A DNA stretch of 64,000 bases from an uncultured Jannaschia sp. Its GTDB lineage: Bacteria; Pseudomonadota; Alphaproteobacteria; Rhodobacterales; Rhodobacteraceae. The stretch's first letter is position 1. Each line of letters opens with the position of its first letter. Below, piece after piece: positions 1 to 64,000 of the stretch. Location: contig NZ_CANNEZ010000002.1 in assembly GCF_947503795.1 (NCBI RefSeq), positions 248,001 through 312,000 on the forward strand. The letters run 5' to 3'. Under the pieces are notes generated by a model, which saw nothing but the letters and a program-made list of their open reading frames with translations, was not told where the DNA came from and made no database searches. A program made the position numbers and the translations under genes.

Positions 1-1
1 T

Positions 2-226
2 TATCCGGGTGCCGCCGGGCACGGCTTCGCCGGGCTGCGCAACGATGCGGATATCGACGGGCGGCGCCGGGCGGGCACGCTGACCTGGGCCGGGGTGCTG
101 AACACCCACTGGTGGGCGGACCGCACCGCGAATGTCTGCGGCGTCGTGATGACGCAGACGCTGCCCTTCGTGGACCCGCGCTTCCTCAAGCTCTACGACG
201 CGGTCGAAGAGGCGGCCTACGCCTGA
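2..226 (+). CDS. C-terminal part of a beta-lactamase family serine hydrolase (truncated by window edge)
   Basis: The reading frame is open from the first bases to the TGA, giving 74 residues of a protein that begins outside the window. The segment AGTLTWAGVLNTHWW followed by DRTANVCGVVMTQ is typical of the C-terminal half of class C beta-lactamase-like esterases, where the region around TWAGV carries the KTG/HxG-like strand of the active site. The closing part, LPFVDPRFLKLYD, fits the end of that fold. The nucleophilic SxxK serine lies upstream and is not visible, so the substrate cannot be judged. The gene ends 25 bp before the convergent glutaredoxin-MauE gene. Confidence 0.7.
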   Translation, partial: YPGAAGHGFAGLRNDADIDGRRRAGTLTWAGVLNTHWWADRTANVCGVVMTQTLPFVDPRFLKLYDAVEEAAYA

Positions 227-251
227 GCACGCCGCCGCTCGGGTCGTGTGA

Positions 252-1016
252 TCAGGCGATCAGCCGCGACAGCCCCCAGAGGCCCATGCCCATCATGGCG
301 AGGTTCTCGCTGAGCGACACGAAGCCCAGCGGCACGTTCGAGCCGCCGCCGACGCAGGCGCATTTGAGCTCTCGCTTGTCGAGATAGACCGCCTTGAAGA
401 CCGAGACGGCCCCGATCGTGCCGATGACGAGCATCACGGGCACCGCGAGCCACAGGAGCGCGCCGGCCAGCATCAGAAGGCCCGCGCCGGTTTCGAGATA
501 GGGATAGATGTAGCCGTAGCGCACCCAGCGCCGTGCAAGGAGGTCGTAGGTCAGGAACATGGTCGAGAAGCGTTCGACGTCCTGCAGCTTCTGGATGCCC
601 AGAAGGCACATCGCGATGGCGACGAACCACGGCACGATCTGCCATTGCAGCAGCAGCCCGTCGATCCGCCAGCTCAGCGCCACGGCCATCAGCGCGGCCA
701 CCGCGAAGATCGCCAGAACGGGGCGGTAGGTGGTGGCCTTCGGGTCGGGCAAGGGCTTGCCGACATGGGCACGCAGCGCGTCGTAGCCGCCGATCCGCGT
801 GCCGTCGATGATGACCTGCGGCGTCGTCTTGACGTCGAGCTCGGCCTTGAGCGCATCGGTCTCGGCCCGGCTGCGCAGGGGTCGGTCGTCGATCTCGTAG
901 CCCTCGCGCTCCAGAAGGTCCTTGGCCTTCAGGCCCGACGGGCAGAGGTGGTCGGGCATGACCATGCGGTAGAGCGTGGCGCGCTTGACCGTGTCGGTCG
1001 CGGTGTCCTTGGGCAT
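252..1016 (-). CDS. Glutaredoxin domain fused to a MauE/DoxX-like redox membrane protein
   Basis: The 254-residue protein has two parts. Residues about 10-88 form a glutaredoxin-like domain with a single-cysteine motif C25-P-S-G, a TTP turn near residue 65 and a GGYD segment near 76. Residues about 95-254 hold four hydrophobic helices like MauE/DoxX proteins, including a KCACVGGG loop whose two cysteines could exchange disulfides. MauE proteins take part in thiol chemistry in the envelope. The fusion suggests electrons or glutathione mixed disulfides pass between cytosol and membrane. The gene starts 1 bp after the cueR stop, so it is probably co-transcribed with cueR and induced by copper. 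That link is inferred from position. Confidence 0.75.
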   Translation of the reverse strand: MPKDTATDTVKRATLYRMVMPDHLCPSGLKAKDLLEREGYEIDDRPLRSRAETDALKAELDVKTTPQVIIDGTRIGGYDALRAHVGKPLPDPKATTYRPVLAIFAVAALMAVALSWRIDGLLLQWQIVPWFVAIAMCLLGIQKLQDVERFSTMFLTYDLLARRWVRYGYIYPYLETGAGLLMLAGALLWLAVPVMLVIGTIGAVSVFKAVYLDKRELKCACVGGGSNVPLGFVSLSENLAMMGMGLWGLSRLIA

Positions 1017-1017
1017 G

Positions 1018-1416
1018 TCAGCGCTCCGGTCGAGAGGTTTGCAGGGAATGGAGGATGGGGCAGTCGGGCCGGTCGTCCCCGGCGCAGCGGTTCACGAGGT
1101 CGCGCAGCGTGTCCTGCATCGCGCGCAGGTCGGCGATGCGCGCCTCGATCCCGGCCAGATGGTCGGTGGCGATGCGCTTGACCTCAGCACTGGCTCGCGC
1201 GTCGTCGCGCCAGAGCGCGAGAAGCGCGCGGCACTCGCCCAGACCGAAGCCCAGCGCGCGGGACCGACCGAGAAAGGTCAGGTCGTGCACGTCGCGCTCG
1301 GAGAAGCGGCGGTAGCCGTTGGCCCCCCGTTCGGGCGTCACGAGGCCGACCTCCTCGTAATATCGTATGGTCTTGGCGGGCAGGCCGGAGCGCTCCGCGG
1401 CATCGCTGATGTTCAT
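1018..1416 (-). CDS. cueR: Cu(I)-responsive MerR-family regulator CueR
   Basis: The 132-residue protein has the N-terminal MerR winged helix (TIRYYEEVGLVTPER) and the dimerisation helix. The metal-binding loop CAGDDRPDCPIL places Cys111 and Cys119 where E. coli CueR has Cys112 and Cys120. Ser76 matches the Ser77 that marks monovalent-ion sensors. In this family the dimer twists an over-long promoter so that copper switches transcription on. Its own promoter carries a perfect CueR-type inverted repeat just upstream, so it is likely autoregulated. No copper ATPase lies next to it; the only nearby target is the downstream glutaredoxin-MauE gene. The predicted transcription start falls almost on the ATG, so the message may be leaderless. 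Confidence 0.9.
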   Translation of the reverse strand: MNISDAAERSGLPAKTIRYYEEVGLVTPERGANGYRRFSERDVHDLTFLGRSRALGFGLGECRALLALWRDDARASAEVKRIATDHLAGIEARIADLRAMQDTLRDLVNRCAGDDRPDCPILHSLQTSRPER

Positions 1417-1423
1417 GTCATGC

Positions 1424-1454
1424 GAAATAGTCCTTCCAGTAGCTGGAAGGTCAA
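1424..1454 (-). promoter_or_regulatory. CueR-type operator-promoter
   Basis: Read on the minus strand there is a -35 TTGACC (1454-1449), a 19-bp spacer and a -10 TATTTC (1429-1424). The spacer region holds the inverted repeat CCTTCCAG-N3-CTGGAAGG (1432-1450). A 19-bp spacer with this dyad is the hallmark of MerR-family promoters, and the sequence closely resembles known CueR boxes. The -35 hexamer overlaps the TGA stop codon (1451-1453) of the upstream GDSL gene. The -10 lies only 8 bp from the cueR ATG. Confidence 0.85.
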
Positions 1455-2131
1455 GACCCGCGTTCGACGGCGCGCATCGCGGTGGCGAGCGCCCGTCCGA
1501 TCACGGCCGACCCCCGCGCCGACGGATGCACGAGATCGCGCGCATAGAGGCCCAGATCGCCCGGATCGATCACGTCGCCTGCATCGAGGAAGACCAGCCC
1601 CGGATCCCGCGCGGCCAGTTGCGTCATCCGCGCGTTCATCACGTCGAAGGCGGGCTGGCAGGGCGTGAAGCCGGTGGGCGACGTCTCGGCCCCGTCGTAA
1701 TAGCCGACGAAGGCGACCTTGGCGCCGGTGCTGCGGATGCGCGCGACGAGGGTCGGGATGTCGCCCGTGCCGCGCGGGCCGATCAGGGCGTCGCGGGTGG
1801 CGTCCATCCGGGGCGTCGCGCAATCGTCGCGGATGTCGTTCCCGCCGCCGGTCAGGATGACCCAGTCCCAACCGCCCCCGGCGCCGGCGAACTGGCGCGT
1901 GATGTCGAACCCGAGGGCGGCGGCCGCACCGTTGGGGTTCGTAATCTGGGCCAGCGATTTCGAGCGGTCGGTGACGGGGCGGCCGAGTGCTGCGGCGGTC
2001 GCCTCGGGGATGCCCGCCGCGCCGTTCCACGCCATGACGCTGTCGCCGATGGCGAGGATGGCGTCGTCCGAGGACGGGGTCGCCACGCAGGCGGCCAGAA
2101 GGGCAAAGGGGGCGAGGAACGCGGCGCGCAT
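1451..2131 (-). CDS. SGNH/GDSL-type hydrolase lipoprotein
   Basis: Starting at the ATG at 2131, the protein has a short signal with lipobox LAAC (Cys15), so it should be a lipid-anchored envelope enzyme. Block I is GDSV (Ser31), block III is GGGND, and block V is DLVHPS, which supplies the Asp-His pair. This completes the Ser-Asp-His set of SGNH esterases. At 226 residues it has the usual length for a single-domain member. A longer frame begins at 2188, but the lipoprotein signal makes the internal start more likely. The substrate is unknown; acyl esters or acetylated polysaccharides are typical of the family. Confidence 0.8.
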   Translation of the reverse strand: MRAAFLAPFALLAACVATPSSDDAILAIGDSVMAWNGAAGIPEATAAALGRPVTDRSKSLAQITNPNGAAAALGFDITRQFAGAGGGWDWVILTGGGNDIRDDCATPRMDATRDALIGPRGTGDIPTLVARIRSTGAKVAFVGYYDGAETSPTGFTPCQPAFDVMNARMTQLAARDPGLVFLDAGDVIDPGDLGLYARDLVHPSARGSAVIGRALATAMRAVERGS

Positions 2132-2214
2132 GGGCAGTCTCCGGGGTTGGGGCACGGGATCAACGGCGGATGCGCGGGATCGGTTCATCCCGCGCCAACT
2201 CCCGTCGGGATACG

Positions 2215-2242
2215 AAAAAGGGCCGCCCCGAAGGACGGCCCC
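2215..2242 (-). terminator. Rho-independent terminator of rpmI-rplT
   Basis: On the minus strand GGGCCGTCC, a TTCG tetraloop and GGGCGGCCC form a near-perfect stem that is followed directly by five T residues. It lies 21 bp after the rplT stop codon. Confidence 0.9.
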
Positions 2243-2263
2243 GCATTCGGTCAGGCGCGCGGC

Positions 2264-2626
2264 TCAGGCCTGCGCGGCACGGGCCTGGTCGACGATGGCC
2301 GCGAAGGCCTCGGGCTCGTGGACGGCGAGATCGGCGAGGACCTTGCGGTCGACCTCGATCCCGGCTTTGGCCAGCGCGTTGATGAACCGCGAATAGGTCA
2401 TCTCGGCGTCATGGGCGCGCACGGCGGCGTTGATCCGCTGGATCCACAGGGCGCGGAAGGTCCGCTTGCGGTTCTTGCGGTCGCGCGTGGCGTACTGGTT
2501 CGCCTTGTCGACGGCCTGCGTGGCGGTCCGGAACGTCGTCGAGCGACGGCCGTAATAGCCCTTGGCGGCCTTGATGATCTTCTTGTGGCGGGCGTGGGTG
2601 ACCTTGCCGGAGGTGACTCGGGACAT
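2264..2626 (-). CDS. rplT: 50S ribosomal protein L20
   Basis: The 120-residue basic protein begins [16 protein letters not shown] and contains the L20 signature [17 protein letters not shown], with the long N-terminal helix that threads into 23S rRNA. L20 binds early in large-subunit assembly and in many bacteria represses its own operon. It follows rpmI by 12 bp and is closed by a strong terminator. infC, which often heads this operon, is not adjacent here. Confidence 0.97.
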
Positions 2627-2638
2627 GTTCTCTCCTCC

Positions 2639-2839
2639 TCAGCGATCGTAGGGCATGTAGCTCTTGACGATCTTCGCGTCAGGAGCGGACAGGGTGGTCG
2701 TACCGCGGGCATCGCGGATGAACTTCTTATGGCGCTTGATCATGCCGTGGCGCTTGCCGGCCTGACCGGCGAGGACTTTCCCCGTCGCGGTCACCTTGAA
2801 GCGCTTCTTGGCGCTCGACTTCGTCTTCATCTTGGGCAT
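2639..2839 (-). CDS. rpmI: 50S ribosomal protein L35
   Basis: The protein is 66 residues, the normal size for L35 in this order, and reads [20 protein letters not shown] with the later [11 protein letters not shown] and MPYDR ending. I chose the ATG at 2839 because homologues start MPKMKTK; an in-frame ATG lies five codons upstream. It is the first gene of a two-gene operon with rplT and has a good promoter about 70 bp upstream. Confidence 0.96.
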
Positions 2840-2907
2840 TTCGGGCTCCTTCATTCATCGCGCGCCTCGGCATCCCAATCGCCGGGCGTGCGGTCATTCG
2901 AGCGCGC

Positions 2908-2936
2908 CGGGTAGCAGGGCGGCGGGGGCGTGGCAA
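2908..2936 (-). promoter_or_regulatory. Predicted promoter of rpmI-rplT
   Basis: The minus strand shows -35 TTGCCA (2936-2931), a 17-bp spacer and -10 TACCCG (2913-2908). The TTG-rich -35 with a weak, G+C-tinged -10 fits housekeeping promoters of this group. Expected transcription starts about 60 nt before the rpmI ATG. Confidence 0.45.
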
Positions 2937-2964
2937 GAGGCGGCGGCGACGGGCGGGCCGACGC

Positions 2965-3276
2965 TCAGCGGATGACCCGCGCGACCATCTCGATGAAGGC
3001 CTCGGGGATGCGGATGAGCCCGAAGCCGTCGCGATCCACCTCCCAGACCCAGAAGAACAGCGCGATCCCGACCAGCGTGGCCAGCAGCGACTTCGCCGAC
3101 ACCCGCCGATCCACCCAGGCGGTCACGACGCCCATGATGCCCAGCATCGTCACGACCGTGGCGATCACGATCAGGACGTCGAGATCGCCCGGATGCGGAA
3201 GCGGCAGGTCGGGGATCGACGGCAGGTCGGCCCAGCCCGCGCGCAGGCGGGCCCAGAGCGCGGCCAGCCCGTCCAT
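2965..3276 (-). CDS. Small two-helix membrane protein of unknown function
   Basis: The 103-residue protein has an amphipathic proline-rich start (PSIPDLPLPHPGD) followed by two hydrophobic segments at about 33-56 and 62-79, then a short charged tail. I recognise no named domain. Its ATG lies 1 bp after the pyk stop codon on the same strand, so it is almost certainly translated from the pyk message. Co-transcription alone does not reveal its job. Confidence 0.7.
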   Translation of the reverse strand: MDGLAALWARLRAGWADLPSIPDLPLPHPGDLDVLIVIATVVTMLGIMGVVTAWVDRRVSAKSLLATLVGIALFFWVWEVDRDGFGLIRIPEAFIEMVARVIR

Positions 3277-3277
3277 G

Positions 3278-4723
3278 TCAGTCGCCCTCGCCCCCGAAGA
3301 TCAGACGCTCGTCGCAGGGCGCAACCCGCAGGATGTTGGTCGAGCCGGGCACGTTGAACGGTATGCCCGCGGTCACCACGACCTGATCGCCGTCCTCGGC
3401 GAAGCCCGACGCCTTGGCGGCGCGGACCGCCGAAACGACGGCGAACTTGAAGCGCTCCACCTCCTGGGTCTCGACCGAATGCACGCCCCAGGACAGAACC
3501 AGCCGCCGGGCGGTCTCGCGGATCGGCGTCAGGCCTATGATCGGCACGCGGGGGCGCTCGCGGCTGACCTTCAGCGCGGTCGAACCGGAATGCGAGAAGA
3601 CGCAGATCGCCTTGACGTCGGTGGTCTCGGCGATCTCGCGGGCGGCGGCGACAATGCCGTCGGCGGTCGTCGTCAGGTGCGAGGACCGGCTGGCCTCGAT
3701 GATCTCGCGGAAGGTCGGATCGCTCTCGACCTCCTCGGCGACGGCGTTCATCGTCTGGACCGCCTGGAGCGGGTACTGGCCAGCGGCGGATTCGGCCGAG
3801 AGCATGACCGCGTCGGTGCCCTCGTAGATCGCCTGTGCGACGTCCGAGACCTCGGCGCGGGTGGGCATCGGGCTCTCGATCATCGATTCGAGCATCTGGG
3901 TCGCCACGATCACCGGCTTGGCGGCCGCGCGGCACTTGCGGATCAGACGCTTCTGGATCGGCGGCACCGCCTGCACCGGCAGCTCGACGCCCAGATCGCC
4001 GCGGGCGACCATGATGCCGTCGGACACCGCGAGGATCGACTCGAACGCCTCGACCGCGGCGGGCTTCTCGATCTTCGACAGGATCGAGGCGCGTCCGCGC
4101 GCCAGCGCGCGCGCCTCGTCCACGTCCTCGGGACGTTGCACGAACGACAGCGCCAGCCAGTCGACTCCCAGTTCGCAGACGAACTCCAGGTCCTTGCGGT
4201 CCTTCTCGGACAGCGCGGCCAGCGGCAGCACCACGTCGGGCACGTTGACGCCCTTGCGGTTCGAGATGGTGCCGCCGGTGACGACGACGCAATCGGCATA
4301 ATCGTCGCCGCAGGCCTCGACCCTGAGGCGCAGCTTGCCGTCATTGACCAGAAGCGTGCTGCCCGGCTCCAACGCGGCGAAGATTTCCTTGTGGGGCAGG
4401 CGCACGCGGGTGGCGTCGCCCGGCGTCTCGTCGAGGTCGAAGCGGAACTTCTGGCCCTCCTCGATCTCGGCCGAGTCCCCTTCGAACACACCGCAGCGCA
4501 GCTTCGGGCCCTGCAGGTCGGCGAGGATGCAGATCGGACGACCGGTGTCGCGCTCGATGTCGCGGATCGTGTTGTGGCGGGCCCGGATGTCGTCATGGCC
4601 GCCATGGCTCATGTTGAGGCGGAACACGTCGGCCCCGGCTTCGAACAGGCTTCGGATGGTGTCGTAATCGTCCGATGCGGGGCCGAGGGTGGCGACGATC
4701 TTGACGTTGCGATGGCGTCTCAT
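3278..4723 (-). CDS. pyk: Pyruvate kinase
   Basis: Pyruvate kinase transfers phosphate from phosphoenolpyruvate to ADP at the end of glycolysis. The 481-residue protein has the N-terminal KIVATLGPAS strand, the GADVFRLNMSHG segment, the catalytic-site lysine in ILSKIEKPAA, the metal-binding region VARGDLGVE, the ATQMLESMI motif, and a C-terminal alpha/beta domain (HSGSTALKVSRERP). The ATG at 4723 is preceded by AGGAG at normal spacing, and the upstream 23 codons of the open frame do not look coding. A small membrane protein gene follows directly. The next upstream gene is divergent. Confidence 0.96.
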   Translation of the reverse strand: MRRHRNVKIVATLGPASDDYDTIRSLFEAGADVFRLNMSHGGHDDIRARHNTIRDIERDTGRPICILADLQGPKLRCGVFEGDSAEIEEGQKFRFDLDETPGDATRVRLPHKEIFAALEPGSTLLVNDGKLRLRVEACGDDYADCVVVTGGTISNRKGVNVPDVVLPLAALSEKDRKDLEFVCELGVDWLALSFVQRPEDVDEARALARGRASILSKIEKPAAVEAFESILAVSDGIMVARGDLGVELPVQAVPPIQKRLIRKCRAAAKPVIVATQMLESMIESPMPTRAEVSDVAQAIYEGTDAVMLSAESAAGQYPLQAVQTMNAVAEEVESDPTFREIIEASRSSHLTTTADGIVAAAREIAETTDVKAICVFSHSGSTALKVSRERPRVPIIGLTPIRETARRLVLSWGVHSVETQEVERFKFAVVSAVRAAKASGFAEDGDQVVVTAGIPFNVPGSTNILRVAPCDERLIFGGEGD

Positions 4724-4871
4724 GGGGCGCTCCTGCGGCGTGGGTCCGTTAGCGCTCGCACCTTTGCCCCGTCCGGGGCGTGGCCGCAACACTTCGCCGG
4801 CAATCTACGGTGCACGGCAGCCTGCGCCAAGCGGCTTCCCAACCGGCGCGGGCGCGGCTAGGCATGCCGCC

Positions 4872-5615
4872 ATGGACGGCCCCTCCCACCATGTCGAGAA
4901 CGCGAATGGCGCCGGTCGCTGGGTCGTCACCTGCGACCACGCGTCGAACCGCGTGCCCCGCTCGGTGGCGGGCGGCGACCTGGGTCTGCCGGCGTCGGAC
5001 ATGGCGCGCCACATCGCGTGGGATGTCGGTGCGGCGGGCGTGACGCGGGCGTTGGCCGGTATGCTGGACGGACCGGCCGTCCTGTCGGATTTCTCGCGGC
5101 TTGTGATCGACCCGAACCGCGGCGAAGACGACCCGACGTTGGTCATGCGGCTCTATGACGGCACGATCATCCCGGCGAACCGCCATCTCGCCCCCGCCGA
5201 GCGCGAGCGCCGCCTCGCCGCGTTCCATCGCCCCTATCACGATGCGCTGACGGGCCTTCTGGCAGCGCGGCGCGACCCCGTGATCTGTTCGATCCACAGC
5301 TTCACGCCGCAGCTCCGCGGGCGCCCGCCCCGGCCGTGGCAGATCGGCATCCTCTTCGCGGGCGACCGGCGGCTGGCCGATCCGCTGATCGCGCGTCTGC
5401 GGGGCGAGCCGGACCTCCTGGTGGGCGAGAACGAGCCCTATACCGGGCACCTGCCGGGCGACGCGATGGACCGCCACGCCATCGTCCACGGCCGCCTGCA
5501 TGTCTTGATCGAGCTGAGAAACGATCTCATCTCGGACGAGGACGGGCAGCGCGAATGGGCCGCCCGCATCGCCCCGCACCTGACCGCAGCCCTGGAGGAT
5601 GTCGAAGATGGATGA
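4872..5615 (+). CDS. N-formylglutamate amidohydrolase family protein
   Basis: The 247-residue protein carries family landmarks: VTCDHASNRVP near the N terminus, DFSRLVIDPNR, a basic PYHDAL segment, ICSIHSFTPQL and a late EIRND-like patch (LIELRNDLISDE). These match the FGase/HutG2 fold, a zinc-dependent amidohydrolase that releases formate from N-formylglutamate. No other hut genes are nearby, so a histidine-degradation role is not supported by context; related proteins act on other formylated or peptide substrates. The stop overlaps the start of the DUF1244 gene by 8 nt, indicating translational coupling. Confidence 0.85.
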   Translation: MDGPSHHVENANGAGRWVVTCDHASNRVPRSVAGGDLGLPASDMARHIAWDVGAAGVTRALAGMLDGPAVLSDFSRLVIDPNRGEDDPTLVMRLYDGTIIPANRHLAPAERERRLAAFHRPYHDALTGLLAARRDPVICSIHSFTPQLRGRPPRPWQIGILFAGDRRLADPLIARLRGEPDLLVGENEPYTGHLPGDAMDRHAIVHGRLHVLIELRNDLISDEDGQREWAARIAPHLTAALEDVEDG

Positions 5616-5922
5616 CCAGACCCGGACCGAGATCGAGGCCGCCGCCTTCCGCCGCCTGCGCCAGCACCTGCTGGATGACCGCCCGGATGCGCAGAATATC
5701 GACCTGATGAACCTCGCGGGGTTCTGCCGGAACTGCCTGTCGCGCTGGTATGGCGAGGCCGCGGGCGAGCGCGGCATCGAGATGACCAAGGAGGAGGCGC
5801 GCGAGGCGTTCTATGGCATGCCCTTCGCCGAGTGGAAGGCCCGACACCAGCGCGACGCGACCCCCGAGCAGGAGGCCGCCTTCAAGACCAGCTTCGCCGA
5901 GAATGTCGGCGGAACCGGCTGA
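5608..5922 (+). CDS. DUF1244 family protein
   Basis: The 104-residue protein matches DUF1244, a small helical family found mainly in proteobacteria. It shows the conserved block NIDLMNLAGFCRNCLSRWY followed by KEEAREAFYGMPFAEWK. The two cysteines in CRNC could bind metal, but this is not established. I chose the ATG at 5608, which follows GGAGG by 9 nt, over the ATG at 5599, which lies directly on that site. It overlaps the end of the N-formylglutamate amidohydrolase gene. No biochemical role is known to me. Confidence 0.8.
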   Translation: MDDQTRTEIEAAAFRRLRQHLLDDRPDAQNIDLMNLAGFCRNCLSRWYGEAAGERGIEMTKEEAREAFYGMPFAEWKARHQRDATPEQEAAFKTSFAENVGGTG

Positions 5923-6004
5923 CGCGCCTGCCGTTTTTGGATAACATGGGCGCATGGGGCATAACGTTCCCAAGCCCAATCGACCGCTCCGAAGGAGACC
6001 CGAC

Positions 6005-6280
6005 ATGACCGGACGCCTCGTCCTTGCCGCAGTTATCGTGGCCCTGGCTGCGCCCGTTGCCGCCAATGCCCCGATGAACTCCGCGCGGGTCCACCTGTCG
6101 CAGCAATTGCCGGTCTACGGCTTTCGCGATGTCGATGTGCGCCGCCTGAGCGCCGGACAGGTCGTGCAGTTGCAGCACGTGCTGCATTCGGGTCGCTCGA
6201 ACGGCAATATCCGCTGGCAGATCGACACGATCCTCAATGGCGGCCTCCTGCAGCGCGGTTTCGACCGCATTCTGCGATGA
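6005..6280 (+). CDS. Small exported protein, first of a tandem paralogous pair
   Basis: A well-placed AAGGAG precedes the ATG at 6005. The 91-residue product begins with a signal peptide (LVLAAVIVALAAPVAANA) and a mature part of about 70 residues. The mature segment from LPVYGF to IDTIL lines up with LNTLGF to VRVIL of the next protein: both have a short beta/turn start, a helix rich in Q and L, and a charged end. The domain resembles peptidoglycan-binding-like helical repeats only loosely, so I give no function. Its stop overlaps the next ATG in an ATGA. Confidence 0.7.
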   Translation: MTGRLVLAAVIVALAAPVAANAPMNSARVHLSQQLPVYGFRDVDVRRLSAGQVVQLQHVLHSGRSNGNIRWQIDTILNGGLLQRGFDRILR

Positions 6281-6546
6281 GACTGCTGGCACTGGCCATC
6301 GCGGGGTTGCTCGTCGCGGCGCCGGTGAAGGCCGCGCCCAACGCGCAGCTCGTTCAGTCCGTGCAGACGCGGCTCAACACGCTGGGCTTCGGCGCCGTCG
6401 ACGCGGGCAGCCTCACGACCCGCCAGATCGCGGCGCTCCACATGCAGTTGCAGGGCGGGACGATGGAATTCGGCATCCCGCAGATGGACACGCGCCAGAA
6501 GGTGCGCGTGATCCTCGGCTGGGACGGCTACACGCTGCGCGACTGA
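6277..6546 (+). CDS. Small exported protein, second of a tandem paralogous pair
   Basis: The 89-residue protein has a signal peptide ending near VKAAP and a mature domain paralogous to that of the preceding gene. Shared positions include the GF turn, the Q-rich helix (RQIAALHMQLQ) and the final RVIL-like strand. Its start lies inside the upstream stop codon region (ATGA), so both products should be made together. The pair probably works in the periplasm, perhaps as a heterodimer. That is inference from export signals and coupling. The convergent D-amino-acid aminotransferase gene ends 4 bp further on. Confidence 0.7.
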   Translation: MRLLALAIAGLLVAAPVKAAPNAQLVQSVQTRLNTLGFGAVDAGSLTTRQIAALHMQLQGGTMEFGIPQMDTRQKVRVILGWDGYTLRD

Positions 6547-6550
6547 CGGC

Positions 6551-7402
6551 TCAGAGCGCCGTCTTGCGGCTTTCGTCGAGATAGATTTCCCGCAGGCGTG
6601 CCGCGACCGGGCCGGGCGTCCCCTGCCCGACCGGCGCGCCGTCGATCTCGACCACGGGCATCACGAAGGTCGAGGCCGAGGTGACGAACGCTTCGTCGGC
6701 CGCGCGCGCTTCCTCGATCGTGAACGACCGTTCCTCGACTTTCATCTGCGCCTCCGCCGCCAGACGCAGCACGGCCGCACGGGTGATCCCGTGCAGGATC
6801 TCCTCGCCCAGATGCCGCGTCACGATGGTGTTGCCCTTGACGATATAGGCGTTGTTCGACGTGCCTTCGGTGACGGCGCCGTCTTCGACCATCCAGGCGT
6901 CGTCGGCACCCTCGGCCTTGGCGGCCATCTTGCCCATCGAGGGGTAGAGCAGTTGCACCGTCTTGATGTCGCGTCGCCCCCAGCGCCGGTCGGGGATCGA
7001 GATGACCTTGATGCCGGTCTTCGCCACGGGGTTGTCGGCGAGCCCCGGCTTGGCCTGCGTGAAGAGCACGATCGTGGGGGTGGCATCCATGGGATAGGCG
7101 AAATCGCGGTCGGCCGCGCCGCGGGTGATCTGGAGATAGACCAGCCCGTCCCCGATGCCGTTCCGCGCGACCAGCTCGCGGTGAATGGCCAGCAGCTCGT
7201 CGGTGGTGGCGGGGTTCGCCATCTCGAGCTCGTCGAGGCTGCGCTGCAGGCGGGTGGCATGGCCGGGGAAGTCGATCAGCTTGCCGTCCAGCACGCTCGT
7301 GACCTCGTAGACCCCGTCCGCGAAGAGAAACCCCCGGTCGAAGATCGAGATCTTCGCCTCGTCCTCGGGGAGGTATTCGCCGTTGACGTAGACTGTGCGC
7401 AT
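6551..7402 (-). CDS. dat: D-amino-acid aminotransferase (class IV PLP enzyme)
   Basis: The 283-residue protein belongs to the fold-type IV aminotransferases, which include D-alanine and branched-chain aminotransferases. The PLP-binding lysine is Lys147 in RRDIKTVQLL, equivalent to Lys145 of the Bacillus enzyme. Further landmarks are FDRGFLFADGVYEV at the substrate loop, EGTSNNAYIV, and GITRAAVLRLA at the phosphate cup. The pattern around DGVYEV and the RGAADRDF stretch favours D-amino-acid over branched-chain specificity. It would interconvert D-alanine and D-glutamate for the cell wall. A GGAGG site precedes the ATG. It stands alone on its strand. Confidence 0.85.
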   Translation of the reverse strand: MRTVYVNGEYLPEDEAKISIFDRGFLFADGVYEVTSVLDGKLIDFPGHATRLQRSLDELEMANPATTDELLAIHRELVARNGIGDGLVYLQITRGAADRDFAYPMDATPTIVLFTQAKPGLADNPVAKTGIKVISIPDRRWGRRDIKTVQLLYPSMGKMAAKAEGADDAWMVEDGAVTEGTSNNAYIVKGNTIVTRHLGEEILHGITRAAVLRLAAEAQMKVEERSFTIEEARAADEAFVTSASTFVMPVVEIDGAPVGQGTPGPVAARLREIYLDESRKTAL

Positions 7403-7774
7403 AGGGGCCTCCGCTTGGGTTGCCCCCCGTGATGCGATCCGCGCCGAGGCGGGTCAAGCGCGGGGATGTGACGGTACAATCGCGGACGGCATCGCACGTG
7501 CCATGGGTTAGACCAGGCTGCAGCGCCGCGTCCGCGCTTCGGGACCGGCTCGGGCGCGGCGGACCGGGATGGTGCCGCCATGTCGGAGCGGGGCCATGGA
7601 CGTGCAGAACCGAGAAGAATCGCGATCGGCGCACTTCGCAGGTCAGGGACACGCCTGCCCGGCCGAGTGGTTGCCATTCCCATGACGCGAGGCGGATGCG
7701 TTAGCGATACTTGAGGGCGCCCATATCGACCGGAGGATCCGAGGATCGATCCCCGATTCCGAGGGCATGCGGCC
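7403..7774. other. Intergenic stretch without a recognisable gene
   Basis: These 372 bp separate the start of dat from the stop of the 7775-8140 gene. Open frames here run through high-GC sequence with poor codon patterns and no ribosome binding site. I see no tRNA, strong terminator or repeat. A short imperfect dyad around 7732-7763 is the only structure noted. Confidence 0.5.
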
Positions 7775-8140
7775 TCAGCGGACGGTGATCAAACCTGCCG
7801 GCGCCTCGCCATCGCGTTCGTAGTCGAGGGGCGCGGTCTGACGGGCGGCGGTCACGCGCTTGAACTCGTAGCGCATGGCGTCGCCGTTGGGGTCGCCGGC
7901 GACGATCAGCGCGCTGCGAACGACGCGCGGGCCGTCGTGGATTTCAACCAGGCCGCGCAGCTTGGGCGCGGCGTCGAGACCCACCTCGAAGCCGGTATCG
8001 TCGCAGGATCGGATCGGATACCAGTCGTCGCCGACCTGAACGCGCAGGCGGCCGCCGGTCGCGCGCTGGTGACGCGCGCGGGCGGCGATCAGACCGTCCC
8101 GCACCTCTTTGGGCAGGTGGTAGAAATCAGGCTGCGACAT
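7775..8140 (-). CDS. Conserved hypothetical protein
   Basis: The 121-residue soluble protein starts MSQPDFYHLPKEVRDGL and contains a basic helix (AARARHQRATGG) followed by beta-rich sequence (LRVQVGDDWYPIRSCDDTGFEV) that could form a small barrel. I recognise no named domain; a PilZ-like or similar barrel is possible but unsupported. It lies about 100 bp downstream of cobM on the same strand and might be expressed with it, though the gap contains a possible promoter of its own (-10 TATGCT on the minus strand near 8195). No signal peptide or membrane segment is visible. Confidence 0.65.
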   Translation of the reverse strand: MSQPDFYHLPKEVRDGLIAARARHQRATGGRLRVQVGDDWYPIRSCDDTGFEVGLDAAPKLRGLVEIHDGPRVVRSALIVAGDPNGDAMRYEFKRVTAARQTAPLDYERDGEAPAGLITVR

Positions 8141-8237
8141 GCGATCTTCCCCCGTCTCGTGCGTCGGCCACGGCCGATTCCCCGCGGCAGACTAGCATAT
8201 CCTGCAGGGCAAACGTGAAAATCGCGTGAAGGTTGCA

Positions 8238-9005
8238 TCAGCCCCGGGCGCGGGGTCGCAAGACGTGCGGAATGGCCGGATCGTAGAGGGCGGAATCCTT
8301 GAAGTCCGAAACCTCGCCCAGCACCGGACCGACCATGACCAGTGCCGTGCGCGTGATCTTCTCGGCGCGCACCTTGGCATGGATGTCCGCCAGCGTGCCG
8401 CGGATGAAGGTCTGGTCTGGCCAGCCGACGCGGTAGGCGATCACGACCGGGCAATCGGGCCCGTAATGCGGCGCCAGAACACGCTCGATCTCGCGCAGGG
8501 CACGAATGCCGAGGTGGATCGCCAGGGTCGCCCCGGTGCGGGCGAAATTCTCCAGCGTCTCGCGCGGCGGCATGGACGTGGACTTCATGCTGACCCGCGT
8601 CAGCACGATCGACTGCGCCAGTTCGGGCACCGTCAACTCTTGGCCCAGGGCGGCGGCGGCGGCGGCGTAGGCGGGCACGCCGGGGCAAATGTCGTAGGCG
8701 ATGCCGTCGCGCCGCAGGAGGCGGATCTGCTCGGCGATGGCGCCGTAAAGGCTCGGGTCGCCGGAATGGACGCGGGCGACGTCCTCGCCGCGCGCGTGGG
8801 CGGCCACGATCTCGGCATGGGTCTCGGCCAGCGTCATCGGGGCCGTGTCGAGGATGCGCGCGCCAGCGGGCGCCTCGGCCACGACCGCCTCGGGCACCAG
8901 CGACCCGGCATAGAGACAGACGGGGCATTCGCGGATCAGGCGCTGCGCCTTCAGCGTCAGAAGCTCCGGGTCGCCCGGCCCTGCGCCTATGAAATGGACG
9001 ATCAT
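8238..9005 (-). CDS. cobM: Precorrin-4 C11-methyltransferase
   Basis: CobM adds the C11 methyl group to precorrin-4 from S-adenosylmethionine during corrin ring synthesis. The 255-residue protein has the tetrapyrrole methylase N terminus HFIGAGPGDPELLT, the CobM-specific YAGSLVPE segment, the VARVHSGDPSLYGAIAEQ loop that binds SAM, and the late YRVGWPDQ motif. It is the last gene of the cobalamin set here and is separated from cbiG-cobJ by an oppositely oriented gene. Its ATG lies 17 bp from that divergent gene's start. Confidence 0.95.
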   Translation of the reverse strand: MIVHFIGAGPGDPELLTLKAQRLIRECPVCLYAGSLVPEAVVAEAPAGARILDTAPMTLAETHAEIVAAHARGEDVARVHSGDPSLYGAIAEQIRLLRRDGIAYDICPGVPAYAAAAAALGQELTVPELAQSIVLTRVSMKSTSMPPRETLENFARTGATLAIHLGIRALREIERVLAPHYGPDCPVVIAYRVGWPDQTFIRGTLADIHAKVRAEKITRTALVMVGPVLGEVSDFKDSALYDPAIPHVLRPRARG

Positions 9006-9022
9006 GCCGCTAGCCTTCCGTG

Positions 9023-9463
9023 ATGGTGCCTGCCCCAGACGATTTCGTGCCCGCCTTCGTCGCCGCCTGGATGGCGCGCGACGGCGCGGGGCTCGCCGCG
9101 CTCTTCGCCGAGGACGCGGATTTCGTGAACGTGGTGGGCATCTGGTGGGAGGACCGCGCCGCCATCGCGCGCGCCCATGCCTACGCGCTGGAGAGCTTCT
9201 TCGCCGAGACGCGCCTGGCCCCCGGCCGGATCAAGATCCGCGAGATGGGGGACGTGGCGGTGATCCATGCGCGCATGTCCTTGAGCGGCCAGCGGATGCC
9301 GAATGGCGGGCGCGCCCGGGCGCGGACCACGATCCTGAGCTTCGTGCTCGCGCTGCGTGCGGACGGCTGGACCTGCGTGTCGGCGCAGAACACGGATGTC
9401 GTGCCGGGTGCGGAGACGCAGCTTGCAGCGGGCGGGACGCTTACGCCCCAAGACTATCGCTGA
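9023..9463 (+). CDS. NTF2-like DUF4440/SnoaL-type protein
   Basis: The 146-residue protein shows the cone-shaped NTF2-like pattern: FVPAFVAAWMARDGAGLAALFAEDADFVNVVG, a helix with RAHAYAL, then strands ending in LRADGWTCVSAQNTDV. Families with this fold include ketosteroid isomerase-like enzymes and small ligand-binding proteins. A catalytic role cannot be read from the sequence. It sits between cobM and cbiG-cobJ on the opposite strand, its stop 5 bp from the cbiG-cobJ stop. The start could be GTG at 9020 or ATG at 9023; I chose the ATG. Nothing else ties it to cobalamin synthesis. Confidence 0.8.
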   Translation: MVPAPDDFVPAFVAAWMARDGAGLAALFAEDADFVNVVGIWWEDRAAIARAHAYALESFFAETRLAPGRIKIREMGDVAVIHARMSLSGQRMPNGGRARARTTILSFVLALRADGWTCVSAQNTDVVPGAETQLAAGGTLTPQDYR

Positions 9464-9468
9464 GCGCG

Positions 9469-11280
9469 TCACGACGCGGCCCCGGCAAGGTCGCCGCCCG
9501 ACATCTTCCGGGCATAGCCGCGGGGCGTGAACATCCGCATCCCGTCGCCGGTGCGCACCAGACGCGTGTTCGACGAGCCGACCAGCACGACGGTCAGCAT
9601 GTCGACCTCGTCCACCTCGAGCGCGTCGAGGCGACGGTAGCGCAGCGTCTCCTCGGGCCGGCCCAGCGACGAGGCCAGGAGGACCGGCGTATCGGCGGGG
9701 CGATGCGCGAGAAGGATGTCCCGCGCTTCGGCCAGAAGGGTGCGGCGGCGCTTGGAGACAGGGTTGTAGAAGGCGATGACGAAATCGCCCTCGGCCGCGG
9801 CGTGCAGGCGGCGGACGATATCCTCGCGCGGGGTCAGCAGGTCCGAGAGCGAGATGGCGCAGAAATCGTGGCCCAAAGGTGCGCCCGCGCGGGCGGCGGC
9901 GGCCTGCAGCGCGCTGACGCCGGGGGTGCAGACCACCTCGACGCGGCGGGCGGCATCCGTGACGGCGCTGTCATCGGTCCGCGCCATCAACTCGAACACC
10001 AGCGCGCCCATCGCGTAGATGCCAGCGTCGCCCGAGCAGATCAGCGCCACGTTCCGCCCCTCGCCCGCGCGCTCCAGCGCGTGGCGGCAGCGGGCCTCCT
10101 CTCCGCCCAGCGGGAAGTCGGCGCGGGGCTTGCCGGCGGCCAGCGGCCCGAGAAGGTCGATATAGAGCCCGTAGCCGATCAGCTCCTCGGCCTCCTGCAC
10201 CAAGCGGCTGGCCTCGGGCGTGCGCCAGGCCGACTGGCCGGGCCCGATGGAGACGATGGAGACGCGGCCGCGGGGGCGGCCGGGCGGGCTGGTGATCGGG
10301 TCGGCCGCGCGGGCGAGCGCAGCGGTGGTATTCGCGGTCTTGCGCTTGGACTGGACCAGTGTGCCGCCGCTCGCCGCGAGGGCCGACGCCTCGGCGACGG
10401 AGGGCGTGCCGACCTCGGCGCGCACCACGTCCGACGGGTTGGGCACGTCGATCGCGGCCAGCTCAGCCGAGGTGAAGGCGCGCAAGGGCACGTCGAGACG
10501 GGCGGCGAGCGCATTCATGGCCGGCTCGTCAAGCTTGAGGTCGAGGGTATTGACCGATGCCACGGCACCCGGCGCCACGCCCGCCGCGTCGAGGACGGCC
10601 GAGACGTTCTCCCAAAGCTCCTCGGGGTCCGCGTCGCGGGCGCAACCGACACCGAGCGCGTGGCGCTGCGGATGGTAAACGAGCGTTGCCGGGCCGCCCG
10701 CCATTGGGGCCTCGGTCACCGCGATCTCGACGGCATCGCCCTCGGGCAGGTCGAAGAGCGCCTCGCCGGTGGTCCGCGCGCCGCCGCCCCAGAGGAGTGC
10801 GGCCATGACGGGCTTTGCGTCCTCGGGGTTGGCGAGGCGGTGGCCCGACGGCGGCTCGTCGAGTGCCACCCCGAGGGCGACGTCGCCCGCCGTGGTGACC
10901 GCCGCCGCTCCGCCCAGCGCCTCGGCGATGCGGCGGGCCAAGCGGTTGGCGCCGCGATGCCCCCCGAGCAGCGGTACGACCACGCGGCCATCGTCGGAGA
11001 CGGAGATCACGGGCGGCTCGGTCGTCTTGTCGGCCAGAAGCGGGGCCACGGCGCGGATCAGGATGCCGGAAGCGCAAACCCCGATGACGGCGTGCCCCGC
11101 GGCGAACAGGTCGCGGGCATGGACCAGCGCATCCGGAAAGGTGATCTCGGCCTGCGTGCGTCCCTCCCGGCCGTGAAGGGGGCAGTCGAGGGCGGCAGCG
11201 ACGGCGCGGGCCGTGGCCTCACCCGCGGCACTGAGGGCGAGGACGATAGGCGGGGCGGTCAGGGCGACGGCGTGAGCCAC
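9469..11280 (-). CDS. cobJ: CbiG-CobJ fusion: cobalamin biosynthesis protein and precorrin-3B C17-methyltransferase
   Basis: The 603-residue protein joins two activities. Residues about 1-330 are CbiG/CobE-like, with VIGVCASGILIRAVAPLL, the LLGGHRGAN motif and the CobE-type GVGCARDADPEEL segment. Residues about 340-603 are CobJ, a SAM-dependent methylase that drives ring contraction, with SIGPGQS, LICSGDAGIYAMG and FYNPVSKRRRTLL. The start is a GTG at 11280 preceded by AAAGGAG; the open frame extends upstream but runs inside cobI. It overlaps the cobI end by 22 nt, so coupling is likely. CbiG opens a lactone formed during ring contraction in the anaerobic route. No cobG is seen here. Confidence 0.93.
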   Translation of the reverse strand: MAHAVALTAPPIVLALSAAGEATARAVAAALDCPLHGREGRTQAEITFPDALVHARDLFAAGHAVIGVCASGILIRAVAPLLADKTTEPPVISVSDDGRVVVPLLGGHRGANRLARRIAEALGGAAAVTTAGDVALGVALDEPPSGHRLANPEDAKPVMAALLWGGGARTTGEALFDLPEGDAVEIAVTEAPMAGGPATLVYHPQRHALGVGCARDADPEELWENVSAVLDAAGVAPGAVASVNTLDLKLDEPAMNALAARLDVPLRAFTSAELAAIDVPNPSDVVRAEVGTPSVAEASALAASGGTLVQSKRKTANTTAALARAADPITSPPGRPRGRVSIVSIGPGQSAWRTPEASRLVQEAEELIGYGLYIDLLGPLAAGKPRADFPLGGEEARCRHALERAGEGRNVALICSGDAGIYAMGALVFELMARTDDSAVTDAARRVEVVCTPGVSALQAAAARAGAPLGHDFCAISLSDLLTPREDIVRRLHAAAEGDFVIAFYNPVSKRRRTLLAEARDILLAHRPADTPVLLASSLGRPEETLRYRRLDALEVDEVDMLTVVLVGSSNTRLVRTGDGMRMFTPRGYARKMSGGDLAGAAS

Positions 11281-11972
11281 GGATCGGCTCCTTTCGCGAT
11301 CAGGATCATGGAAAAATAAGGCGCGGCCTCGGGGGCGTCGGCGAGGGGCATCACCCGCTCGGCGCCCAGCGTGGCGCGTTCGACATAGGTCGCCGACGCC
11401 AGGAGGCCCTCGGCTTCCAGAAGTGCGCGCAAGCGCGGCAGATGACGACCGACCTTCATGCAGACCACCGTATCGGCGGCGCGGAGGTGAGCCCGGAGCG
11501 CGCCGTCGGGCAGCGGGCCGGGCAGCACCGTCATCACCTCGTTGCGGGCGGCGAGCGGAAGGGCGGCGGCGGCGGCGCAGGCAGTGACGGAGGTGACGCC
11601 GGGCACGATCTCGACCCGGTGCGCGTCCCGCAGCCGCGCGAAGAGATACATGAAGGATCCGTAGAAGAACGGATCGCCCTCGCACAGGCAGACGACGTCG
11701 GTTCCCGCGTCGAGCGCCGCCGCAATCTCGGCGGCGGCGGTGTCATAGGCGGCCTGCGCGGGGGCGCGGTCGGTGGTCATCGGCACGTCGATGCGGATCT
11801 CGCGCGCATCCTCGGGGATCAGGTCGGCGGCGATCGCCCGCGCGAGGCTGTCGCCGCCCGCGAGGCTCGGATAGGCGACCACCGCCGCGCCTTCGATAAG
11901 CCGCGCGGCCCGGCGGGTGATGAGGTCCGGATCGCCGGGCCCGAGACCCACGCCATAGAGCGTGCCCGTCAT
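11259..11972 (-). CDS. cobI: Precorrin-2 C20-methyltransferase
   Basis: CobI methylates C20 of precorrin-2, the committing step toward the corrin ring. The 237-residue protein begins with YGVGLGPGDPDLITRRAARLI, carries LCEGDPFFYGSFMYLF as the SAM loop, and VVCMKVGRHLPRLR, a CobI/CbiL signature. It overlaps cobL upstream by 4 nt and cbiG-cobJ downstream by 22 nt, so the three enzymes are translated as a chain. Confidence 0.95.
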   Translation of the reverse strand: MTGTLYGVGLGPGDPDLITRRAARLIEGAAVVAYPSLAGGDSLARAIAADLIPEDAREIRIDVPMTTDRAPAQAAYDTAAAEIAAALDAGTDVVCLCEGDPFFYGSFMYLFARLRDAHRVEIVPGVTSVTACAAAAALPLAARNEVMTVLPGPLPDGALRAHLRAADTVVCMKVGRHLPRLRALLEAEGLLASATYVERATLGAERVMPLADAPEAAPYFSMILIAKGADPWLTPSP

Positions 11973-13195
11973 CGCTTCACGAGGCTCAGTTGCGTGACCG
12001 GCATGGCGGGGCGCCAGCCGCGATAGCCGCCCACGGGCTCGGCCCGGTCGACCGCGATCCGGACGAGGTCGCCGCCATGCCGCGCGTGGAGCGCCGCGAG
12101 GATCGCCTCGGATTCCAGCGTCACCGCGTTGGCCACCAGCCGCCCCAGCGGGCGCAGTGCGGCGAAGGCGGCGTCGAAGGTCGCCTCGGACAGGCCGCCG
12201 CCGATGAACACGGCATCCGGCGCGGGCAGGCCGTGCAACGCGTCAGGCACCGTGCCCTCGCGCAGGTCGAGGCGCGGCGTGCCCAGCGCCAGCGCGTTCT
12301 CGGCGGCCATGGCGCGGCGGTCGGCGCGTGGCTCGATCCCGATGGCACGCGCCGAGCGGGCGGCGCGCATCCACTCGATGCCGACCGAGCCCGAGCCCGA
12401 GCCGATATCCCAGAGAAGCGCGCCGCGCATCGGCATCAGCTTGGCCAGCGTGGCGGCCCGGACCTCGCGCTTGGTCATCGTGCCGTCTGAGCGAAAGAGG
12501 TCGTCGGCCAGCCCCGGCACGCGCGGCAGAAGCGCCGCGTCGGGCGCCGCGCGGCAGTCCACGGCGAGGGTGTTGAAGGCGGGCACCTCGTGGTCCCAGC
12601 CCGCGGCGATGCCGTCGAACCGCGCCTCATCCGTACCGCCCATATTGGCCAGCACGGTCATGGGGCTGTCGCCGAAGCCGCGCGCGGTCAGGAAGGCCGC
12701 GATCCGGGCGGGGGTGTCGGCGCCGGTGGTCAGGATCAGCAGCCGCGCATCGGGCTGGATGAAGGCGATCATCTGCTCGACCGGGCGGCCATGGACGGTC
12801 AGCGTCTCCAGATCCGCCATCGACCAGCCCATCCGCGCGGCTGCAAGCTGGAAGGCGCTGAGCTGGGGGTGATAGGCGATCTGGCCCGGCGGGATCGCGC
12901 GGCCGATCCGGGCGCCGACGCTGAACCAGAGCGGGTCGCCGGTGGCGAGGACGACGACGCGCTGCCCCCGGAACGACAAGAGCGTCTCGACCAGCGCATC
13001 GAACGGGCTGGGCCACGCCACGCGGGTGGCCGAGACGGCGGCGGAAAGGTCGTGATGACGGTCGCCGCCGACGAGGATCTCGGCCGTCTCGACCACGGTG
13101 CGCGCGGCGGGGGTCAGACCGTCGAGGCCGTCCTCGCCGATGCCGACGATATGGAGCCAGGGGGCGTCAGGCACGGGACAGTCCGGCGCTGGCAC
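11969..13195 (-). CDS. cobL: Precorrin-6Y C5,15-methyltransferase (decarboxylating)
   Basis: CobL methylates C5 and C15 of the macrocycle and removes the C12 acetate carboxyl group. The protein is a fusion of a CbiE-like tetrapyrrole methylase (residues about 12-210, with IVGIGEDGLDGL and VVLATGDPLWF) and a CbiT-like class I methyltransferase (about 225-408, with the SAM motif LLWDIGSGSGSVGIEW). The longest frame starts at GTG 13195; an in-frame GTG at 13174 gives VPDAPWLHIVG, closer to typical family starts, and cannot be excluded. It ends in an ATGA overlap with cobI. An order-typical repeat lies just upstream. Confidence 0.94.
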   Translation of the reverse strand: MPAPDCPVPDAPWLHIVGIGEDGLDGLTPAARTVVETAEILVGGDRHHDLSAAVSATRVAWPSPFDALVETLLSFRGQRVVVLATGDPLWFSVGARIGRAIPPGQIAYHPQLSAFQLAAARMGWSMADLETLTVHGRPVEQMIAFIQPDARLLILTTGADTPARIAAFLTARGFGDSPMTVLANMGGTDEARFDGIAAGWDHEVPAFNTLAVDCRAAPDAALLPRVPGLADDLFRSDGTMTKREVRAATLAKLMPMRGALLWDIGSGSGSVGIEWMRAARSARAIGIEPRADRRAMAAENALALGTPRLDLREGTVPDALHGLPAPDAVFIGGGLSEATFDAAFAALRPLGRLVANAVTLESEAILAALHARHGGDLVRIAVDRAEPVGGYRGWRPAMPVTQLSLVKR

Positions 13196-13199
13196 CGAT

Positions 13200-13250
13200 G
13201 GGGGCGCTGCCCCCGCCTTCGGCTCCCCCGAGGTATTTCCGGCCAGAGGA
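13200..13250. repeat. Rhodobacterales GGGGGCGCTGCCCCC intergenic repeat, copy 1
   Basis: The element starts with the hairpin GGGGGC-GCT-GCCCCC, continues with a G+C-rich stretch containing CTTCGG, and ends in CCCCCGAGGTATTTCCGGCC. A second copy with the same order of parts lies at 57803-57849. I recognise this layout as a frequent intergenic repeat of the order. Confidence 0.7.
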
Positions 13251-13294
13251 CGGGGCGGGCGACATGGTTATTGGGTGGTTATCGGCCGATCCGG

Positions 13295-13927
13295 TCACTG
13301 GATACCCCCCGCCGCGAGGATGCCCAGCGCGTTGACCGCCGCCGACGCCATGGCCGAGCCACCGCGGCGGCCGCGCAGGGTGAGGAACGGCGTGCCGCGG
13401 GGGCGTTCGGCCAGTTCGGCCTTGGACTCGGCGGCACCGACGAAGCCCACGGGAAAGGCGAGGATGGCGGCCGGGCGCGGCGCGCCCTCGTCGAGCCGTT
13501 CGAGGAGCCGGAAGAGCGCGGTGGGTGCATTGCCGATGGCCACGACCGCGCCCCCGGTGTCCCAGAGGTCGACGGCGGCGGCCGATCGCGTTGTGGCGCT
13601 CTCGGCGGCCATGTCGGGCACGCGGGGATCGTTCAGAGTGCAGCGGATCTCGGTGCCCTCGGGCAGGAGGCGGCGCGTGATCCCCGAGGCGACCATCTCG
13701 CAATCGGCATAGACGGGCGCACCGGCGCGGATCGCCGCGATGCCGGAGGCCGCGACATCGGGCGCATAGGCCAGCCGGTCGGCGACCTCGATCATGCCGC
13801 AGGCGTGGATGACGCGCACGGCCAGCTCGGCCACGTCGGCCGGAAAGCGGTCGAGATTGGCCTCGTGCCGGACGGTGGCGAAGGAGGCGGCGTAGATCGC
13901 CTTCGGGTCGCGCTCGTAGGGCCTCAC
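13295..13927 (-). CDS. cobH: Precorrin-8X methylmutase
   Basis: CobH moves the methyl group from C11 to C12 of precorrin-8X, giving hydrogenobyrinate. The 210-residue protein shows the family start [17 protein letters not shown], the catalytic histidine His41 in [15 protein letters not shown], and [12 protein letters not shown] near the substrate site. The start codon is GTG at 13927, overlapping the stop of a 24-codon frame that begins 1 bp after cbiX. The stop lies about 100 bp before cobL, and that gap holds a repeat element. Confidence 0.95.
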
Positions 13928-13998
13928 GTTTTGGCCGCGAGCAATTTGGCGCGGTCCGCCCCGCAGGTCAGGGACGACGACATGGCGAGGGTGGTCAT
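13924..13998 (-). CDS. Possible 24-residue coupling peptide between cbiX and cobH
   Basis: An ATG lies 1 bp after the cbiX stop and opens a 24-codon frame ([20 protein letters not shown] then AAKT) whose TGA overlaps the GTG start of cobH as GTGA. The frame therefore bridges the two genes without a gap, and ribosomes could pass from cbiX through it into cobH. It may be a real leader-like peptide, the remnant of a lost gene, or chance. There is no clear ribosome binding site of its own. Confidence 0.3.
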
Positions 13999-13999
13999 A

Positions 14000-15199
14000 T
14001 CAGGTCTTCACCGTCCGGCGCGCGGATTCGGGTCCGTGCGGATGGTGGGCGTGCGGATATTCGGGATGGGCGTGATCGTGGTGATGATGGTCGTGATCGC
14101 CGTGGTGATGGTGGTGGTGATGCTGCGCCTGGGCCTCCAGCCGGCACATCCCGGTGCAGAACGTGTCGCAAAGCGCGCAATCCGCGACGTTGGAGCCGGG
14201 GGCCGAGGCGCCCTGCCCCTCGACATGGTGGTGGTGGCTTTCCTGGACCGCGCCGACCTCGGCCTCGAAGCCCAGGACGGCGGTGCGGTACTTGCAGAGC
14301 ACGCAGGTCGGCGGCGGCGTGTCGGCGAAGGCCGGGTGATTGCGGTCCTCGGCGCGGATGTGGACGTGGCGGCCCCCTTCAAGCGCAAGCACCTGCTCGC
14401 GATAGGCGCAGATGCCGCAATTGGGCGGCGGGTTGGCGCCCGTCTGTTCCAGCACGCGCTCGGCGAAGGTGGCGAGGACCTGCGGATGGTCGCCGAGATA
14501 GCCCGCCTTGACGAAGGCGGTGCCGGGATGGGCGGCGGCGACCCGGTCGGTGAAGCCGTAGATCCGGTCGATCAGGATGCCGGAGAAGAGGAAGTAGGGG
14601 AAGACGACGATGCGCTTGTAGCCCAGCTTGGCGGCATGGGTCAGGCAGGGCTCGACCAGCGGGAAGGTGACGCCGGAATAGCCGATCTCGAGCCAGCCCA
14701 TGCCGAGCCCCTCGTGCAGCATCCGGGCGATCTTGGCGACGTTGCCGTTGGCATCGGGATCCGAGGCGCCGCGGCCGACCACGACGAGGCATGTATCGTG
14801 CCGTGCGACCACGCCGTCCGCGGCATCGGCGGCGGACAGCGCCGCCTCGATCCGGGCGGCGGCGGCGGCGATCATCTTGGGGTCCACGCCCAGCTCGCGG
14901 CCGTAGCGGATGTCGATGCCATGGGTCGCGGCATAGGCGTTGAGCACCGTGGGGATGTCGTTCTTGGCGTGCATCGCCGCGAAGAGCATGCCCGGCACGG
15001 CGAGGATGCGGTCGCAGCCCTTCGCGCGCAGCCGGTCGAGCCCATCGCGGATCACGGGGTTGGCGAATTCCAGATAGCCGTAATCGACATGCCAGTCGGC
15101 GGGCAGATGCGCGGGCAGCTGCTCGGCCAGGGTGGCGAACTCGTCAACGGCGGATTGCGAGCGGCTGCCATGGCCGCAGATCATGACGCCCGTGGTCAT
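14000..15199 (-). CDS. cbiX: Sirohydrochlorin/CbiX-type cobaltochelatase with cysteine motifs and a histidine-rich tail
   Basis: The 399-residue protein is a long-form CbiX. The N-terminal chelatase domain has metal and catalytic histidines His10 (VMICGHGSRSQ) and His77 (LFAAMHAKNDIP), and a second half with YFLFSGILIDRIYG. The C-terminal third contains three short cysteine units (CGIC, CVLC and CALC plus a later CTGMC) and ends in a region with 18 histidines in about 30 residues, including a run of seven. Long-form CbiX proteins of other bacteria carry an iron-sulfur centre and a His-rich segment thought to hold cobalt. GAGGAG precedes the ATG at 15199. It overlaps the DUF6732 gene by ATGA and probably heads the corrin operon. 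Confidence 0.88.
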   Translation of the reverse strand: MTTGVMICGHGSRSQSAVDEFATLAEQLPAHLPADWHVDYGYLEFANPVIRDGLDRLRAKGCDRILAVPGMLFAAMHAKNDIPTVLNAYAATHGIDIRYGRELGVDPKMIAAAAARIEAALSAADAADGVVARHDTCLVVVGRGASDPDANGNVAKIARMLHEGLGMGWLEIGYSGVTFPLVEPCLTHAAKLGYKRIVVFPYFLFSGILIDRIYGFTDRVAAAHPGTAFVKAGYLGDHPQVLATFAERVLEQTGANPPPNCGICAYREQVLALEGGRHVHIRAEDRNHPAFADTPPPTCVLCKYRTAVLGFEAEVGAVQESHHHHVEGQGASAPGSNVADCALCDTFCTGMCRLEAQAQHHHHHHHGDHDHHHHDHAHPEYPHAHHPHGPESARRTVKT

Positions 15200-15408
15200 G
15201 CGGGCTGCTCCTCGGGGGTGTCCTCGTCCTCGGCTTCGGTCTCGGGCGTGTCCTTGCCGCCTTTGAGCCATCCGACCAGTCCCGCCAGCGCAATCGCGCC
15301 GAGGCCCGCGCCGAGCACCCAGTGGTCGTGACCGGCCAGTTCGCCGATATGGCCGGGATGGGCGGCGGCCGAGGCCGTGGTCAGGAAGAAGGCGAGAACT
15401 GCGCGCAT
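15196..15408 (-). CDS. Small membrane protein, DUF6732-like
   Basis: Starting at ATG 15408, the 70-residue product begins with a signal-like segment (AVLAFFLTTASAAAHPGH), has one further transmembrane helix (HWVLGAGLGAIALAGLVGWL) and an acidic tail. The histidines in HPGHIGELAGHDH after the signal could bind a metal. Similar short proteins accompany cobalamin genes in this order, and I place it in DUF6732 from recognition. It overlaps cbiX by ATGA, so a role in cobalt handling at the membrane is plausible but unproven. Confidence 0.6.
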   Translation of the reverse strand: MRAVLAFFLTTASAAAHPGHIGELAGHDHWVLGAGLGAIALAGLVGWLKGGKDTPETEAEDEDTPEEQPA

Positions 15409-15615
15409 CGGGACCTCGTGCGAATGGCCCCCGGATGCCGGGTCGAAGACGATGCCGCCCCCGGCCCCCGATCTGGGTCGGCACGGGATCGCGGCCACCT
15501 GTCCGGCCCCCGGGGCGTTGGGGGCGTCGTCGGCGTCAGGGGTATCGGCGGCGGCTTCGGGGCGCAATGCGATTCCCGGCAAGGCGCGGCCCGTTGGCGA
15601 CCTCGCGCGCCGGCC

Positions 15616-16401
15616 TCAGCCGGGTGCCGCGACGGCGGCGTCGGCGATCGGCGGCACGCCCAGCCGGCCGATCCCCGGCAGCTTCAGTGCGGGACGACGG
15701 AGGTCGAGCCCGACGGCCTGGCCCAGCAGGTGCAGCTCGATCCCCGCGCGCGGCCCGAGCGCCAGCCCGGCAAGACCATTCCACGACACGTGCAGGTCGC
15801 CGCCCGCGTCGCGCACCGCCTGCCAGCCCGGTCCGAGGTAGTCGCGACCGACGGCGTGGGGCGGCAGCGTGACGCCGAGGTCGGGCACCGCGCGGAGGAG
15901 ATGGGCCACGAAGGTGTTCGAGTTCGGCCCCGGCCAGATGACGTATGCGTTGCGGCCCGCGAACGGGTAGTCCGCGATGGCCCGCTCGAGCGCGGGGATC
16001 GCTGCGGCGGCGTCGGCACCGTCGAGCGCGCCGACGACATAGGGTGCGTTCGAGTACCAGCGCGCGTCGGGGGCGTAGGCGTCGCGGCGCACGGGTGCGC
16101 CCCAGCCGACCACGTCGTGTCGCGTCCAGCGCGCATCGCCCGCGCGCTTGTGGACGATCCAGCTATGGACCGAGAGCGCGCCCTTCGGCCCACCGGTGCG
16201 CGCCGACAGCACGCGGATCGCGGCGCCGGGGACGGTCGTGGCGGGCGGCAGCACGCCGGACGGCCCCCAATCGGCGTCGCGCCATGAGCCGGGGCGATCC
16301 TGCACTGCCCACCAGAGCCCCGCGATCGCGGCGGGCAGCACGAAGGCCAGCGCGAAGCCGAGCAGGCTCCAGCGGAGCGCCATGGCGACGAATGCGATCA
16401 T
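15616..16401 (-). CDS. DUF3750 family protein
   Basis: The 261-residue protein has one N-terminal membrane segment (LLGFALAFVLPAAIAGLWW) and a large domain matching DUF3750, with ALSVHSWIVHKR, the WYSNAPYVVGAL segment and YVIWPGPNSNTFVAHLLR. The conserved cysteine-free NTFV/H pattern resembles NlpC-like papain folds, but I cannot confirm a catalytic triad. It likely faces the periplasm. An internal ATG at 16383 is an alternative start; neither has a convincing ribosome binding site. About 207 bp separate it from the DUF6732 start, with no recognisable element in between. Confidence 0.7.
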   Translation of the reverse strand: MIAFVAMALRWSLLGFALAFVLPAAIAGLWWAVQDRPGSWRDADWGPSGVLPPATTVPGAAIRVLSARTGGPKGALSVHSWIVHKRAGDARWTRHDVVGWGAPVRRDAYAPDARWYSNAPYVVGALDGADAAAAIPALERAIADYPFAGRNAYVIWPGPNSNTFVAHLLRAVPDLGVTLPPHAVGRDYLGPGWQAVRDAGGDLHVSWNGLAGLALGPRAGIELHLLGQAVGLDLRRPALKLPGIGRLGVPPIADAAVAAPG

Positions 16402-16496
16402 GCGGGGGTATCCGGGGGGCGTGGCACGGCATCAAGATGGGACCGCGACGCCGCGACCGAAAGGGGGCGCCGCGCGGCGTGCCGTCGCGGCAGGCG

Positions 16497-16880
16497 TCAA
16501 TCGGCGCGGGCGAGCATTCGACCCAGCGGACGACCGCCGATCAGGTGCTGGTGGAAATGCGGCACCTCCTGCACAGCGTGCTCGCCGGCGTTCGAGATAG
16601 CACGGAACCCCGCCCCGTCGGCACCCGGCGCCACGCCCTTCTCGGCGCAGATGCGCGCGCAGGTGCGGTGGAAGTCCACGATCTCGGCATCCGAGGCATT
16701 GGCGTGGAAATCCGCGTAATCGATATAGGCGCCCTTCGGGATGACAAGGACATGGACCGGCGCCTGCGGGGTGATGTCGGCGAAGGCCAGGGTGTGATCG
16801 GTCTCGGCGACGGTCGAATTGGGGATCTCGCCGCGCAGGATGCGGGCGAAGACGTTCTGATCGTCATAGGTCTGGGGCAT
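16497..16880 (-). CDS. HIT family (HINT-type) nucleotide-binding protein
   Basis: The 127-residue protein carries the histidine triad HFHQHLIGG near residue 110, the N-terminal DDQNVFARILRGEIP and the HVLVIPK strand. HINT proteins hydrolyse AMP-linked phosphoramidates such as adenosine 5'-monophosphoramidate. The ATG follows AAAGGAG at proper spacing. No operon partner is evident; the next gene upstream on the same strand is 54 bp away. Confidence 0.9.
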   Translation of the reverse strand: MPQTYDDQNVFARILRGEIPNSTVAETDHTLAFADITPQAPVHVLVIPKGAYIDYADFHANASDAEIVDFHRTCARICAEKGVAPGADGAGFRAISNAGEHAVQEVPHFHQHLIGGRPLGRMLARAD

Positions 16881-16934
16881 GGGCGGTCTCCTTTGGACGA
16901 AGGCTAGCGCGGCGGCGGGTCGGGGGAAACGGCG

Positions 16935-17579
16935 TCACGCGGAGACGAGGACGCGCAGCGCGCCGAGCGGCGCGAACCCGGCGGCGCGGGCATGGTCGAG
17001 ATCGGCATCCCGCTCATAGCCGACCACCGGCAGGTCGGGGGCGATTGCCCCGGCGGCGCGGGCGGCCCCGGCCCAGGTCGACGACGCGGCGGGCCCGAAG
17101 ACGTTGGAGAGGCCGACACAGTCGGGCGAGCGGTTGACGAGGCATCCGGCGACGATCCGGTCGCCTTCCAACCGCGCCATGACGGCGAGGTCCGGGTGCG
17201 ACAGGGCGGTCGCCGGCAGGTCGGGACCGCCCGATTCCGTCCAGCGGGCGAGCGTCGCGACATCGGTGACGCGATGCCAAGGGTCCGACGCGGCGCGGGG
17301 CGGGGGATGCGCGATCCATTGCGCCTCGAAGAGCGGGCGCAGGCCGCAGGCCGCAGCGTCCAGCCGCGCGAAGCTGTCCTTGACCGCGATGCAGCCGAAG
17401 CGCGTGCGCAGCGCCGCGATGCCGGGCGCGGGATCGGCCCCCGGATCGGTCGTCACGAGATGGGCGAAGAGCGGCGGCGGCGCGGCCTCGGCCACGAAGG
17501 CGCCGGGCGTCCGGGTGAAGGCACGGCCATGACAGGCGAAGATCGCCGCATGAAGGTCGGCATTGTTGCGCGCGGCCAT
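16935..17579 (-). CDS. Hypothetical protein with a GNAT-like C-terminal half
   Basis: From the ATG at 17579 the product is 214 residues. The second half (LAVMARLEGDRIVAGCLVNRS through VVGYERDADLDHARAAGF) resembles the strand-helix order of N-acetyltransferases, ending in the GYE...AAGF pattern often seen around the final beta-bulge. The first half (AAIFACHGRAF, TDPGADP, FAVKDSFARLD) is less clear. The frame extends upstream to a TTG at 17612 that overlaps the glycosyltransferase stop, so translational coupling is likely whichever start is used. Function and substrate are unknown. Confidence 0.6.
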   Translation of the reverse strand: MAARNNADLHAAIFACHGRAFTRTPGAFVAEAAPPPLFAHLVTTDPGADPAPGIAALRTRFGCIAVKDSFARLDAAACGLRPLFEAQWIAHPPPRAASDPWHRVTDVATLARWTESGGPDLPATALSHPDLAVMARLEGDRIVAGCLVNRSPDCVGLSNVFGPAASSTWAGAARAAGAIAPDLPVVGYERDADLDHARAAGFAPLGALRVLVSA

Positions 17580-17608
17580 CGCGGCGTCGGGGATGCGCGC
17601 CGCGGCGG

Positions 17609-19186
17609 TCAATCGTCGAAGAGATGCGGCGTGCGGGCCAACGCCTCGGCGGTGTCGCGGTCGGTGCCGAATACCGTCTCGAGCACGGTGGCCATCTCGG
17701 CCTCTGGGGTGCCTTCCACGAGGCGGTGGATGTCCGGCAGGTCCGCCTCGCGGATGCGGGTGATCTCGGTGACGAAATCCTGAGCCACGGTCGGCATCAG
17801 GCGTTCGATCGTGGCATCGGGCGTCTGGTCCCCCAGAAGGCCGATCCGCTGGGCGTGGCCGCGCAGGTAGCCCTCGTCATAGGCGCAGTCGACCAGCAGC
17901 GTGCGGATCGTCGTGCGGTCGGCATAGAACTCCTCCAGCAGCTCGAAATCGGCAGGATCGAGGCAGATCGCGAGACGGTCCGTCTCCATCTGGCGGAACA
18001 GCATCCGCAGCATTGCGCGCCGGTGTCGGTGACGCTTGGCGAGGTTCGTCTCGATGCCGCCGAGATCGGGCATCGGGCTGTCATCCTCGTTGAAGATGTA
18101 GTCGAGCGCGGGGATGACCTGATGCTGGCGCAGGCTCTCCGCCAAGCGCTTTGCCACGTGGTATTTCTTGCACACCAGCACGATGAGCTCGCGGTCGCGG
18201 CCAAGCGAGCTCTCGCGCTCCCAGAAGCGGGGGGCGAAGCGGCGGCCGACACGACCGCGCTGGGTCAGGAACTGGAACAGGCGGCGACCATCGCCCGCGA
18301 TCGGGAAGGCTGTTCGCCCCGAGGTCCAGAGGCTCTCCAGCCGCTCCTTCAGCTCCTCGGCCTCGGGCGAGATCTTCCGCGCGAAGAGGAAGTCCTGGCT
18401 GAGCAGCAGGTCGTAATGGTCGTCGTAGAAGGTCGCGGGCATCCCGTAATCGGTGAACATCAGGAAGGTCAGCGTGCGGCTTTCGATCTCGGCGCGCGGC
18501 ACGAGGTGACGCACGAGGGTCTGGAAGAACGTCTCGTCGGGGATCCAGGTCGTGGCGAAGAACCGCATCACGGCGCGGTTCTTCCGGCAGAAGGCCAGGA
18601 TGCGCTCGATCGTGCCGCGGCGCAGGCACCACCATTGCGAGCCGATCATCATGTCGATCCCCTCGGGGATCGCGCGATCGAGCTTGAGCGCCTTCTGCGC
18701 GGCCAGCATCGCGTAGAAGGCGCGCTTGTTGGTCCGTTCGTTGACATAGTGGCGATAGATCAGCCGCTCCTCCTTCATGCCGGTCTTGATCCAGCCGGAG
18801 GTGAAGTAGTCGAAGCTCTCGATATAGTCGGCGTCGCGGGCGTCGAGCATCGCGCGGGCATGTTCGGCCGACTTGATGGGGCGGCAGTCGCCCGAGAGCA
18901 TGTAAAGATGCGTGGCGCGCGGGAAGGCGTCGATGGCGGTTTCGATCGTGGCCAGCGTCGCGCGCACCAGCGACCATTCCCCCCAGCCGCATTTGATCCG
19001 CTTGCGCACCAGGGCCACGTTCGGATTGTCGCGCAGCCCCGCCTCGATCGCGGCATAGGCCTGGCCGGGCGAACGGGCATCGAAATGGATCGCGACGTAA
19101 TCGCCTGCCTTCGTCAGACCCTCGGCCTGCCGGATGACGGCTTCGGGATCCTTGTGACAGAGCAGGATGAACGCGATCTTCGCCAT
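17609..19186 (-). CDS. Branch (GT14-like) glycosyltransferase with DUF5928-type C-terminal domain
   Basis: The 525-residue protein opens with KIAFILLCHKDPEAV and contains YMLSGDCRPIKS, GSQWWCLRRGTIERIL and TTWIPDETFFQTL, which match the core-2/I-branching beta-1,6-N-acetylglucosaminyltransferase family (residues about 1-270). The remaining 200 or so residues form a separate domain that I recall as DUF5928 in this order, with its own conserved VLVCKKYHVAKRL segment. It is cytosolic, without a signal. The divergent neighbour is a sulfotransferase and a GNAT-like gene follows, so the set may decorate a surface polysaccharide. The ATG at 19186 was chosen because the 25 codons before it look non-coding. 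Confidence 0.82.
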   Translation of the reverse strand: MAKIAFILLCHKDPEAVIRQAEGLTKAGDYVAIHFDARSPGQAYAAIEAGLRDNPNVALVRKRIKCGWGEWSLVRATLATIETAIDAFPRATHLYMLSGDCRPIKSAEHARAMLDARDADYIESFDYFTSGWIKTGMKEERLIYRHYVNERTNKRAFYAMLAAQKALKLDRAIPEGIDMMIGSQWWCLRRGTIERILAFCRKNRAVMRFFATTWIPDETFFQTLVRHLVPRAEIESRTLTFLMFTDYGMPATFYDDHYDLLLSQDFLFARKISPEAEELKERLESLWTSGRTAFPIAGDGRRLFQFLTQRGRVGRRFAPRFWERESSLGRDRELIVLVCKKYHVAKRLAESLRQHQVIPALDYIFNEDDSPMPDLGGIETNLAKRHRHRRAMLRMLFRQMETDRLAICLDPADFELLEEFYADRTTIRTLLVDCAYDEGYLRGHAQRIGLLGDQTPDATIERLMPTVAQDFVTEITRIREADLPDIHRLVEGTPEAEMATVLETVFGTDRDTAEALARTPHLFDD

Positions 19187-19302
19187 TGAGCCAATCTTAA
19201 TCCAAATTCGGTCACATCGGCATCGCAATACCGTCGCGGGGGCGTTGAAGAAACCGGACAATGCGGCTTTGATGCCGAGGATTTGACAGGGGACGTGTGA
19301 AG

Positions 19303-20121
19303 ATGGGGTTTCCGGGCACCTGGATGACCGAAAGCGAGAGCGTCGTGTACCGCGTCGTGCCGAAATGCGCCTGCTCGTCGATCGGGCAGATCATGTTCTA
19401 TTCCGACCATGGCCGCTTCTTCGACGGCGATATCCATGACAGCACCGCCGGCCTGCACAAATGGGCGCAGGAGGAGAGCCAGCCGCTGATCGCCGCGAAC
19501 GCCAAGGCGCACAAATCCTATGCGTTCACCTGCGTGCGGAACCCCTACACCCGCATCCTGTCGTCCTTCTTCGACAAGATCGCCGGCATCCAGCGCAACG
19601 GAAAGCGCTACCGCGGCAAGCTGGTGCCGCAGCTTGCGGCGAAATACGGGGTTGAGGTCGGCTCGCCCGAGGACGATTTCCAGTTCGACCAGATCGCGTC
19701 CTTCCGCCGGTTCCTTCTGTTCGCGCGCGACACGATCCGGTTCCGCCGCCCGATGGATCCCGACATCCACTGGTCGGCAATGGCGGGCCATGTCGGCACC
19801 TTCGTGGCCAATGGCGGGCGCTACGACCACATCGTCTTCACCGAGACGTTCAACGAGGGGATGCAGACGGTGCTCGATCATATCGAGACACCCGTGCCCG
19901 TCGATCTGGCCGAAGTGCCCCGCTTCAACGAGAGCGAGGGCCACGGACCCAAGCGCGCGCACCCGGTCGAGGATTATTTCGACGACCTGTCGATGCATCT
20001 CGTCTGGGAGATCTACCACCGCGACTTCAAGCTCTTCCGCTACGACTTCGAGAACCCGGGCAACAAGATGCCGCTGGGCGAGGTCGATCTCGACGAGGTG
20101 CACGCGAAGCTTGGGGATTAG
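19303..20121 (+). CDS. Sulfotransferase family protein (carbohydrate type)
   Basis: The 272-residue protein has the 5'-phosphosulfate-binding motif VPKCACSSI (residues 19-27) and the 3'-phosphate-binding motif VRNPYTRILSSFFDK, as in Golgi-type carbohydrate sulfotransferases (sulfotransferase family 2). It would transfer sulfate from PAPS to a sugar hydroxyl. The C-terminal part (HIVFTETFNEGM, YDFENPGNKMPLG) completes the fold. An AGGGGA lies 9 nt before the ATG at 19303; a GTG two codons upstream is possible. It is divergent from the Branch glycosyltransferase, with 116 bp between starts, suggesting shared control. Confidence 0.85.
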   Translation: MGFPGTWMTESESVVYRVVPKCACSSIGQIMFYSDHGRFFDGDIHDSTAGLHKWAQEESQPLIAANAKAHKSYAFTCVRNPYTRILSSFFDKIAGIQRNGKRYRGKLVPQLAAKYGVEVGSPEDDFQFDQIASFRRFLLFARDTIRFRRPMDPDIHWSAMAGHVGTFVANGGRYDHIVFTETFNEGMQTVLDHIETPVPVDLAEVPRFNESEGHGPKRAHPVEDYFDDLSMHLVWEIYHRDFKLFRYDFENPGNKMPLGEVDLDEVHAKLGD

Positions 20122-20156
20122 CAAATCCTAAGGGGGAGGTGCGGCAGCGTAGCGGC

Positions 20157-20411
20157 ATGATTCAGCACCCCCTGTCTCCCCGTCGTATCCCGAGTTCGGT
20201 GGTCGAGCCCGAAATCTGGCTGCGACATCTGTTCTCGGCCAAGGCCGCCATCGACGGCGGGGTGGTTCGCCGCAAGGTGCGCGATGTGGAGCGCATCGTC
20301 GGGCGCCACGCCTTCGAGTCGGAGGTGCTGCGCCGCGGCTTCCGGGCCGTCCGGAACGGCGGACAGTATGTGATCTTCTGCAACCGCGACGAGATGCGGC
20401 TGATCGAGTGA
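20157..20411 (+). CDS. Small conserved hypothetical protein
   Basis: The 84-residue basic protein has the core EIWLRHLFSAKAAIDGGVVRRKVRDVERIVG followed, after a gap, by RRGFRAVRNGGQYVIFCN. Short proteins of this type are common in Rhodobacterales. I believe some databases label them phosphoribosylanthranilate isomerase, but an 84-residue protein cannot form that TIM barrel, so I do not use the name. The pattern of a helix with basic face and a final beta hairpin might bind nucleic acid; this is a guess. A GTG at 20139 is an alternative start. Tandem perfect palindromes follow the stop directly. Confidence 0.6.
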   Translation: MIQHPLSPRRIPSSVVEPEIWLRHLFSAKAAIDGGVVRRKVRDVERIVGRHAFESEVLRRGFRAVRNGGQYVIFCNRDEMRLIE

Positions 20412-20454
20412 CCGCATCCTTGCAAGGATGCGGACAGGGTCTTGCAAGACCCTG
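20412..20454. terminator. Two tandem perfect palindromes between convergent genes
   Basis: The first dyad, CCGCATCCTTGCAAGGATGCGG (20412-20433 region), and the second, CAGGGTCTTGCAAGACCCTG (20435-20454), are each perfect and share the centre CTTGCAAG. They lie between a plus-strand stop (20411) and a minus-strand stop (20461), which fits a bidirectional terminator. No long T-run follows on either side. Confidence 0.7.
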
Positions 20455-20460
20455 ATCCCC

Positions 20461-21447
20461 TCACAGCATCGACGGCACCACGAGGTCCGGGGGTCGGTGA
20501 CCGTCGGCGAAGGTCTGCATGTTGACCAGCACGCGGTCGCCCATCTCCAGCCGCGCCTCTCGCGTGGCCGACGCCATGTGGGGCATCAGGACGACGCTCG
20601 GCAATTCGCGCAGGCGGGGGTTCACGCCCTGCCCCCGCTCGTAGACGTCGAGCCCCGCGCCCGCCAACTCGCCCGCGCGCAGCATCCGGGTCAGGGCGTT
20701 CTCGTCGATGACCTCGCCGCGCGAGGTGTTCACGACGACCGCCGAAGGGCGCAGCAGCTTGAGGCGGCGCGCGCCCAGAAGGTGGAAGGTCGACGGCGTG
20801 TGCGGGCAGTTGACCGAGACGACATCGGCCAGCGTCAGCATCCGGTCGAGACTGTCATGATAGGTCGCCTCGAGCGGCCCTTCGAGCCCGTCATGCAGGC
20901 GACGGCGGTTGTGGTAATGGACCTCCATCCCGAAGGCGCGGGCGCGGCGGGCCACCGCCTGCCCGATCCGGCCCATCCCGAGGATACCCAGGACCTTGCC
21001 CCGAAGCCGCGAGCCCAGCAGCGCCTCGGGCGCCCAGCCGGCCCAGTCGCCGGCCTGCATCCGCGCCATGCCCTCGGGCATCCGACGCATCACGGCCAGC
21101 AACAGGGCCATGGTCATGTCCGCGGTATCCTCGGTCAGCACACCCGGCGTGTTCGACACGAGGATGCCGCGCTGACGAGCGGTGGCGACGTCGATGTGAT
21201 CGACCCCGGCGCCGTAATTCGCGATCAGCTTCAGCCGGTCGCCCGCCCCGGCCAGAAGCGGGGCGTCGACGGTATCGGTCAGGCTGGTCACGAGGATGTC
21301 GGCCCCCTGCATCGCCTGCGCGAGCGCGTCGCGCGACATCACGTCGTCGCTGTCGGTCAACGTCGTGTCGAACAGCTCCGACAGCCGGGCCTCGACCGGG
21401 GCGGGCAGGCGTCGCGTCACGACAACACTCAGGCGCTTCGTTGGCAT
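20461..21447 (-). CDS. D-isomer-specific 2-hydroxyacid dehydrogenase (glyoxylate/hydroxypyruvate reductase type)
   Basis: The 328-residue protein shows the NAD(P)-binding motif LGILGMGRIGQAVARRA, the catalytic arginine in VNTSRGEVIDENAL, the glutamate in GAGLDVYERG, and the histidine in VVLMPHMASATREAR. This is the catalytic set of enzymes that reduce glyoxylate, hydroxypyruvate or similar 2-oxoacids. The IANYGAGVDHID segment favours the glycerate dehydrogenase subgroup. The ATG at 21447 starts MPTKRLSVVVTRRLP, which fits family N termini; upstream codons do not. It is a single gene ending at the tandem palindromes. Confidence 0.88.
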   Translation of the reverse strand: MPTKRLSVVVTRRLPAPVEARLSELFDTTLTDSDDVMSRDALAQAMQGADILVTSLTDTVDAPLLAGAGDRLKLIANYGAGVDHIDVATARQRGILVSNTPGVLTEDTADMTMALLLAVMRRMPEGMARMQAGDWAGWAPEALLGSRLRGKVLGILGMGRIGQAVARRARAFGMEVHYHNRRRLHDGLEGPLEATYHDSLDRMLTLADVVSVNCPHTPSTFHLLGARRLKLLRPSAVVVNTSRGEVIDENALTRMLRAGELAGAGLDVYERGQGVNPRLRELPSVVLMPHMASATREARLEMGDRVLVNMQTFADGHRPPDLVVPSML

Positions 21448-21551
21448 CGGGGGGCGGTCTCCGCTTTGGTCCGGGCGGGCATGATGGCATGGTGTCCCCC
21501 ACGCGCAAGGGGCGGTCAGACCCCGGCGGAGACAGTGAGGCACGGGCAGTC

Positions 21552-22043
21552 ATGCGGAACTGGATGATCGGGACGGCGCTGGCCGTCCTTTCGGCCCATG
21601 GGGCCATCGCGGCGGAAAAGGGCCCGGTGACGGGCATGGACCTGCCGCGCTTCGTGTCGATGAAGGCATCCGAGGGCTATGCCCGGCGCGGGCCGTCGGG
21701 CACGCACCGGATCGATTGGGTGTTCAAGCGCCGCCACATGCCGCTGCGGGTCGTGGACGAATACGGCCACTGGCGCCGTGTGCAGGACCGCGACGGCGCG
21801 GGCGGCTGGATGCATTACTCGCTTCTGTCGGGCAACCGGACCGTGATCGTCGAGGAGACGGTGCTGGACCTGCGCCGCAGACCGCGGCCCGATGCGCCCG
21901 TGTCGGCGCGGCTGGAGCCGGGCGTGGTGGCTTGGCTGGGCGAATGCGACGGCAGCTGGTGCGAGGTTCAAGTCGAGGGCGCCGCGGGCTGGGCCGAGAC
22001 GGGCCGCCTCTGGGGCGTGGCGCCCGGAGAGGTGCGGGACTAG
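21552..22043 (+). CDS. Exported protein with paired bacterial SH3 domains
   Basis: The 163-residue product begins with a signal peptide (WMIGTALAVLSAHGAIAAEKG). Two SH3_3-like modules follow: RFVSMKASEGYARRGPSGTHRIDWVF, ending near GGWMHYSLLSG, and the module from TVLDLRRRPRPDAPVSARLEPG to GWAETGRLWGV. The spacing of GWxxxxxL at the end of each module is typical. Such proteins sit in the periplasm and bind wall material or partners. Its TAG stop shares a CTAG with the TAG of the convergent phosphatase gene. Confidence 0.85.
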   Translation: MRNWMIGTALAVLSAHGAIAAEKGPVTGMDLPRFVSMKASEGYARRGPSGTHRIDWVFKRRHMPLRVVDEYGHWRRVQDRDGAGGWMHYSLLSGNRTVIVEETVLDLRRRPRPDAPVSARLEPGVVAWLGECDGSWCEVQVEGAAGWAETGRLWGVAPGEVRD

Positions 22044-22882
22044 ACCCGCAGGTCGTCGAAGGCCCCGCGAAAGGTCTCGGCCAGCCGCTCCCAGAGCGCG
22101 GGAGACCGGGCATTCAGAAGATACCCCTCGCGCATCGTCGGCGCATAAGGCGTGCCGTCGAGCGTGCGCGAACAGCCCCCCGCCTCGTCGAGGATCAGCG
22201 CACCGGCCGCATGGTCCCAGACGTTCAGCATCCCGTTGAGGCAGAAATCCGACGCCCCGGTCGCCATGCAGCGATACTCGTGCAGGCTGGAGCCCTGCGA
22301 GGTCATGCGCCGGAATGACGGTGCCGTCGCCGCGATGTCCGCGCGGATCCCTTGCGGCAAGTGGTAGAGCCCGGTGTTGCCGCGCAGCGTGTCGAGCGGC
22401 GCATCCGCCGCCTCGGTCCGCAGCGGCCGCGCGCGCCCGGCCCGGACATGGACGGCCCCGCCGCCACGATGCGCCGCCACCCAGTCGTCGAAGGATGGGT
22501 CGTAGAGCAGGCCCCAGACCGTCTCGCCGTCCTCGAGCACGGCGACGATGACGCCGTAATTCGCGACGCCATGGGCAAAGTTCCACGTCCCGTCGATCGG
22601 ATCGATGATCGTCACGCGCCCCTCGCCCACCCGGTCGAGCAGGCCGGGATCGGCGCTGACGGCCTCCTCGCCGATGACGCGGTCGCCCGGAAGGATCGCC
22701 TCGACCTGCGCGGTCAGGGCGCGTTCTGCGGCGGTATCGGCCACGGTCACGAGGTCGTCCCACGTGGATTTCGCGTCGACATCGCCCGCGTCGAGATTGC
22801 GGAAGCGCGGCGCGATCTCGGCGGCGGCAACGGCGCGGGTGGCGGCGATGATGGCATCGGCCTGGGCGGCGGTCAGGGGCAT
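22040..22882 (-). CDS. Inositol monophosphatase family phosphatase
   Basis: The 280-residue enzyme carries the metal-binding motifs of the family: GEE at residues 71-73, DPIDGT at 94-99 and WDHAAGALI near the C terminus. Members dephosphorylate inositol-1-phosphate, histidinol phosphate or PAP in a magnesium-dependent reaction. The sequence alone does not separate HisN from other types, and no histidine or sulfur genes are adjacent. The frame ends in a CTAG shared with the convergent SH3 gene. Confidence 0.88.
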   Translation of the reverse strand: MPLTAAQADAIIAATRAVAAAEIAPRFRNLDAGDVDAKSTWDDLVTVADTAAERALTAQVEAILPGDRVIGEEAVSADPGLLDRVGEGRVTIIDPIDGTWNFAHGVANYGVIVAVLEDGETVWGLLYDPSFDDWVAAHRGGGAVHVRAGRARPLRTEAADAPLDTLRGNTGLYHLPQGIRADIAATAPSFRRMTSQGSSLHEYRCMATGASDFCLNGMLNVWDHAAGALILDEAGGCSRTLDGTPYAPTMREGYLLNARSPALWERLAETFRGAFDDLRV

Positions 22883-22977
22883 GGCGGGCTTTCGGTCAAG
22901 GTCGGGAATCCATCACTACGACGACGCGCGGGCCGCCGCTATCCGAGGATCACCCTTTGCAAATTCAGGAGGTTGAG

Positions 22978-23601
22978 ATGGGTGTTCGCACGAAGATCCG
23001 GTTCGTCGATGCAGGCGTGCTGGACGAGATCGTCGCCGAGGACAACGACGGCGACATCACCGACGAGACCGATGTCATGGACGAGGTGCAGGAGGCCGCC
23101 GACGAGGCGGGGCGCCTGCTGGGGCTGGGCAAGCGCCGCATCGAAGCAGTGTTCGCGCATAACCGGCTGAAGAACAAGAAGGCCGCGTGGAAGAACGACG
23201 CCGTGATCTGCCGTTATTTCGGCGACAGCGACGTCACGCGACGCCAGATGCGGCTGGTGCGGCGGCGTCTGCAGCGGGCGCATCGGCGGACCACCGAGGG
23301 CCGTCTGCGCATCCGCCTGCGGAGCCAGTCGAAGGCGTCGAAAGCGACGACCCGCGGCCGAAATTCGGGGGGCGTGGCGACACCGCGTATCTTCCAGCTC
23401 TACCCGCGTTGGTTCGCGGCGACCGAGCGGGAGCGCGCGGGAATCCTCGCGCATGAGCTGTTCCACGACTGGAGCCGCGACCACGACGTCACCGGCGATC
23501 CCTACTCGATCGACAACGTGCTGGCGCTGGCGCGCGACGAGCCGAAGAAGGCCCGGCGCAACCCCGAGAATTTCGAGCAATTCATCCTCGCCCTCGCCTG
23601 A
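22978..23601 (+). CDS. Aspzincin-like (M35-type) metallopeptidase without a signal peptide
   Basis: An AGGAGG site precedes the ATG at 22978. The 207-residue protein has a zinc motif HELFH (His159, Glu160, His163) in GILAHELFHDWS, then Asp174 in VTGDPYS and the tail ALARDEPKKARRNPENFEQF. That order, HExxH, an Asp in a GTxD-like turn, then Y, then LA-P-A-NPENxExF, is the aspzincin layout of deuterolysin and peptidyl-Lys metalloendopeptidase, where Asp is the third zinc ligand. Unlike those secreted enzymes it has no signal peptide; the N terminus is acidic (residues 21-32) and the middle is strongly basic. It may act inside the cell or leave by a non-Sec route. The substrate is unknown. Confidence 0.65.
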   Translation: MGVRTKIRFVDAGVLDEIVAEDNDGDITDETDVMDEVQEAADEAGRLLGLGKRRIEAVFAHNRLKNKKAAWKNDAVICRYFGDSDVTRRQMRLVRRRLQRAHRRTTEGRLRIRLRSQSKASKATTRGRNSGGVATPRIFQLYPRWFAATERERAGILAHELFHDWSRDHDVTGDPYSIDNVLALARDEPKKARRNPENFEQFILALA

Positions 23602-23609
23602 GGGCCGCC

Positions 23610-23645
23610 GGTGCGGCGCGGGCCCCGAAGGGACCGCGCCGCACC
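23610..23645. terminator. Bidirectional terminator hairpin
   Basis: GGTGCGGCGCGG (23610-23621) pairs perfectly over 12 bp with CCGCGCCGCACC (23634-23645), and the loop adds a CCC-CGAA-GGG inner stem. It sits between the convergent ends of the metallopeptidase and M3 peptidase genes. There is no T-run. Confidence 0.8.
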
Positions 23646-23651
23646 AAGCGA

Positions 23652-25670
23652 TCAGGCCGCGTCGTCGAGGCCGCGCCCCTTCAGGAGCGCGTCGACCCCC
23701 GGCAGCCGCCCCCGGAACCGCGTGTAGAGCGCGGCCGCGTCCTCGGACCCGCCGCGCGACAGGATGTCGGCCTCCAGACGCTTCGCCAGATCGGGGTCGA
23801 ACGGATCGCCCGCCTCCTCGAAGGCGGCGAAGGCGTCGGCATCCATCACTTCCGACCACATGTAACTGTAGTAGCCCGACGAATACCCGTCGCCCGAGAA
23901 GACATGCGCGAAATGCGGCGTCGCGTGGCGCATCCGGATCGCGCGGGGCATCCCGATCGTCTCGAGCACTTCGGCCTGTTTCTGCATCGGGTCGGCGGGC
24001 GCGGGCCCGTCATGGAAGGCGAGATCGACCAGCGCCGAGGCCACGTATTCCACCGTCGCGAACCCCATGTCGTAGGTCGAGGCCCGGAGCAGCCGGTCGC
24101 GCAGCGCATCCGGCATCGGCTCGCCCGTTTCGGCATGGGTCGCGAACTCGGCCAGCACCGACGGCACATCGAGCCAATGCTCGTAGAGCTGGCTGGGCAG
24201 TTCCACGAAGTCACGCGCCACGCTGGTCCCCGAGATCGAGCCGTAGGTCACGTCCGACAGCATCTGGTGCAGCGCGTGGCCGAACTCGTGGAACAGCGTC
24301 CGCGCATCGTCGTAGGACAGGAGCGCCGGCTCGCCCTTGGCGAAGTTGCACACATTGACCACGACCGGGCGCACGTCGTCGTCCAGCCGCGACTGGGACC
24401 GCATCGCGCTGCACCACGCGCCCGACCGCTTGGACGGCCGCGCAAAATAGTCGCCCATGAAGACCGCGACATGTTCGCCGTTCCGCGTGACCTCCCAGAC
24501 GCGGACATCGGGGTGGTAGGCGGGCGTGTCCAGACGCTCGAACTCCAGCCCGAAGAGGCGGCGGGACACCGCGAACGCCGCCTCGATCATACGGTCGAGC
24601 TGGAAATAGGGTTTCAGCTCCGCCTCGTTCAGGTCGTGCAACTCGGCACGCCGGGCCTCGGCATAGTAGCGCCAGTCCCACGGCTCCAGCGGGCCGACGA
24701 CGCCATCGGTGCGGGCCATGCGGGCGAGGTGCTCGGCATCCGAGAGTGCGGCCGTGCGTGCGGGATGCCAGACCTGCATCAACAGGTCGCGGACGGCATC
24801 GGGCGTGCCCGCCATCTCGGTCTCGAGCTTGTATTCGGCGAAGCTGTCGTACCCCAGAAGGCGCGCCCGCTCCTCGCGCAGGGCGAGGATCTCGGTCGCG
24901 ATGGCGCGGTTGTCGGTCTCGCCGCCATTGGCACCCCGCGCGGTCCAGGCCTCGTAGGCCCGCTCGCGCAGGTCGCGGCGGGGGCTGAACTGCAGGAACG
25001 GCACGATCAGCGAGCGGTTGAGCGTCACCACCGGGCCGGGCCGGTCGCGCTCGGCGCCGGCGGCGCGGGCGGCGTCCTTCACGAAATCCGGCAGCCCGTC
25101 GAGGTCGTCCTCGGAGAGATCCATGAACCATGCGCGCTCGTCGGCCAGGAGGTTCTGGCTGAACGCCGTCCCCAGCGTCGCCAGCCGCGCCTTGATCGCC
25201 GTCAGGCGTTCGGCCGCCTCGCCCTTCAGCGCCGCCCCCGCGCGCACGAAGCCCCGGCGGGTCAGCATCAACACGCGGGCCTGCTCGTCCGTCAGGTCGA
25301 GATCGTCGCGCCGCGCCCAGAGATCCTCGATCCGTGCGAAGAGCGCTGCGTCGTTGGTGATCTCGGAGGAATAGGCCGAGAGCTTCGGCGCCATCTCGCG
25401 CTGCAGCGCCTCGCGGGCGGGGGTGCTGTCGGCGCCGGCGAGGTTGTAGAACACGCCCGCCACCCGGTCGAGCGTCCGGTCCGACCGCTCCAGCGCCTCG
25501 ATCGTGTTGGCGAAGGTCGGCGCGGCTTCGGTCGCGCCGATGGCGGCGATCGCGGCGCGTCCCTCGGCCATGCCCTGCTCCAGCGCCGGCGCGAAGTGGT
25601 CGTCCTCGATCCGGTCGAAGGGCGGGAGGGCGTGCGGGCCGGTCCAGTCGGACAGAAGCGGGTTGGTCAT
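23652..25670 (-). CDS. M3 family oligopeptidase (oligopeptidase A / dipeptidyl carboxypeptidase type)
   Basis: The 672-residue zinc peptidase has the catalytic motif HEFGHALH in ARTLFHEFGHALHQML, with the downstream glutamate in SGTSVARDFVELPSQLYEHW that completes the zinc site. The N-terminal half matches the helical thimet oligopeptidase fold, and the late segment SGYYSYMWSEVMDADAF is a family signature. These cytosolic enzymes break down short peptides, including signal-peptide fragments. The ATG at 25670 starts MTNPLLSDW, typical of the family, and the 42 codons upstream are unlike coding sequence. It is expressed alone. Confidence 0.93.
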   Translation of the reverse strand: MTNPLLSDWTGPHALPPFDRIEDDHFAPALEQGMAEGRAAIAAIGATEAAPTFANTIEALERSDRTLDRVAGVFYNLAGADSTPAREALQREMAPKLSAYSSEITNDAALFARIEDLWARRDDLDLTDEQARVLMLTRRGFVRAGAALKGEAAERLTAIKARLATLGTAFSQNLLADERAWFMDLSEDDLDGLPDFVKDAARAAGAERDRPGPVVTLNRSLIVPFLQFSPRRDLRERAYEAWTARGANGGETDNRAIATEILALREERARLLGYDSFAEYKLETEMAGTPDAVRDLLMQVWHPARTAALSDAEHLARMARTDGVVGPLEPWDWRYYAEARRAELHDLNEAELKPYFQLDRMIEAAFAVSRRLFGLEFERLDTPAYHPDVRVWEVTRNGEHVAVFMGDYFARPSKRSGAWCSAMRSQSRLDDDVRPVVVNVCNFAKGEPALLSYDDARTLFHEFGHALHQMLSDVTYGSISGTSVARDFVELPSQLYEHWLDVPSVLAEFATHAETGEPMPDALRDRLLRASTYDMGFATVEYVASALVDLAFHDGPAPADPMQKQAEVLETIGMPRAIRMRHATPHFAHVFSGDGYSSGYYSYMWSEVMDADAFAAFEEAGDPFDPDLAKRLEADILSRGGSEDAAALYTRFRGRLPGVDALLKGRGLDDAA

Positions 25671-25813
25671 GGGCGTCTCCTTCGCCGCCCTATGTAGGAC
25701 CGCGCCGCCCGGTGATCCACGTCCGATCCGGGGCCCGCCCGCGTCGCGCCATGGCGGAACCGCGCGCCCCGCGCTATCGTTTCCGTCAGGCATCAACCCC
25801 AGGGAGAGCCGCC

Positions 25814-25954
25814 ATGTCGCTCCGTCTCACCAAGATCCTCGCACTTACGCTCATCCTGCCGGTCCTCTCGGGCTGCGCCGCCGTCGCCGTGGGGGCCGCG
25901 GGCGCCATCGTCGCCGACGAGGTGGCCGAGAACGAAGGCGGGAACCTCTTCTGA
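25814..25954 (+). CDS. Tiny lipoprotein
   Basis: The 46-residue product is almost entirely a lipoprotein signal with lipobox LSGC (Cys21), followed by a glycine- and alanine-rich segment (AAVAVGAAGAIVADEVAENE). The mature peptide would be 26 residues. GGGAGAG precedes the ATG at 25814. It overlaps the next gene as TGATG/ATGA, so both lipoproteins are coupled. Short lipoproteins like this often accompany entericidins; no function can be assigned from sequence. Confidence 0.75.
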   Translation: MSLRLTKILALTLILPVLSGCAAVAVGAAGAIVADEVAENEGGNLF

Positions 25955-26079
25955 TGGCCCGTCTGACACGCGCGGCCCTCGTGCTGGCCGTGGCCCTCGG
26001 GCTGGCTGGGTGCGAGACGGCCAAGGGATTCGTCCAGGACAGCGAGAACCTCGGCGACGCGCTCAGCGACGGGCTCTGA
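25954..26079 (+). CDS. Entericidin-like small lipoprotein
   Basis: The 41-residue protein has a signal with lipobox LAGC (Cys20) and the mature sequence CETAKGFVQDSENLGDALSD, which closely resembles the entericidin A/B family (the GCET-KG-QD pattern). Entericidins are membrane lipoproteins linked to stress and lysis control. The gene starts inside the stop of the preceding lipoprotein gene. The two probably form a functional pair, by analogy with ecnA-ecnB. Confidence 0.75.
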   Translation: MARLTRAALVLAVALGLAGCETAKGFVQDSENLGDALSDGL

Positions 26080-26149
26080 CCCGGACGGCCGGGGCCTAGG
26101 CGTCCGCGCACCGAGCGGCTAGCCTGCGCCGATCAGCGAAAGGATCGGC

Positions 26150-26566
26150 ATGGGCTGGAGCATCCATCACGTGAACCTCGAGGCGCGCGACGTGCGGCGC
26201 ACGGCGGCGTTCTACACCGACATCCTCGGCATGAAGGAGCGTCCCTGGACCTTCCCCGAGACCCGCGGCTACCTGCCGGGCGACCCCGACAAGCTGGCCC
26301 TGCTGGGCGACGGGCGGGACGGACATTCCGGCCTCCACCTGATCGCCCCGGACGAGAGCTTCGCCGAGAAGAACGACCTCGCCTTCAACCCGTCCGTCGG
26401 CGGCCACGTGGCCTTCAACGTCCCCGACCTCGACGCGGTGATCGCACGGCTCCGCGCGGCGGGGGTGAAGCACTCGGTGACCAGCGAGTTCGCCATCCCG
26501 GGACTGCGGCATGTGTACCTGGAGGACCCGGAGGGGAACTTGGTGGAGGTGAATGGGGGGATATAG
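26150..26566 (+). CDS. VOC (glyoxalase-like) family protein
   Basis: The 138-residue protein has the paired beta-alpha-beta modules of the vicinal oxygen chelate fold: IHHVNLEARDVRRTAAFYTDILG at the start and VAFNVPDLDAVIARLRAAG with HVYLEDPEGNLVEV at the end. Metal ligands would be His7, a central histidine in GLHLIAPDE or GGHVAF, and Glu in NLVEV. Activity could be glyoxalase, dioxygenase or resistance-type; nothing selects one. An AAAGGA site precedes the ATG. Base composition drops abruptly immediately after its stop codon. Confidence 0.85.
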   Translation: MGWSIHHVNLEARDVRRTAAFYTDILGMKERPWTFPETRGYLPGDPDKLALLGDGRDGHSGLHLIAPDESFAEKNDLAFNPSVGGHVAFNVPDLDAVIARLRAAGVKHSVTSEFAIPGLRHVYLEDPEGNLVEVNGGI

Positions 26567-26629
26567 AGAGAAACGGCTTGAAGATCACTTCATCCATGTG
26601 AATATGCTGTCGACCATACGTGAAAGCTT

Positions 26630-27607
26630 ATGATGAATATTGTGACGAGAAAAAGTAATAATTCGTCGATGAGGCTCGCACAGCTATCCTCAAAATTAGA
26701 GAGATCTCCCGCTGTCGACGCATTTCCTAACCTAGCGATCTTCGCGACTGGCTCATACGCGCGTTTAGAAGCTTCCGCTCACTCTGATATCGACTTGTTT
26801 TTCGTTCATGATGGCTCTCTCGACTCTATGGCAGAGCGAAGGACTAAGTCGCTGCGCTTATTCGCGCATCTAATAGATGTGGCCGACAAGCTCGAATTCC
26901 CTAAATTTTCTAATGATGGTGAGTATCTGAGGGTTGTCCAGAAGGACGACATTCTAACGAACCTTGGCGGGCGTGACGATGATCATCTCAACTTTTTTAC
27001 GACACGTATGCTCCTGCTGCTTGAAAGCAGATGTGTACATGGCGAACATGTGTACCTTAGGATTGTAGAAGATGTAATCGCGTCATACTTTCGAGATTAC
27101 CCTGACCATAAGCAAGAATTCAGCCCTACATTCTTAATAAATGACATATTACGGTTCTGGAAGACGCTGTGCCTAAATTATGAGCACCGGCGGAACCAGC
27201 CCAATGACGGATCTACAAAGAGAATTAAACAGAAAACAAAAAACTTCAAGCTGAAGTTCAGCCGTATGTTAACTTGCTTCGGTTCGGTCGCGCTCATAGT
27301 TGCAAACCGAAATTGCTTCAGGAAGCCAGACCTGGTGAGTATGTGCAAGAACACTCCTCGACAGCGTCTGGAAACAGCTTGCGAAGGCAGGCTAAGCACG
27401 CAAGGCAATCTCTCCGCAGCATTCGATCTATATGACTGGTTTCTTGAAGAGACTGATGTGCCAGAATCTGATTTGATGGATAAGTTTCAGTCGACGGACT
27501 ATAAGAGAGTCGCATTCTCAAAAGCTGACGAATTTGGGGATCACATATTCTCCATCATCTCGGATATTGCGGGTGAGACGGACTACATGCGCTACTTGGT
27601 GATCTGA
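26630..27607 (+). CDS. GlnD/DUF294-like nucleotidyltransferase with a conserved helical C-terminal domain
   Basis: The 325-residue protein has a polymerase-beta-type nucleotidyltransferase core: G41-S42 in FATGSYARLEAS and the acidic pair D53-I-D55 in HSDIDLFFVHDG, as in the GlnD/DUF294 group. The following segment with LRVV and LLLLESRCVHGE matches that group's helical insert; Glu99 or a nearby acid may be the third catalytic residue. The C-terminal half, with NDILRFWKTLCLNYEHRRN and NFKLKFSRMLTCFG, is a distinctive helical domain I recall from uncharacterised proteins but cannot name. It would transfer NMP to an RNA, protein or small molecule. ATGA overlap couples it to the 2H gene. Codon use is unlike its neighbours. 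An ATG at 26633 is an alternative start. Confidence 0.75.
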   Translation: MMNIVTRKSNNSSMRLAQLSSKLERSPAVDAFPNLAIFATGSYARLEASAHSDIDLFFVHDGSLDSMAERRTKSLRLFAHLIDVADKLEFPKFSNDGEYLRVVQKDDILTNLGGRDDDHLNFFTTRMLLLLESRCVHGEHVYLRIVEDVIASYFRDYPDHKQEFSPTFLINDILRFWKTLCLNYEHRRNQPNDGSTKRIKQKTKNFKLKFSRMLTCFGSVALIVANRNCFRKPDLVSMCKNTPRQRLETACEGRLSTQGNLSAAFDLYDWFLEETDVPESDLMDKFQSTDYKRVAFSKADEFGDHIFSIISDIAGETDYMRYLVI

Positions 27608-28218
27608 TGTTCTTCGTCGCAGTAGGTTTTTCAGACTTGCGAGTTGCACGGATGCTAGACGTCATGAGAATCATCTGCGAGCCTGATGCTGCCAGGCCGT
27701 CTCATGTAACACTCCGCGGCCCCTATGATGCGAAGAAGAACGTTAGCAATTCCTTGCTTGAGAAGGACGTAGGGCAGATGATTGTCCGCGGGCCCAGAAC
27801 TTTTTTTTCTGACGCATATGCGCCTCGGGAACAGAACACCGTATATCTTGGAATAGAGATTTCGGGGATCGGCGACTATTGGCATAAACCACAGTATCCA
27901 GACGGGACTCCTCATCTGACGATCTACGATGGAAAGAGCCGGAAATTCGCGTGGATAGTATTGACGACTTTACGGAAGCATTCGTGGAACTTCTCAGTAA
28001 ACTCAACACCAATGCGGATCCTCGAGAAGAAGAAGGGTGTAGAGCAAGCCTATCTAGAAGATTTCGAGAATTATAGACTCGCACTTGACCAAGTGTTTTT
28101 CAAGGGAGTGGCGTTCAACCAGATACGCGCACTGTCTGACATTGAACGGGCTGGCGCTCTAAATAAGGCTTGTCATATTCTACACGACCTCACCCGCCCA
28201 TTCTCCAAGCAATATTAA
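27607..28218 (+). CDS. 2H phosphoesterase (2'-5' RNA ligase/cyclic phosphodiesterase superfamily)
   Basis: The 203-residue protein carries the two H-x-T motifs that define the 2H superfamily: His33-Val-Thr35 in SHVTLRGPY and His103-Leu-Thr105 in TPHLTIYDG, about 70 residues apart as usual. Enzymes of this fold open or hydrolyse 2',3'-cyclic phosphates and 2'-5' linkages in RNA or oligonucleotides, and some viral members destroy nucleotide second messengers. The C-terminal 60 or so residues form an extra helical part. The gene begins within the stop of the nucleotidyltransferase gene, so a joint pathway on a nucleotide or RNA substrate is likely. What that substrate is cannot be read from the sequence. 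Confidence 0.72.
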   Translation: MFFVAVGFSDLRVARMLDVMRIICEPDAARPSHVTLRGPYDAKKNVSNSLLEKDVGQMIVRGPRTFFSDAYAPREQNTVYLGIEISGIGDYWHKPQYPDGTPHLTIYDGKSRKFAWIVLTTLRKHSWNFSVNSTPMRILEKKKGVEQAYLEDFENYRLALDQVFFKGVAFNQIRALSDIERAGALNKACHILHDLTRPFSKQY

Positions 28219-28316
28219 TCGCCAATTGCGACTTAACGCTGCCAACCAACCGTGTGGGCCCGCGTTTGTCTACGCCAAACGCTTCCGCCCACCGATTCCC
28301 CAATCTGCCTGCGACG

Positions 28317-30116
28317 TCACCCATCCATCTTGAGGGCACTGATGAACGCGGATTGGGGGATTTCCACCTTCCCGAATTGCCGCATCTTCTTCTTGCCCGC
28401 CTTCTGCTTCTCCAGAAGCTTCTTCTTCCGCGTCGCATCCCCCCCGTAGCACTTGGCCGTCACGTCCTTGCGGAGCGCGGCCAGTGTCTCGCGGGCGATG
28501 ACCTTGCCTCCGATGGCGGCCTGGATGGGGATCTTGAACATGTGGCGGGGGATCAGCTCCTTGAGCTTCTCGCACATGGCGCGGCCGCGGGTCTCGGCGC
28601 GGTCGCGGTGGACCATGATGGAGAGCGCGTCGACGGGCTCGTCGTTGACGAGGATCTGCATCTTGACCAGCGAATCCTCGCGGTAGCCGAGCATCTGGTA
28701 GTCGAAGCTGGCATAACCCTTGGTGACGGATTTCAGCCGGTCGTAGAAGTCGAACACCACCTCGTTGAGCGGCAGGTCGTAGACCACCATGGCGCGGGGG
28801 CCGGCATAGGTCAGGTCCATCTGGATGCCGCGGCGGTCCTGGCAGAGCTTCAGCACGTCGCCGAGATAGTCGTCGGGCACGAGGATGGTCGCCTTGATGC
28901 GCGGCTCCTCGAGATGGTCGACATGGGTGAGGTCGGGCATGTCGGCGGGGTTGTGGAGCTCCGTCATCGTGCCGTCGCGCATGTGGACGTGGTAGACGAC
29001 CGAGGGCGCCGTGGTGATGAGGTCGATGTCGTATTCGCGCTCGATCCGGTCCCGGATGACCTCGAGATGGAGAAGCCCGAGAAAGCCGCAGCGGAAGCCG
29101 AAGCCCAGCGCGGCCGAACTCTCGACCTCGTAGGAGAAGGAGGCGTCGTTCAGGGCCAGCTTCTCGATGGCGTCGCGCATGTCCTCGAAGAGCGCGGAAT
29201 CCACGGGAAAGAGGCCGCAGAACACCACCGGCTGCGACGGCTTGAAGCCCGGCAGCGCGGTCGCGGTGCCCTTCTTCTCGTGGGTGATGGTGTCGCCGAC
29301 GCGGGTGTCGCGCACCTGCTTGATCGACGCGGTCAGGAACCCGATCTCGCCCGGCCCCAGCACCGGGATGTCGGCCATGGCGGGGCGGAAGACGCCGATC
29401 CGGTCGACATGGTGGATCGTGTCGTTCGACATGAAGCGGACGCGGTCGCCCTTCTTGAGGTGCCCGTCGATGATGCGGACGAGGACGATGACGCCGAGAT
29501 AGCTGTCGTACCAGCTGTCCACGAGCATCGCCTTCAGGGGCGCATCCGGGTCGCCCTTCGGCGCGGGCAGGCGGTCGACGATGGCCTGCAGCGTCTCGCG
29601 GATGCCCTCGCCGGTCTTGGCCGAGACGAGCATGGCCTCGGAGGCGTCGATGCCGATCACGTCCTCGATCTGCTCGCGCACGCGGTCGGGCTCGGAGGCG
29701 GGAAGGTCGATCTTGTTGAGGACGGGGACGATCTCGTGGTCGGCGTCGATCGCCTGGTAGACGTTCGCCAGCGTCTGCGCCTCGACGCCCTGGGTGCTGT
29801 CGACGACGAGGAGCGAGCCCTCGACCGCGCGCATGGAGCGCGAGACCTCGTAGGCGAAGTCGACATGGCCCGGCGTGTCGATGAGGTTGAGCGTGTATTC
29901 CTCGCCATCGGCGGCGGTGAACTGGATGCGGACGGTGTTGGCCTTGATGGTGATGCCGCGCTCGCGCTCGATATCCATCGCGTCGAGCATCTGGGCCTTC
30001 ATGTCGCGCGCCGCCACGGTGTTCGTCTCCTGGATCAGCCGGTCGGCCAGCGTGGACTTGCCGTGGTCGATATGGGCGACGATCGAGAAGTTGCGGATAT
30101 GGGCGAGGTCGGTCAT
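28317..30116 (-). CDS. lepA: Elongation factor 4 (translation back-translocase LepA)
   Basis: The 599-residue GTPase has G1 [15 protein letters not shown]3 [15 protein letters not shown] and G4 NKIDLPAS, followed by the EF-G-like domains and the LepA-specific C-terminal domain ([23 protein letters not shown] and the basic [17 protein letters not shown]). LepA acts on the ribosome under ionic or cold stress. The gene is unaffected by the low-GC islet downstream, whose last bases lie a few nucleotides after its stop. Confidence 0.97.
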
Positions 30117-30208
30117 GGGGCGCGGCCTGACGGGAATGGGGTTTCAGGCGGAGATATACCGGGGGCCGGGTGGCGACTAGGGGGTGCGGCGATGGGCCGA
30201 CGGTGCGT

Positions 30209-31051
30209 TCAGACGGTGGCCGTTGCGGTCATGGCCAGCGCCCCCGCCCCGGTCCCGGCCGCGAGGCGATACCCGTCGCCGTCAGGGGCCACCCCGAACC
30301 GCAGATCGCCGGGCAGCGTCGCGGGTGCCGTGGCGCGGAAGGTGAACGTCCGGAGCGGACGCCCGGCGCGCGCCACGGCTCGGTCGGCCAGCAGCGTCGC
30401 GATCAGCGGGCCGTGAACGACGAGACCGGCGTGGCCTTCGACATCGCGGGCATAGTCGCGGTCGTAATGGATGCGGTGCCCGTTGAAGGTCAGGGCGGAG
30501 TAGCGAAAGAGTTGCACCTCGGAGGGCGTGCGCGTCTCGGTTTCGGGCCAGTCGCCGAAGGGCGTCGGTTCGGGCAGCGTGTCGCCGGGCGCGGGATCGG
30601 CGCGGTAGACGATGTCATGCTCCTCCCACAGCGCGCGCGTGCCCTCCGTCGCGAGTTCATGGCGCACGGTCACGAAGCAGAGCGGACCGCTGCGCCCCTG
30701 CTTCGGCGTCACGGCCGTGATGGTGGAGGTCTTTTCGACCTTGGCCCCGAGCGGCAGGGGCGCATCGAAGCCCAGCCGCCCGCCGGCCCACATCCGGCGC
30801 GGCAGGGCGACCGGGGGCAGGAACCCGCCCGTCGCGGGATGCCCGTCGCGGCCCAGCGCCGAGAGCGGTGCCGCGTCCAGATGGTAGAGCCAGTGCCAGA
30901 GCGGCGGCAGGGGATCGCCCGGCCCCAAGGTCGGCGCACGATCCAGCGTGGCCTGCATCATGCGGGCGGGCTCGGGCCGCAGGATATCGGTCGCGGTCGC
31001 GGTGCGGCCGATCCAGCGGGCGAGGATCTTTGGGTCGAGCGTGCGGTCCAT
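30209..31051 (-). CDS. MaoC-like/FAS1-type acyl-CoA hydratase
   Basis: The 280-residue protein resembles mesaconyl-C4-CoA hydratase-type enzymes, with an N-terminal FAS1-like dehydratase domain (WIGRTATATD, PPLWHWLYHLD, GRDGHPATGGFLPP) and a C-terminal hot-dog domain containing FRYSALTFNGHRIHYDRDYAR, which carries the catalytic Asp/His pattern, and VVHGPLIATLL. It would add water to an enoyl-CoA. The divergent gene is a large flavoprotein; the two may share a catabolic route, but no CoA ligase or transferase lies here. The ATG at 31051 starts MDRTLDPKILARWIG, matching family N termini. Confidence 0.8.
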   Translation of the reverse strand: MDRTLDPKILARWIGRTATATDILRPEPARMMQATLDRAPTLGPGDPLPPLWHWLYHLDAAPLSALGRDGHPATGGFLPPVALPRRMWAGGRLGFDAPLPLGAKVEKTSTITAVTPKQGRSGPLCFVTVRHELATEGTRALWEEHDIVYRADPAPGDTLPEPTPFGDWPETETRTPSEVQLFRYSALTFNGHRIHYDRDYARDVEGHAGLVVHGPLIATLLADRAVARAGRPLRTFTFRATAPATLPGDLRFGVAPDGDGYRLAAGTGAGALAMTATATV

Positions 31052-31148
31052 GGGCCTCCGGGCATGTCGGAAACGGGCGTCGCGGACGTGATTGACAGGT
31101 GCGGGCGCCCATCGCCAGCCTGAACGCCACCGCCGGGGAGGCCGACCC

Positions 31149-33194
31149 ATGTCCAACGATCCATTGCTCCAGCCCTTTCGCCTGAAGCACCTGACCCTGC
31201 GCAACCGGATCATGACGACCGCGCACGAGCCGGCCTATCCCGAGAACGGCATGCCGACGGACCGCTACCGCGCCTATCACGAGGCGCGCGCCAAGGCCGG
31301 CGTGGCGCTGGCGATGACGGCGGGCTCGGCCTGCGTGTCGAAGGACAGCCCGGCGGCCTTCAACAACGTCATGGTGGATGACGACGCGGTCGTGCCGTGG
31401 ATCGCCAAGCTGACCGAGGCCTGCCATGCGCATGGCACGGCGGTGATGATCCAGCTGACGCATATGGGTCGGCGGACGCGGTGGGATCAGGGCGACTGGC
31501 TGCCCTCGATCTCTTCGACCAAGCATCGCGAGCCGGCGCACCGGGCCTTCCCCAAGCTGATGGAGGACTGGGACATCGCGCGGGTGGTCGCGGATTTCGC
31601 CGATGCCGCCGAACGGATGCAGGCGGGCGGCATGGACGGGATCGAGATCGAGGCCTACGGGCACCTTCTGGACCAGTTCTGGTCCCCGCTGACCAACGAG
31701 CTCACCGGCCCTTACGGCGCGGATACCTTCGAGAACCGGATGCGCTTCCCGCTGGAGGTCATCGCGGCCATCCGGGCGCGGGTCGGCCCGGAGTTCATCG
31801 TCGGGGTGCGCTATACTGCGGACGAGACCTCCAAGGGTGGGATCGACCCCGAGACGGGTCTCGAAATGGCCCGCGTGCTCGAGGCGACGGGCGAGGTCGA
31901 TTTCCTCAACGTCATTCGCGGCCGCGTCCATTCGGATCCCGCCTTGACCGAGGTGATCCCGGTGCAGGGGATGCGCCACGCGCCGCATCTCGACTTCGCG
32001 GGATCGGTCAAGGCCGCGGTCGGCCTGCCGGTCTTCCACGCCGCGCGTATCCCCGACGTGGCGACCGCGCGGCATGCCGTCTCGGCTGGCTTGCTGGACA
32101 TGGTGGGCATGACCCGCGCTCATATCGCCGACCCCCTGATCGTCGCGAAGGTGATGGACGGGCGCGAGGACGAGATCCGGCCCTGCGTCGGCGCGACCTA
32201 CTGCCTCGACCGGATCTACCAGGGCGGGGCCGCGCTCTGCATCCACAACGCGGCCACGGGGCGCGAGTTGACGATGCCGCATGTCATCGCGCCCGCGCCG
32301 GACCGGAAACGCGTCGTGATCGTCGGCGCGGGGCCGGGCGGGCTGGAGGCCGCCCGGGTCGCGGCCGAGCGCGGGCACGACGTCACCGTGTTCGAGGCGC
32401 AATCCCAGCCCGGCGGCCAGATCCGCCTGACGGCCCGGTCGCCCCGCCGCGCCGAGATGATCGGCATCGTCGACTGGCGGATGGCACAATGCGCCGCGCG
32501 CGACGTGGCCTTCCGCTTCGACACCTGGGCGGAGGCCGATGACGTGACCACGCTCGACCCGGACGTGGTGGTGGTGGCGACGGGCGGCCTGCCGAACCTC
32601 GAACTCTTCGAGCAGCGCGGCGAGGCGGCGCATGTCGTCTCGGCCTGGGACGTGATCGCGGGCGATGTCGTGCCCGCGGGCCGCGTCCTGATCTACGACG
32701 AGGCCGGGGACCATCCGGGCCTGATGGCCGCCGAGGTGGCAGCCGGTACGGGGGCCGAGGTCGAGGTGATGACCCCGGACCGCAATCTCTCGCCCGAGGT
32801 GATGGGGATGAGCCTCACGCCCTACCTGCGGACGCTGTTGCCTCTTGGCGTCACCTTCACCGTCGCGCGGCGGCTTTTGTCGGTGGCGCGGGCGGGCAAT
32901 CGCCTCGCAGCGTCGATCGGGTCCGACTACGTCGCCGATGTCACGACCGAGGAGTACGACATGATTGTCGTGAATTACGGAACCGTCCCGCTGGACGATC
33001 TCTACCACGACCTGCGCCCCGCCTCGTCGAATGGCGGCGAGATCGACCACGCCGCACTTCTCGCCGGCCAGCCGCAGGCCATCCAACGCAACCCCGGCGG
33101 TCGGTTCCAGCTGTTCCGGATCGGCGACGCGGTGGCCTCGCGGAACACCCACGCGGCGATCTATGACGGGCTGCGCTTCATGAAGGACGTCTGA
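31149..33194 (+). CDS. NADH:flavin oxidoreductase of the TMADH/N-methylproline demethylase type
   Basis: The 681-residue protein has an old-yellow-enzyme barrel (residues 1-335, with LRNRIMTTAHEPAY and GIEIEAYGHLLDQFWSPLTN), a cluster region, and a C-terminal FAD/NAD domain (VVIVGAGPGGLEAARVAAERG). It resembles stachydrine and N-methylproline demethylases. The iron-sulfur motif is Cys346-x2-Ala349-x2-Cys352-x11-Cys364, so one of the four cysteines of trimethylamine dehydrogenase is replaced by alanine; I recall the same change in close relatives. It probably oxidises an N-methylated amine or betaine. Divergent from the MaoC-like gene. Confidence 0.82.
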   Translation: MSNDPLLQPFRLKHLTLRNRIMTTAHEPAYPENGMPTDRYRAYHEARAKAGVALAMTAGSACVSKDSPAAFNNVMVDDDAVVPWIAKLTEACHAHGTAVMIQLTHMGRRTRWDQGDWLPSISSTKHREPAHRAFPKLMEDWDIARVVADFADAAERMQAGGMDGIEIEAYGHLLDQFWSPLTNELTGPYGADTFENRMRFPLEVIAAIRARVGPEFIVGVRYTADETSKGGIDPETGLEMARVLEATGEVDFLNVIRGRVHSDPALTEVIPVQGMRHAPHLDFAGSVKAAVGLPVFHAARIPDVATARHAVSAGLLDMVGMTRAHIADPLIVAKVMDGREDEIRPCVGATYCLDRIYQGGAALCIHNAATGRELTMPHVIAPAPDRKRVVIVGAGPGGLEAARVAAERGHDVTVFEAQSQPGGQIRLTARSPRRAEMIGIVDWRMAQCAARDVAFRFDTWAEADDVTTLDPDVVVVATGGLPNLELFEQRGEAAHVVSAWDVIAGDVVPAGRVLIYDEAGDHPGLMAAEVAAGTGAEVEVMTPDRNLSPEVMGMSLTPYLRTLLPLGVTFTVARRLLSVARAGNRLAASIGSDYVADVTTEEYDMIVVNYGTVPLDDLYHDLRPASSNGGEIDHAALLAGQPQAIQRNPGGRFQLFRIGDAVASRNTHAAIYDGLRFMKDV

Positions 33195-33200
33195 GCGCGC

Positions 33201-33956
33201 TCAGTCGAAGGCGCGGCGGTAGAGATGCCAGCTCGCATGGGCCAAGACCGGCAGCACCAAGGGTAGGCCCAGAAACCACGGCGCCAGCGCCGCGAGGGTC
33301 AGCCCGGCGACGATCATCGACCAGAGCAGGAGCGTGCCGGGATTGGCGCGCACCGTCCGGTAGCTGAGCCGCATCGCGGTCACGAGATCGAGTTCGCGGT
33401 CCAGCAGGAGCGGGATCGCCATGACCGTCAGGGCGAACACCAGCGCCGCGCAAGCCGCCCCGAACGCGATCTCGGCCGCGAGCAGCGTCCAGATCCGTCC
33501 GTCGGCATAACTCGCCCAGTCCGAGACCGGGCCAGTCAATGCCGACGGCCCCAGCACCAGCGCAAAGAGGATATGGGCGAAGAAGCTCCAGAAGAGGAAC
33601 GCGATCAGGAGGAACATGCCAAGCCACGGCATCTGCCGACCCCGCTCGGCCCAGAGAACCCCGAGGATCGCGCCGGGCGTGAGCGGTGCGCCCGCCTCGC
33701 GCCGGCGGCTGACCTCGTAGAGACCCACGGCAAGGAAGGGTGCGACCAGCGGAAAACCCAGCGTCAGCGTCAGCGTCCAGGTGAATAGCCCCGCCCCCAG
33801 CGCCGCCAGCCCCAGCCCCGCCGCCGTCAGGATGCCGCCGAAGAACAGCCCGTAGACCGGCGCCGCCGCGAAATCCGCGAGCCCCGCACGGAGGGCGCGC
33901 CCGAGATCGGCGGGGGTCAGATGCGGCGTGGCCGGAAGGGGATCGGACGGGGTCAC
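33201..33956 (-). CDS. DUF2189 family membrane protein
   Basis: The protein has six or so hydrophobic helices, including FGGILTAAGLGLAALGAGLFTW, FLLIAFLFWSFFAHILFALVLG and a C-terminal LPLVLPVLAHASWHLYRRA. The latter, with the conserved H-W-YR, and the VGLYEVSRRREAG loop are DUF2189 landmarks. It is a predicted inner-membrane protein of unknown role. I chose a GTG at 33956 because the longer frame to ATG 34031 adds 25 residues of low-complexity sequence; the short spacing of the GAGG before that GTG leaves the start uncertain. It converges with the flavoprotein gene. Confidence 0.75.
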   Translation of the reverse strand: MTPSDPLPATPHLTPADLGRALRAGLADFAAAPVYGLFFGGILTAAGLGLAALGAGLFTWTLTLTLGFPLVAPFLAVGLYEVSRRREAGAPLTPGAILGVLWAERGRQMPWLGMFLLIAFLFWSFFAHILFALVLGPSALTGPVSDWASYADGRIWTLLAAEIAFGAACAALVFALTVMAIPLLLDRELDLVTAMRLSYRTVRANPGTLLLWSMIVAGLTLAALAPWFLGLPLVLPVLAHASWHLYRRAFD

Positions 33957-34263
33957 GGAACCTCGGGACGGGGGTGTGCGATCCGGCGACGATCCGCCAG
34001 CCGGACGGCCGCCGTCGTTGATCCATGTCATACCGCGCTGTCCACACCGGTTGACAGGACGCCTGCCCTGCCCCACATGGCCCTCGACCCCGCCCCTCGG
34101 GCCGCGTGAGCCGGACCTGCCATCAGGCATGTTCCAAGCGACGGGCGGGACGCTTTCCCAAGGATCACGCCGGGAAGGCGCGGGCCAGTCGGTCCGCAGC
34201 CTTTCAACCGTGCGTCCATCGGGGCGCGCCATTCGCGCCGCAGGGCGGCGTGCAGGACATATT
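33957..34263. other. Divergent upstream region of the DUF2189 gene and rhlE
   Basis: These 307 bp hold no convincing gene. A TTGACA at 34051-34056 could be a -35 for the helicase but has only a weak -10 (around 34073). If used, the helicase message would have a leader of nearly 180 nt, which would suit the post-transcriptional or cold control often seen for DEAD-box helicases. I see no defined leader structure. Confidence 0.35.
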
Positions 34264-35571
34264 ATGGATTTCGACATGCTGGGGCTGAAGCCCCGACTCA
34301 TCGAGGCACTGGCCGAGATGGGGATCAAGGACCCGACGCCCATCCAGAAACAGGCGATCCCGCCGGCATTGGACGGGCGCGACGTCATGGGCCTCGCCCA
34401 GACCGGCACCGGCAAGACGGCGGCCTTCGGCCTGCCGCTGGTGCAGCACATCCTCGCCGAGGAGGCCCGCCCGAAGCCGCGGCAGGCGCGCGCCCTCATC
34501 CTCGCGCCCACGCGCGAGCTGGTGAACCAGATCGGCGACAGCCTGACCGGCTTCATCCAGGGCTCGCATCTCAAGGTCGCGCGCGTCGTGGGCGGCATCG
34601 GCATCAACCCGCAGATCCGCAAGATGGAGCGCGGCGTCGACCTTCTGGTCGCCACGCCGGGTCGCCTGATCGACCTGATGGACCGGGGCGCCGTGGACCT
34701 GTCGGGCACGTCGTTCCTCGTCCTCGACGAGGCCGACCAGATGCTGGACATGGGCTTCATCCACGCGCTGCGGAAGATCGCGGCCAAGCTGACCGGGCCG
34801 CGCCAGACGCTGCTGTTCTCGGCAACGATGCCCAAGGACATGGAGGCGCTGGCGGCGACCTATCTCGACCGCCCCGTCCGCGTGCAGGTCTCGACCAGCG
34901 GTCAGACCGCCGACAAGGTCGAGCAGTCGATCCACTTCATCGCCAAGGCCGAGAAGCCGGGCCTGTTGCTCGATCTGCTGCGCGCCCACGAGGGCGAGGC
35001 CGCGCTGATCTTCGCGCGCACCAAGCACGGCTCCGACCGGCTGGCCAAGCAGCTGACAAATGCGGGCGTCAACGCCGTGGCGATCCACGGCAACCGCAGC
35101 CAGGGCCAGCGGATGCGCGCGCTGGAAGCCTTCACCGACGGCTCGGCCAAGGTGATGGTGGCGACGGACGTGGCGGCGCGCGGCCTCGACATCCCGGTCG
35201 TGAAGCACGTCTACAACTACGAGCTGCCCAACGTCCCCGAGACCTATGTGCACCGCATCGGCCGGACGGCCCGCGCGGGGCGCGAAGGCGCGGCGATCAC
35301 GCTCTGCGCGCCCGACGAGATGGGCGAGCTGAAGGACATCGAGAAGGTCATCAAGGGCCAGATCCCGATCGCATCGGGTCGCCGCTGGATGCCCTCCGAG
35401 GAGGAGGCCAAGCCCAAGCAGCAGCGCGGAGGCGGTGGCGGCCGTCGCGGCGGCGGCGGCGGTGGCCGGCCCGGCGGGCGTGCCGGGGGCGGGCGTCCCC
35501 AGGGGGCCAAGCCGCAGAGCGCCAAGCCCGGCGGCGGCAACCGGCGCAGGCGCCCGCGCAAGCCTGCGTGA
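34264..35571 (+). CDS. rhlE: DEAD-box ATP-dependent RNA helicase (RhlE type)
   Basis: The 435-residue helicase has the full motif set: Q-motif in DPTPIQKQAIP, motif I AQTGTGKT (45-52), Ia PTRELVNQ, II VLDEADQML, III SATMPKDM, and the C-terminal RTKHGSDRL, ATDVAARGLDIP and HRIGRTARAGREG. A 60-residue tail rich in Gly and Arg follows, typical of RNA-binding extensions. It remodels RNA structure, for example during ribosome assembly or cold growth. A long untranslated leader is likely. A GCGGCC-TGCG-GGCCGC hairpin lies just after the stop. Confidence 0.93.
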   Translation: MDFDMLGLKPRLIEALAEMGIKDPTPIQKQAIPPALDGRDVMGLAQTGTGKTAAFGLPLVQHILAEEARPKPRQARALILAPTRELVNQIGDSLTGFIQGSHLKVARVVGGIGINPQIRKMERGVDLLVATPGRLIDLMDRGAVDLSGTSFLVLDEADQMLDMGFIHALRKIAAKLTGPRQTLLFSATMPKDMEALAATYLDRPVRVQVSTSGQTADKVEQSIHFIAKAEKPGLLLDLLRAHEGEAALIFARTKHGSDRLAKQLTNAGVNAVAIHGNRSQGQRMRALEAFTDGSAKVMVATDVAARGLDIPVVKHVYNYELPNVPETYVHRIGRTARAGREGAAITLCAPDEMGELKDIEKVIKGQIPIASGRRWMPSEEEAKPKQQRGGGGGRRGGGGGGRPGGRAGGGRPQGAKPQSAKPGGGNRRRRPRKPA

Positions 35572-35582
35572 CAAACGGCGGC

Positions 35583-35598
35583 GCGGCCTGCGGGCCGC
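35583..35598 (+). terminator. Hairpin after rhlE
   Basis: GCGGCC pairs perfectly with GGCCGC around a TGCG loop, 11 bp after the rhlE stop. There is no T-run, so efficiency is uncertain. Confidence 0.5.
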
Positions 35599-35661
35599 AT
35601 TGCCCCAACGCCTCCGGTCTGGCATGATTCGCCGCAAAACAAGACCGGAGGCAGAGCAGAC

Positions 35662-36009
35662 ATGACCCCGATCAAGATCATCATCGCCGTGACGGCGTTC
35701 GCGGGCCTGTCGGCCTGCGGCGGCGGGGGCGGCGGCGGCACCGTTTCGGTGCAGCGCAGCTACGCGACGGGTCCGATCCAGACCGCGTGCCTCCGGGCCG
35801 ACCGCAAGGCGGCCAGCCGGTCGCTCTGCGGCTGCGTGCAGGCGGCGGCGAACCGCGAGTTGTCGTCGCGCGATCGCGCCCGTGCCGTTAAATTCTTCCG
35901 CGACCCGCACCACGCCCAAGAGGTCCGGCAATCGGATCGCGGCGCGGACGAGGCGTTCTGGAAGCGCTACAAGAACTTCGTGTCGGTCGCCGAACGCTCC
36001 TGCGCCTGA
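35662..36009 (+). CDS. Small lipoprotein of unknown function
   Basis: The 115-residue product has a signal ending at lipobox LSAC (Cys19), a glycine run, and a mature domain with three further cysteines (TACLRADRKAASRSLCGCVQ and a final SC). The helix-rich cysteine motif CxxxDRxxxSxxxCxCVQ recurs in Rhodobacterales proteins that databases sometimes call arginine transporter, a name the sequence does not support. The cysteines may form disulfides in the periplasm. GGAGG lies 12 nt before the ATG. A perfect 10-bp hairpin follows the stop. Confidence 0.7.
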   Translation: MTPIKIIIAVTAFAGLSACGGGGGGGTVSVQRSYATGPIQTACLRADRKAASRSLCGCVQAAANRELSSRDRARAVKFFRDPHHAQEVRQSDRGADEAFWKRYKNFVSVAERSCA

Positions 36010-36013
36010 GGGA

Positions 36014-36036
36014 GCCGCGCCCCGATGGGGCGCGGC
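36014..36036. terminator. Bidirectional terminator hairpin
   Basis: GCCGCGCCCC and GGGGCGCGGC form a perfect 10-bp stem around GAT. It lies between the lipoprotein stop and the stop of the small minus-strand gene at 36044. No T-run is present. Confidence 0.75.
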
Positions 36037-36043
36037 GACAGGT

Positions 36044-36211
36044 TCAATGCGGGAAGCGGCGCTCCCAGTTGCCGCGACGCAGCCGCTCCTCATCCTGACG
36101 ACGGAGGTGCTCGATCAGCATCGTCTCGTGCGTCATCATCGGCGGCTCGACCGGCCCGAGACGGGTGGGACGTCCGAGGCGGCGCAGCATGTTTTTAAAT
36201 CCGTTTGCCAT
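36044..36211 (-). CDS. 55-residue basic protein, unnamed
   Basis: An AGGAG at good spacing precedes ATG 36211, which opens a 55-codon frame: MANGFKNMLRRLGRPTRLGP, then VEPPMMTHETMLIEHLRRQD, then EERLRRGNWERRFPH. The composition is strongly basic with a helical middle, and codon use is normal for the genome. It ends 8 bp from a terminator hairpin. The size, ribosome site and terminator all support a real gene. It could be an RNA- or membrane-associated small protein; I know no family. It is divergent from the LysR gene and might be its target. Confidence 0.6.
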   Translation of the reverse strand: MANGFKNMLRRLGRPTRLGPVEPPMMTHETMLIEHLRRQDEERLRRGNWERRFPH

Positions 36212-36285
36212 GGTCCATCTCCTGGTTACGGTGGCGATGTCCCTTTATGCGCTGTATCGTGGGTATCGGGCAAAGCAATACGCCG

Positions 36286-36308
36286 ACCTAGAATTTAGGT
36301 GAGCTAAA
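36286..36308 (+). promoter_or_regulatory. Predicted LysR (GcvA-like) operator
   Basis: ACCTA-GAATT-TAGGT (36286-36300) and the overlapping TTTAG-GTGAG-CTAAA (36294-36308) give three regularly spaced half-sites. They resemble the CTAAT half-site known for E. coli GcvA. The block lies immediately before the LysR start codon, fitting autoregulation. Confidence 0.5.
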
Positions 36309-36311
36309 GAT

Positions 36312-37187
36312 ATGGATTGGACCCGGATCCCCTCGCTCGCCGCGTTGCGCGCCTTCGAGGCGGCGGCCCGGCTGCGCGGCTTCACCCCGGCGGCGGGCGA
36401 GCTCAACGTCACGCCGGCCGCCATCGCGCATCACGTCCGCGCGCTCGAGGCTGATCTCGGCACCACGCTTCTGACGCGGGCGGGGCGCGGGCTGGCGGTG
36501 ACGGCGCAGGGCCGCATTCTGGCCGACGGTCTGTCCGACGGGTTCGGCGCCATCGCCGACGCCATAGGCGCCCTCCGCGAGACCGAGGCGACGCGGCCGC
36601 TGACCCTCGCGGTCACGCCCGCCTTCGCGTCGAACTGGCTGATGCCGCGGATCGGCGACTTCTGGCAGCGCCATCCCGACCTGCCGTTGGCCATCCAGCC
36701 GGGGATCGAGCTGGTGGACCTCAAGCGCGACGGTGTCGACATGGCGATCCGCTACGGCGACGGGGACTGGGCGGGCCTGCAGACGGAGCTTCTGACCGAC
36801 GGCCAGTTCTGGGTCGTCGCCCATCCCGACCTACTGGCAGGTCGCGCGGCGGATTGCGTGGCGGACCTCGCCGATCTGCCGTGGCTGATGGAGCATTACG
36901 TCATGGCGCGGCGCGACATGGTCGAGGGCGCGGGCTTGTCGCTCGACGGCGTGGCGATCCGGCCGATGAGTTCGAACACGCTGGCGCTTTCGGCCGCGGA
37001 GGCGGGGCTGGGCGTCACGGTACAACCCGCCTCGCTGGTCGAGCGGCAAGTTGCGGCGGGGCTTCTCGTGAAGGTCTGCGAGCTGCGCCAGGAACCGCTT
37101 GGCTACTACATCGCGACCCTGCCGGGCCCGTTGCCGCCGCGCGTGGCGACCCTGCGGACATGGCTCCGGCGGCAGGCGGCTCAGTAG
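36312..37187 (+). CDS. LysR-family transcriptional regulator, GcvA-like
   Basis: The 291-residue protein has the N-terminal winged helix (SLAALRAFEAAARLRGFTPAAGELNVTP then AAIAHHVRALE) with the AAxELxVTPAAI turn that marks GcvA-type members, and the periplasmic-binding-like effector domain with LTLAVTPAFASNWLMPRI and VDMAIRYGDGDW. GcvA controls glycine cleavage in enterobacteria, but relatives control many genes and no gcv genes are present. Its divergent partner is a 55-residue gene. A repeated CTAAA-type half-site pattern overlaps its promoter. The stop overlaps the convergent protease stop by 7 nt. Confidence 0.88.
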   Translation: MDWTRIPSLAALRAFEAAARLRGFTPAAGELNVTPAAIAHHVRALEADLGTTLLTRAGRGLAVTAQGRILADGLSDGFGAIADAIGALRETEATRPLTLAVTPAFASNWLMPRIGDFWQRHPDLPLAIQPGIELVDLKRDGVDMAIRYGDGDWAGLQTELLTDGQFWVVAHPDLLAGRAADCVADLADLPWLMEHYVMARRDMVEGAGLSLDGVAIRPMSSNTLALSAAEAGLGVTVQPASLVERQVAAGLLVKVCELRQEPLGYYIATLPGPLPPRVATLRTWLRRQAAQ

Positions 37188-37867
37188 CTCCAGGCGCGGT
37201 CGCGCATCATCGCGTAATGCGCGGCGATCGACGGGATGAACAGGAGCGCGTAGCCCCAGGTCAGCCACGCCCCGATCATCGCGGGCACCCAGAGCACCGC
37301 GAGGACGAGGCCGACCGCCCCGGTGATCCGCGTGGCGCGCCCCGCATCGATCACGCGACCCAAGCCGAGATGCAGGAGCTTGCCGCCATCGAGCGGCTGT
37401 ACCGGCAGAAGGTTCAGCGCGAAGAGCACGAGGTTGGTCGTCGCGAAGAGCTCGACATACCAGCCGATATACCACGCGGCCTCGGCGCCGGTGGCGTAGT
37501 AGGGATCGACGATCGCACCGCCGATCAGCGATCCGACGGCCCAGAGCGCGAGGTTGGTCAGGGGCCCCATCGCGACGATCAGTTCGGTCTCTCGCGGGGT
37601 CGCGGCCCGATGCCGCTCGCAGAAACCTCCGCCGCCCCAAAGCACGATCCGCCGGACAGGCTGCCCCTGGACCAGTGCGCCCCAGGCATGTCCGAGCTCG
37701 TGCAGCAGGATCGAGACGGCGACGATACCGAAGAAGATCAGCCCGTGCTGACTGGGGGCGAAGCCGACGAAGACGAGCGCCAGCAGAAGGAAGCTGGGCG
37801 CGATCTCGATGGGCACGCCCCAAGGGCCGCGAAAGGTCAGGAGCGGGGTTTCGGTGCGGTTGAACAT
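37181..37867 (-). CDS. Site-2 protease family (M50) membrane metallopeptidase
   Basis: The 228-residue protein is a small membrane protease with zinc motif HELGH (His56-Glu57-x2-His60) in SILLHELGHAWGAL and the third-ligand motif LNLLPVQPLDGGKLLHL. About six hydrophobic segments surround them. Members cut transmembrane proteins, often to release regulators. The ATG at 37867 starts MFNRTETPLLTFRGPWG, matching family N termini; the longer frame upstream does not. No substrate gene is evident nearby. Confidence 0.88.
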   Translation of the reverse strand: MFNRTETPLLTFRGPWGVPIEIAPSFLLLALVFVGFAPSQHGLIFFGIVAVSILLHELGHAWGALVQGQPVRRIVLWGGGGFCERHRAATPRETELIVAMGPLTNLALWAVGSLIGGAIVDPYYATGAEAAWYIGWYVELFATTNLVLFALNLLPVQPLDGGKLLHLGLGRVIDAGRATRITGAVGLVLAVLWVPAMIGAWLTWGYALLFIPSIAAHYAMMRDRAWSY

Positions 37868-37960
37868 CGGCGGACTCCGATCGGAAAAATCGCACCGAGC
37901 CTGACCGGCCACGGCGGCGGGTCCATGGCCGGGTTCGGGCAATTTCGGGACCGCCGGGGG

Positions 37961-38341
37961 TCAATCGTAGGCCACCACCTCGATCTCGACGCCGTCGGGG
38001 CCGTCGAAATAGAACCGTCGTCCGGGCTCGTAATCGGCGTGGTTATGCGGTGTGAACCCGGCCTCGCGAACGCGCGACTCGGCCTGCGCGATATCGTCCA
38101 CGACGACGCCGATATGGTTCAGCGCCCCGGGCGTGACGTAGCTGTCCGGTGCCGTCCCGACGCCGGCGCCGGGCGTGTAGAGCGCGAGGTAGTCGTCGGG
38201 GCCGCCGACATGGACGCTGCGCCCGGCGCCACCCAGCACCGGGCCGGACCAGCGTACGGTCCAGTCGAAGAGATCGCCGAGGAGTGCGGCGAAGGCATCC
38301 GCGTCGGAGACGGTGAGGTTGAGATGTTCCAGTCGGGCCAT
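37961..38341 (-). CDS. VOC family protein, likely SoxR-controlled
   Basis: The 126-residue protein has two VOC modules: LEHLNLTVSDADAFAALLGDLF at the start and LNHIGVVVDDIAQAESRVREAG with FYFDGPDGVEIEVV at the end, giving His6, His77-type and Glu ligands. It belongs to the glyoxalase/bleomycin-resistance group; catalytic role unknown. AAAGGA precedes the ATG. It is divergent from soxR, and the shared interval has a SoxR-type promoter facing this gene, so it may respond to redox-cycling compounds. Confidence 0.85.
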   Translation of the reverse strand: MARLEHLNLTVSDADAFAALLGDLFDWTVRWSGPVLGGAGRSVHVGGPDDYLALYTPGAGVGTAPDSYVTPGALNHIGVVVDDIAQAESRVREAGFTPHNHADYEPGRRFYFDGPDGVEIEVVAYD

Positions 38342-38369
38342 GGCGTGTCCTTTCACGGTTGACCCGCCC

Positions 38370-38400
38370 CGTATCGGAGCTCGACCATGATCGAGGTCAA
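38370..38400 (-). promoter_or_regulatory. SoxR-type operator-promoter facing the VOC gene
   Basis: On the minus strand: -35 TTGACC (38400-38395), a 19-bp spacer, and -10 GATACG (38375-38370). The spacer holds the dyad ACCTCGA-N6-TCGAGCT, one base short of a perfect 7-bp inverted repeat. This is the MerR-family arrangement and resembles SoxR boxes. Confidence 0.7.
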
Positions 38401-38411
38401 GGGAGATCGGC

Positions 38412-38852
38412 ATGAAACGCGAACTCACCATCGGCGAGGTGTCCGCCCGTTCGGGGCTGAGCGTCAGCGCCCTGCGATACTACGAGGGCAAGGGACTGAT
38501 CGCACCGCCCCGCACGCGCGGCGGCCAGCGGCGCTATCCGCGTGCGGAGCTGCGACGGCTGGCCTTCATCCGCGTGGCCCAGCGACTGGGCCTGAGCCTC
38601 CGGCGCATCCGCGAGGCGCTGGCCCGCGTGCCGGACGGGCGCGCCCCGACGCCCGCCGACTGGGCCGCGATCGCCGCCGGGATGCAGGACGAGCTGACCG
38701 AGCGGATCGAGACGATGACCCGGCTGCGCGACAATCTCGATGGCTGTATCGGCTGCGGATGCCTGTCGATGTCGGCCTGCCCGCTCTGGAACCCTGACGA
38801 CGCGAAGGGGGCCGAGGGACCCGGCGCGCGGCTGGTCGAGGGTCAGACGTGA
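38412..38852 (+). CDS. soxR: Redox-sensitive MerR-family activator SoxR
   Basis: The 146-residue protein has the MerR winged helix (LTIGEVSARSGLSVSALRYYEGKGL) and the SoxR [2Fe-2S] motif Cys112-x2-Cys115-x-Cys117-x5-Cys123 in GCIGCGCLSMSAC. Oxidation of the cluster by redox-active compounds turns the bound regulator into an activator. In non-enteric bacteria SoxR acts without SoxS on genes for small-molecule handling. The divergent VOC gene has the matching operator. A hairpin follows the stop and also ends rpmB. Confidence 0.95.
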   Translation: MKRELTIGEVSARSGLSVSALRYYEGKGLIAPPRTRGGQRRYPRAELRRLAFIRVAQRLGLSLRRIREALARVPDGRAPTPADWAAIAAGMQDELTERIETMTRLRDNLDGCIGCGCLSMSACPLWNPDDAKGAEGPGARLVEGQT

Positions 38853-38875
38853 AAAAGGCCCCGCACGGGGGCCTT
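38852..38875 (-). terminator. Terminator of rpmB, also downstream of soxR
   Basis: On the minus strand AAGGCCCC and GGGGCCTT form an 8-bp stem followed by further T residues (TTTTTCAC). It lies 24 bp after the rpmB stop, and the opposite reading can serve soxR. Confidence 0.85.
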
Positions 38876-38898
38876 CGTCGGTCGCCGTCGGAGGCGAA

Positions 38899-39201
38899 TC
38901 AGGCTTCGAGCGCCGCCGGGGCGTCGGAGGACTTGGCGATGTCCTTCTTGATCTTCAGCGCGCGGGCCGAGAGATCGGTGTCCTTCGCCTTGGCGAGGAA
39001 CGCGTCGAGCCCGCCACGGTGATCGACGGTCCGCAGCGCGGCCGCCGAGATGCGCAGCTTGAACGCACGGCCCAGCGCTTCGGATTGCAGCGTGGTGTCG
39101 TTCAGGTTGGGCAGAAAACGGCGGCGGGTCTTGTTGTTGGCGTGGCTGACATTGTTGCCAGTCATCGGGCCCTTGCCGGTGAGTTCGCAGACGCGAGACA
39201 T
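38899..39201 (-). CDS. rpmB: 50S ribosomal protein L28
   Basis: The 100-residue protein begins [20 protein letters not shown] and contains [19 protein letters not shown] and [20 protein letters not shown], the L28 pattern. The C-terminal extension ([10 protein letters not shown]) is longer than in enteric L28, as usual for alphaproteobacteria. It is a single gene with a strong promoter and a leader that can fold into a hairpin. Confidence 0.96.
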
Positions 39202-39241
39202 GATGGCCACTCCGGGGTCAGAAGGGTTGAAAACAGGTGCA

Positions 39242-39298
39242 GGGCCGAAAACGGCCCCGCGGTCGGGGTCCATTAGGGGAGGTGCGCGGTGGCGTCAA
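39242..39298 (-). promoter_or_regulatory. rpmB promoter and leader hairpin
   Basis: The minus strand shows -35 TTGACG (39298-39293), a 17-bp spacer and -10 TAATGG (39275-39270), a near-ideal promoter for this order. About 13 nt into the expected transcript lies the perfect hairpin GGGCCG-TTTT-CGGCCC (39257-39242), some 40 nt before the ATG. Confidence 0.75.
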
Positions 39299-39344
39299 GC
39301 GGCGCGCGGCATTCGCGGGTCCGGATCGGACGCGATGGGCGGCC

Positions 39345-40313
39345 TCAGGCGCGGAGGGCCGCCAGCATTTCCTCGGCCGCCGCGCGCACGGCGCGGTCGC
39401 CCCGCGCCACCTCGCGCGAGAGCCTGGCCATGCGCGCACGTGTCTCGGGCTCCGACAATCGTGCCAGCAGACCGGCCCGCACCTCGTCGGCGAACCAGTG
39501 CGCGGCCTGTTCGGCGCGGGTGCGCTGCCAGTGCCCTTCGGCGCGCCGCCAGTCGGCCAGCGCCGTCATCTCCTCCCACGCCCGATCCAGACCCATGCCC
39601 TCGACCGCCGAGACCGGCAGCGCCTTCGGGAAGCCGTCGGGATCGGTCGGTCGCTTCCGGAGCAGCCGCAGCGCGCCCGCGTAATCGGCCACCGTCCGGG
39701 TCGCCGAGCTCTTCAGGTCGCCATCGGCCTTGTTGACCAGAATGAGGTCCGCGATCTCCATGATGCCGCGCTTGACGCCCTGCAGCTCGTCGCCCCCCGC
39801 CGGAGCCAGCAGCAGCACGAAGAGGTCGCACATCTGAGCCACCATCGTCTCGGACTGTCCGACGCCCACCGTCTCGATCAGCACGACGTCGTAGCCCGCA
39901 GCTTCGCAGAGCGCGACCGCCTCGCGCGAGCGGCGCGCAACGCCCCCCAGATGCGTGGCCGAGGGCGAGGGCCGGATAAACGCGTTCGGATCGCGCGCCA
40001 GCCGGTCCATCCGCGTCTTGTCCCCGAGGATCGAGCCGCCGGTCCGTGCGCTCGAGGGATCGACGGCGAGGACCGCGACGCGGTGTCCCTGCCCCGTCAG
40101 CATGGTCCCGAAGGCCTCGATGAAGGTCGATTTGCCGACGCCCGGCGTGCCCGACAGCCCGATCCGCAGCGCCTCGCGCCCGATGGGCAACGCATCCAGC
40201 AGCGCGGCGGCACGGTCCTGATGGTCGGGGCGCGTGCTCTCGACCAGCGTGATGGCGCGGGCCAGCGCGCGGCGGTCGCCATCCTGCAACGGGTCGAGAA
40301 GGGGGTCGGTCAT
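39345..40313 (-). CDS. meaB: Methylmalonyl-CoA mutase-associated GTPase MeaB
   Basis: MeaB is a G3E GTPase that loads and protects the adenosylcobalamin cofactor of methylmalonyl-CoA and ethylmalonyl-CoA mutases. The 322-residue protein has the P-loop GTPGVGKS (residues 55-62), [22 protein letters not shown], the ETVGVGQSE switch region and NKADGD as the guanine motif. The mutase genes are not in this window. Its need for cobalamin ties it loosely to the corrin cluster at 8-15 kb. It is expressed from its own unit, upstream of rpmB. Confidence 0.95.
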
Positions 40314-40378
40314 GGCCCGGTTGATGGCCGAGGCGGCGAGCCCGTGCAAGCGCGCCGCGTTCGCGCTAGATCAGGGAC

Positions 40379-41074
40379 ATGCTCCGACCGCTCGCCCTTC
40401 TCGTCCTGATCGCGTCGCCCGCGAGGGCCGAGACGATCCGCTTCGACCTCGTGCTGCGCGGCGTGACCGGCGGGCAGGTGGCGCTGGCCGCCGATGTCGC
40501 AGGCGGGCGCTACGCCGTCACGGGTCGCGCGCAGGGGACCGGCGTGGTCGGCACGCTCGTGCGCTACAGCTACGAGGGCAGCGCCACGGGGGAGCTCGTC
40601 GCCGGGGCGCCCCGCTCCGAGCGATATGTCGAGGTCGAGACCGGGCGCAGGGGCCGGTTCGAAACAACCACGACCTTCACCGGCGGGCGCGTGGTGTCGG
40701 CGGTCGTCGCGCCGACGCCCGAACGCGACCCGTGGGATATCGACCCGGTCGGACAGCGCGGAATCGACCCGCTCAGCGCGCTCTGGGACCTGACGCGCAC
40801 CGTGCCCGCCGACGGCGTCTGCACGCGCGGCTGGAATCTCTTCGACGGCCAACGGCTCTCGCGGCTCAAGCTCTCGGGATGGCGCGTCGTGGACGGGCGC
40901 AGCATCTGCGACGCAACCTACACCCGGATCGCCGGCTATTCCCCGGACGAGTTGTCGCGCCGCGACGGGACCCGCTTCACCATCACCTATGCCCCCGTGG
41001 GCGACGGCATGGTGCGCGCGATCGAGATGCGGGCCGACACGCGGCTCGGCCCCGCGGTGATGCGCCTCAGATGA
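40379..41074 (+). CDS. DUF3108 family exported protein
   Basis: The 231-residue product has a signal peptide (PLALLVLIASPARA) and a beta-rich domain (IRFDLVLRGVTGGQVALAAD, TGVVGTLVRYSYEG, TTTFTGGRVV, then TRTVPADGVCTRGWNLFDGQRL) matching DUF3108. The two late cysteines (CTRGW and SICDA) probably form a disulfide. It would be periplasmic with a lipocalin-like sheet; function unknown. Its stop overlaps the hrpB ATG as ATGA, although helicase and envelope protein have no obvious shared role. Confidence 0.75.
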   Translation: MLRPLALLVLIASPARAETIRFDLVLRGVTGGQVALAADVAGGRYAVTGRAQGTGVVGTLVRYSYEGSATGELVAGAPRSERYVEVETGRRGRFETTTTFTGGRVVSAVVAPTPERDPWDIDPVGQRGIDPLSALWDLTRTVPADGVCTRGWNLFDGQRLSRLKLSGWRVVDGRSICDATYTRIAGYSPDELSRRDGTRFTITYAPVGDGMVRAIEMRADTRLGPAVMRLR

Positions 41075-43410
41075 CGCCGTTGCCCATCGACGACGCGTTG
41101 CCTGACCTCGTGGCGGCGGTGGGCACGCATGGGTTGGCCGTCCTGCAGGCCCCGCCCGGTGCGGGCAAGACGACCCGCGTGCCGTTGGCCCTCCTGCCGG
41201 TGATCGACGGCTGTATCGTCATGCTGGAGCCGCGTCGGCTGGCCACCCGCGCTGCCGCCGCGCGCATGGCCGAGACGCTGGGCGAGCCCGCGGGCCGGAC
41301 CGTCGGCTACCGGATGCGCGGGGCCTCCGAGGTCTCGGACGCGACCCGGATCGAGGTCGTGACCGAAGGCATCTTCACGCGCATGATCCAGGCCGATCCC
41401 GAGCTGCCGGGCATCGGCTGCGTCATCTTCGACGAATTCCACGAACGCTCGCTCAACGCCGATCTGGGGCTCGCGCTGGCGGTCGAGGCGCGGCAGGTGC
41501 TCCGCCCCGATCTGGCGCTTGTCGTGATGTCCGCGACCCTCGATGCGGGCCCCGTGGCCGAGATGCTGGGCGCGCCGGTCGTCACCTCCGAAGGACGGAG
41601 CTTCCCGGTCGAGCGGCGCTGGCGCGACCGGCCGCCCCCCGAGGGCCAGCGCATCGAAGCACAGGTCGCGGCCCTCGTGACCGAGGCGCTGGACACGGTC
41701 GAGGGCGACGTGCTGGCCTTTTTGCCCGGCGAGGGCGAGATCCGGCGCTGCGCCGGGCTTCTAGGGGCGGTCGCGGCAGACGTGCGCCCGCTCTACGGCG
41801 CCCTGCCCTTTGCCGAGCAGCGCGCCGCCATCGCGCCGGGGCCGCGCCGGAAGGTCGTGCTGGCCACGTCCATCGCCGAGACCTCGCTGACGATCGAGGG
41901 CGTGCGCGCGGTGGTCGATGGCGGGCTGGCCCGGCGGGCCCGGTTCGACCCGGGCTCCGGCATGTCGCGGCTGGTGACCGAACGGGTCACGCGCGCCGAG
42001 GCCACGCAGCGGGCCGGCCGCGCGGGCCGGGTCGCACCGGGCGTGGCCTTCTCCAACTGGATGCAGGGACAAGAGGGCGCGCTCGCCGCCTTCCCGCCCC
42101 CCGAGATCGCGCGCGCTGACCTCACGGGATTGGCGCTTGAGCTGGCCGTCTGGGGCTCGGACGCGCTGGCCTTCCTGACGCCGCCCCCCGAGGGCGCGTT
42201 GGCCGAAGCGCGCGCGCTGCTGGCGTCGCTGGGCGCGCTCGAGGGTGGGACCATCACCGACCATGGGCGCGCGCTGGCGCGGATGCCGCTCCACCCGAGA
42301 CTGGCCCATATGGTGACGACCGGCGGGCGCGGCGTGGCAGCACTCGCGGGCGTGCTCGTGGTGCGGTCGGGGCCCGGCCCGGTCGATCTGGGCGAGGTGC
42401 TGCGCGCGCCGACCCCCGAAGCTCGCGCCGAGGCCAAGCGCCTGCGTCGGTTCGAGGCAGGGCCGCCCCGCTCGGACGCGCAGCGCCTCGCGCTTGCCTA
42501 TCCCGATCGGGTGGGCCTGCGCCGCGATGGCGAGGCACCGCGCTGGCTCCTGTCCGGCGGCAAGGGCGCGAAGATGGAGAAGGGCGACACGCTCGCCGGG
42601 GCGCGCCTGATCGTGGCCAGCGATCTCGACGGCGACCGCACCGAAGCGCGGGTCCGGAAGGCCCTCGCGATCACCGAGGCCGAGCTCCGCGAGGTGCATG
42701 GCCCGGCGATCGCCTGGGTCGAAACCTGCGCATGGTCCGAGCGGCATCGCCGGGTCGAGGCGCGGCGGCGCGAGATGTTCGGGGCCATCGCGCTCGACGA
42801 CCGCCCGTGGCCCGATGCCCCGCCTGACGGGATTGCGGCGGCCCTCATGGACGGCTTGCGATCCCTCGGGGTGGACGCGCTCGGCTGGTCGAAGCGCGCG
42901 CGTCTGCTGCGCGCCCGCATCGCGGCGGCCGAGTTGCGGGATGTGAGCGATGCGGCGCTGCTCGCGGCCTTGGACGAATGGCTGGCGCCGTGGCTCGACG
43001 GGATCCGAGACGCGGGCGGGCTCGGGCGGCTCGACCCGACGGATGCGCTCATGGCGTGGCTCGGATGGAACGACGGCCAGCGGTTGGACCGGCTGGCCCC
43101 GGCGTCCTACCGCTCGCCGCTCGGAAACCGCGTGCCCATCGACTACGCGCCCGAGATCCCGACCATCTCGGTGCGCGTGCAGGAGATGTTCGGCGAGACG
43201 CGGCATCCGGTCGTGGGCCGGACCCCGCTCCGGATCGAGCTTCTGTCGCCTGCGCGCCGTCCCGTCGCGATCACGCAGGACCTGCCGGGCTTCTGGGCCG
43301 GCGCTTGGGCCGATGTGCGTCGCGACATGCGCGGGCGCTATCCGCGCCACCCCTGGCCCGAAGACCCGACCGTCGCCGACCCGACCCTCCGGGCCAAGCC
43401 GCGCGGCTAG
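41071..43410 (+). CDS. hrpB: ATP-dependent helicase HrpB
   Basis: The 779-residue DEAH-type helicase has motif I QAPPGAGKTTRVPLALL, the DEFHERSLNADLGLALA box, SATLDAG, and the C-terminal LATSIAETSLTIEGV and RAGRAGRVAPGVAF motifs, followed by the HrpB-specific tail (DYAPEIPTISVRVQEMFGE and PRRPV-like LLSPARRPVAITQDLPGFW). HrpB is a putative RNA helicase whose cellular role is not settled. The ATG at 41071 is coupled to the DUF3108 gene. The stop shares a CTAG with the convergent hydrolase. Confidence 0.94.
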   Translation: MTPLPIDDALPDLVAAVGTHGLAVLQAPPGAGKTTRVPLALLPVIDGCIVMLEPRRLATRAAAARMAETLGEPAGRTVGYRMRGASEVSDATRIEVVTEGIFTRMIQADPELPGIGCVIFDEFHERSLNADLGLALAVEARQVLRPDLALVVMSATLDAGPVAEMLGAPVVTSEGRSFPVERRWRDRPPPEGQRIEAQVAALVTEALDTVEGDVLAFLPGEGEIRRCAGLLGAVAADVRPLYGALPFAEQRAAIAPGPRRKVVLATSIAETSLTIEGVRAVVDGGLARRARFDPGSGMSRLVTERVTRAEATQRAGRAGRVAPGVAFSNWMQGQEGALAAFPPPEIARADLTGLALELAVWGSDALAFLTPPPEGALAEARALLASLGALEGGTITDHGRALARMPLHPRLAHMVTTGGRGVAALAGVLVVRSGPGPVDLGEVLRAPTPEARAEAKRLRRFEAGPPRSDAQRLALAYPDRVGLRRDGEAPRWLLSGGKGAKMEKGDTLAGARLIVASDLDGDRTEARVRKALAITEAELREVHGPAIAWVETCAWSERHRRVEARRREMFGAIALDDRPWPDAPPDGIAAALMDGLRSLGVDALGWSKRARLLRARIAAAELRDVSDAALLAALDEWLAPWLDGIRDAGGLGRLDPTDALMAWLGWNDGQRLDRLAPASYRSPLGNRVPIDYAPEIPTISVRVQEMFGETRHPVVGRTPLRIELLSPARRPVAITQDLPGFWAGAWADVRRDMRGRYPRHPWPEDPTVADPTLRAKPRG

Positions 43411-44207
43411 GCGAGGATGTCGCGCATCAGCGGCGAGGCGGGGTCGCGCAGCGCGTCGATGACGTCGAAATGGTGGCGTCCGGGCGCGCGCCGGACGGGC
43501 ACGTCCCACGCCGCCCCCAAGGCGTCGGCCTGCCAGAGAAAGCTCGGCCGCTCCTCGGCGCCGACATGCACCGTGACGGCTGGCCCCGCGAGCGGGTGGC
43601 CCAGCGCCGGGCTTTCCGCCACGGCCTCGGCCGCATCGAGGCGCAGGTCGTCATTCATGCTTTGCGGCACAAGCGGGCGCAGATCGGCGACGGGGCTGAT
43701 CGGCACACAGGTCGCAATTCGCGCGATGCAGGCGGGCGCGGCATCGGCCATGATCATCCGCGCCACGAGATGTCCGCCCGCACTGTGCCCGGTCAGCCGG
43801 ATCGGGCCGGACACGTCCTCGGCCGCGCGATCCACGGCGCGGGCGATGCAGGCGGTGATCTCTGCGATGCGCGCGCCGGGGGCGAGCGGATAGCCCGGCA
43901 TCGCGACCGCGTATCCTGCGCTCAGTGCGCCTTCGGCGAAGTGCGACCAGTCCGAGCGGCCGAACCGCCGCCAGTAGCCGCCATGGACGAACACCACGAG
44001 GCCGTGCGGCGCACCCTCCGGCCGGAAGAGGTCGAGCGCCTCGGCCTCGCCCGGCCCGTAAGCGATGGTGCTGACATCGCTGCGGGCCCGGAAGTCGGCG
44101 GCTTCGGCGGCCCAGCGGGGCGGATAGGCCGCCGCGTCGGCGATGTGGTCGGCATTGGCGTAGGCGTCGTCCAACGCCGCGCGGTCCATGTCTTGCCAAG
44201 ACTCCAT
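43407..44207 (-). CDS. Alpha/beta hydrolase with an HGGYW motif (arylformamidase-like)
   Basis: The 266-residue protein has the oxyanion motif HGGYW (residues 75-79), the nucleophile elbow GHSAGGHL with its serine, and a late acid and histidine in APGRHHFDVID. HGGYW is characteristic of animal-type kynurenine formamidases and related esterases. The neighbouring tryptophan genes needed to prove that role are absent, so only esterase or amidase activity is claimed. ATG 44207 starts MESWQDMDRAALDDAY, where YxNxxH-like residues agree with the family. Confidence 0.8.
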   Translation of the reverse strand: MESWQDMDRAALDDAYANADHIADAAAYPPRWAAEAADFRARSDVSTIAYGPGEAEALDLFRPEGAPHGLVVFVHGGYWRRFGRSDWSHFAEGALSAGYAVAMPGYPLAPGARIAEITACIARAVDRAAEDVSGPIRLTGHSAGGHLVARMIMADAAPACIARIATCVPISPVADLRPLVPQSMNDDLRLDAAEAVAESPALGHPLAGPAVTVHVGAEERPSFLWQADALGAAWDVPVRRAPGRHHFDVIDALRDPASPLMRDILA

Positions 44208-44280
44208 CCCGGTCCCCTTCCCTGTCCTGTCGCGCAAGGTGCCCGAGCCTGTCCCGAAACGCGATGCCCCAAACGCAGAC

Positions 44281-44302
44281 GGGGCGCCCCGAAGGACGCC
44301 CC
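44281..44302 (-). terminator. Terminator hairpin of the F0 ATP synthase operon
   Basis: On the minus strand GGGGCGTCC-TTCG-GGGCGCCCC forms a strong stem 26 bp after the atpF stop. It has the same GGC..TCC-TTCG-GGG.. design as the rplT terminator but lacks an immediate T-run. Confidence 0.75.
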
Positions 44303-44327
44303 GACCCGGTACGTGTGCGACGCGGGG

Positions 44328-44885
44328 TCAGTGTAGCTTGGCGGATACCGTTTCGATCGACTGGTCGATCAGCGTGTCGGCATCGGAGGCGGTGAGCTGC
44401 TTGGCCACGACCTCGCCCGCCGCGGCGGTCGCGACGGCGATGGCCCGGTCCCGGACCTCCTTGACGGCAGCGTTCCGCGCGCTGTCGATCTGGTCGATCG
44501 CGGCGGCAAGGCGACGCTGGACGGACGCTTCGAGGTCGACGCGGGCCTGGTCGGCGGTGGCCTGTGCCTCGGCGCGGGCAGTGGCCACGATCTCGTCGGC
44601 CTGGGTCTGGGCTTCGCGGGTCTTGCGCTCGTAGGAGGCCAGCAGCGTCTGTGCCTCCTCGCGCAGCGCGCGGGCCTCGTCGAGATCCTTCTGGATGCCG
44701 GCCGCGCGGGTGTCGAGCATCCCCATCAGCTTGGACGGCACCTTGAAGTAGAGGACGATGCCCACGAAGATCAGAAAGCCGATCGTGACGACGAAATCGG
44801 TGTTCCCGAGGCTGAAGAAGGGGCCGGAGGCGGCCAGCGCGGGCGTCGCGGCCAGGGCGGCGGCGGTGGTCAGGATGATGCGCAT
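44328..44885 (-). CDS. atpF: ATP synthase F0 subunit b
   Basis: The 185-residue subunit has one N-terminal membrane helix (FVVTIGFLIFVGIVLYF preceded by a signal-like start) and a long charged coiled coil (DTRAAGIQKDLDEARALREEAQ onward) that forms half of the peripheral stalk. It is the last gene of the F0 operon, 4 bp after the b' gene. b and b' form a heterodimer, as in photosynthetic and other alphaproteobacteria. Confidence 0.95.
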   Translation of the reverse strand: MRIILTTAAALAATPALAASGPFFSLGNTDFVVTIGFLIFVGIVLYFKVPSKLMGMLDTRAAGIQKDLDEARALREEAQTLLASYERKTREAQTQADEIVATARAEAQATADQARVDLEASVQRRLAAAIDQIDSARNAAVKEVRDRAIAVATAAAGEVVAKQLTASDADTLIDQSIETVSAKLH

Positions 44886-44889
44886 CGGA

Positions 44890-45444
44890 TCAGGCCCCCT
44901 TCACGCGGCTGTCGACGGCCGCGTCGATCGCGGATCGGTCGGCCTTGCCGCCCAGCGCTTCGACGATCTCGGCGGCCACGTCGCGGGCGACCTCGGTCAC
45001 GGAAGCGGCGGAACCGGCGCGGATCTCGGAGATCTGTGCCTCGCTCTCGGCGGTCTTCTCGGCGATCTGCTCGTCCGCCTTGGCGATGGCGGCGTCGAGG
45101 TCGCCCTTGATCTCGGCGCGGGCCTCGGCCGAGATGCGCTGCGCTTCGGCACGGGCATCGGCCAGCGCCTGCTCATAGGCGGCCTCGGCTTCGCGGGCTT
45201 GCCGGTTGAGGTCTTCGGCGGCGGCCAGGTCGTTGGATATGGTGCCCGACCGCTCCGCCAGCACGGCGCCGAGGCGCGGCAGGGCGATCTTGGTCAGGAT
45301 CAGGTAGATGGCCACGAGCGTGACGATCAGCCAGAAGATCTGGTTGCCGAACCACTCGGTGCAGAGCTGCGGCATGCCGATGGCGTTGCCGACGCTGTTG
45401 ACGCAGAGGCCCGCGAGTTCGAGGTCGATGGGTTCGGTGGCCAT
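44890..45444 (-). CDS. atpX: ATP synthase F0 subunit b'
   Basis: The 184-residue protein has an N-terminal extension with two cysteines ([16 protein letters not shown]), one membrane helix ([18 protein letters not shown]) and a coiled coil with [24 protein letters not shown], the second stalk subunit. The IALPRL pattern after the helix separates b' from b. It follows atpE by about 90 bp containing a small hairpin. Confidence 0.93.
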
Positions 45445-45483
45445 ATCGGAATCCGTCCGGTCTGGGGTGGCGCGGGCTGGCGA

Positions 45484-45499
45484 GGGGCGTCAGAGCCCC
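45484..45499 (-). other. Intercistronic hairpin between atpE and atpX
   Basis: GGGGC-N6-GCCCC forms a short stem 34 bp after the atpE stop. Such hairpins can shield the abundant c-subunit message from 3' exonucleases or reduce read-through. Confidence 0.5.
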
Positions 45500-45533
45500 C
45501 CGCCTGCTCGTAAGGATCGTGTCGTCGCCTGTC

Positions 45534-45779
45534 TTAGACGGCGAACATCAGCAGCAGCGACACCAGGAAGGCGAAGATGCCGAGGGCTTCGGCGAACGCG
45601 ATGCCGATGAAGAGCGTGGCGGTCTGTCCGCCAGCGGCGGAGGGGTTGCGCAGGGCGCCGGCGAGGAAGTTGCCGGCCACGTTGCCCACACCGATGGCGG
45701 CGGCGCCGGAGCCGATCGCGGCCAGGCCTGCGCCGATGAATTTGCCGGTGTCGGCCAGAACGATGATGTCGCCTTCCAT
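45534..45779 (-). CDS. atpE: ATP synthase F0 subunit c
   Basis: The 81-residue proteolipid consists of two membrane helices: [23 protein letters not shown] and [22 protein letters not shown]. The proton-carrying carboxylate is Glu64 in AFAEALG, and the polar loop is RNPSAAGG. The residues around the glutamate lack the extra ligands of sodium-type rings, so it should be proton-coupled. It is made in many copies per enzyme. Confidence 0.96.
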
Positions 45780-45845
45780 GGGGGTATCTCCTTACGATGG
45801 GAAGTTTAGGCGTTTCGTAGGGCGCCGCGGGGCGGCACCGTTACC

Positions 45846-46598
45846 TCAGTGATGGGGATGCAGCGCGTCCTTCAGGTACACGCAGGTCAGGATCGTGAAG
45901 ACGTAGGCCTGGATCGCCGAGACCAGCACCTCGAGCCCGTAGATCGCGACGATCCCGAAGAGCGAGAGCGGAGCGACCGCGACGAGAGCCGCGAAGGTCG
46001 CGAAGACCTTCAGAACCGCGTGGCCTGCCATGATGTTGCCCGCCAGACGAATGGAGTGGCTGACCGGACGCACGAAATACGAGATGATCTCGATCAGCGC
46101 GAGCACCGGGCGCAGCACCAGCGGCGCCGACGAGACCCAGAAGAGCGACAGGAACGACGCGCCGTTCTTGACGAAGCCGAGGATCGTCACCGCGAAGAAC
46201 ACGCCGAAGCCCAGCACCGCCGTCACGGCGATCTGGCTGGTCGGCGAGAACGACATCGGGATCAGAGCGAGGAAGTTCGAGAAGAGGATGAAGAGGAACA
46301 GCGTGAAGATGTAGGGGAAGTACTTCACCGCGTCTTTGCCGGTCACGTCCTCGATCATCTTGTAGACGAAGCCGTAGGCCAGTTCGGCGATCGACTGGAT
46401 GCGGCTGGGAACGATGCCGCGGCCACGGGTGCCCAGCACCAGCAGGAGCAGCACGCAGAGCACCGTCAGCGCCATCCAGAACGTCGCGTTGGTGATCGTG
46501 TACCACGCCACCGGATCGCCCGCCTCGCCGAAGAGCGGCTTGACGATGAACTGGTCCATCGGGTGGAAGGACAGCCCGCCTTCGGTCGGTTCAGCCAT
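45846..46598 (-). CDS. atpB: ATP synthase F0 subunit a
   Basis: The 250-residue membrane subunit contains the essential arginine in [18 protein letters not shown] and the C-terminal [25 protein letters not shown] segment that forms the proton half-channels. About six helices are visible. It overlaps atpI by 8 nt upstream and precedes atpE by 66 bp. Confidence 0.96.
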
Positions 46599-46944
46599 GA
46601 TCGCCCTCGTCCTTTGGCGCGCCGGCGCCCGGTTCCTTCAACGCCGCCGATACCGACAGCTTGCCCTGCATCTCCTGCGCCGAGGAGATCATCGTTTTCA
46701 CCCCGGCCGCGAAGCCCAGGAGCGTGAACACGACCATCAGCCAGGGCTGGGTTCCCAGCAGGGCGTCGAGGCCGTATCCGATGCCGAAGCCGATCCCGAG
46801 ACCGGCGACGAGTTCGATCACCATCCGCCAGGCCAGTTGCGCCTGGGAGTAGTGCTCCTCCATGTGGTCCTTCTCCTCGGACGGACGCTTGGCGGCCAGC
46901 TTGGCCTCGAGAGCCTTCAGGCGATCGGCGTCGTCGTCGGACAT
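46591..46944 (-). CDS. atpI: ATP synthase protein I (AtpI/AtpZ-like)
   Basis: The 117-residue protein has an acidic/basic N terminus ([16 protein letters not shown]), then two membrane helices ([23 protein letters not shown] and [18 protein letters not shown]), the layout of AtpI proteins that help assemble the c-ring or carry magnesium. It heads the F0 operon with a good promoter 26 bp upstream. I chose ATG 46944 (MSDDDADRL); the longer frame runs into the promoter. Confidence 0.88.
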
Positions 46945-46969
46945 GGAAACCCCACGGATGTCGAGCTGG

Positions 46970-46998
46970 TGGATAGGATGGGGGGCGACCCGAGTCAA
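46970..46998 (-). promoter_or_regulatory. Promoter of the atpIBEXF operon
   Basis: The minus strand carries -35 TTGACT (46998-46993), a 17-bp spacer and -10 TATCCA (46975-46970), giving a short leader of about 20 nt before the atpI ATG. Confidence 0.7.
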
Positions 46999-47148
46999 CG
47001 CGACCTCCGGACGCTCGATTATCATTCTGTATCAGTGTCTTGCGAGTGGGCCTCGGAGGCACTTCCGACCTCGCCGCGATCCCCCGACATTCAACGCCGC
47101 GGTTGAACGTTCTTGACGCCACGCAGCCGTACCGTCACCCAGCCCCCC

Positions 47149-47832
47149 ATGACGGACACCCTTTCCCCGGTCTTCGCGGCCCTCGCCGACCCAACGCGGC
47201 GGCGCATCCTCGCGATGCTGCTCGAGGACGACATGGCCGTGACGGACGTGGCCGCGGGGTTCGATATCTCGCTGGCGGCGGTGTCGAAGCACCTGGGCGC
47301 GCTGGCCCGCGCCGGGCTCATCGCGCAGGAGCGGCGTGGCCGCGTCGTCTGGTGCAAGCTCGAGCCCGACGCGTTGCGCGCCGCCAGCGTCTGGATGCAG
47401 GGGTTCGGGCAGTTCGACGGCCCCGATCTCGACGCGCTGGAGACGCTTCTGGACCGGCTCGACCCGCCGGATGCGGAGGACCTGCTGGACGACCTGTTGG
47501 CGGCGGAGCGCGGCGTCTGGAACGCGCTCGTCGCCGGGGACGCGGCGGCGGATCGCGCGGCGCTCGATCCCGCGTTCCTCGGGATCTATCCCGATGGCCC
47601 CGCGGGCCGGGACGGCCATGTCGGACAGCTCGCCGACGGGCCGACCGTCGCCGCCTACGCGCTGACCGAAGCGCGGGTGGTTCCGCTCGGCGGAGACGTC
47701 GCACTCCTGACCTACCGCGCGACTTTCGCGCGACCGGGTGCGGCCTCCGAGGCGATGTGGGTCTCCTCGATCTGGCGGCGCGTGGGCGGCGGATGGATCA
47801 ACATCTTCAGCCAGGACACTCCGGCAGCCTGA
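47149..47832 (+). CDS. ArsR-family regulator fused to a DUF4440/NTF2-like domain
   Basis: Residues 1-95 are an ArsR winged helix (PVFAALADPTRRRILAMLLE, ISLAAVSKHLGALARAGLIAQERRGR), with no CxC metal site in the DNA-recognition helix. Residues about 115-225 are an NTF2-like domain (RGVWNALVAGDAAADRAALD, VPLGGDVALLTYRATF, SSIWRRVGGGWINIFSQDTP), the fold of SnoaL/DUF4440 proteins. ArsR regulators are often encoded beside such proteins, but the fusion is unusual. The pocket may sense a small organic ligand. ATG 47149 was chosen because it starts MTDTLSPVFAALADP. It converges with the glycosyltransferase gene at a 3-bp gap. Confidence 0.85.
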   Translation: MTDTLSPVFAALADPTRRRILAMLLEDDMAVTDVAAGFDISLAAVSKHLGALARAGLIAQERRGRVVWCKLEPDALRAASVWMQGFGQFDGPDLDALETLLDRLDPPDAEDLLDDLLAAERGVWNALVAGDAAADRAALDPAFLGIYPDGPAGRDGHVGQLADGPTVAAYALTEARVVPLGGDVALLTYRATFARPGAASEAMWVSSIWRRVGGGWINIFSQDTPAA

Positions 47833-47835
47833 GGC

Positions 47836-49041
47836 TCAGCCCGCCGCGATAACCTCGCGGTAGCGGCGCGCCAGATCGGCGGCCTTGGCGGGCCAGAGCC
47901 CGTCGCGCAGCACCTGCGCCCGCGCCGCGTGGCCCAGCCGCGCACGGGCCTCGGGATCGGCTGCAAGCCTGCCGATCGCCGCCGCGATGTCGCCCGCGAA
48001 CCGGTCGGGGTCGGTCACCGGCACCTTGATTGCCGCGTCGTCATCGAGAAACGCGCCCGGCCCCCCGGCATCCGCGACGATCATCGGCAGGCCCCAGCGC
48101 ATCGCCTCGTAGACGACATTTCCCGCAGGCTCGCGAAAGCTCGGGAAGACGAAGATGTCGGCTTCGGCATAGAGGGTCTCGACCTCGGCGCGGGGGATGA
48201 GCCCGTGGAACGTCACCCGGTCCGCGATCCCCAGCCGTTCGGCCTCGGCGCGGCATTCCGGCAGCTCCGGCCCGTCCCCGGCCGAGATCAGCCGCAGGCG
48301 CGGATCGGCTACGCGCGCCATCGCCCGAACGGCATCGCGCAGGCCCTTGGTCCGCACCCCACGTCCGACATGCAGGAGCCGGATTTCGCCGTCAGCCCGC
48401 GCGGGCCGGGGCGGTGCCACGTCGTCGATCCCCAGTTCCAGCACGTTCGCATAGGCGCGCGGCGCGATCCCGGCCGCCTCCAGCGCTTCGCGCACATAAG
48501 GCGCGACCCCGAGGATCAGTGCCGCCTCGCGATAGCTCGCGCGCAGGCCCGGATCGTGGCGCAGGCGCAGCCCGTCGAGCGCGCGGAGACGGGCGAACCA
48601 ACCGGGAGGCGCGACCTCGTGGGCAAAGGCCGGCGGCGTCGGCAGCGAGCCACCCAGCGGACCCACCACGAAGGGCGCGCGCCCATGGCGCAGCGGCACG
48701 GCATAGCGCATCCCCTGCGGCATGATCTGATGGGTCAGGTCGTACTCGGCCCCCGCCAGATGCCGCCGGACATGGCGCGCGAAGATCGGCCATTCGGGCT
48801 TCAGCATCGCGCCCAGCCGCGTATGCCGCCGCAACGCGCGCGGCAGGGCCAAGGTCAACGCCCGCGCACCGGGCAGCTGGGCGGCCAGCGGCGTGTGGCC
48901 GGGGCTCTCGAAGGCCGCGACGGTCAGATCGACCAGCGGGGCCAGCGCCTCGGCCCAGCGAAAGGCCACGAAGGCCTCGCCCGTGGCCTCGCCCGACATG
49001 AAGGGCGAGATCAGGAGGATGCGGGGCTTTCGGTCGGGCAT
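47836..49041 (-). CDS. GT4-family glycosyltransferase
   Basis: The 401-residue GT-B enzyme has a Rossmann-like N-terminal half (PRILLISPFMSGEATGEAF) and the nucleotide-sugar-binding C-terminal half with LLHVGRGVRTKGLRDAVRAM, VTFHGLIPRAEVETLYAEADIFVFPS and EPAGNVVYEAMRWGLPMIVAD. The EPAGNVVYEAM segment replaces the E-x7-E motif of typical GT4 retaining enzymes with a similar layout. It likely builds a polysaccharide or glycolipid. No polysaccharide operon surrounds it. Confidence 0.88.
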   Translation of the reverse strand: MPDRKPRILLISPFMSGEATGEAFVAFRWAEALAPLVDLTVAAFESPGHTPLAAQLPGARALTLALPRALRRHTRLGAMLKPEWPIFARHVRRHLAGAEYDLTHQIMPQGMRYAVPLRHGRAPFVVGPLGGSLPTPPAFAHEVAPPGWFARLRALDGLRLRHDPGLRASYREAALILGVAPYVREALEAAGIAPRAYANVLELGIDDVAPPRPARADGEIRLLHVGRGVRTKGLRDAVRAMARVADPRLRLISAGDGPELPECRAEAERLGIADRVTFHGLIPRAEVETLYAEADIFVFPSFREPAGNVVYEAMRWGLPMIVADAGGPGAFLDDDAAIKVPVTDPDRFAGDIAAAIGRLAADPEARARLGHAARAQVLRDGLWPAKAADLARRYREVIAAG

Positions 49042-49103
49042 GGGCGCGCCTCGGGAACGGGTCGCACCCTTCCACCACGAACGTCGCGCCGGGGGAATCC
49101 CCG

Positions 49104-49862
49104 TCAGGTCTTCAGACGCACCCGCAGCTCTGCGGTCAGGACATCCATGTCCTCGCCCGTGCTCTCGGCCAGGCGCATCAGGCCGAACTGCACCCGCGCC
49201 ACCTCCTGGTAGTAGGAGGTGTAGATGTAGTTCGTCGCGGCCCCGGCGGCGGCCCCGATGACGGGCACGGCCTGTGCGGCCAGCTTCTGGCCCAGCGGAA
49301 TGGCGAGGCGCGGGGCGACCTTGGCGATCAGACCGTGAATCGCGCTGCCGGTCACCGTCAGGCGCATGGTCAGAAAGCTCAGATCCGTGCCGTCGTCGTC
49401 GTCGAGGGGCCCGGCGGCGGCGAAGACCCGCAGGCAGGCAGCGCGGATCTCGGGACGCGCGGGATCGAAGCCGTGCTCGTCCGCGATGGACTGAATCGCG
49501 CGCAGGATCAGCGTCGTGGTCACGGGAAGCTCGGCCAGCGCCGAGGGCAAGCCACCGAAGCCGCCCGCAGCACCCGTGCCCACGGTGATCGCGCGGGTTA
49601 GCCAGTCCGAGCCGTCCGCGATCCGACCGCGCGAGGCGGCGGCGGCCGTGAACGATTGCTCCAGCGCGGCGGCGGTGGCCTTTTCCAACCCGGAGCGGAC
49701 CGATTGCGGCAGCATGTCGATCATGCTCTCGGCCTGCGTCCCGATCAGCGACAGCAGTTGCAGGCCGACCCCCGAGGCGCCCCGCATGGCGGCGGCAAGA
49801 CGGTCGAGCTCGGCCTCGCGGTCGAGCGGCGGAAAGATCTGTTCGGTCTGCGGCTTCATCAT
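49104..49862 (-). CDS. EcsC family protein
   Basis: The 252-residue protein matches EcsC, with LDREAELDRLAAAMRGASG, the long helical middle and ELPVTTTLILRAIQSIADEHGFDP, then AVPVIGAAAGAATNYIYTSYYQEVARVQF. EcsC was first seen near an ABC transporter in Bacillus, and its biochemical role is unclear. Two glycine-rich hydrophobic segments suggest membrane association. The start could be ATG 49862 or 49859; neither has a strong ribosome site. Confidence 0.82.
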   Translation of the reverse strand: MMKPQTEQIFPPLDREAELDRLAAAMRGASGVGLQLLSLIGTQAESMIDMLPQSVRSGLEKATAAALEQSFTAAAASRGRIADGSDWLTRAITVGTGAAGGFGGLPSALAELPVTTTLILRAIQSIADEHGFDPARPEIRAACLRVFAAAGPLDDDDGTDLSFLTMRLTVTGSAIHGLIAKVAPRLAIPLGQKLAAQAVPVIGAAAGAATNYIYTSYYQEVARVQFGLMRLAESTGEDMDVLTAELRVRLKT

Positions 49863-49888
49863 GCCACAGGATGTGGGTGCGCCGCGCC

Positions 49889-50362
49889 TCAGGGCAAGGC
49901 CCGTACGACGTCGCCCGTGATCCCGTCCCAATCCCAGCATCCCAGCACCCGCGCCGGGTTCGTCGGGGGCGGCATGGTCACGCCCGCCAGCGGTGCGAAG
50001 CCGAACCGCCCGTAATAGGGCGCGTCCCCGACCAGCAGGACCCGGTTCACGCCCGCGACCGCCGCGCGGTCCAGACCCGACTGGATCAGATAGGCGCCCA
50101 GCCCCTCGCCCTGCCGCGTCGGATGGATCGCGACCGGTCCCAGCAGCATCGCGTCATGCGCCCCGACGCGGACGGGCCAGAAGCGGATCGCGCCCGCGAC
50201 CTCGCCTGCCGCGCCCCGCGCCACGAGACAGAGATCGCGCGCCGCCGCCACGCCGTCGCGCAGCCGGTAGGACGAGAGCGCCGTCCGGCCCGGCGCGAAG
50301 CACAGGTCCAGAAGCGCTTCGACCTCCCATTCGTCCTCGGGTGTCTCGCGGCAGAGTTCCAT
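49889..50362 (-). CDS. GNAT family N-acetyltransferase
   Basis: The 157-residue protein has a GNAT fold with the acetyl-CoA motif LGPVAIHPTRQGEGLGAYLIQ (Q/R-x2-G-x-G/A form) and VLLVGDAPYYGRFGFAP, the YhbS-like signature around the Y-Y-RFGF turn. The substrate is not evident. It stands 27 bp upstream of the EcsC gene on the same strand and may share its transcript. Confidence 0.85.
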   Translation of the reverse strand: MELCRETPEDEWEVEALLDLCFAPGRTALSSYRLRDGVAAARDLCLVARGAAGEVAGAIRFWPVRVGAHDAMLLGPVAIHPTRQGEGLGAYLIQSGLDRAAVAGVNRVLLVGDAPYYGRFGFAPLAGVTMPPPTNPARVLGCWDWDGITGDVVRALP

Positions 50363-50428
50363 GGCGCCGGTTGTGGCGTCTGTCGCGCGGCTCGGCTAGT
50401 CCTTCGCGCGACGCCAAGGAGACCCGCG

Positions 50429-51031
50429 ATGTTCTACCGCCCCGAGGACGGCCACGGCCTGCCCCACAATCCGTTCAACGCCGTCGTCTCGCCCCGCCCC
50501 ATCGGCTGGATCGGAACGCGCGGCGCGATGGGCGACAACCTGGCACCCTACAGCTTCTTCAACGCGGTGGCCTATGTCCCGCCGCAGGTGATGTTCGCCT
50601 CGACCAGCGCCAAGGACGACCGGGACGGGACCAAGGACAGCGTGGCGCAGATCCGCGAAAGCGGCGTCTTCTCGGTCAATATCGTGGAATACGCGTCGCG
50701 CGACCGCATGAACGTCTCGTCGGGGGCGCATCCCGCCGGCACGGACGAATTCGCGGTCGCGGGCGTGCCCAAGGCGGAATGCGACACGATCGACGCGCCG
50801 CGCGTGGCCGACGCGCCCGCGACGCTGGAATGCAAGCTGACGCAGATCGTGACCCTGCCCGGCGCGGCGAATTTCGCGGTCTTCGGCGAAGTCACCGGCA
50901 TCCACCTGCGCGACGATTGCATCGTCGACGGCCGGTTCGACGTGACGACCTTCGCGCCGCTGGCCCGGCTCGGGTATCGCGACTACACCAGGGTCGGTGA
51001 TCTCTTCTCGCTCAAGCGGCCGGACGACTAG
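50429..51031 (+). CDS. Flavin reductase family (FMN-binding) protein
   Basis: The 200-residue protein matches the FMN-binding split barrel of flavin reductase-like proteins: PFNAVVSPRPIGWIGTRG, NLAPYSFFNAVAYVPPQVMFAS and VSSGAHPAGTDEFAVAGV. Such proteins bind FMN and may supply reduced flavin or act on an unknown substrate. AAGGAG precedes the ATG. Its stop shares a CTAG with the convergent membrane protein gene. Confidence 0.85.
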   Translation: MFYRPEDGHGLPHNPFNAVVSPRPIGWIGTRGAMGDNLAPYSFFNAVAYVPPQVMFASTSAKDDRDGTKDSVAQIRESGVFSVNIVEYASRDRMNVSSGAHPAGTDEFAVAGVPKAECDTIDAPRVADAPATLECKLTQIVTLPGAANFAVFGEVTGIHLRDDCIVDGRFDVTTFAPLARLGYRDYTRVGDLFSLKRPDD

Positions 51032-51303
51032 GCCCCCAGCACCAGCCAGCGGGTGATCCCGTAGACGTAGAGCGCCGTGAAGAGAAGGTTGATCAGCTTG
51101 AGCTGCCGCTCGCCGTGGAGCCAGGCGTAGAAGATCCAGATGGTGCAGAAGGGCAGCCCGAGGATCATCGGCCAGGGGTGCCAGTTCTGGACGATGGCGA
51201 TGGTGCTCGCGATGCCCAGCGCCAGTGCGAACCACTTCGCCCGCTGCTCATGGGTGGCGAGCCAGTGGATCAGGCGGTCGGAGGACGACATGGGCGCACG
51301 CAT
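51028..51303 (-). CDS. Small membrane protein, unnamed
   Basis: The 91-residue protein has two or three hydrophobic helices (WFALALGIASTIAIVQNW, MILGLPFCTIWIFYAW and LINLLFTALYVYGITRWL). The W-rich, short-helix pattern recalls fragments of PnuC-like vitamin carriers, but it is too short for one. I give no function. An AAGGAAG site supports ATG 51303. It lies between the flavin reductase and the SulP gene. Confidence 0.65.
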   Translation of the reverse strand: MRAPMSSSDRLIHWLATHEQRAKWFALALGIASTIAIVQNWHPWPMILGLPFCTIWIFYAWLHGERQLKLINLLFTALYVYGITRWLVLGA

Positions 51304-51474
51304 TCGCGTAGCTTCCTTTCGGGACGGATAATGCTGTCGGGAGACGGGTCATCTCTGCCACCCGTCCCTGTCCGGATATCCGCGATGCCCAGTCGGCACA
51401 AGCCCGTGGGCGACCTGCCATGTCGCGAACCGGCGCCCCGACCCGGCAGGGCCGACGCCCGCCCGCGCCGACGC

Positions 51475-51524
51475 AAGAGTTTTCACCGAAAACTCTTTGC
51501 CAAGACCTTCATCGAAGATCTTGG
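51475..51524 (-). terminator. Tandem hairpins downstream of sulP
   Basis: Hairpin 1 is AAGAGTTTTC-ACC-GAAAACTCTT (51475-51497, perfect). Hairpin 2 is CCAAGACCTTC-ATC-GAAGATCTTGG (51500-51524); its single mismatch becomes a G-U pair only when read on the minus strand, which fits a role in RNA from sulP. They begin 10 bp after the sulP stop. Confidence 0.7.
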
Positions 51525-51533
51525 ACCTCGCCG

Positions 51534-53132
51534 TCAGTGACCGCCCTCGAGGATGCCGGTCCGCACGCCGTAATTGGCGGCGATCGCGTAATCGGGGTCG
51601 TCATCGCTGTCGACCATCAGGTGTCCGGCCTTCGTCAGCAGGCGGTGGCAGTCGCGGCTGAGGTGGCGCAGCTCGATCCGCTTGCCCGCCGCCTCGTATT
51701 TCCCGGCGACCGCCTCGATGGCCTGCAGCGCGGACTGGTCGGCGACCCGGCTTTCGGCGAAGTCCACGATGACGACCGAAGGGTCCGCCTCGGGATCGAA
51801 GAGTTCGACGAAGCCCGTGGCCGACCCGAAGAAGAGCGGGCCGTTGACCTGGTAGACGCGCGCGCCTTCGGGGGTCTCGTAGGTCGAGGCCCGGATGCGG
51901 CGCGCATTTTCCCAGGCATAGGCCAGCGCCGAGACGATCACGCCCACGACCACCGCGATGGCGAGGTCGGTCAGCACCGTCACGATGGTCATGAGGATGA
52001 TGACCACCGCGTCGATGCGCGGCACGCGGGTCAGGATCTTGATCGAATTCCACGCGAAGGTCCCGATCACGACCATGAACATGACGCCCACCAGCGCGGC
52101 CAGCGGGATACGTTCGATCAGCGGCGCGGCGACGAGGATGAACGCAAGAAGGAACAGCGCTGCCGAGATGCCCGAGATCCGCGTCCGCCCGCCGGATTTC
52201 ACGTTGATCATCGACTGGCCGATCATGGCGCAGCCGCCCATGCCGCCGAAGAACCCGGTCACCGTGTTGGCCGCGCCCTGCGCGATGCATTCCTGCGACG
52301 CGCCGCCGCGCTGGCCCGTGATCTCGCCCACGAGGTTCAGCGTCAGCAGGCTCTCGATCAGGCCGATCGCCGCGAGGATCAGCGCGTAGGGCAGGATGAT
52401 CGTCAGCGTCTCGTAGTTGAGCGGCACCATCGGGATGTGGAAGGCCGGCAGCCCGCCCGCGATGGAGGCCATGTCGCCCACCGTCGGCGTGCTCAGCCCA
52501 AGCCCGATCACCAGTGCCGCCGTGATGCCGATCCCGGCCAGCGGCGCGGGGATCAGGTTCGTCACCTTCGGCAGGCCCCAGATCACCGCCATCGTCACCG
52601 CGATCAGACCCAGCATCAGGAGGATGTCGCCCGCGGGCAGCCACGCGCCGTCGGGCGTGCGGAACTGCGTCAACTGCGCAAGGAAGATCACGATGGCCAG
52701 ACCGTTGACGAAGCCCAGCATGACGGGATGCGGCACGAGACGGATGAACTTGCCCCAGCGCATCACCCCCGCGAAGATCTGCAGAAGCCCCATCAGGACG
52801 ACGGTCGCGAAGAGGTATTCCACCCCGTGCACGGCCACGAGGCTGACCATCACGACGGCCAGCGCGCCCGTCGCGCCCGAGATCATCCCCGGCCGGCCGC
52901 CGATCAGCGCGGTGATCAGACCCACGATGAACGCGGCATAGAGCCCGACCAACGGGTTCACGCCGGCGACGAAGGCGAACGCCACCGCCTCGGGCACGAG
53001 GGCGAGGGCCACGGTCAACCCGGCCAGCACTTCGACGCGCAGCACGGGCAGGGACAGGACGGAGGTCGGGGCCACGCGCAGGTCGGGGCCGTCGTAACGG
53101 TCGGCGAGGCGCGCCAGAAGGGATCGGCTCAT
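51534..53132 (-). CDS. SulP family anion transporter with STAS domain
   Basis: The 532-residue protein has about eleven hydrophobic segments in the SulP core (VLAGLTVALALVPEAVAFAFVAG at the start, GGMGGCAMIGQSMINVKSGGRTRISG in the middle) and a cytosolic STAS domain from about residue 415 (VYQVNGPLFFGSATGFVELFDP, VIVDFAESRVADQSALQAIEAV). SulP carriers move sulfate, bicarbonate or other anions with proton or sodium. A carbonic anhydrase gene, which would hint at bicarbonate, is not adjacent. Confidence 0.92.
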   Translation of the reverse strand: MSRSLLARLADRYDGPDLRVAPTSVLSLPVLRVEVLAGLTVALALVPEAVAFAFVAGVNPLVGLYAAFIVGLITALIGGRPGMISGATGALAVVMVSLVAVHGVEYLFATVVLMGLLQIFAGVMRWGKFIRLVPHPVMLGFVNGLAIVIFLAQLTQFRTPDGAWLPAGDILLMLGLIAVTMAVIWGLPKVTNLIPAPLAGIGITAALVIGLGLSTPTVGDMASIAGGLPAFHIPMVPLNYETLTIILPYALILAAIGLIESLLTLNLVGEITGQRGGASQECIAQGAANTVTGFFGGMGGCAMIGQSMINVKSGGRTRISGISAALFLLAFILVAAPLIERIPLAALVGVMFMVVIGTFAWNSIKILTRVPRIDAVVIILMTIVTVLTDLAIAVVVGVIVSALAYAWENARRIRASTYETPEGARVYQVNGPLFFGSATGFVELFDPEADPSVVIVDFAESRVADQSALQAIEAVAGKYEAAGKRIELRHLSRDCHRLLTKAGHLMVDSDDDPDYAIAANYGVRTGILEGGH

Positions 53133-53266
53133 ACGTCGGGCTTTCGGGGAAGGGGGTTGGCGCGGCCTTAGCAGGCGAGGACGCGATGCAACAGGGGGCG
53201 CCGCGGGCGCGTTGCGATTCCGTTGCGTGCGGGGCAGTCTCGGGCGCGGGCCAGCGGAGAGCCACC

Positions 53267-54127
53267 ATGGCGGACATCACCATCGGGATTATCGGCGGCT
53301 CGGGTCTCTATGGCGTGCCGGGTCTCGCGGATGGCGAATGGCGCGCGGCGGACACGCCGTGGGGGCCGCCATCCGACGCGCTGTTGCACGGCGCGCTGGG
53401 CGACGTGCCGGCCGTTTTCCTGCCCCGCCACGGGCGCGGCCATGTCCACAGCCCGACCTCCGTGCCCTACCGCGCCAATATCGCGGCGCTGAAAGAGGCG
53501 GGCGTCACGCATCTGGTGTCGGTCTCGGCGGTGGGCTCGTTCCGCGAGGCGATGGCGCCCGGCGATTTCGTCGTCGTGGACCAGTTCGTCGACCGCACCT
53601 TCGCCCGCGACAAGAGCTTCTTCGGCCCCGGTCTCGTCGCCCATGTCAGCGCGGCGCATCCGGTCTGCGCGGCGCTGTCCTCGGCCTGTGCGGCCGCCGC
53701 GCGGGCGGGCGGCGCGACGGTCCACGAGGGCGGCACGTATCTGGCCATGGAAGGCCCGCAATTCTCGACGCTTGCCGAATCGCGGCTCTATCGCGACTGG
53801 GGCTGCGACGTGATCGGAATGACGAACATGCCCGAAGCCAAACTCGCCCGCGAGGCCGAGCTGCATTACGCCTCGGTCGCCATGGTGACGGATTACGACA
53901 GCTGGCATCCCGATCATGGCTCGGTCCGGATCACCGATATCCTCGAGACGCTGCACGGCAACGTGGACCGCGCCGCCGCGATGGTCGCGGCCCTGCAGGA
54001 GCACCTGCGCGCGGGCTGCGACACCGGCTGCGACCGGGCGCTCGACCACGCGATCATGACCGCGCCCGAGGCGCGCGATCCGGACATGGTCGATCGGCTC
54101 CGCACGGTGGCGGGGCGCGTGTTGTGA
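53267..54127 (+). CDS. mtnP: S-methyl-5'-thioadenosine phosphorylase
   Basis: MtnP splits methylthioadenosine, a by-product of polyamine synthesis and homoserine-lactone synthesis, into adenine and methylthioribose-1-phosphate. The 286-residue protein has IGIIGGSGLY (7-16), RHGRGHVHSPTSVPYRANIAAL, EGGTYLAMEGPQFSTLAESRLY and GMTNMPEAKLAREAELHYA, all purine phosphorylase family 2 landmarks. The stop overlaps the next GTG start as GTGA. Two genes later apt recycles the released adenine. Confidence 0.95.
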   Translation: MADITIGIIGGSGLYGVPGLADGEWRAADTPWGPPSDALLHGALGDVPAVFLPRHGRGHVHSPTSVPYRANIAALKEAGVTHLVSVSAVGSFREAMAPGDFVVVDQFVDRTFARDKSFFGPGLVAHVSAAHPVCAALSSACAAAARAGGATVHEGGTYLAMEGPQFSTLAESRLYRDWGCDVIGMTNMPEAKLAREAELHYASVAMVTDYDSWHPDHGSVRITDILETLHGNVDRAAAMVAALQEHLRAGCDTGCDRALDHAIMTAPEARDPDMVDRLRTVAGRVL

Positions 54128-54807
54128 TCCGCGCCGCCCTTCTGGCCTGCTGCCTCGCCCTGCCCGCGGGCGCGCAGGAATTCGTCACCGCGCCCGGACC
54201 GATGACCGACACGGAATTCTACCGCGCCGTGGCCTGCGCCGCCGCGCCGGGGGGCGAGTGTCGCAAGCCCTTCCTGCGCTGGCCCGAGGCCAAGCGCGGC
54301 GCCGTCACGATCGCGCTCGCCTCTGTGCCGCCCGGCCTGCCCCCATGGCGCCTGGCCCTCTTCGATCAGGGGCTCGAGGCCGCGATCGCTCAGATCAACG
54401 GTCTGGGGATCGACCTGCGGCTGGCGCGCGCCGATGCCGGGCCCGCCGATATCGACATTCACATCGTCCTGACCCCGCCGGGCGAGGTGATGCGCGACAC
54501 CGGCGTCCCCGCGCTCGACGGAGCGATGCTGCCGCTGGGCCGGGTGGCGCTGCGCGCCAAGGGCGGCGAAATCCGCGACGCGCTGATCGCCGTCTCGGCC
54601 GAGGCGCGCCGCCGCGAGATCGCATCCGTCCTCCTCGAGGAGATCACCCAGGGCCTCGGTCTGATGACGGATATCAGCGGGCCCGCCTATGGCCGCTCGC
54701 TCTTCTCCGAAGACAGCAATTCCGTCGTGCGCCTCGAAGGCCAGGACGCCATGGCGCTGCGCCGCCACTACCCGCCCGCGGGCACCGACACGTCGGAAGG
54801 AAGCTGA
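54124..54807 (+). CDS. DUF2927 family exported protein
   Basis: From the GTG at 54124 (overlapping the mtnP stop) the protein is 227 residues, with a signal peptide (AALLACCLALPAGAQ) and a domain with FLRWPEAKRGAVTIALASVPPG, IDIHIVLTPPGEVMRDTG and LLEEITQGLGLMTDISGPAYGRSLF, typical of DUF2927. The ExxQxLG stretch followed by DS and S resembles zincin-like folds without a full HExxH. It is coupled on both sides, ending directly at the apt ATG. Its link to purine salvage is unexplained. Confidence 0.8.
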   Translation: MIRAALLACCLALPAGAQEFVTAPGPMTDTEFYRAVACAAAPGGECRKPFLRWPEAKRGAVTIALASVPPGLPPWRLALFDQGLEAAIAQINGLGIDLRLARADAGPADIDIHIVLTPPGEVMRDTGVPALDGAMLPLGRVALRAKGGEIRDALIAVSAEARRREIASVLLEEITQGLGLMTDISGPAYGRSLFSEDSNSVVRLEGQDAMALRRHYPPAGTDTSEGS

Positions 54808-55347
54808 ATGCCAGACCAGAAGACCGTCCGGGACTACATCCGGACCATCCCCGACTTTCCGCATGAAGGGATCATGTTCCGGGACGTGACGACCCTGTTC
54901 GCGGATGCACGCGGCATGCGGCTCTGCGTCGATCAGATGCTGGCGCCCTATGCGGGCACGCGGATCGACGCCGTGGCGGGACTCGAAGCGCGCGGCTTCA
55001 TCCTCGGCGGCGCTGTGGCGCACCAGCTCGGGACCGGCTTCGTGCCGATCCGCAAGAAGGGCAAGCTGCCGGGACCGGTCTTCGCGCAGGACTACACGCT
55101 GGAATACGGGCAAGCGACGGTCGAGGTGCACCAGGACGCGCTGCCGGCGGGGGCACGGGTCCTTCTGGTGGACGATCTCCTGGCGACCGGGGGCACCGCG
55201 CGGGCGGGCATCGCCTTGCTGGAGAAGCTGGGATGCGAGGTGGTCGGTTGCGCCTTCGTGATCGACCTGCCGGATCTCGGCGGGCGCGCCGTGCTGGAAG
55301 GCATGGGCATGGACCTGCACACGCTCTGCAATTTCGACGGCGAATAG
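54808..55347 (+). CDS. apt: Adenine phosphoribosyltransferase
   Basis: Apt joins adenine and PRPP to give AMP. The 179-residue protein carries [35 protein letters not shown], and the PRPP-binding loop [17 protein letters not shown] near residue 120, the standard Apt pattern. It starts immediately after the DUF2927 stop and has a GGAAGG site. Together with mtnP it recovers adenine from methylthioadenosine. Confidence 0.96.
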
Positions 55348-55370
55348 CCACATTCGCGCCGCGAAGCGTA

Positions 55371-55401
55371 AACCTTTTGGTAACCTTTGGCTGTCTATAT
55401 T
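55371..55401 (+). promoter_or_regulatory. Predicted promoter with an 11-bp direct repeat
   Basis: A strong -10 TATATT (55396-55401) follows two copies of AACCTTT-TGG/AACCTTTGG spaced one helical turn apart (55371-55390). The -35 is weak (CCTTTT at 17-bp spacing), which suits an activator bound to the repeat. Confidence 0.45.
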
Positions 55402-55406
55402 CGAGT

Positions 55407-55476
55407 GTGGTCTTAGCAGACGGCCACCCATTCCCCCAGCGCCTCGCCTCCCCCAGGGCGAGGCGTACTTCGTTCT
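55407..55476 (+). ncRNA. Candidate small RNA with two C-rich loops
   Basis: From the predicted start the transcript would be about 70 nt. It would fold into a hairpin (GTGG-TCT-TAGC-AGA-CGG-CCAC, 55407-55427), leave the stretch CCATTCCCCCAGC single-stranded, then form a 9-bp hairpin (55440-55448 with 55457-55465) whose loop is TCCCCCA, and end in TACTTCGTTCT. The motif TCCCCCAG thus occurs twice in exposed positions and could pair with ribosome binding sites. The second hairpin could instead just terminate apt. No family assignment is made. Confidence 0.45.
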
Positions 55477-56926
55477 AGGGGCGTGATCCTCGCTTCGAGC
55501 GGACGCGTAACACCGCGCCGGGGTTCATGATTCCCCCCGGATCCAGCGCGTCCTTGATTGCACGCATCGCCGCCAGCTTCACCGGATCGACATAGCGTTC
55601 GAGGTCGTCGACCTTCAGCCGACCAACCCCGTGCTCGGCGCTGACAGATCCGCCGAATCGATGAACGAGGTCGTGGACGGCGCGCTTGATGTCGTCGCGT
55701 TGATGGGTGTGATCCGCACGGCTGCGCCCCGGCCGAGGGAACACGTTATAATGCAGGTTGCCGTCGCCGACATGCCCGAAGCAGTTGATGCGGAAGTCAC
55801 CGATCGCAGCCAGAACGCCGGGCCCCTCGGAGATGAAGGCGGGGATCGCGGCGATGGGCACGCTGATGTCGTGGCTGCTGACGGCGCCCACCGCGCGGTT
55901 GGCTTGCGGGATCGTCTCGCGCAGATGCCAGAAATCGGCGCGTTGCCCCTCGGACTGCGCGATGGTGCCGTCGGTCGCGAGCCCCGCCTCGGCCGCCGCC
56001 TCGAACAGCCCCTCGAGCGCGGCCTGCGGATCGCCCGAGGCGCCTAGCCCGAGGTCGATCAAGACCGACCAGTCCGGCTCGCCCATCGGGCGGCGCACAT
56101 CCGGCATGTGTTCGGCCACGAAGCGCAAGCCTTCGCCGCCCAGAAGTTCGAACGCGGAGACACCCTCGCCGATCCGGTCCCGCGCGAGGTTCAAAAGGGC
56201 GATGGCCGCGTCGGGATCCGGCACGACGATGATCGCGGCCCCCGTCTGGACGGGGCGCGGCAAGAGCTTGAGCGACGCCGCCGTAATGATGCCCAGCGTC
56301 CCCTCGGCCCCGATCAGGAGATGGCGCAGATCGTAGCCGGTGTTGTTCTTCCGCAGGGGCGACAGACCGTGCAGGATCGAGCCATCCGGCAGCACCGCCT
56401 CGATCCCGAGGCAGAGATCGCGGGCATTGCCGTAGCGCAGGACATTCACGCCGCCTGCATTGGTCGAGAGGATGCCCCCGATCCGGGCCGAGCCCTGCGA
56501 TGCGATCGAGAGCGGGAACAGGCGGTCCACGCCCTCGGCGACCTCCTGCACATGCTGCAGGATCGCTCCGGCCTCGACCACCGCGACGTTCTCGGACGGA
56601 TCGACCGACCGGATGTCCGACAGCCGTTCCAGCGACAGGATCACAGGATCGGGCAGATCCTCGGAGACCTGTCCCCCGACGAGCCCGGTGCCGCCGCCAT
56701 AAGGCACGATGCCGACGCGGGCGGCCTGGGCGGCGGCGACGATGGTCGCGACCTCCGCGGTGGATGAGGGCGCGAGAAGCAAGCCGCCGCGGCCGGTGTA
56801 ACGGCCCCGCGGCTCCTCGGTGTAGCGGGGTTCGAGGTCGCGGAAGACCGCGGCCGGAAGGCGCGCGCGCAATGCGTCGGCGAAGGCGCCGGTCGCGGGG
56901 GCCAGATCGGCCAAACTGGATGTCAT
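55475..56926 (-). CDS. FAD-binding oxidoreductase of the D-lactate/D-2-hydroxyglutarate dehydrogenase type
   Basis: The 483-residue flavoprotein has the FAD-binding-4 domain (IVPYGGGTGLVGGQV, RIGGILSTNAGGVNVLRYGN, LIGAEGTLGIITAA) and the FAD-oxidase C domain (CFGHVGDGNLHYNVFPR, VHRFGGSVSAEHGVG, KDALDPGGIMNPG). Enzymes of this group oxidise D-lactate, glycolate or D-2-hydroxyglutarate to 2-oxoacids; the exact substrate is open. The start ATG 56926 overlaps the end of the MBL gene, so the pair is co-translated. The stop abuts the candidate small RNA. Confidence 0.9.
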   Translation of the reverse strand: MTSSLADLAPATGAFADALRARLPAAVFRDLEPRYTEEPRGRYTGRGGLLLAPSSTAEVATIVAAAQAARVGIVPYGGGTGLVGGQVSEDLPDPVILSLERLSDIRSVDPSENVAVVEAGAILQHVQEVAEGVDRLFPLSIASQGSARIGGILSTNAGGVNVLRYGNARDLCLGIEAVLPDGSILHGLSPLRKNNTGYDLRHLLIGAEGTLGIITAASLKLLPRPVQTGAAIIVVPDPDAAIALLNLARDRIGEGVSAFELLGGEGLRFVAEHMPDVRRPMGEPDWSVLIDLGLGASGDPQAALEGLFEAAAEAGLATDGTIAQSEGQRADFWHLRETIPQANRAVGAVSSHDISVPIAAIPAFISEGPGVLAAIGDFRINCFGHVGDGNLHYNVFPRPGRSRADHTHQRDDIKRAVHDLVHRFGGSVSAEHGVGRLKVDDLERYVDPVKLAAMRAIKDALDPGGIMNPGAVLRVRSKRGSRP

Positions 56927-57741
56927 TCGGGCTCCGACAGGAAGGCGGGGCGCAGCACGACGATGGTCGGACGCGAGGGAAGGCTGCGCAGCGAGACCTC
57001 CATGTGCGACGCGGGCCGCACCTCGACATCGAAGCTGTCGGACATGTCCGCGAGGAACCGGTCGAGCGACCCCTGCCCCCACCAATGCATCGGGATCACG
57101 ACCGAGGACCTGAGCCGGTCGAGCACCCGCTTGAGCGTCGGCCGGTCCAGCGTCAGCCCCCCGTCAACCGGGGCCATCACCACGTCAAGCCGCCCCAGCG
57201 CGGCATAGGTCTCGGCGTCCGGTTCGTGGTGGAGATGCCCGAGATGGCCGATGCAGAGCCCGCCCACCTCGAAGACGAAGATCGAGTTGCCGTTCTCCTC
57301 GAAGCCGCCGTCGCGGCTGCGGATGTCGGTCGAGACGGAGCGCACGAGCATCTCGCCGAGATCGAGGTGATGGCCCACCGGCTCGCCCACGCGATCGGAC
57401 CAGCCGGGCAGAACATGGCGAATCGCGGGGTCGGGATCGGGCGTCCAATGGGTGATGTGGGCGCGGTTCATGGTGACGATATCGGGCGTGTCGATGGCCC
57501 CGGCGAAACCCGAATAATCGGTGATCGCGCGCAGACCGCCCGCCGTCTCGATCAGGAACATCGCGTGGTCGACGTAATTCAGCCGCACTGTGAAGTCGTC
57601 TGGCAGCGGCGCGCGGTAGGCCGCGCGGTGCAGGTATTCGATCCCCGGCGCCGCGGCGACGGCGATGCAATGGCTGGCCCGACGATCCTGGGCCTGGGCC
57701 AGCGTCGGCAGAAGGAAAAGGAGCACGAGAAGGCAGCGCAT
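56923..57741 (-). CDS. Exported MBL-fold (UlaG-like) protein
   Basis: From ATG 57741 the 272-residue protein has a signal peptide (CLLVLLFLLPTLAQAQ) and an MBL fold of the UlaG branch: LNYVDHAMFLIETAGGLRAITDYSG, NRAHITHWTPDPD in place of the usual HxHxDH, GGLCIGHLGHLHHEPD and VIPMHWWGQGSL. The altered first metal motif suggests a changed or single-metal site. Export makes it periplasmic, unlike cytosolic UlaG lactonase. It overlaps the FAD enzyme gene downstream by 4 nt. Confidence 0.75.
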   Translation of the reverse strand: MRCLLVLLFLLPTLAQAQDRRASHCIAVAAAPGIEYLHRAAYRAPLPDDFTVRLNYVDHAMFLIETAGGLRAITDYSGFAGAIDTPDIVTMNRAHITHWTPDPDPAIRHVLPGWSDRVGEPVGHHLDLGEMLVRSVSTDIRSRDGGFEENGNSIFVFEVGGLCIGHLGHLHHEPDAETYAALGRLDVVMAPVDGGLTLDRPTLKRVLDRLRSSVVIPMHWWGQGSLDRFLADMSDSFDVEVRPASHMEVSLRSLPSRPTIVVLRPAFLSEPE

Positions 57742-57802
57742 GGCGAACAGGGTAGCACGCGGGCACGCGGTGCCCAATGCGGCGCGATGACGGGGCCGAG
57801 GC

Positions 57803-57849
57803 CGGGGGCGCTGCCCCCTTGGACCCCCGGCATATTTCGGGAACATCGA
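57803..57849. repeat. Rhodobacterales GGGGGCGCTGCCCCC intergenic repeat, copy 2
   Basis: The hairpin GGGGGC-GCT-GCCCCC (57803-57817) is followed by TTGGACCCCCGGCATATTTCGGGAAC, the same order of parts as copy 1 (hairpin, CCCCCG, then TATTTC-GG). It lies between the GNAT stop and the MBL start. Confidence 0.7.
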
Positions 57850-57856
57850 TGGAGGG

Positions 57857-58438
57857 TCAGCCCTCGACCTTGCCCCGTCGGTCCGAGCGCAGCATCGCGT
57901 AGAGCACGTGGTTGCGCCACCGGCCCGCGATCTGGAGATAGCTCTGGGCGACGCCTTCATATTTGAACCCGGCCTTTTCCAGCAGCCCGCGGGAGGCCGC
58001 GTTTTCCTCGAGGCAGGCGGCCTCGAGGCGGCTGAGGTCGAGCCGGCGGAACGCGTGATGCGACAGCGCCACGATCGCCTCGCGCATGTAGCCCTGCCTC
58101 GCGTGGGGCTGGCCGATCCAGTAGCCGAGCGTCGCCGACTGCGAGGGTCCGCGCCGGATGTTGTCGAGCGTGATGGCGCCCAGAAGCTGGCCGTCCGTCT
58201 TGCGGGTCACGAAGAGCGCCAGCGCGGTGCCCTGCGACTGGCTGCGCTGCGCCCAGTAGACGCGGTTGGTGAAGGACTTGCGGCTCAGGTGATCCGACGC
58301 CCAGGCCGGCTCCCACGGCTGCAGGAAGGCGGCCGAGCCATCGCGCAGACCCACCCACGCGCGATAGTCGCCATGTTGGGGCAGGCGCATGATCAGGCGG
58401 TCGGTTTCGATCCGGGGCTTGCGGAACGACCCGAACAT
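57857..58438 (-). CDS. RimJ/RimL-type GNAT N-acetyltransferase
   Basis: The 193-residue protein has the RimJ start (PRIETDRLIMRLPQHGDYRAWVGLRDGS), the acetyl-CoA strand LGYWIGQPHARQGYMREAIVAL and NAASRGLLEKAGFKYEGVAQSYL, the classic ribosomal-protein acetyltransferase pattern. A RimJ-like enzyme modifies protein N termini, but related ones act on small molecules. It begins in the stop codon of the M16 peptidase gene (ATG 58438; a GTG lies one codon earlier). Confidence 0.88.
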   Translation of the reverse strand: MFGSFRKPRIETDRLIMRLPQHGDYRAWVGLRDGSAAFLQPWEPAWASDHLSRKSFTNRVYWAQRSQSQGTALALFVTRKTDGQLLGAITLDNIRRGPSQSATLGYWIGQPHARQGYMREAIVALSHHAFRRLDLSRLEAACLEENAASRGLLEKAGFKYEGVAQSYLQIAGRWRNHVLYAMLRSDRRGKVEG

Positions 58439-59697
58439 CACGCCGCGAGCCTGCGCGCCAGCGTGCCCGCATCTGGCGCGCGTTCGACCGGGCCATAGAG
58501 CGCCAGCGCGGGGGCCTGCGTCGTCAGGGCCGCCGCGTGGGCACGGACGGCCGGGACATCCACCGCCTCGATCCGCCCGATCGCCTCGGACAGCGGCGGC
58601 ACGCGGTCCCAGACGGCGACGACGCGGGCGAGCCGTTCGGCCCGGCTGGACGGCGACTCGAGCCCCATCAGCATCCCCGACTTCATCTGGGCGCGCGCGC
58701 GCGCGATCTCGGCATCGGTCATGTCGTCGGCGGCGCGTTTGAGCTCGTCCATGGTAAGGTGCGCCAGTTCGGCCACGTCGTCCTCGCCGGTGCCGGCATA
58801 GACGGTCAGCAGGCCGGTATCGGAATAGGCCCCGACGCTGGCAAAGATCGTGTAGCAGAGACCCCGCTTCTCGCGCGCCTCCTGGAACAGCCGCGAGGAC
58901 ATGCCGCCGCCCATCGCGCCCGCGAAGATCTGCGCCGTGTAGATGTCGTCGTCGCGGTAGCCCGGCTGCGCGAAGCCCAGCGCGATATGCGCCTGTTCGA
59001 GGTCGCGCACATGCCGCGCCTCGCCACCGGTGAAACGCGCGATCTCGACCGGGCCGGGGCGCGTGGGTTCGAGATGACCGAAGAGATCTTCGGCCATGCG
59101 CACCAGCGCGTCGTGATCGACCGCCCCCGCCGCCGACAGGATCATCTGCTCGGGGCCGTAATGCTGCGCCGTGAAGCGCTCCAGATCGGCGCGGTCGAAA
59201 GCCGAGACACGCTCGGTCGGGCCGAGGATCGTGCGGCCGATGGGCTGCTCGGGATAGGCGGCCTCCTGCAGCCAGTCGAAGATGATGTCGTCGGGCGTAT
59301 CGAGCGCTTGCCCGATCTCCTGCAGGATGACGTTGCGCTCGGTCTCGATCTCGCCGGCATCGAAGATCGGGTTCAGCACGATATCCGCGATCAGGTCCAC
59401 GGCGAGCGGCACGTCGCTTGCCAGCACCCGCGCGTAATAGGCCGTCACCTCGCGCGAGGTGTAGGCGTTGATGTAGCCGCCGACATCCTCGATCTCCTCG
59501 GCGATCTGCAGGGCCGAGCGCCGGGATGTGCCCTTGAAGGCCATGTGTTCGAGGAAATGCGCGATGCCGTTCTGATCGGGGGTCTCGTGGCGGCCGCCCG
59601 CGCCGACCCAGATGCCGACGCTGGCCGATTGCAGGCCGGGCATGTGCTCGGTGACGACGCGGACGCCGTTGGGCAGGCGATGCAGGCGGGCGGTCAT
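58438..59697 (-). CDS. M16 family zinc peptidase (processing-peptidase-like)
   Basis: The 419-residue protein has the inverted zinc motif HFLEH (His47, Glu50, His51) in GIAHFLEHMAFKGT and the distal ligand in EIETERNVILQEIG. The second half (GGGMSSRLFQEAREKRGLCYTI) carries the substrate-clamp region with the RxxxY pair. Bacterial relatives resemble the mitochondrial processing peptidase beta subunit. It is coupled to thrC by ATGA and to the GNAT gene downstream, a conserved order in Rhodobacterales. Confidence 0.92.
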   Translation of the reverse strand: MTARLHRLPNGVRVVTEHMPGLQSASVGIWVGAGGRHETPDQNGIAHFLEHMAFKGTSRRSALQIAEEIEDVGGYINAYTSREVTAYYARVLASDVPLAVDLIADIVLNPIFDAGEIETERNVILQEIGQALDTPDDIIFDWLQEAAYPEQPIGRTILGPTERVSAFDRADLERFTAQHYGPEQMILSAAGAVDHDALVRMAEDLFGHLEPTRPGPVEIARFTGGEARHVRDLEQAHIALGFAQPGYRDDDIYTAQIFAGAMGGGMSSRLFQEAREKRGLCYTIFASVGAYSDTGLLTVYAGTGEDDVAELAHLTMDELKRAADDMTDAEIARARAQMKSGMLMGLESPSSRAERLARVVAVWDRVPPLSEAIGRIEAVDVPAVRAHAAALTTQAPALALYGPVERAPDAGTLARRLAA

Positions 59698-61079
59698 GCG
59701 GCGCGGCGCTCCTCGATCACGGCCTCGACGGCGGCGAGGTCGTTCTCGACGCGGGTGACGCGCTCGTCGCGCTCGAAGAGATCGCCCATGCGGGGCGGCA
59801 GGGCGGGCCGGATCCCCGTGGCGGCCTCGACCGCGTCGGGGAACTTCGCGGGATGCGCGGTGGCGAGCGTGATCATCGGGGCGGGGCCGAGGTGATCTTC
59901 GGCGACCGCGACGCCGACGGCGGTGTGCGGACAGAGGAGTTCGCCCGTCCGCGCGAGGTAATCCGAGATGGCGCGCGAGGTCTCCGCCTCGGAGACGCGG
60001 CCCGAGACATACGTCTCGCGCAGTGCCTCGAGCGCGCCCTGGCTCACCGAGAACCCGCCATCCTTCAACTCGTCCATGAGCTGCGCGATGGCCGCGCCGT
60101 CGCCACCATAGGCGACGTGCAGCGCGCGTTCGAAATTGCTGCTGACCTGGATGTCCATCGAGGGCGAGATCGACGGCTCGACCGTGCCGGGGCGATACTC
60201 GCCCGTCGTCAGGCAGCGGTGCAGGATGTCGTTCTGGTTCGTCGCCACGACCAGCTGCTCGATCGGCAGGCCCATCCGCTTGGCGATATGGCCCGCGAAG
60301 ATGTCGCCGAAATTGCCCGTGGGCACGGTGAAGGACACGGGCCGGTGCGGCGCGCCCAGCGTCGTGGCGGCGGTGAAGTAATAGACAACCTGCGCCAGCA
60401 CGCGGGCGAAGTTGATCGAGTTGACCCCGGCCAGCGCGACCCGATCACGAAACGGAAAGTCGTTGAACATGTCCTTCACGCGCGCCTGGCAGTCGTCGAA
60501 ATGCCCGGTCAGCGCCAGCGCGTGGACGTTGCCCTCGGTCGGCGTGGTCATCTGGCGGCGCTGCACCTCGGAGACGCGGCCATGGGGATACATGATGAAG
60601 ACGTCCACCGCGTCGAGGCCGCGGAACGCCTCGATCGCCGCGGATCCCGTGTCGCCGCTCGTGGCGCCCACGATGGTGACGCGGTCGCCGCGGCGGGTCA
60701 GCGTATGCTCGAACATCTGGCCGATGAGCTGCATCGCGAAGTCCTTGAAGGCCAGCGTCGGCCCGTGGAACAGCTCCAGCAGGTGATGGTTCGGCCCCAG
60801 CTGGACCAGCGGCGCGCGGGCGTCGTGGCCGAACCCCTCATAGGCGCGGGCAATCATGTCGGCGAAGTCGGACTCGGTGAACGCCTCGGAGACGAAGGGC
60901 CACATGATCCGGTGCGCAACCTCCTCGTAGGACTTGCCCGCCAGCGCGGCGATGTCGCCTTGGGACAGCACCGGCAGATCCTCGGGCACGTAAAGGCCGC
61001 CGTCGCGGGCGAGCCCGGTCAGCATGGTATCCTCGAAGCCCAGAACGGGGGCCTCGCCACGGGTGGAGACATAGCGCAT
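59694..61079 (-). CDS. thrC: Threonine synthase
   Basis: ThrC turns O-phosphohomoserine into threonine with PLP. The 461-residue protein is the long type, starting MRYVSTRGEAPVLGFEDTML, with the PLP lysine Lys112 in HGPTLAFKDFAMQ, the phosphate loop in TVPTGNFGDIFAGH, and IVGATSGDTGSAA. Its ATG lies 12 bp after the SURF1 stop. No other threonine genes are adjacent; the placement beside cytochrome oxidase genes is conserved in the order. Confidence 0.96.
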   Translation of the reverse strand: MRYVSTRGEAPVLGFEDTMLTGLARDGGLYVPEDLPVLSQGDIAALAGKSYEEVAHRIMWPFVSEAFTESDFADMIARAYEGFGHDARAPLVQLGPNHHLLELFHGPTLAFKDFAMQLIGQMFEHTLTRRGDRVTIVGATSGDTGSAAIEAFRGLDAVDVFIMYPHGRVSEVQRRQMTTPTEGNVHALALTGHFDDCQARVKDMFNDFPFRDRVALAGVNSINFARVLAQVVYYFTAATTLGAPHRPVSFTVPTGNFGDIFAGHIAKRMGLPIEQLVVATNQNDILHRCLTTGEYRPGTVEPSISPSMDIQVSSNFERALHVAYGGDGAAIAQLMDELKDGGFSVSQGALEALRETYVSGRVSEAETSRAISDYLARTGELLCPHTAVGVAVAEDHLGPAPMITLATAHPAKFPDAVEAATGIRPALPPRMGDLFERDERVTRVENDLAAVEAVIEERRAA

Positions 61080-61090
61080 CGGTGGCTCTC

Positions 61091-61708
61091 TTAGTCGGTG
61101 CGGCGCGTGATACGCCACAGCAGGAACGCTGTCATCCCCAGCCAGACGAGCGCCAGGCCGAACCACTGGATTGCGTATCCGAGATGGTTGTCGGGAATGC
61201 CCTCGGTCGAGACGGGGATCGGTGTGAAGGCGGTCGCAGGCGTCACGCTCCGGGCGACGATCAGCGGTGTCGAAAGGGCCGCGCGCCCGTCTTCGGGCCA
61301 GTCGAGATTGCCTTCGACCGCAAGCCGCGTGCCGGGTGCGGGGGCTTCGGCGGCGGCGTCCTGCGGGTCGGTGCCCGGCGCCCAGGTGCGCGCACCCAGA
61401 TCGACCGGGATCGACGCCGCCCCGACCTGCAGCCGCACGACGGCCCGCACCCCCGCCCCAAAGCCGCGCCATGTGTCGAATACCACGAACGCAGGCCCGT
61501 CCACGACGCCTTCGACCGCCACGGGCAGGTAGAGGTCCGCCGGGGTGCGGGGCGCAATCGGCAGGGCGACGGGCGCCTCGGTGAGCCGCGTCTCGATGGC
61601 TGCGATGGTCGCGGCCTTCTCCTCGGCACGGTTGAGCTGCCAGACGCCCAGCGCCACCAGCACCGCGCCGCCGATTAGGCCGAGCGCGAGGGGAAAGATC
61701 AGACGCAT
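61091..61708 (-). CDS. SURF1 family cytochrome oxidase assembly protein
   Basis: The 205-residue protein has one membrane helix at each end (FPLALGLIGGAVLVALGVW and YAIQWFGLALVWLGMTAFLLW) and a periplasmic domain with YLPVAVEGVVDGPAFVVFDTWRG and GYAIQWFGLA, the SURF1/Shy1 signature. In Paracoccus and Rhodobacter such proteins deliver heme a to subunit I of aa3 oxidase. It is next to ctaE, with a hairpin between the genes. Confidence 0.9.
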   Translation of the reverse strand: MRLIFPLALGLIGGAVLVALGVWQLNRAEEKAATIAAIETRLTEAPVALPIAPRTPADLYLPVAVEGVVDGPAFVVFDTWRGFGAGVRAVVRLQVGAASIPVDLGARTWAPGTDPQDAAAEAPAPGTRLAVEGNLDWPEDGRAALSTPLIVARSVTPATAFTPIPVSTEGIPDNHLGYAIQWFGLALVWLGMTAFLLWRITRRTD

Positions 61709-61730
61709 CACGGGGTCTCCAACGAAAGGC

Positions 61731-61750
61731 GGCGCGGGAGGACCCGCGCC
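61731..61750 (-). terminator. Hairpin between ctaE and SURF1 genes
   Basis: GGCGCGGG and CCCGCGCC form a perfect 8-bp stem around a 4-nt loop, 25 bp after the ctaE stop. Without a T-run it may be partial, allowing some read-through into SURF1. Confidence 0.55.
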
Positions 61751-61775
61751 GCGCATGGCCAGATGTGGCGGGGAG

Positions 61776-62576
61776 TCAGCCGCCCCAGACGTAGACGGCC
61801 GCGAAGAGGAAAAGCCAGACGACGTCGACGAAGTGCCAGTACCAGGCCGCCGCCTCGAAGCCGATATGCTTGGCCGGGGTGAAATGCCCCTGCTGGAGCC
61901 GCAGGAGGCACACGGCGAGGAAGACGGTTCCGATCAGGACGTGGGCGCCGTGGAAGCCCGTCGCCATGAAGAAGTTGGCGCCGTAGATGTTGCCCGAGAA
62001 GCCGAAGGCCGCGTGGCTGTACTCGTAGATCTGGAACGCGGTGAACAGCGCGCCCAGCGCGATGGCGAGGATCAGGCCCCACTTCATGTCCTGTCGGTTG
62101 TTCTCGTGGACCAGCGCGTGGTGCGCCCAGGTCGCCGCGGCCCCCGAGCAGAGCAGGATCAGCGTGTTGATCAGGGGCAGGTGCCAGGGGTCGAAGGTCT
62201 CGATCCCCACGGGCGGCCAGACGCCGTCGATGCCGGGGCTTTCGGGGCCCATCGGGTAGATCGCGTGCTTGAAGAACGACCAGAACCACGCCGCGAAGAA
62301 CATGACCTCGGACATGATGAAGAAGATGAAGCCGTAGCGCAGGCCGATGCGGACGACGGGCGTGTGGTCGCCCGCGTTCGATTCCTTCACCACGTCGGAC
62401 CACCAGGCGAACATCACGCCGAGGACGCCGACAAACCCGGCCGCGAAGAGCCACGGGCCCGAGCCCTTCATCCACAGCACCGCGCCGATGAGCATGAAGA
62501 AGCCCGAGACAGCGCCGATGAACGGCCAGATCGAGGGCGGCAGGATGTGGTAGTCGTGGTTCTTGGCGTGGGCCAT
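61776..62576 (-). CDS. ctaE: Cytochrome c oxidase subunit III
   Basis: The 266-residue membrane protein has seven helices with [40 protein letters not shown], and [21 protein letters not shown] at the C terminus, all subunit III hallmarks. It binds lipid near the D-channel and stabilises the aa3 complex. [17 protein letters not shown] is conserved. The gene begins 10 bp after the ctaG stop, so both come from one transcript. Confidence 0.96.
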
Positions 62577-62586
62577 GGTCGTCCCT

Positions 62587-63180
62587 CTAGTTGGTCGTTC
62601 GTACCGCGTCGTCGTCCTGCAACGCGGCGTATTCATCTGGCAAGTCCGTGACGTGGAACGTGTAGGACAGCGTGATCTCCGGGATACCCTTCGCCTCCGG
62701 GTCGTCGACGATCGCCGGGTCGACATAGAAGGTGACGGGCATCGAGATCGTCTCGCCCGGCATCAGCACCTGCTCCTCGAAGCAGAAGCAGTCGATCTTC
62801 ACGAAATGGAGACCGGCCGCATAGGGCGCCACGTTGTAGCTGGCCGTGCCCGCGACGGGTTCGTCGGTCGGGTTCGTCGCCTCGTAGAAGGCAAGATGGG
62901 TCTCGCCGATGCGGACCTCCATCGAGGTCTGCTCGGGCCGGAACTCCCACGGCATGTCCCGCTCGCGTGAGGCGTCGAAGCGCACGAGGACGGTCTGGTC
63001 CAGCACCACGTCCGAACCGGCCTCGGCCCGCGCGGTCGTGCCGCCATATCCGGTGACGCGGCAGAACAGGTCGTAGAGCGGCACCGCCGCCCATCCGAGC
63101 GAGCCCATGCCGAGAACCGTCGCCAGCGTCAGCGCCACGACGCGGCCATTGGCCGTCAGGTCCCGCCACCAGCGCATCAT
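62587..63180 (-). CDS. ctaG: Cytochrome c oxidase assembly protein CtaG (Cox11)
   Basis: Cox11 inserts Cu(B) into subunit I. The 197-residue protein has one N-terminal membrane helix ([25 protein letters not shown], ending in Cys40), and the copper site Cys131-Phe-Cys133 in [18 protein letters not shown]. The first of two consecutive ATGs (63180) overlaps the upstream small gene's stop as ATGA. It lies in the usual cta order. Confidence 0.95.
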
Positions 63181-63368
63181 TCCGACGCCTCCGTCTCGGC
63201 GGGCAGCATCTGCGGGCGCGCGACGTGGTCGAACCCCTCGCTGAAGCCGCCGGTCTGGATCTTGGCCACGGTGATACCGAAGACGATCAGGATGAACGCC
63301 AGGAGCACGCCCAGAATGCCGAAATTGCTCGTCCGCTTGCGCTTGTGGACCTCGTGCTCGACCTGCAT
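63177..63368 (-). CDS. 63-residue membrane protein in the cox assembly operon
   Basis: The protein has a basic start (EVHKRKRTSNFGILG), one membrane helix (ILGVLLAFILIVFGITVAKI) and a tail with [19 protein letters not shown]. It is coupled by overlap to both ctaB and ctaG. Short proteins at this place are sometimes named CoxF in alphaproteobacteria; I recall the name but cannot confirm homology. A structural or assembly role in aa3 oxidase is the natural inference. Confidence 0.75.
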   Translation of the reverse strand: MQVEHEVHKRKRTSNFGILGVLLAFILIVFGITVAKIQTGGFSEGFDHVARPQMLPAETEASE

Positions 63369-64000
63369 CACCAGCCTCCGAAGGGCAGCGCGGCCTCGGC
63401 CACGAACACGGCGAAATGCACGAAGAGATAGACGAGCGACCACTTGAAAAGGCGCTTCTCGGCGGCGTGGCCATCGGCCTCGCTGTCGGCATCGGTGCGG
63501 CGCCAGACGGCGAAGGCATACCGCAGGAACACCGCGTTCAGCCCCAGCGCCACCGCCAGCGTCAGCGGCCCGCCGACACCGGTCGTCGCCGTGAACACCG
63601 ACACCACGGCAAGCCCCAGCGCCCAGAGCCAGGTCTGACGGCGCGTCTCGGTCCGGCCGTGGGTCACGGTCAGCATCGGGATGCGCGCGGCGTGGTAGTC
63701 GAGCTTGACGAAGAGCGCGAGCGCCCAGAAATGCGGCGGCGTCCACATGAAGATCAGCGCAACCAGAAGCCATGCCTCGAGCGGGGTGCCGCCCGTCGCC
63801 GCGGCCCAGCCGATCATCGGGGGGAAGGCGCCCGCCAGCCCACCGATCACCGTGTTCCACGACGTCGTTCGCTTGAGCCACATCGAGTAGATCACCGCAT
63901 AGAAGAAGATCGTGAAGGCCAGCCAGCCGGCGGCGACCCAGTTGGCCGTCAGGCCCAGCATGACAACCGACACGCCCGTCAGGAACAGGCCCAGCGCCAG
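63368..64000 (-). CDS. ctaB: Protoheme IX farnesyltransferase (heme O synthase), N terminus beyond window
   Basis: The visible part is the C-terminal two thirds of a UbiA-type prenyltransferase, with YSMWLKRTTSWNTVIGGLAGAFPP, LFVKLDYHAARIPML and several membrane helices. The second aspartate motif of CtaB (YHAARIPMLTVTHG) is present; the first would lie upstream beyond base 64000. It adds a farnesyl group to heme B to make heme O for aa3 oxidase. It is coupled to the 63-residue gene by a 1-nt overlap. Confidence 0.94.
   Translation of the reverse strand: MALGLFLTGVSVVMLGLTANWVAAGWLAFTIFFYAVIYSMWLKRTTSWNTVIGGLAGAFPPMIGWAAATGGTPLEAWLLVALIFMWTPPHFWALALFVKLDYHAARIPMLTVTHGRTETRRQTWLWALGLAVVSVFTATTGVGGPLTLAVALGLNAVFLRYAFAVWRRTDADSEADGHAAEKRLFKWSLVYLFVHFAVFVAEAALPFGGW

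Follow-up and report, generated by a model that had tools for sequence, protein, structure and literature searches.

A nucleotidyltransferase gene paired with a 2H phosphoesterase gene: a possible write-and-erase module with exchangeable hydrolase partners

Introduction

Two overlapping genes in the window, the whole stretch of 64,000 nucleotides analysed here, raise the question of what a nucleotidyltransferase (NTase, gene A) and a 2H phosphoesterase (gene B) do as a pair. The preliminary description of the locus proposed that they write and erase one modification, which could be an oligonucleotide signal, a tRNA end or a nucleotidylated protein, or that they repair cut RNA. NTases with unexpected partners have of late proved to be immune regulators, and MntA is one such case. 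Others are Clover and, as cited with it, Hailong (PMC12265719).

Results

A low-GC gene pair at a variable site

Both reading frames lie on the forward strand with the ends given by the preliminary description (Table 1). The four-base ATGA overlap it described is wrong; the sequence reads TGA, the stop codon of gene A, at 27605-27607 and ATG, the start codon of gene B, at 27607-27609. A four-base overlap is present in the relative L002, in comparison with one base in the window. Translation of the two genes may be coupled at this junction.

Table 1. Coordinates of the gene pair, its junction and its surroundings in the window
Feature	Coordinates	Strand	Basis
Gene A, nucleotidyltransferase with DrrA/GlnE-like fold, 325 aa	26630..27607	+	ORF, profiles, predicted structure
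Gene A domains: N-terminal core (G41-S42, D53, D55); C-terminal HEPN-like helical domain, residues ~139-325			
Gene B, 2H phosphoesterase, 203 aa, H33-x-T35 and H103-x-T105	27607..28218	+	ORF, motif, predicted fold
TGATG junction, one base shared by the A stop codon and the B start codon	27605..27609	+	
Low-GC insert between the VOC gene and lepA	26567..28316	.	GC, genus comparison
Left flank, VOC/glyoxalase-like gene (named by eye), outside the system	26150..26566	+	
Right flank, lepA, elongation factor 4 (named by eye), outside the system	28317..30116	-	

The insert has a GC content of ~0.45-0.49 versus 0.68-0.73 in the surroundings, and elsewhere in the window the GC content never falls below 0.63 at a resolution of 2 kb. 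The insert is probably a small piece of horizontally acquired DNA. The direct repeats flanking the cassette are only short, chance-like ones, and a sigma-70 scan was uninformative (two matches, both on the minus strand, vs. 2.2 expected).

Comparisons within the genus showed that gene A is present in one of 20 genomes, the window's own, and absent from the 19 others searched, while the VOC gene is present in 14 of the 20. The interval was read in 8 of the 13 other VOC-bearing genomes, and in all eight the VOC gene and lepA flank 0.9-5.4 kb of differing contents. These contents include a Schlafen AlbA_2 protein (L111), an AAA ATPase pair (L112, AriA-like with 1.2e-25 and PDC-M29B with 2.4e-7) and a SocA/Panacea antitoxin-like gene with an overlapping partner (L115, 4.8e-18). 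The low-GC genes of the L114 and L116 intervals have no match in PADLOC or Pfam, and the L110 and L113 intervals have no clear low-GC gene. By eye, a gene in the L105 interval resembles a pyridoxamine oxidase-like protein. Inside the L112 interval, a stretch of 131 bases also repeats the 3' end of lepA at 85% identity, as expected from insertion at lepA. The VOC-lepA site looks like a small exchange hot spot.

Gene A resembles enzymes that attach nucleotides to proteins

The Pfam family NTP_transf_2 matches gene A above the family cutoff (2e-5), in agreement with the polymerase-beta-type core of the preliminary description, and the PADLOC candidate defence model PDC-M70A matches residues 7-273 (1.9e-28). 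The G41-S42 and D53-x-D55 residues named there are present and, together with S52, invariant in 31 of 31 and in 42 of 42 aligned A rows, the window included. Gene A carries the NTase motif G[GS]..R.E...SDxD, of which R45 is also invariant in the 42 rows, and so are D118, R126, E132, N171, D172 and R175. Strand 102-104, a candidate place for the third catalytic carboxylate, carries no conserved acid, whereas D118 is invariant.

The AlphaFold model of A, predicted from the 42-row alignment, has a pLDDT of 92.1. Foldseek placed DrrA first, followed by GlnE and MntA; the E-values are modest (1.1e-3 at best), and the best matches have TM scores of 0.43-0.47. Structural comparisons by VIA gave DrrA (Z 14.8, rmsd 4.4, 254 residues aligned), the C-terminal half of GlnE (Z 13.7, rmsd 5.2, 272 residues), the N-terminal half of GlnE (Z 12.7, rmsd 5.8, 268 residues) and an MNT antitoxin (Z 9.2, rmsd 4.9, 136 residues), of which only the first one or two stand clear, since according to VIA itself Z scores up to ~13 can be common with helical models. 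The matches to DrrA and GlnE span the whole length, and the helical C-terminal domain noted in the preliminary description is HEPN-like. In profile comparison by hhalign, profile A5 aligns with E. coli GlnD over the active-site motif (80.7%, E 1.3e-5), and the match to GlnE is weak (21%).

PMC3710099 assigns the helical domains of GlnD, GlnE and DUF294 proteins to the HEPN superfamily and describes DrrA, which adenylates a host protein, as a fusion of an NTase with a HEPN domain; a table of that paper has 'No' for the GlnD, GlnE and DUF294 helical domains in what is presumably the RNase-motif column. In the 42 A rows, the R-x4-6-H RNase motif is absent among the conserved C-terminal positions; some R-x4-6-H string occurs in the C-terminal part of 24 of the 42 rows, with no such pair at conserved positions. 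Neither an HD nor an ACT family is found among the Pfam matches of gene A up to E 5. Gene A thus seems to be a free-standing relative of the enzymes that transfer nucleotides onto proteins.

Several other identities of A were considered. A CCA-adding enzyme found little support: the A profile has no match to the part of E. coli Cca that was compared (369 residues), and the VIA match to an archaeal CCA-adding enzyme is weak (Z 5.1, in comparison with 14.8 for DrrA). CloB found no profile support with the single yardstick used (hhalign 4.8%), the protein P0003, which is taken as CloB-like from its place beside a CloA relative. A classical HEPN-MNT system was rejected because the helical domain is fused to A and lacks a conserved RNase motif. 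Among the CD-NTases and other oligonucleotide synthases, the VIA comparison listed HalB, which is structurally distant (Z 4.7), and the HalB model scores 17.4 bits on gene A against a cutoff of 190. The PADLOC cyclase models do not match gene A itself, and the oligonucleotide-cyclase models match its relatives very weakly (L002 best, 0.0016; L057, 0.0025).

Gene B has the motifs and the predicted fold of 2H phosphoesterases

Searches of gene B against Pfam, PADLOC, NCBIfam and PHROGs gave no match up to E 5. The Pfam 2'-5' RNA ligase model matches relatives of B below the cutoff (L002, 0.0092; L016, 2.8e-4; L028, 0.0046). Both 2H motifs that the preliminary description placed at His33 and His103 are kept in all 30 aligned B proteins, which were picked by similarity to the whole B profile (H33-x-T35 and H103-x-T/S105, with 27 Thr and 3 Ser at position 105). 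The predicted model of B has a pLDDT of 90.8 and eight PDB matches with a probability above 0.9, which come from YjcG, Acb1, Usb1, the plant cyclic phosphodiesterase and a phage phosphodiesterase (9q2y). The best Foldseek match is 2d4g (7.4e-4), followed by 9q2y, 7t26, 1fsi and 6d2z; except for 9q2y, these matches are taken to be 2H proteins. By motif and predicted fold, gene B is a 2H phosphoesterase.

The partner of A is recurrent but differs between branches

A scan of 84,980 species genomes with one peptide pattern yielded 199 relatives of A, of which the best 80 (L011-L090) were taken. Among these best 80 of 199, the own branch of A comprises 34 loci (L011-L044, E 5e-38 or better), and 33 of them are testable for a partner, L012 being left out because its A lies at a contig end. 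Within this set of the best 80 of 199, 28 of the 33 own-branch loci have a 2H protein beside A and the other five have a DEDD exonuclease at A. The 2H gene lies directly downstream of A in 27 of the 28; in the remaining one, L042, a Pfam 2H-SAK protein (6.4e-19) lies downstream of A and a 2H-methyltransferase is encoded divergently. In L029 and L034, the DEDD gene lies upstream of A, in the same orientation and overlapping it, and in L023, L024 and L026 it is divergent; it was called by Pfam in L029 and by a profile built from L029 and L034 in the others.

No 2H protein was found in the 46 loci of the other branch among the best 80 of 199. Within the same best 80, an HD protein lies upstream of A in 35 of these 46 loci, 12 of the 35 having a histidine phosphatase downstream as well; three of the 46 have a TIM-barrel match, and eight, all Thalassospira, have no detected partner. 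Some of these eight may be misses, since Thalassospira loci L071 and L074 show an HD match ~160 bases upstream of A. In L075, the TIM-barrel match is to a frame that overlaps A, and its place is therefore uncertain.

The 2H, DEDD, HD, histidine phosphatase and TIM-barrel folds all act on phosphate esters. The DEDD partner matches a 3'-5' exoribonuclease family (3.5e-6), the HD partner its family with 8.8e-11 and the histidine phosphatase its family with 3.7e-31. Two HD partners match the PADLOC dGTPase weakly, and the solved structures nearest to the HD partner of L057 are 2hek, EF1143 (2o6i) and SAMHD1. The TIM-barrel partner of L010 matches AP_endonuc_2 (2.4e-7), and the TIM barrel also matches the phosphodiesterase CbiR weakly (0.0018). 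The 2H-SAK protein of L042 and gene B are weakly alike (hhalign 15%).

In searches that started from B, its profile hit the window's own genome alone among 398 genomes of the phylum, and that genome plus G175 among 394 of the family; both hits lie beside A, although the cases are few. PDC-M70A is sparse (4 of 398 phylum genomes, including the own), and gene A occurs in 2 of 198 family genomes. The B-profile matches among the fetched A loci all adjoin A, in a set that is centred on A by construction. A phage origin was considered and rejected: no relative of A was found in 50,697 phage records searched with the gene A protein at E 1e-3, and viral-contig scans with profiles A1 and A2 gave no confirmed A. 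The scan with profile A4 gave one locus, L097, with a DEDD partner rather than a 2H partner. In plasmids, gene B has no match, and gene A has four records, none with a 2H partner.

Partner types track the A tree

A quick tree of 87 A proteins placed the 28 2H rows and six DEDD rows in one group (SH-aLRT 100), within which the DEDD rows, one of them from the viral contig L097, form one sub-branch (SH-aLRT 90); the TIM partners form one branch (SH-aLRT 99). The tree left out L006 (a duplicate), L012, L032 and L044 (cut), and A frames longer than 345 residues were cut to the last 335. The 2H frame of L015 was trimmed at its start. Mapped on the A tree, the partner labels change 9 times, versus 49.9 times when shuffled. 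Across 24 loci, the identity of A correlates with that of B (r = 0.79, with none of 2000 permutations as high), to which shared ancestry of the whole genomes could add. Chance adjacency of A and B is rejected by the pairing in 28 of 33 loci, by the few partner changes and by the co-variation; both the recurrence of the pair and the conservation of its active sites, on which the preliminary description let its refutation depend, came out in its favour. Whole-genome ancestry fits less well with the spread of the 2H rows over Pseudomonadota, Bacteroidota, Verrucomicrobiota, Chloroflexota, Campylobacterota and Electryoneota; judged by eye, their order does not resemble that of the species tree. 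The natural reading of these sequence comparisons is that A and B have spread horizontally, as a pair.

Links to restriction-modification genes and mobile elements

In L016, L025 and L028, a protein of 1237-1250 aa begins with the 2H domain. The L016 and L028 proteins match Eco57I and N6_Mtase, a type IIG restriction enzyme-methyltransferase model covers residues 198-1229 of the L016 protein (5e-177), and the L025 fusion was called by eye from its likeness to the other two. In L014 and L042, a 2H domain stands ahead of an Eco57I-type methyltransferase, and L014 matches a type II methyltransferase model (1.6e-121). The 2H-methyltransferase fusion is thus the partner itself in four loci and divergent in a fifth. 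In L021, a type I specificity gene (hsdS), a Fic gene and hsdR precede the A-B pair, with a gap of 95 bp between hsdR and A. At least 6 of the 28 2H loci therefore touch restriction-modification genes (L014, L016, L021, L025, L028 and L042); these are not six independent events, as L016, L025 and L028 group together in the tree. A different fusion is present in L015, where the 2H domain stands ahead of GNAT and weak PIN domains.

The viral contig L097, from IMG/VR, carries an integrase (by eye), the DEDD gene and A, and L033 has a phage integrase ~2.6 kb upstream. Library scans covered chosen neighbours out of 115 neighbour frames. By eye, many neighbours at the other loci look like ordinary metabolic or membrane genes. 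The defence-island setting raised in the preliminary description thus fits the window locus and some relatives, which lie at variable or mobile sites, but not the many others among ordinary-looking genes. Likewise, its statement that the system has no effector is correct for the window cassette but not for the relatives whose 2H domain forms part of a methyltransferase or restriction protein.

Discussion

The reading favoured here, which is given slightly less than an even chance, is that A and B form a mobile, defence-type two-gene module in which A would write a nucleotidyl modification and B would remove it. We infer that the module has spread horizontally, and the proposed mechanism is likewise an inference as to the direction of the reactions, the nucleotide, the acceptor and the trigger. 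A would take a nucleoside monophosphate, AMP or UMP being the likeliest, from an NTP and place it on a hydroxyl of the target. The acceptor would most likely be a protein, on the model of GlnE, GlnD and DrrA. B would then hydrolyse the resulting phosphodiester and reset the target, and phage infection or a rival element may shift the balance between A and B. In methyltransferase or restriction proteins that begin with a 2H domain, the modification would, most simply, gate the enzyme concerned.

A write-and-erase pair would be expected to keep its writer while the hydrolase is exchanged, and the recurrent pairing, the co-variation and the other phosphate-ester hydrolase folds in the partner's place support this idea of the preliminary description. 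The fold of A, with its likeness to DrrA and GlnE, argues for transfer to a protein or other acceptor rather than for an oligonucleotide synthase, and it tips the balance towards nucleotidyl transfer onto protein. However, the same arrangement is also compatible with a signal pair like Clover, and the very weak cyclase matches of A relatives lean in that direction. A would then make a free nucleotide or oligonucleotide controlling an effector, as in Clover-, Hailong- or OAS/2H-like systems, and B or the fold replacing it would degrade the signal or be the restrained effector. This is possible, though on the unlikely side. 2H and DEDD enzymes degrade short oligonucleotides, and DEDD exonucleases and dNTPase-like HD proteins would be atypical erasers of protein nucleotidylation, so that the rivals of the write-and-erase reading fit these partners better. 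In the other branch, A beside an HD protein such as that of L057 has a CloA-CloB-like layout, and the product of the Clover NTase inhibits an HD dGTPase (PMC12265719). However, A has no detectable kinship to the one CloB-like sequence compared, the cyclase models miss gene A itself, HalB is far removed in structure and the window cassette has no separate receptor or effector.

All the partner folds could also process RNA or nucleotide ends. The pair might repair or edit RNA 3' ends, B healing a cyclic phosphate end and A re-adding a nucleotide, with an exonuclease, HD phosphohydrolase or phosphatase as the healer elsewhere. The 2H-SAK (Swiss Army Knife) partner of L042, a domain presumably known from RNA-repair proteins, and the exoribonuclease match of the DEDD partner are consistent with such a role. 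It is nevertheless considered improbable, as A shows no profile likeness to the part of Cca compared, its model is much closer to DrrA than to an archaeal CCA-adding enzyme and the 2H-SAK protein has little likeness to B. The least probable of the alternatives is plain toxin-antitoxin addiction with no specific anti-phage role, in which A would modify an essential protein or tRNA, or B would degrade a nucleotide, and the partner would neutralise it. Two tightly coupled genes as low-GC cargo, their patchy distribution in the genus and family and the SocA/Panacea antitoxin-like gene at the same interval in another genus member all fit addiction, whereas the 2H-methyltransferase and restriction fusions and the type I operon context suggest more than that.

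One NTase family thus keeps its active site, while its partner is swapped in a lineage-specific manner among unrelated phosphate-ester hydrolases. If the partners are erasers, the written bond would be whatever 2H, DEDD, HD and TIM-barrel enzymes can all cut, and the 2H-methyltransferase and restriction fusions would tie reversible nucleotidylation to restriction-modification. A wider claim, regarded as unlikely, would make A the writer shared by a novel class of immune modules, all of which place a reversible nucleotidyl mark on a target. At least four unrelated hydrolase folds (2H, DEDD, HD and TIM barrel) would then have come to occupy the eraser slot independently of one another. Restriction-modification enzymes of the 2H branch would be switched on or off, and the alarm set, by a mark carried by the immune protein and not by a diffusible signal.

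The preliminary description could name no described system with these parts. The A family is already on record as PDC-M70A of PDC-M70, a PADLOC candidate phage-defence system and a candidate only; the 2H partner has no PADLOC model, and the PDC-M70B proteins (L009 and L010) are a TIM barrel by Pfam (L010). In the main texts of the freely available papers searched, the term PDC-M70 does not occur, and the matched titles and abstract starts name neither the A-2H pair nor a tie between nucleotidylation and restriction-modification. The new part is the 2H version and its methyltransferase fusions, among immune-type modules of an NTase and a hydrolase.

Gene A shares the NTase motif, the HEPN-like helical C-terminal domain and the write-and-remove principle with GlnD (PII uridylyltransferase/removase) and GlnE (glutamine synthetase adenylyltransferase). 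However, the writer and the presumed remover of the window are separate proteins, the remover is a 2H enzyme instead of an HD domain (GlnD) or a second NTase (GlnE), and the genes are patchy rather than core. GlnD proper has its HD remover and ACT domains in the same polypeptide, whereas the 325-aa gene A has neither. The HEPN-MNT system (MntA-HepT, type VII toxin-antitoxin) also combines an NTase with a HEPN-type helical domain and AMPylates the partner protein; in the window, the helical domain is part of A and the partner is a 2H hydrolase. Gene B shares both HxT motifs and the fold with the 2H phosphoesterases YjcG/LigT, Acb1, plant CPDase and Usb1, but its sequence is too divergent for Pfam.

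Clover, which pairs the dNTPase CloA with the NTase CloB, follows the same two-gene logic of an NTase and a phosphohydrolase (PMC12265719). The likeness is greatest in the other branch with its HD partner; no CloA-type dGTPase lies by the window pair, where the neighbours seen by eye are the VOC gene, gene B and lepA. Even in that branch the hydrolases differ, as the HD partner of L057 is nearest to 2hek, EF1143 and SAMHD1, whereas the chains 9p8s-9p8v, presumed to be CloA, match Dgt.

Partners of the nucleotidyltransferase family

The nucleotidyltransferases of family A are also found next to HD proteins, in loci L045-L067 and others, and a histidine phosphatase is present as well in 12 loci. 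This arrangement resembles that of the Clover system. Among solved structures, 2hek, EF1143 and SAMHD1 are nearest to the HD protein found beside family A, as compared for L057. On a small E. coli plasmid of 4.5 kb (L007), the reading frame ahead of family A is of the HD type; it is absent from the gene table of the record and has a profile match of 1e-20.

Within the branch of family A that includes the window gene, three loci encode a type IIG-like restriction enzyme-methyltransferase that has a 2H domain fused to its N-terminus. The fusion genes of L016 and L025 are each followed by a third gene, which encodes 212-213 aa and has an ECKR-type motif. Judged by eye, this gene is possibly a nuclease; searches of profile libraries with the L016 protein gave no convincing match. 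Two further 2H arrangements, in L015 and L042, are listed in the table.

In L008, family A occurs together with a histidine phosphatase in a gene cluster of the sugar or natural-product type, which has glycosyltransferases, an aminotransferase and transporters. Thus, certain family A members may have a role in biosynthesis or self-protection instead of defence.

Positions of family A arrangements and of the VOC-lepA interval
Locus	Positions	Feature
L007	711-1706	family A
L008	1-12615	gene cluster with family A
L015	5768-8692	2H, GNAT acetyltransferase and weak PIN domain in a single reading frame, adjoining family A
L016	5984-9697	N-terminal 2H fusion
L025	5987-9703	N-terminal 2H fusion, assigned by likeness to L016/L028
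L028	5961-9713	N-terminal 2H fusion
L042	2463-6346	single A gene flanked by two distinct 2H proteins: a 2H-methyltransferase fusion (divergent from A) and a 2H-SAK protein (downstream)
Window	26567-28316	VOC-lepA interval
L112	5414-5544	partial copy of the lepA 3' end

The VOC-lepA interval

The contents of the interval between the VOC gene and lepA vary between genomes of the genus (the window, L105 and L110-L116), comprising a Panacea pair, an AAA ATPase pair, a Schlafen AlbA_2 gene and unknown low-GC genes. The interval looks like a small exchange hot spot. In L112, the 131-base lepA fragment lies inside the variable interval, which suggests that insertion took place at lepA.
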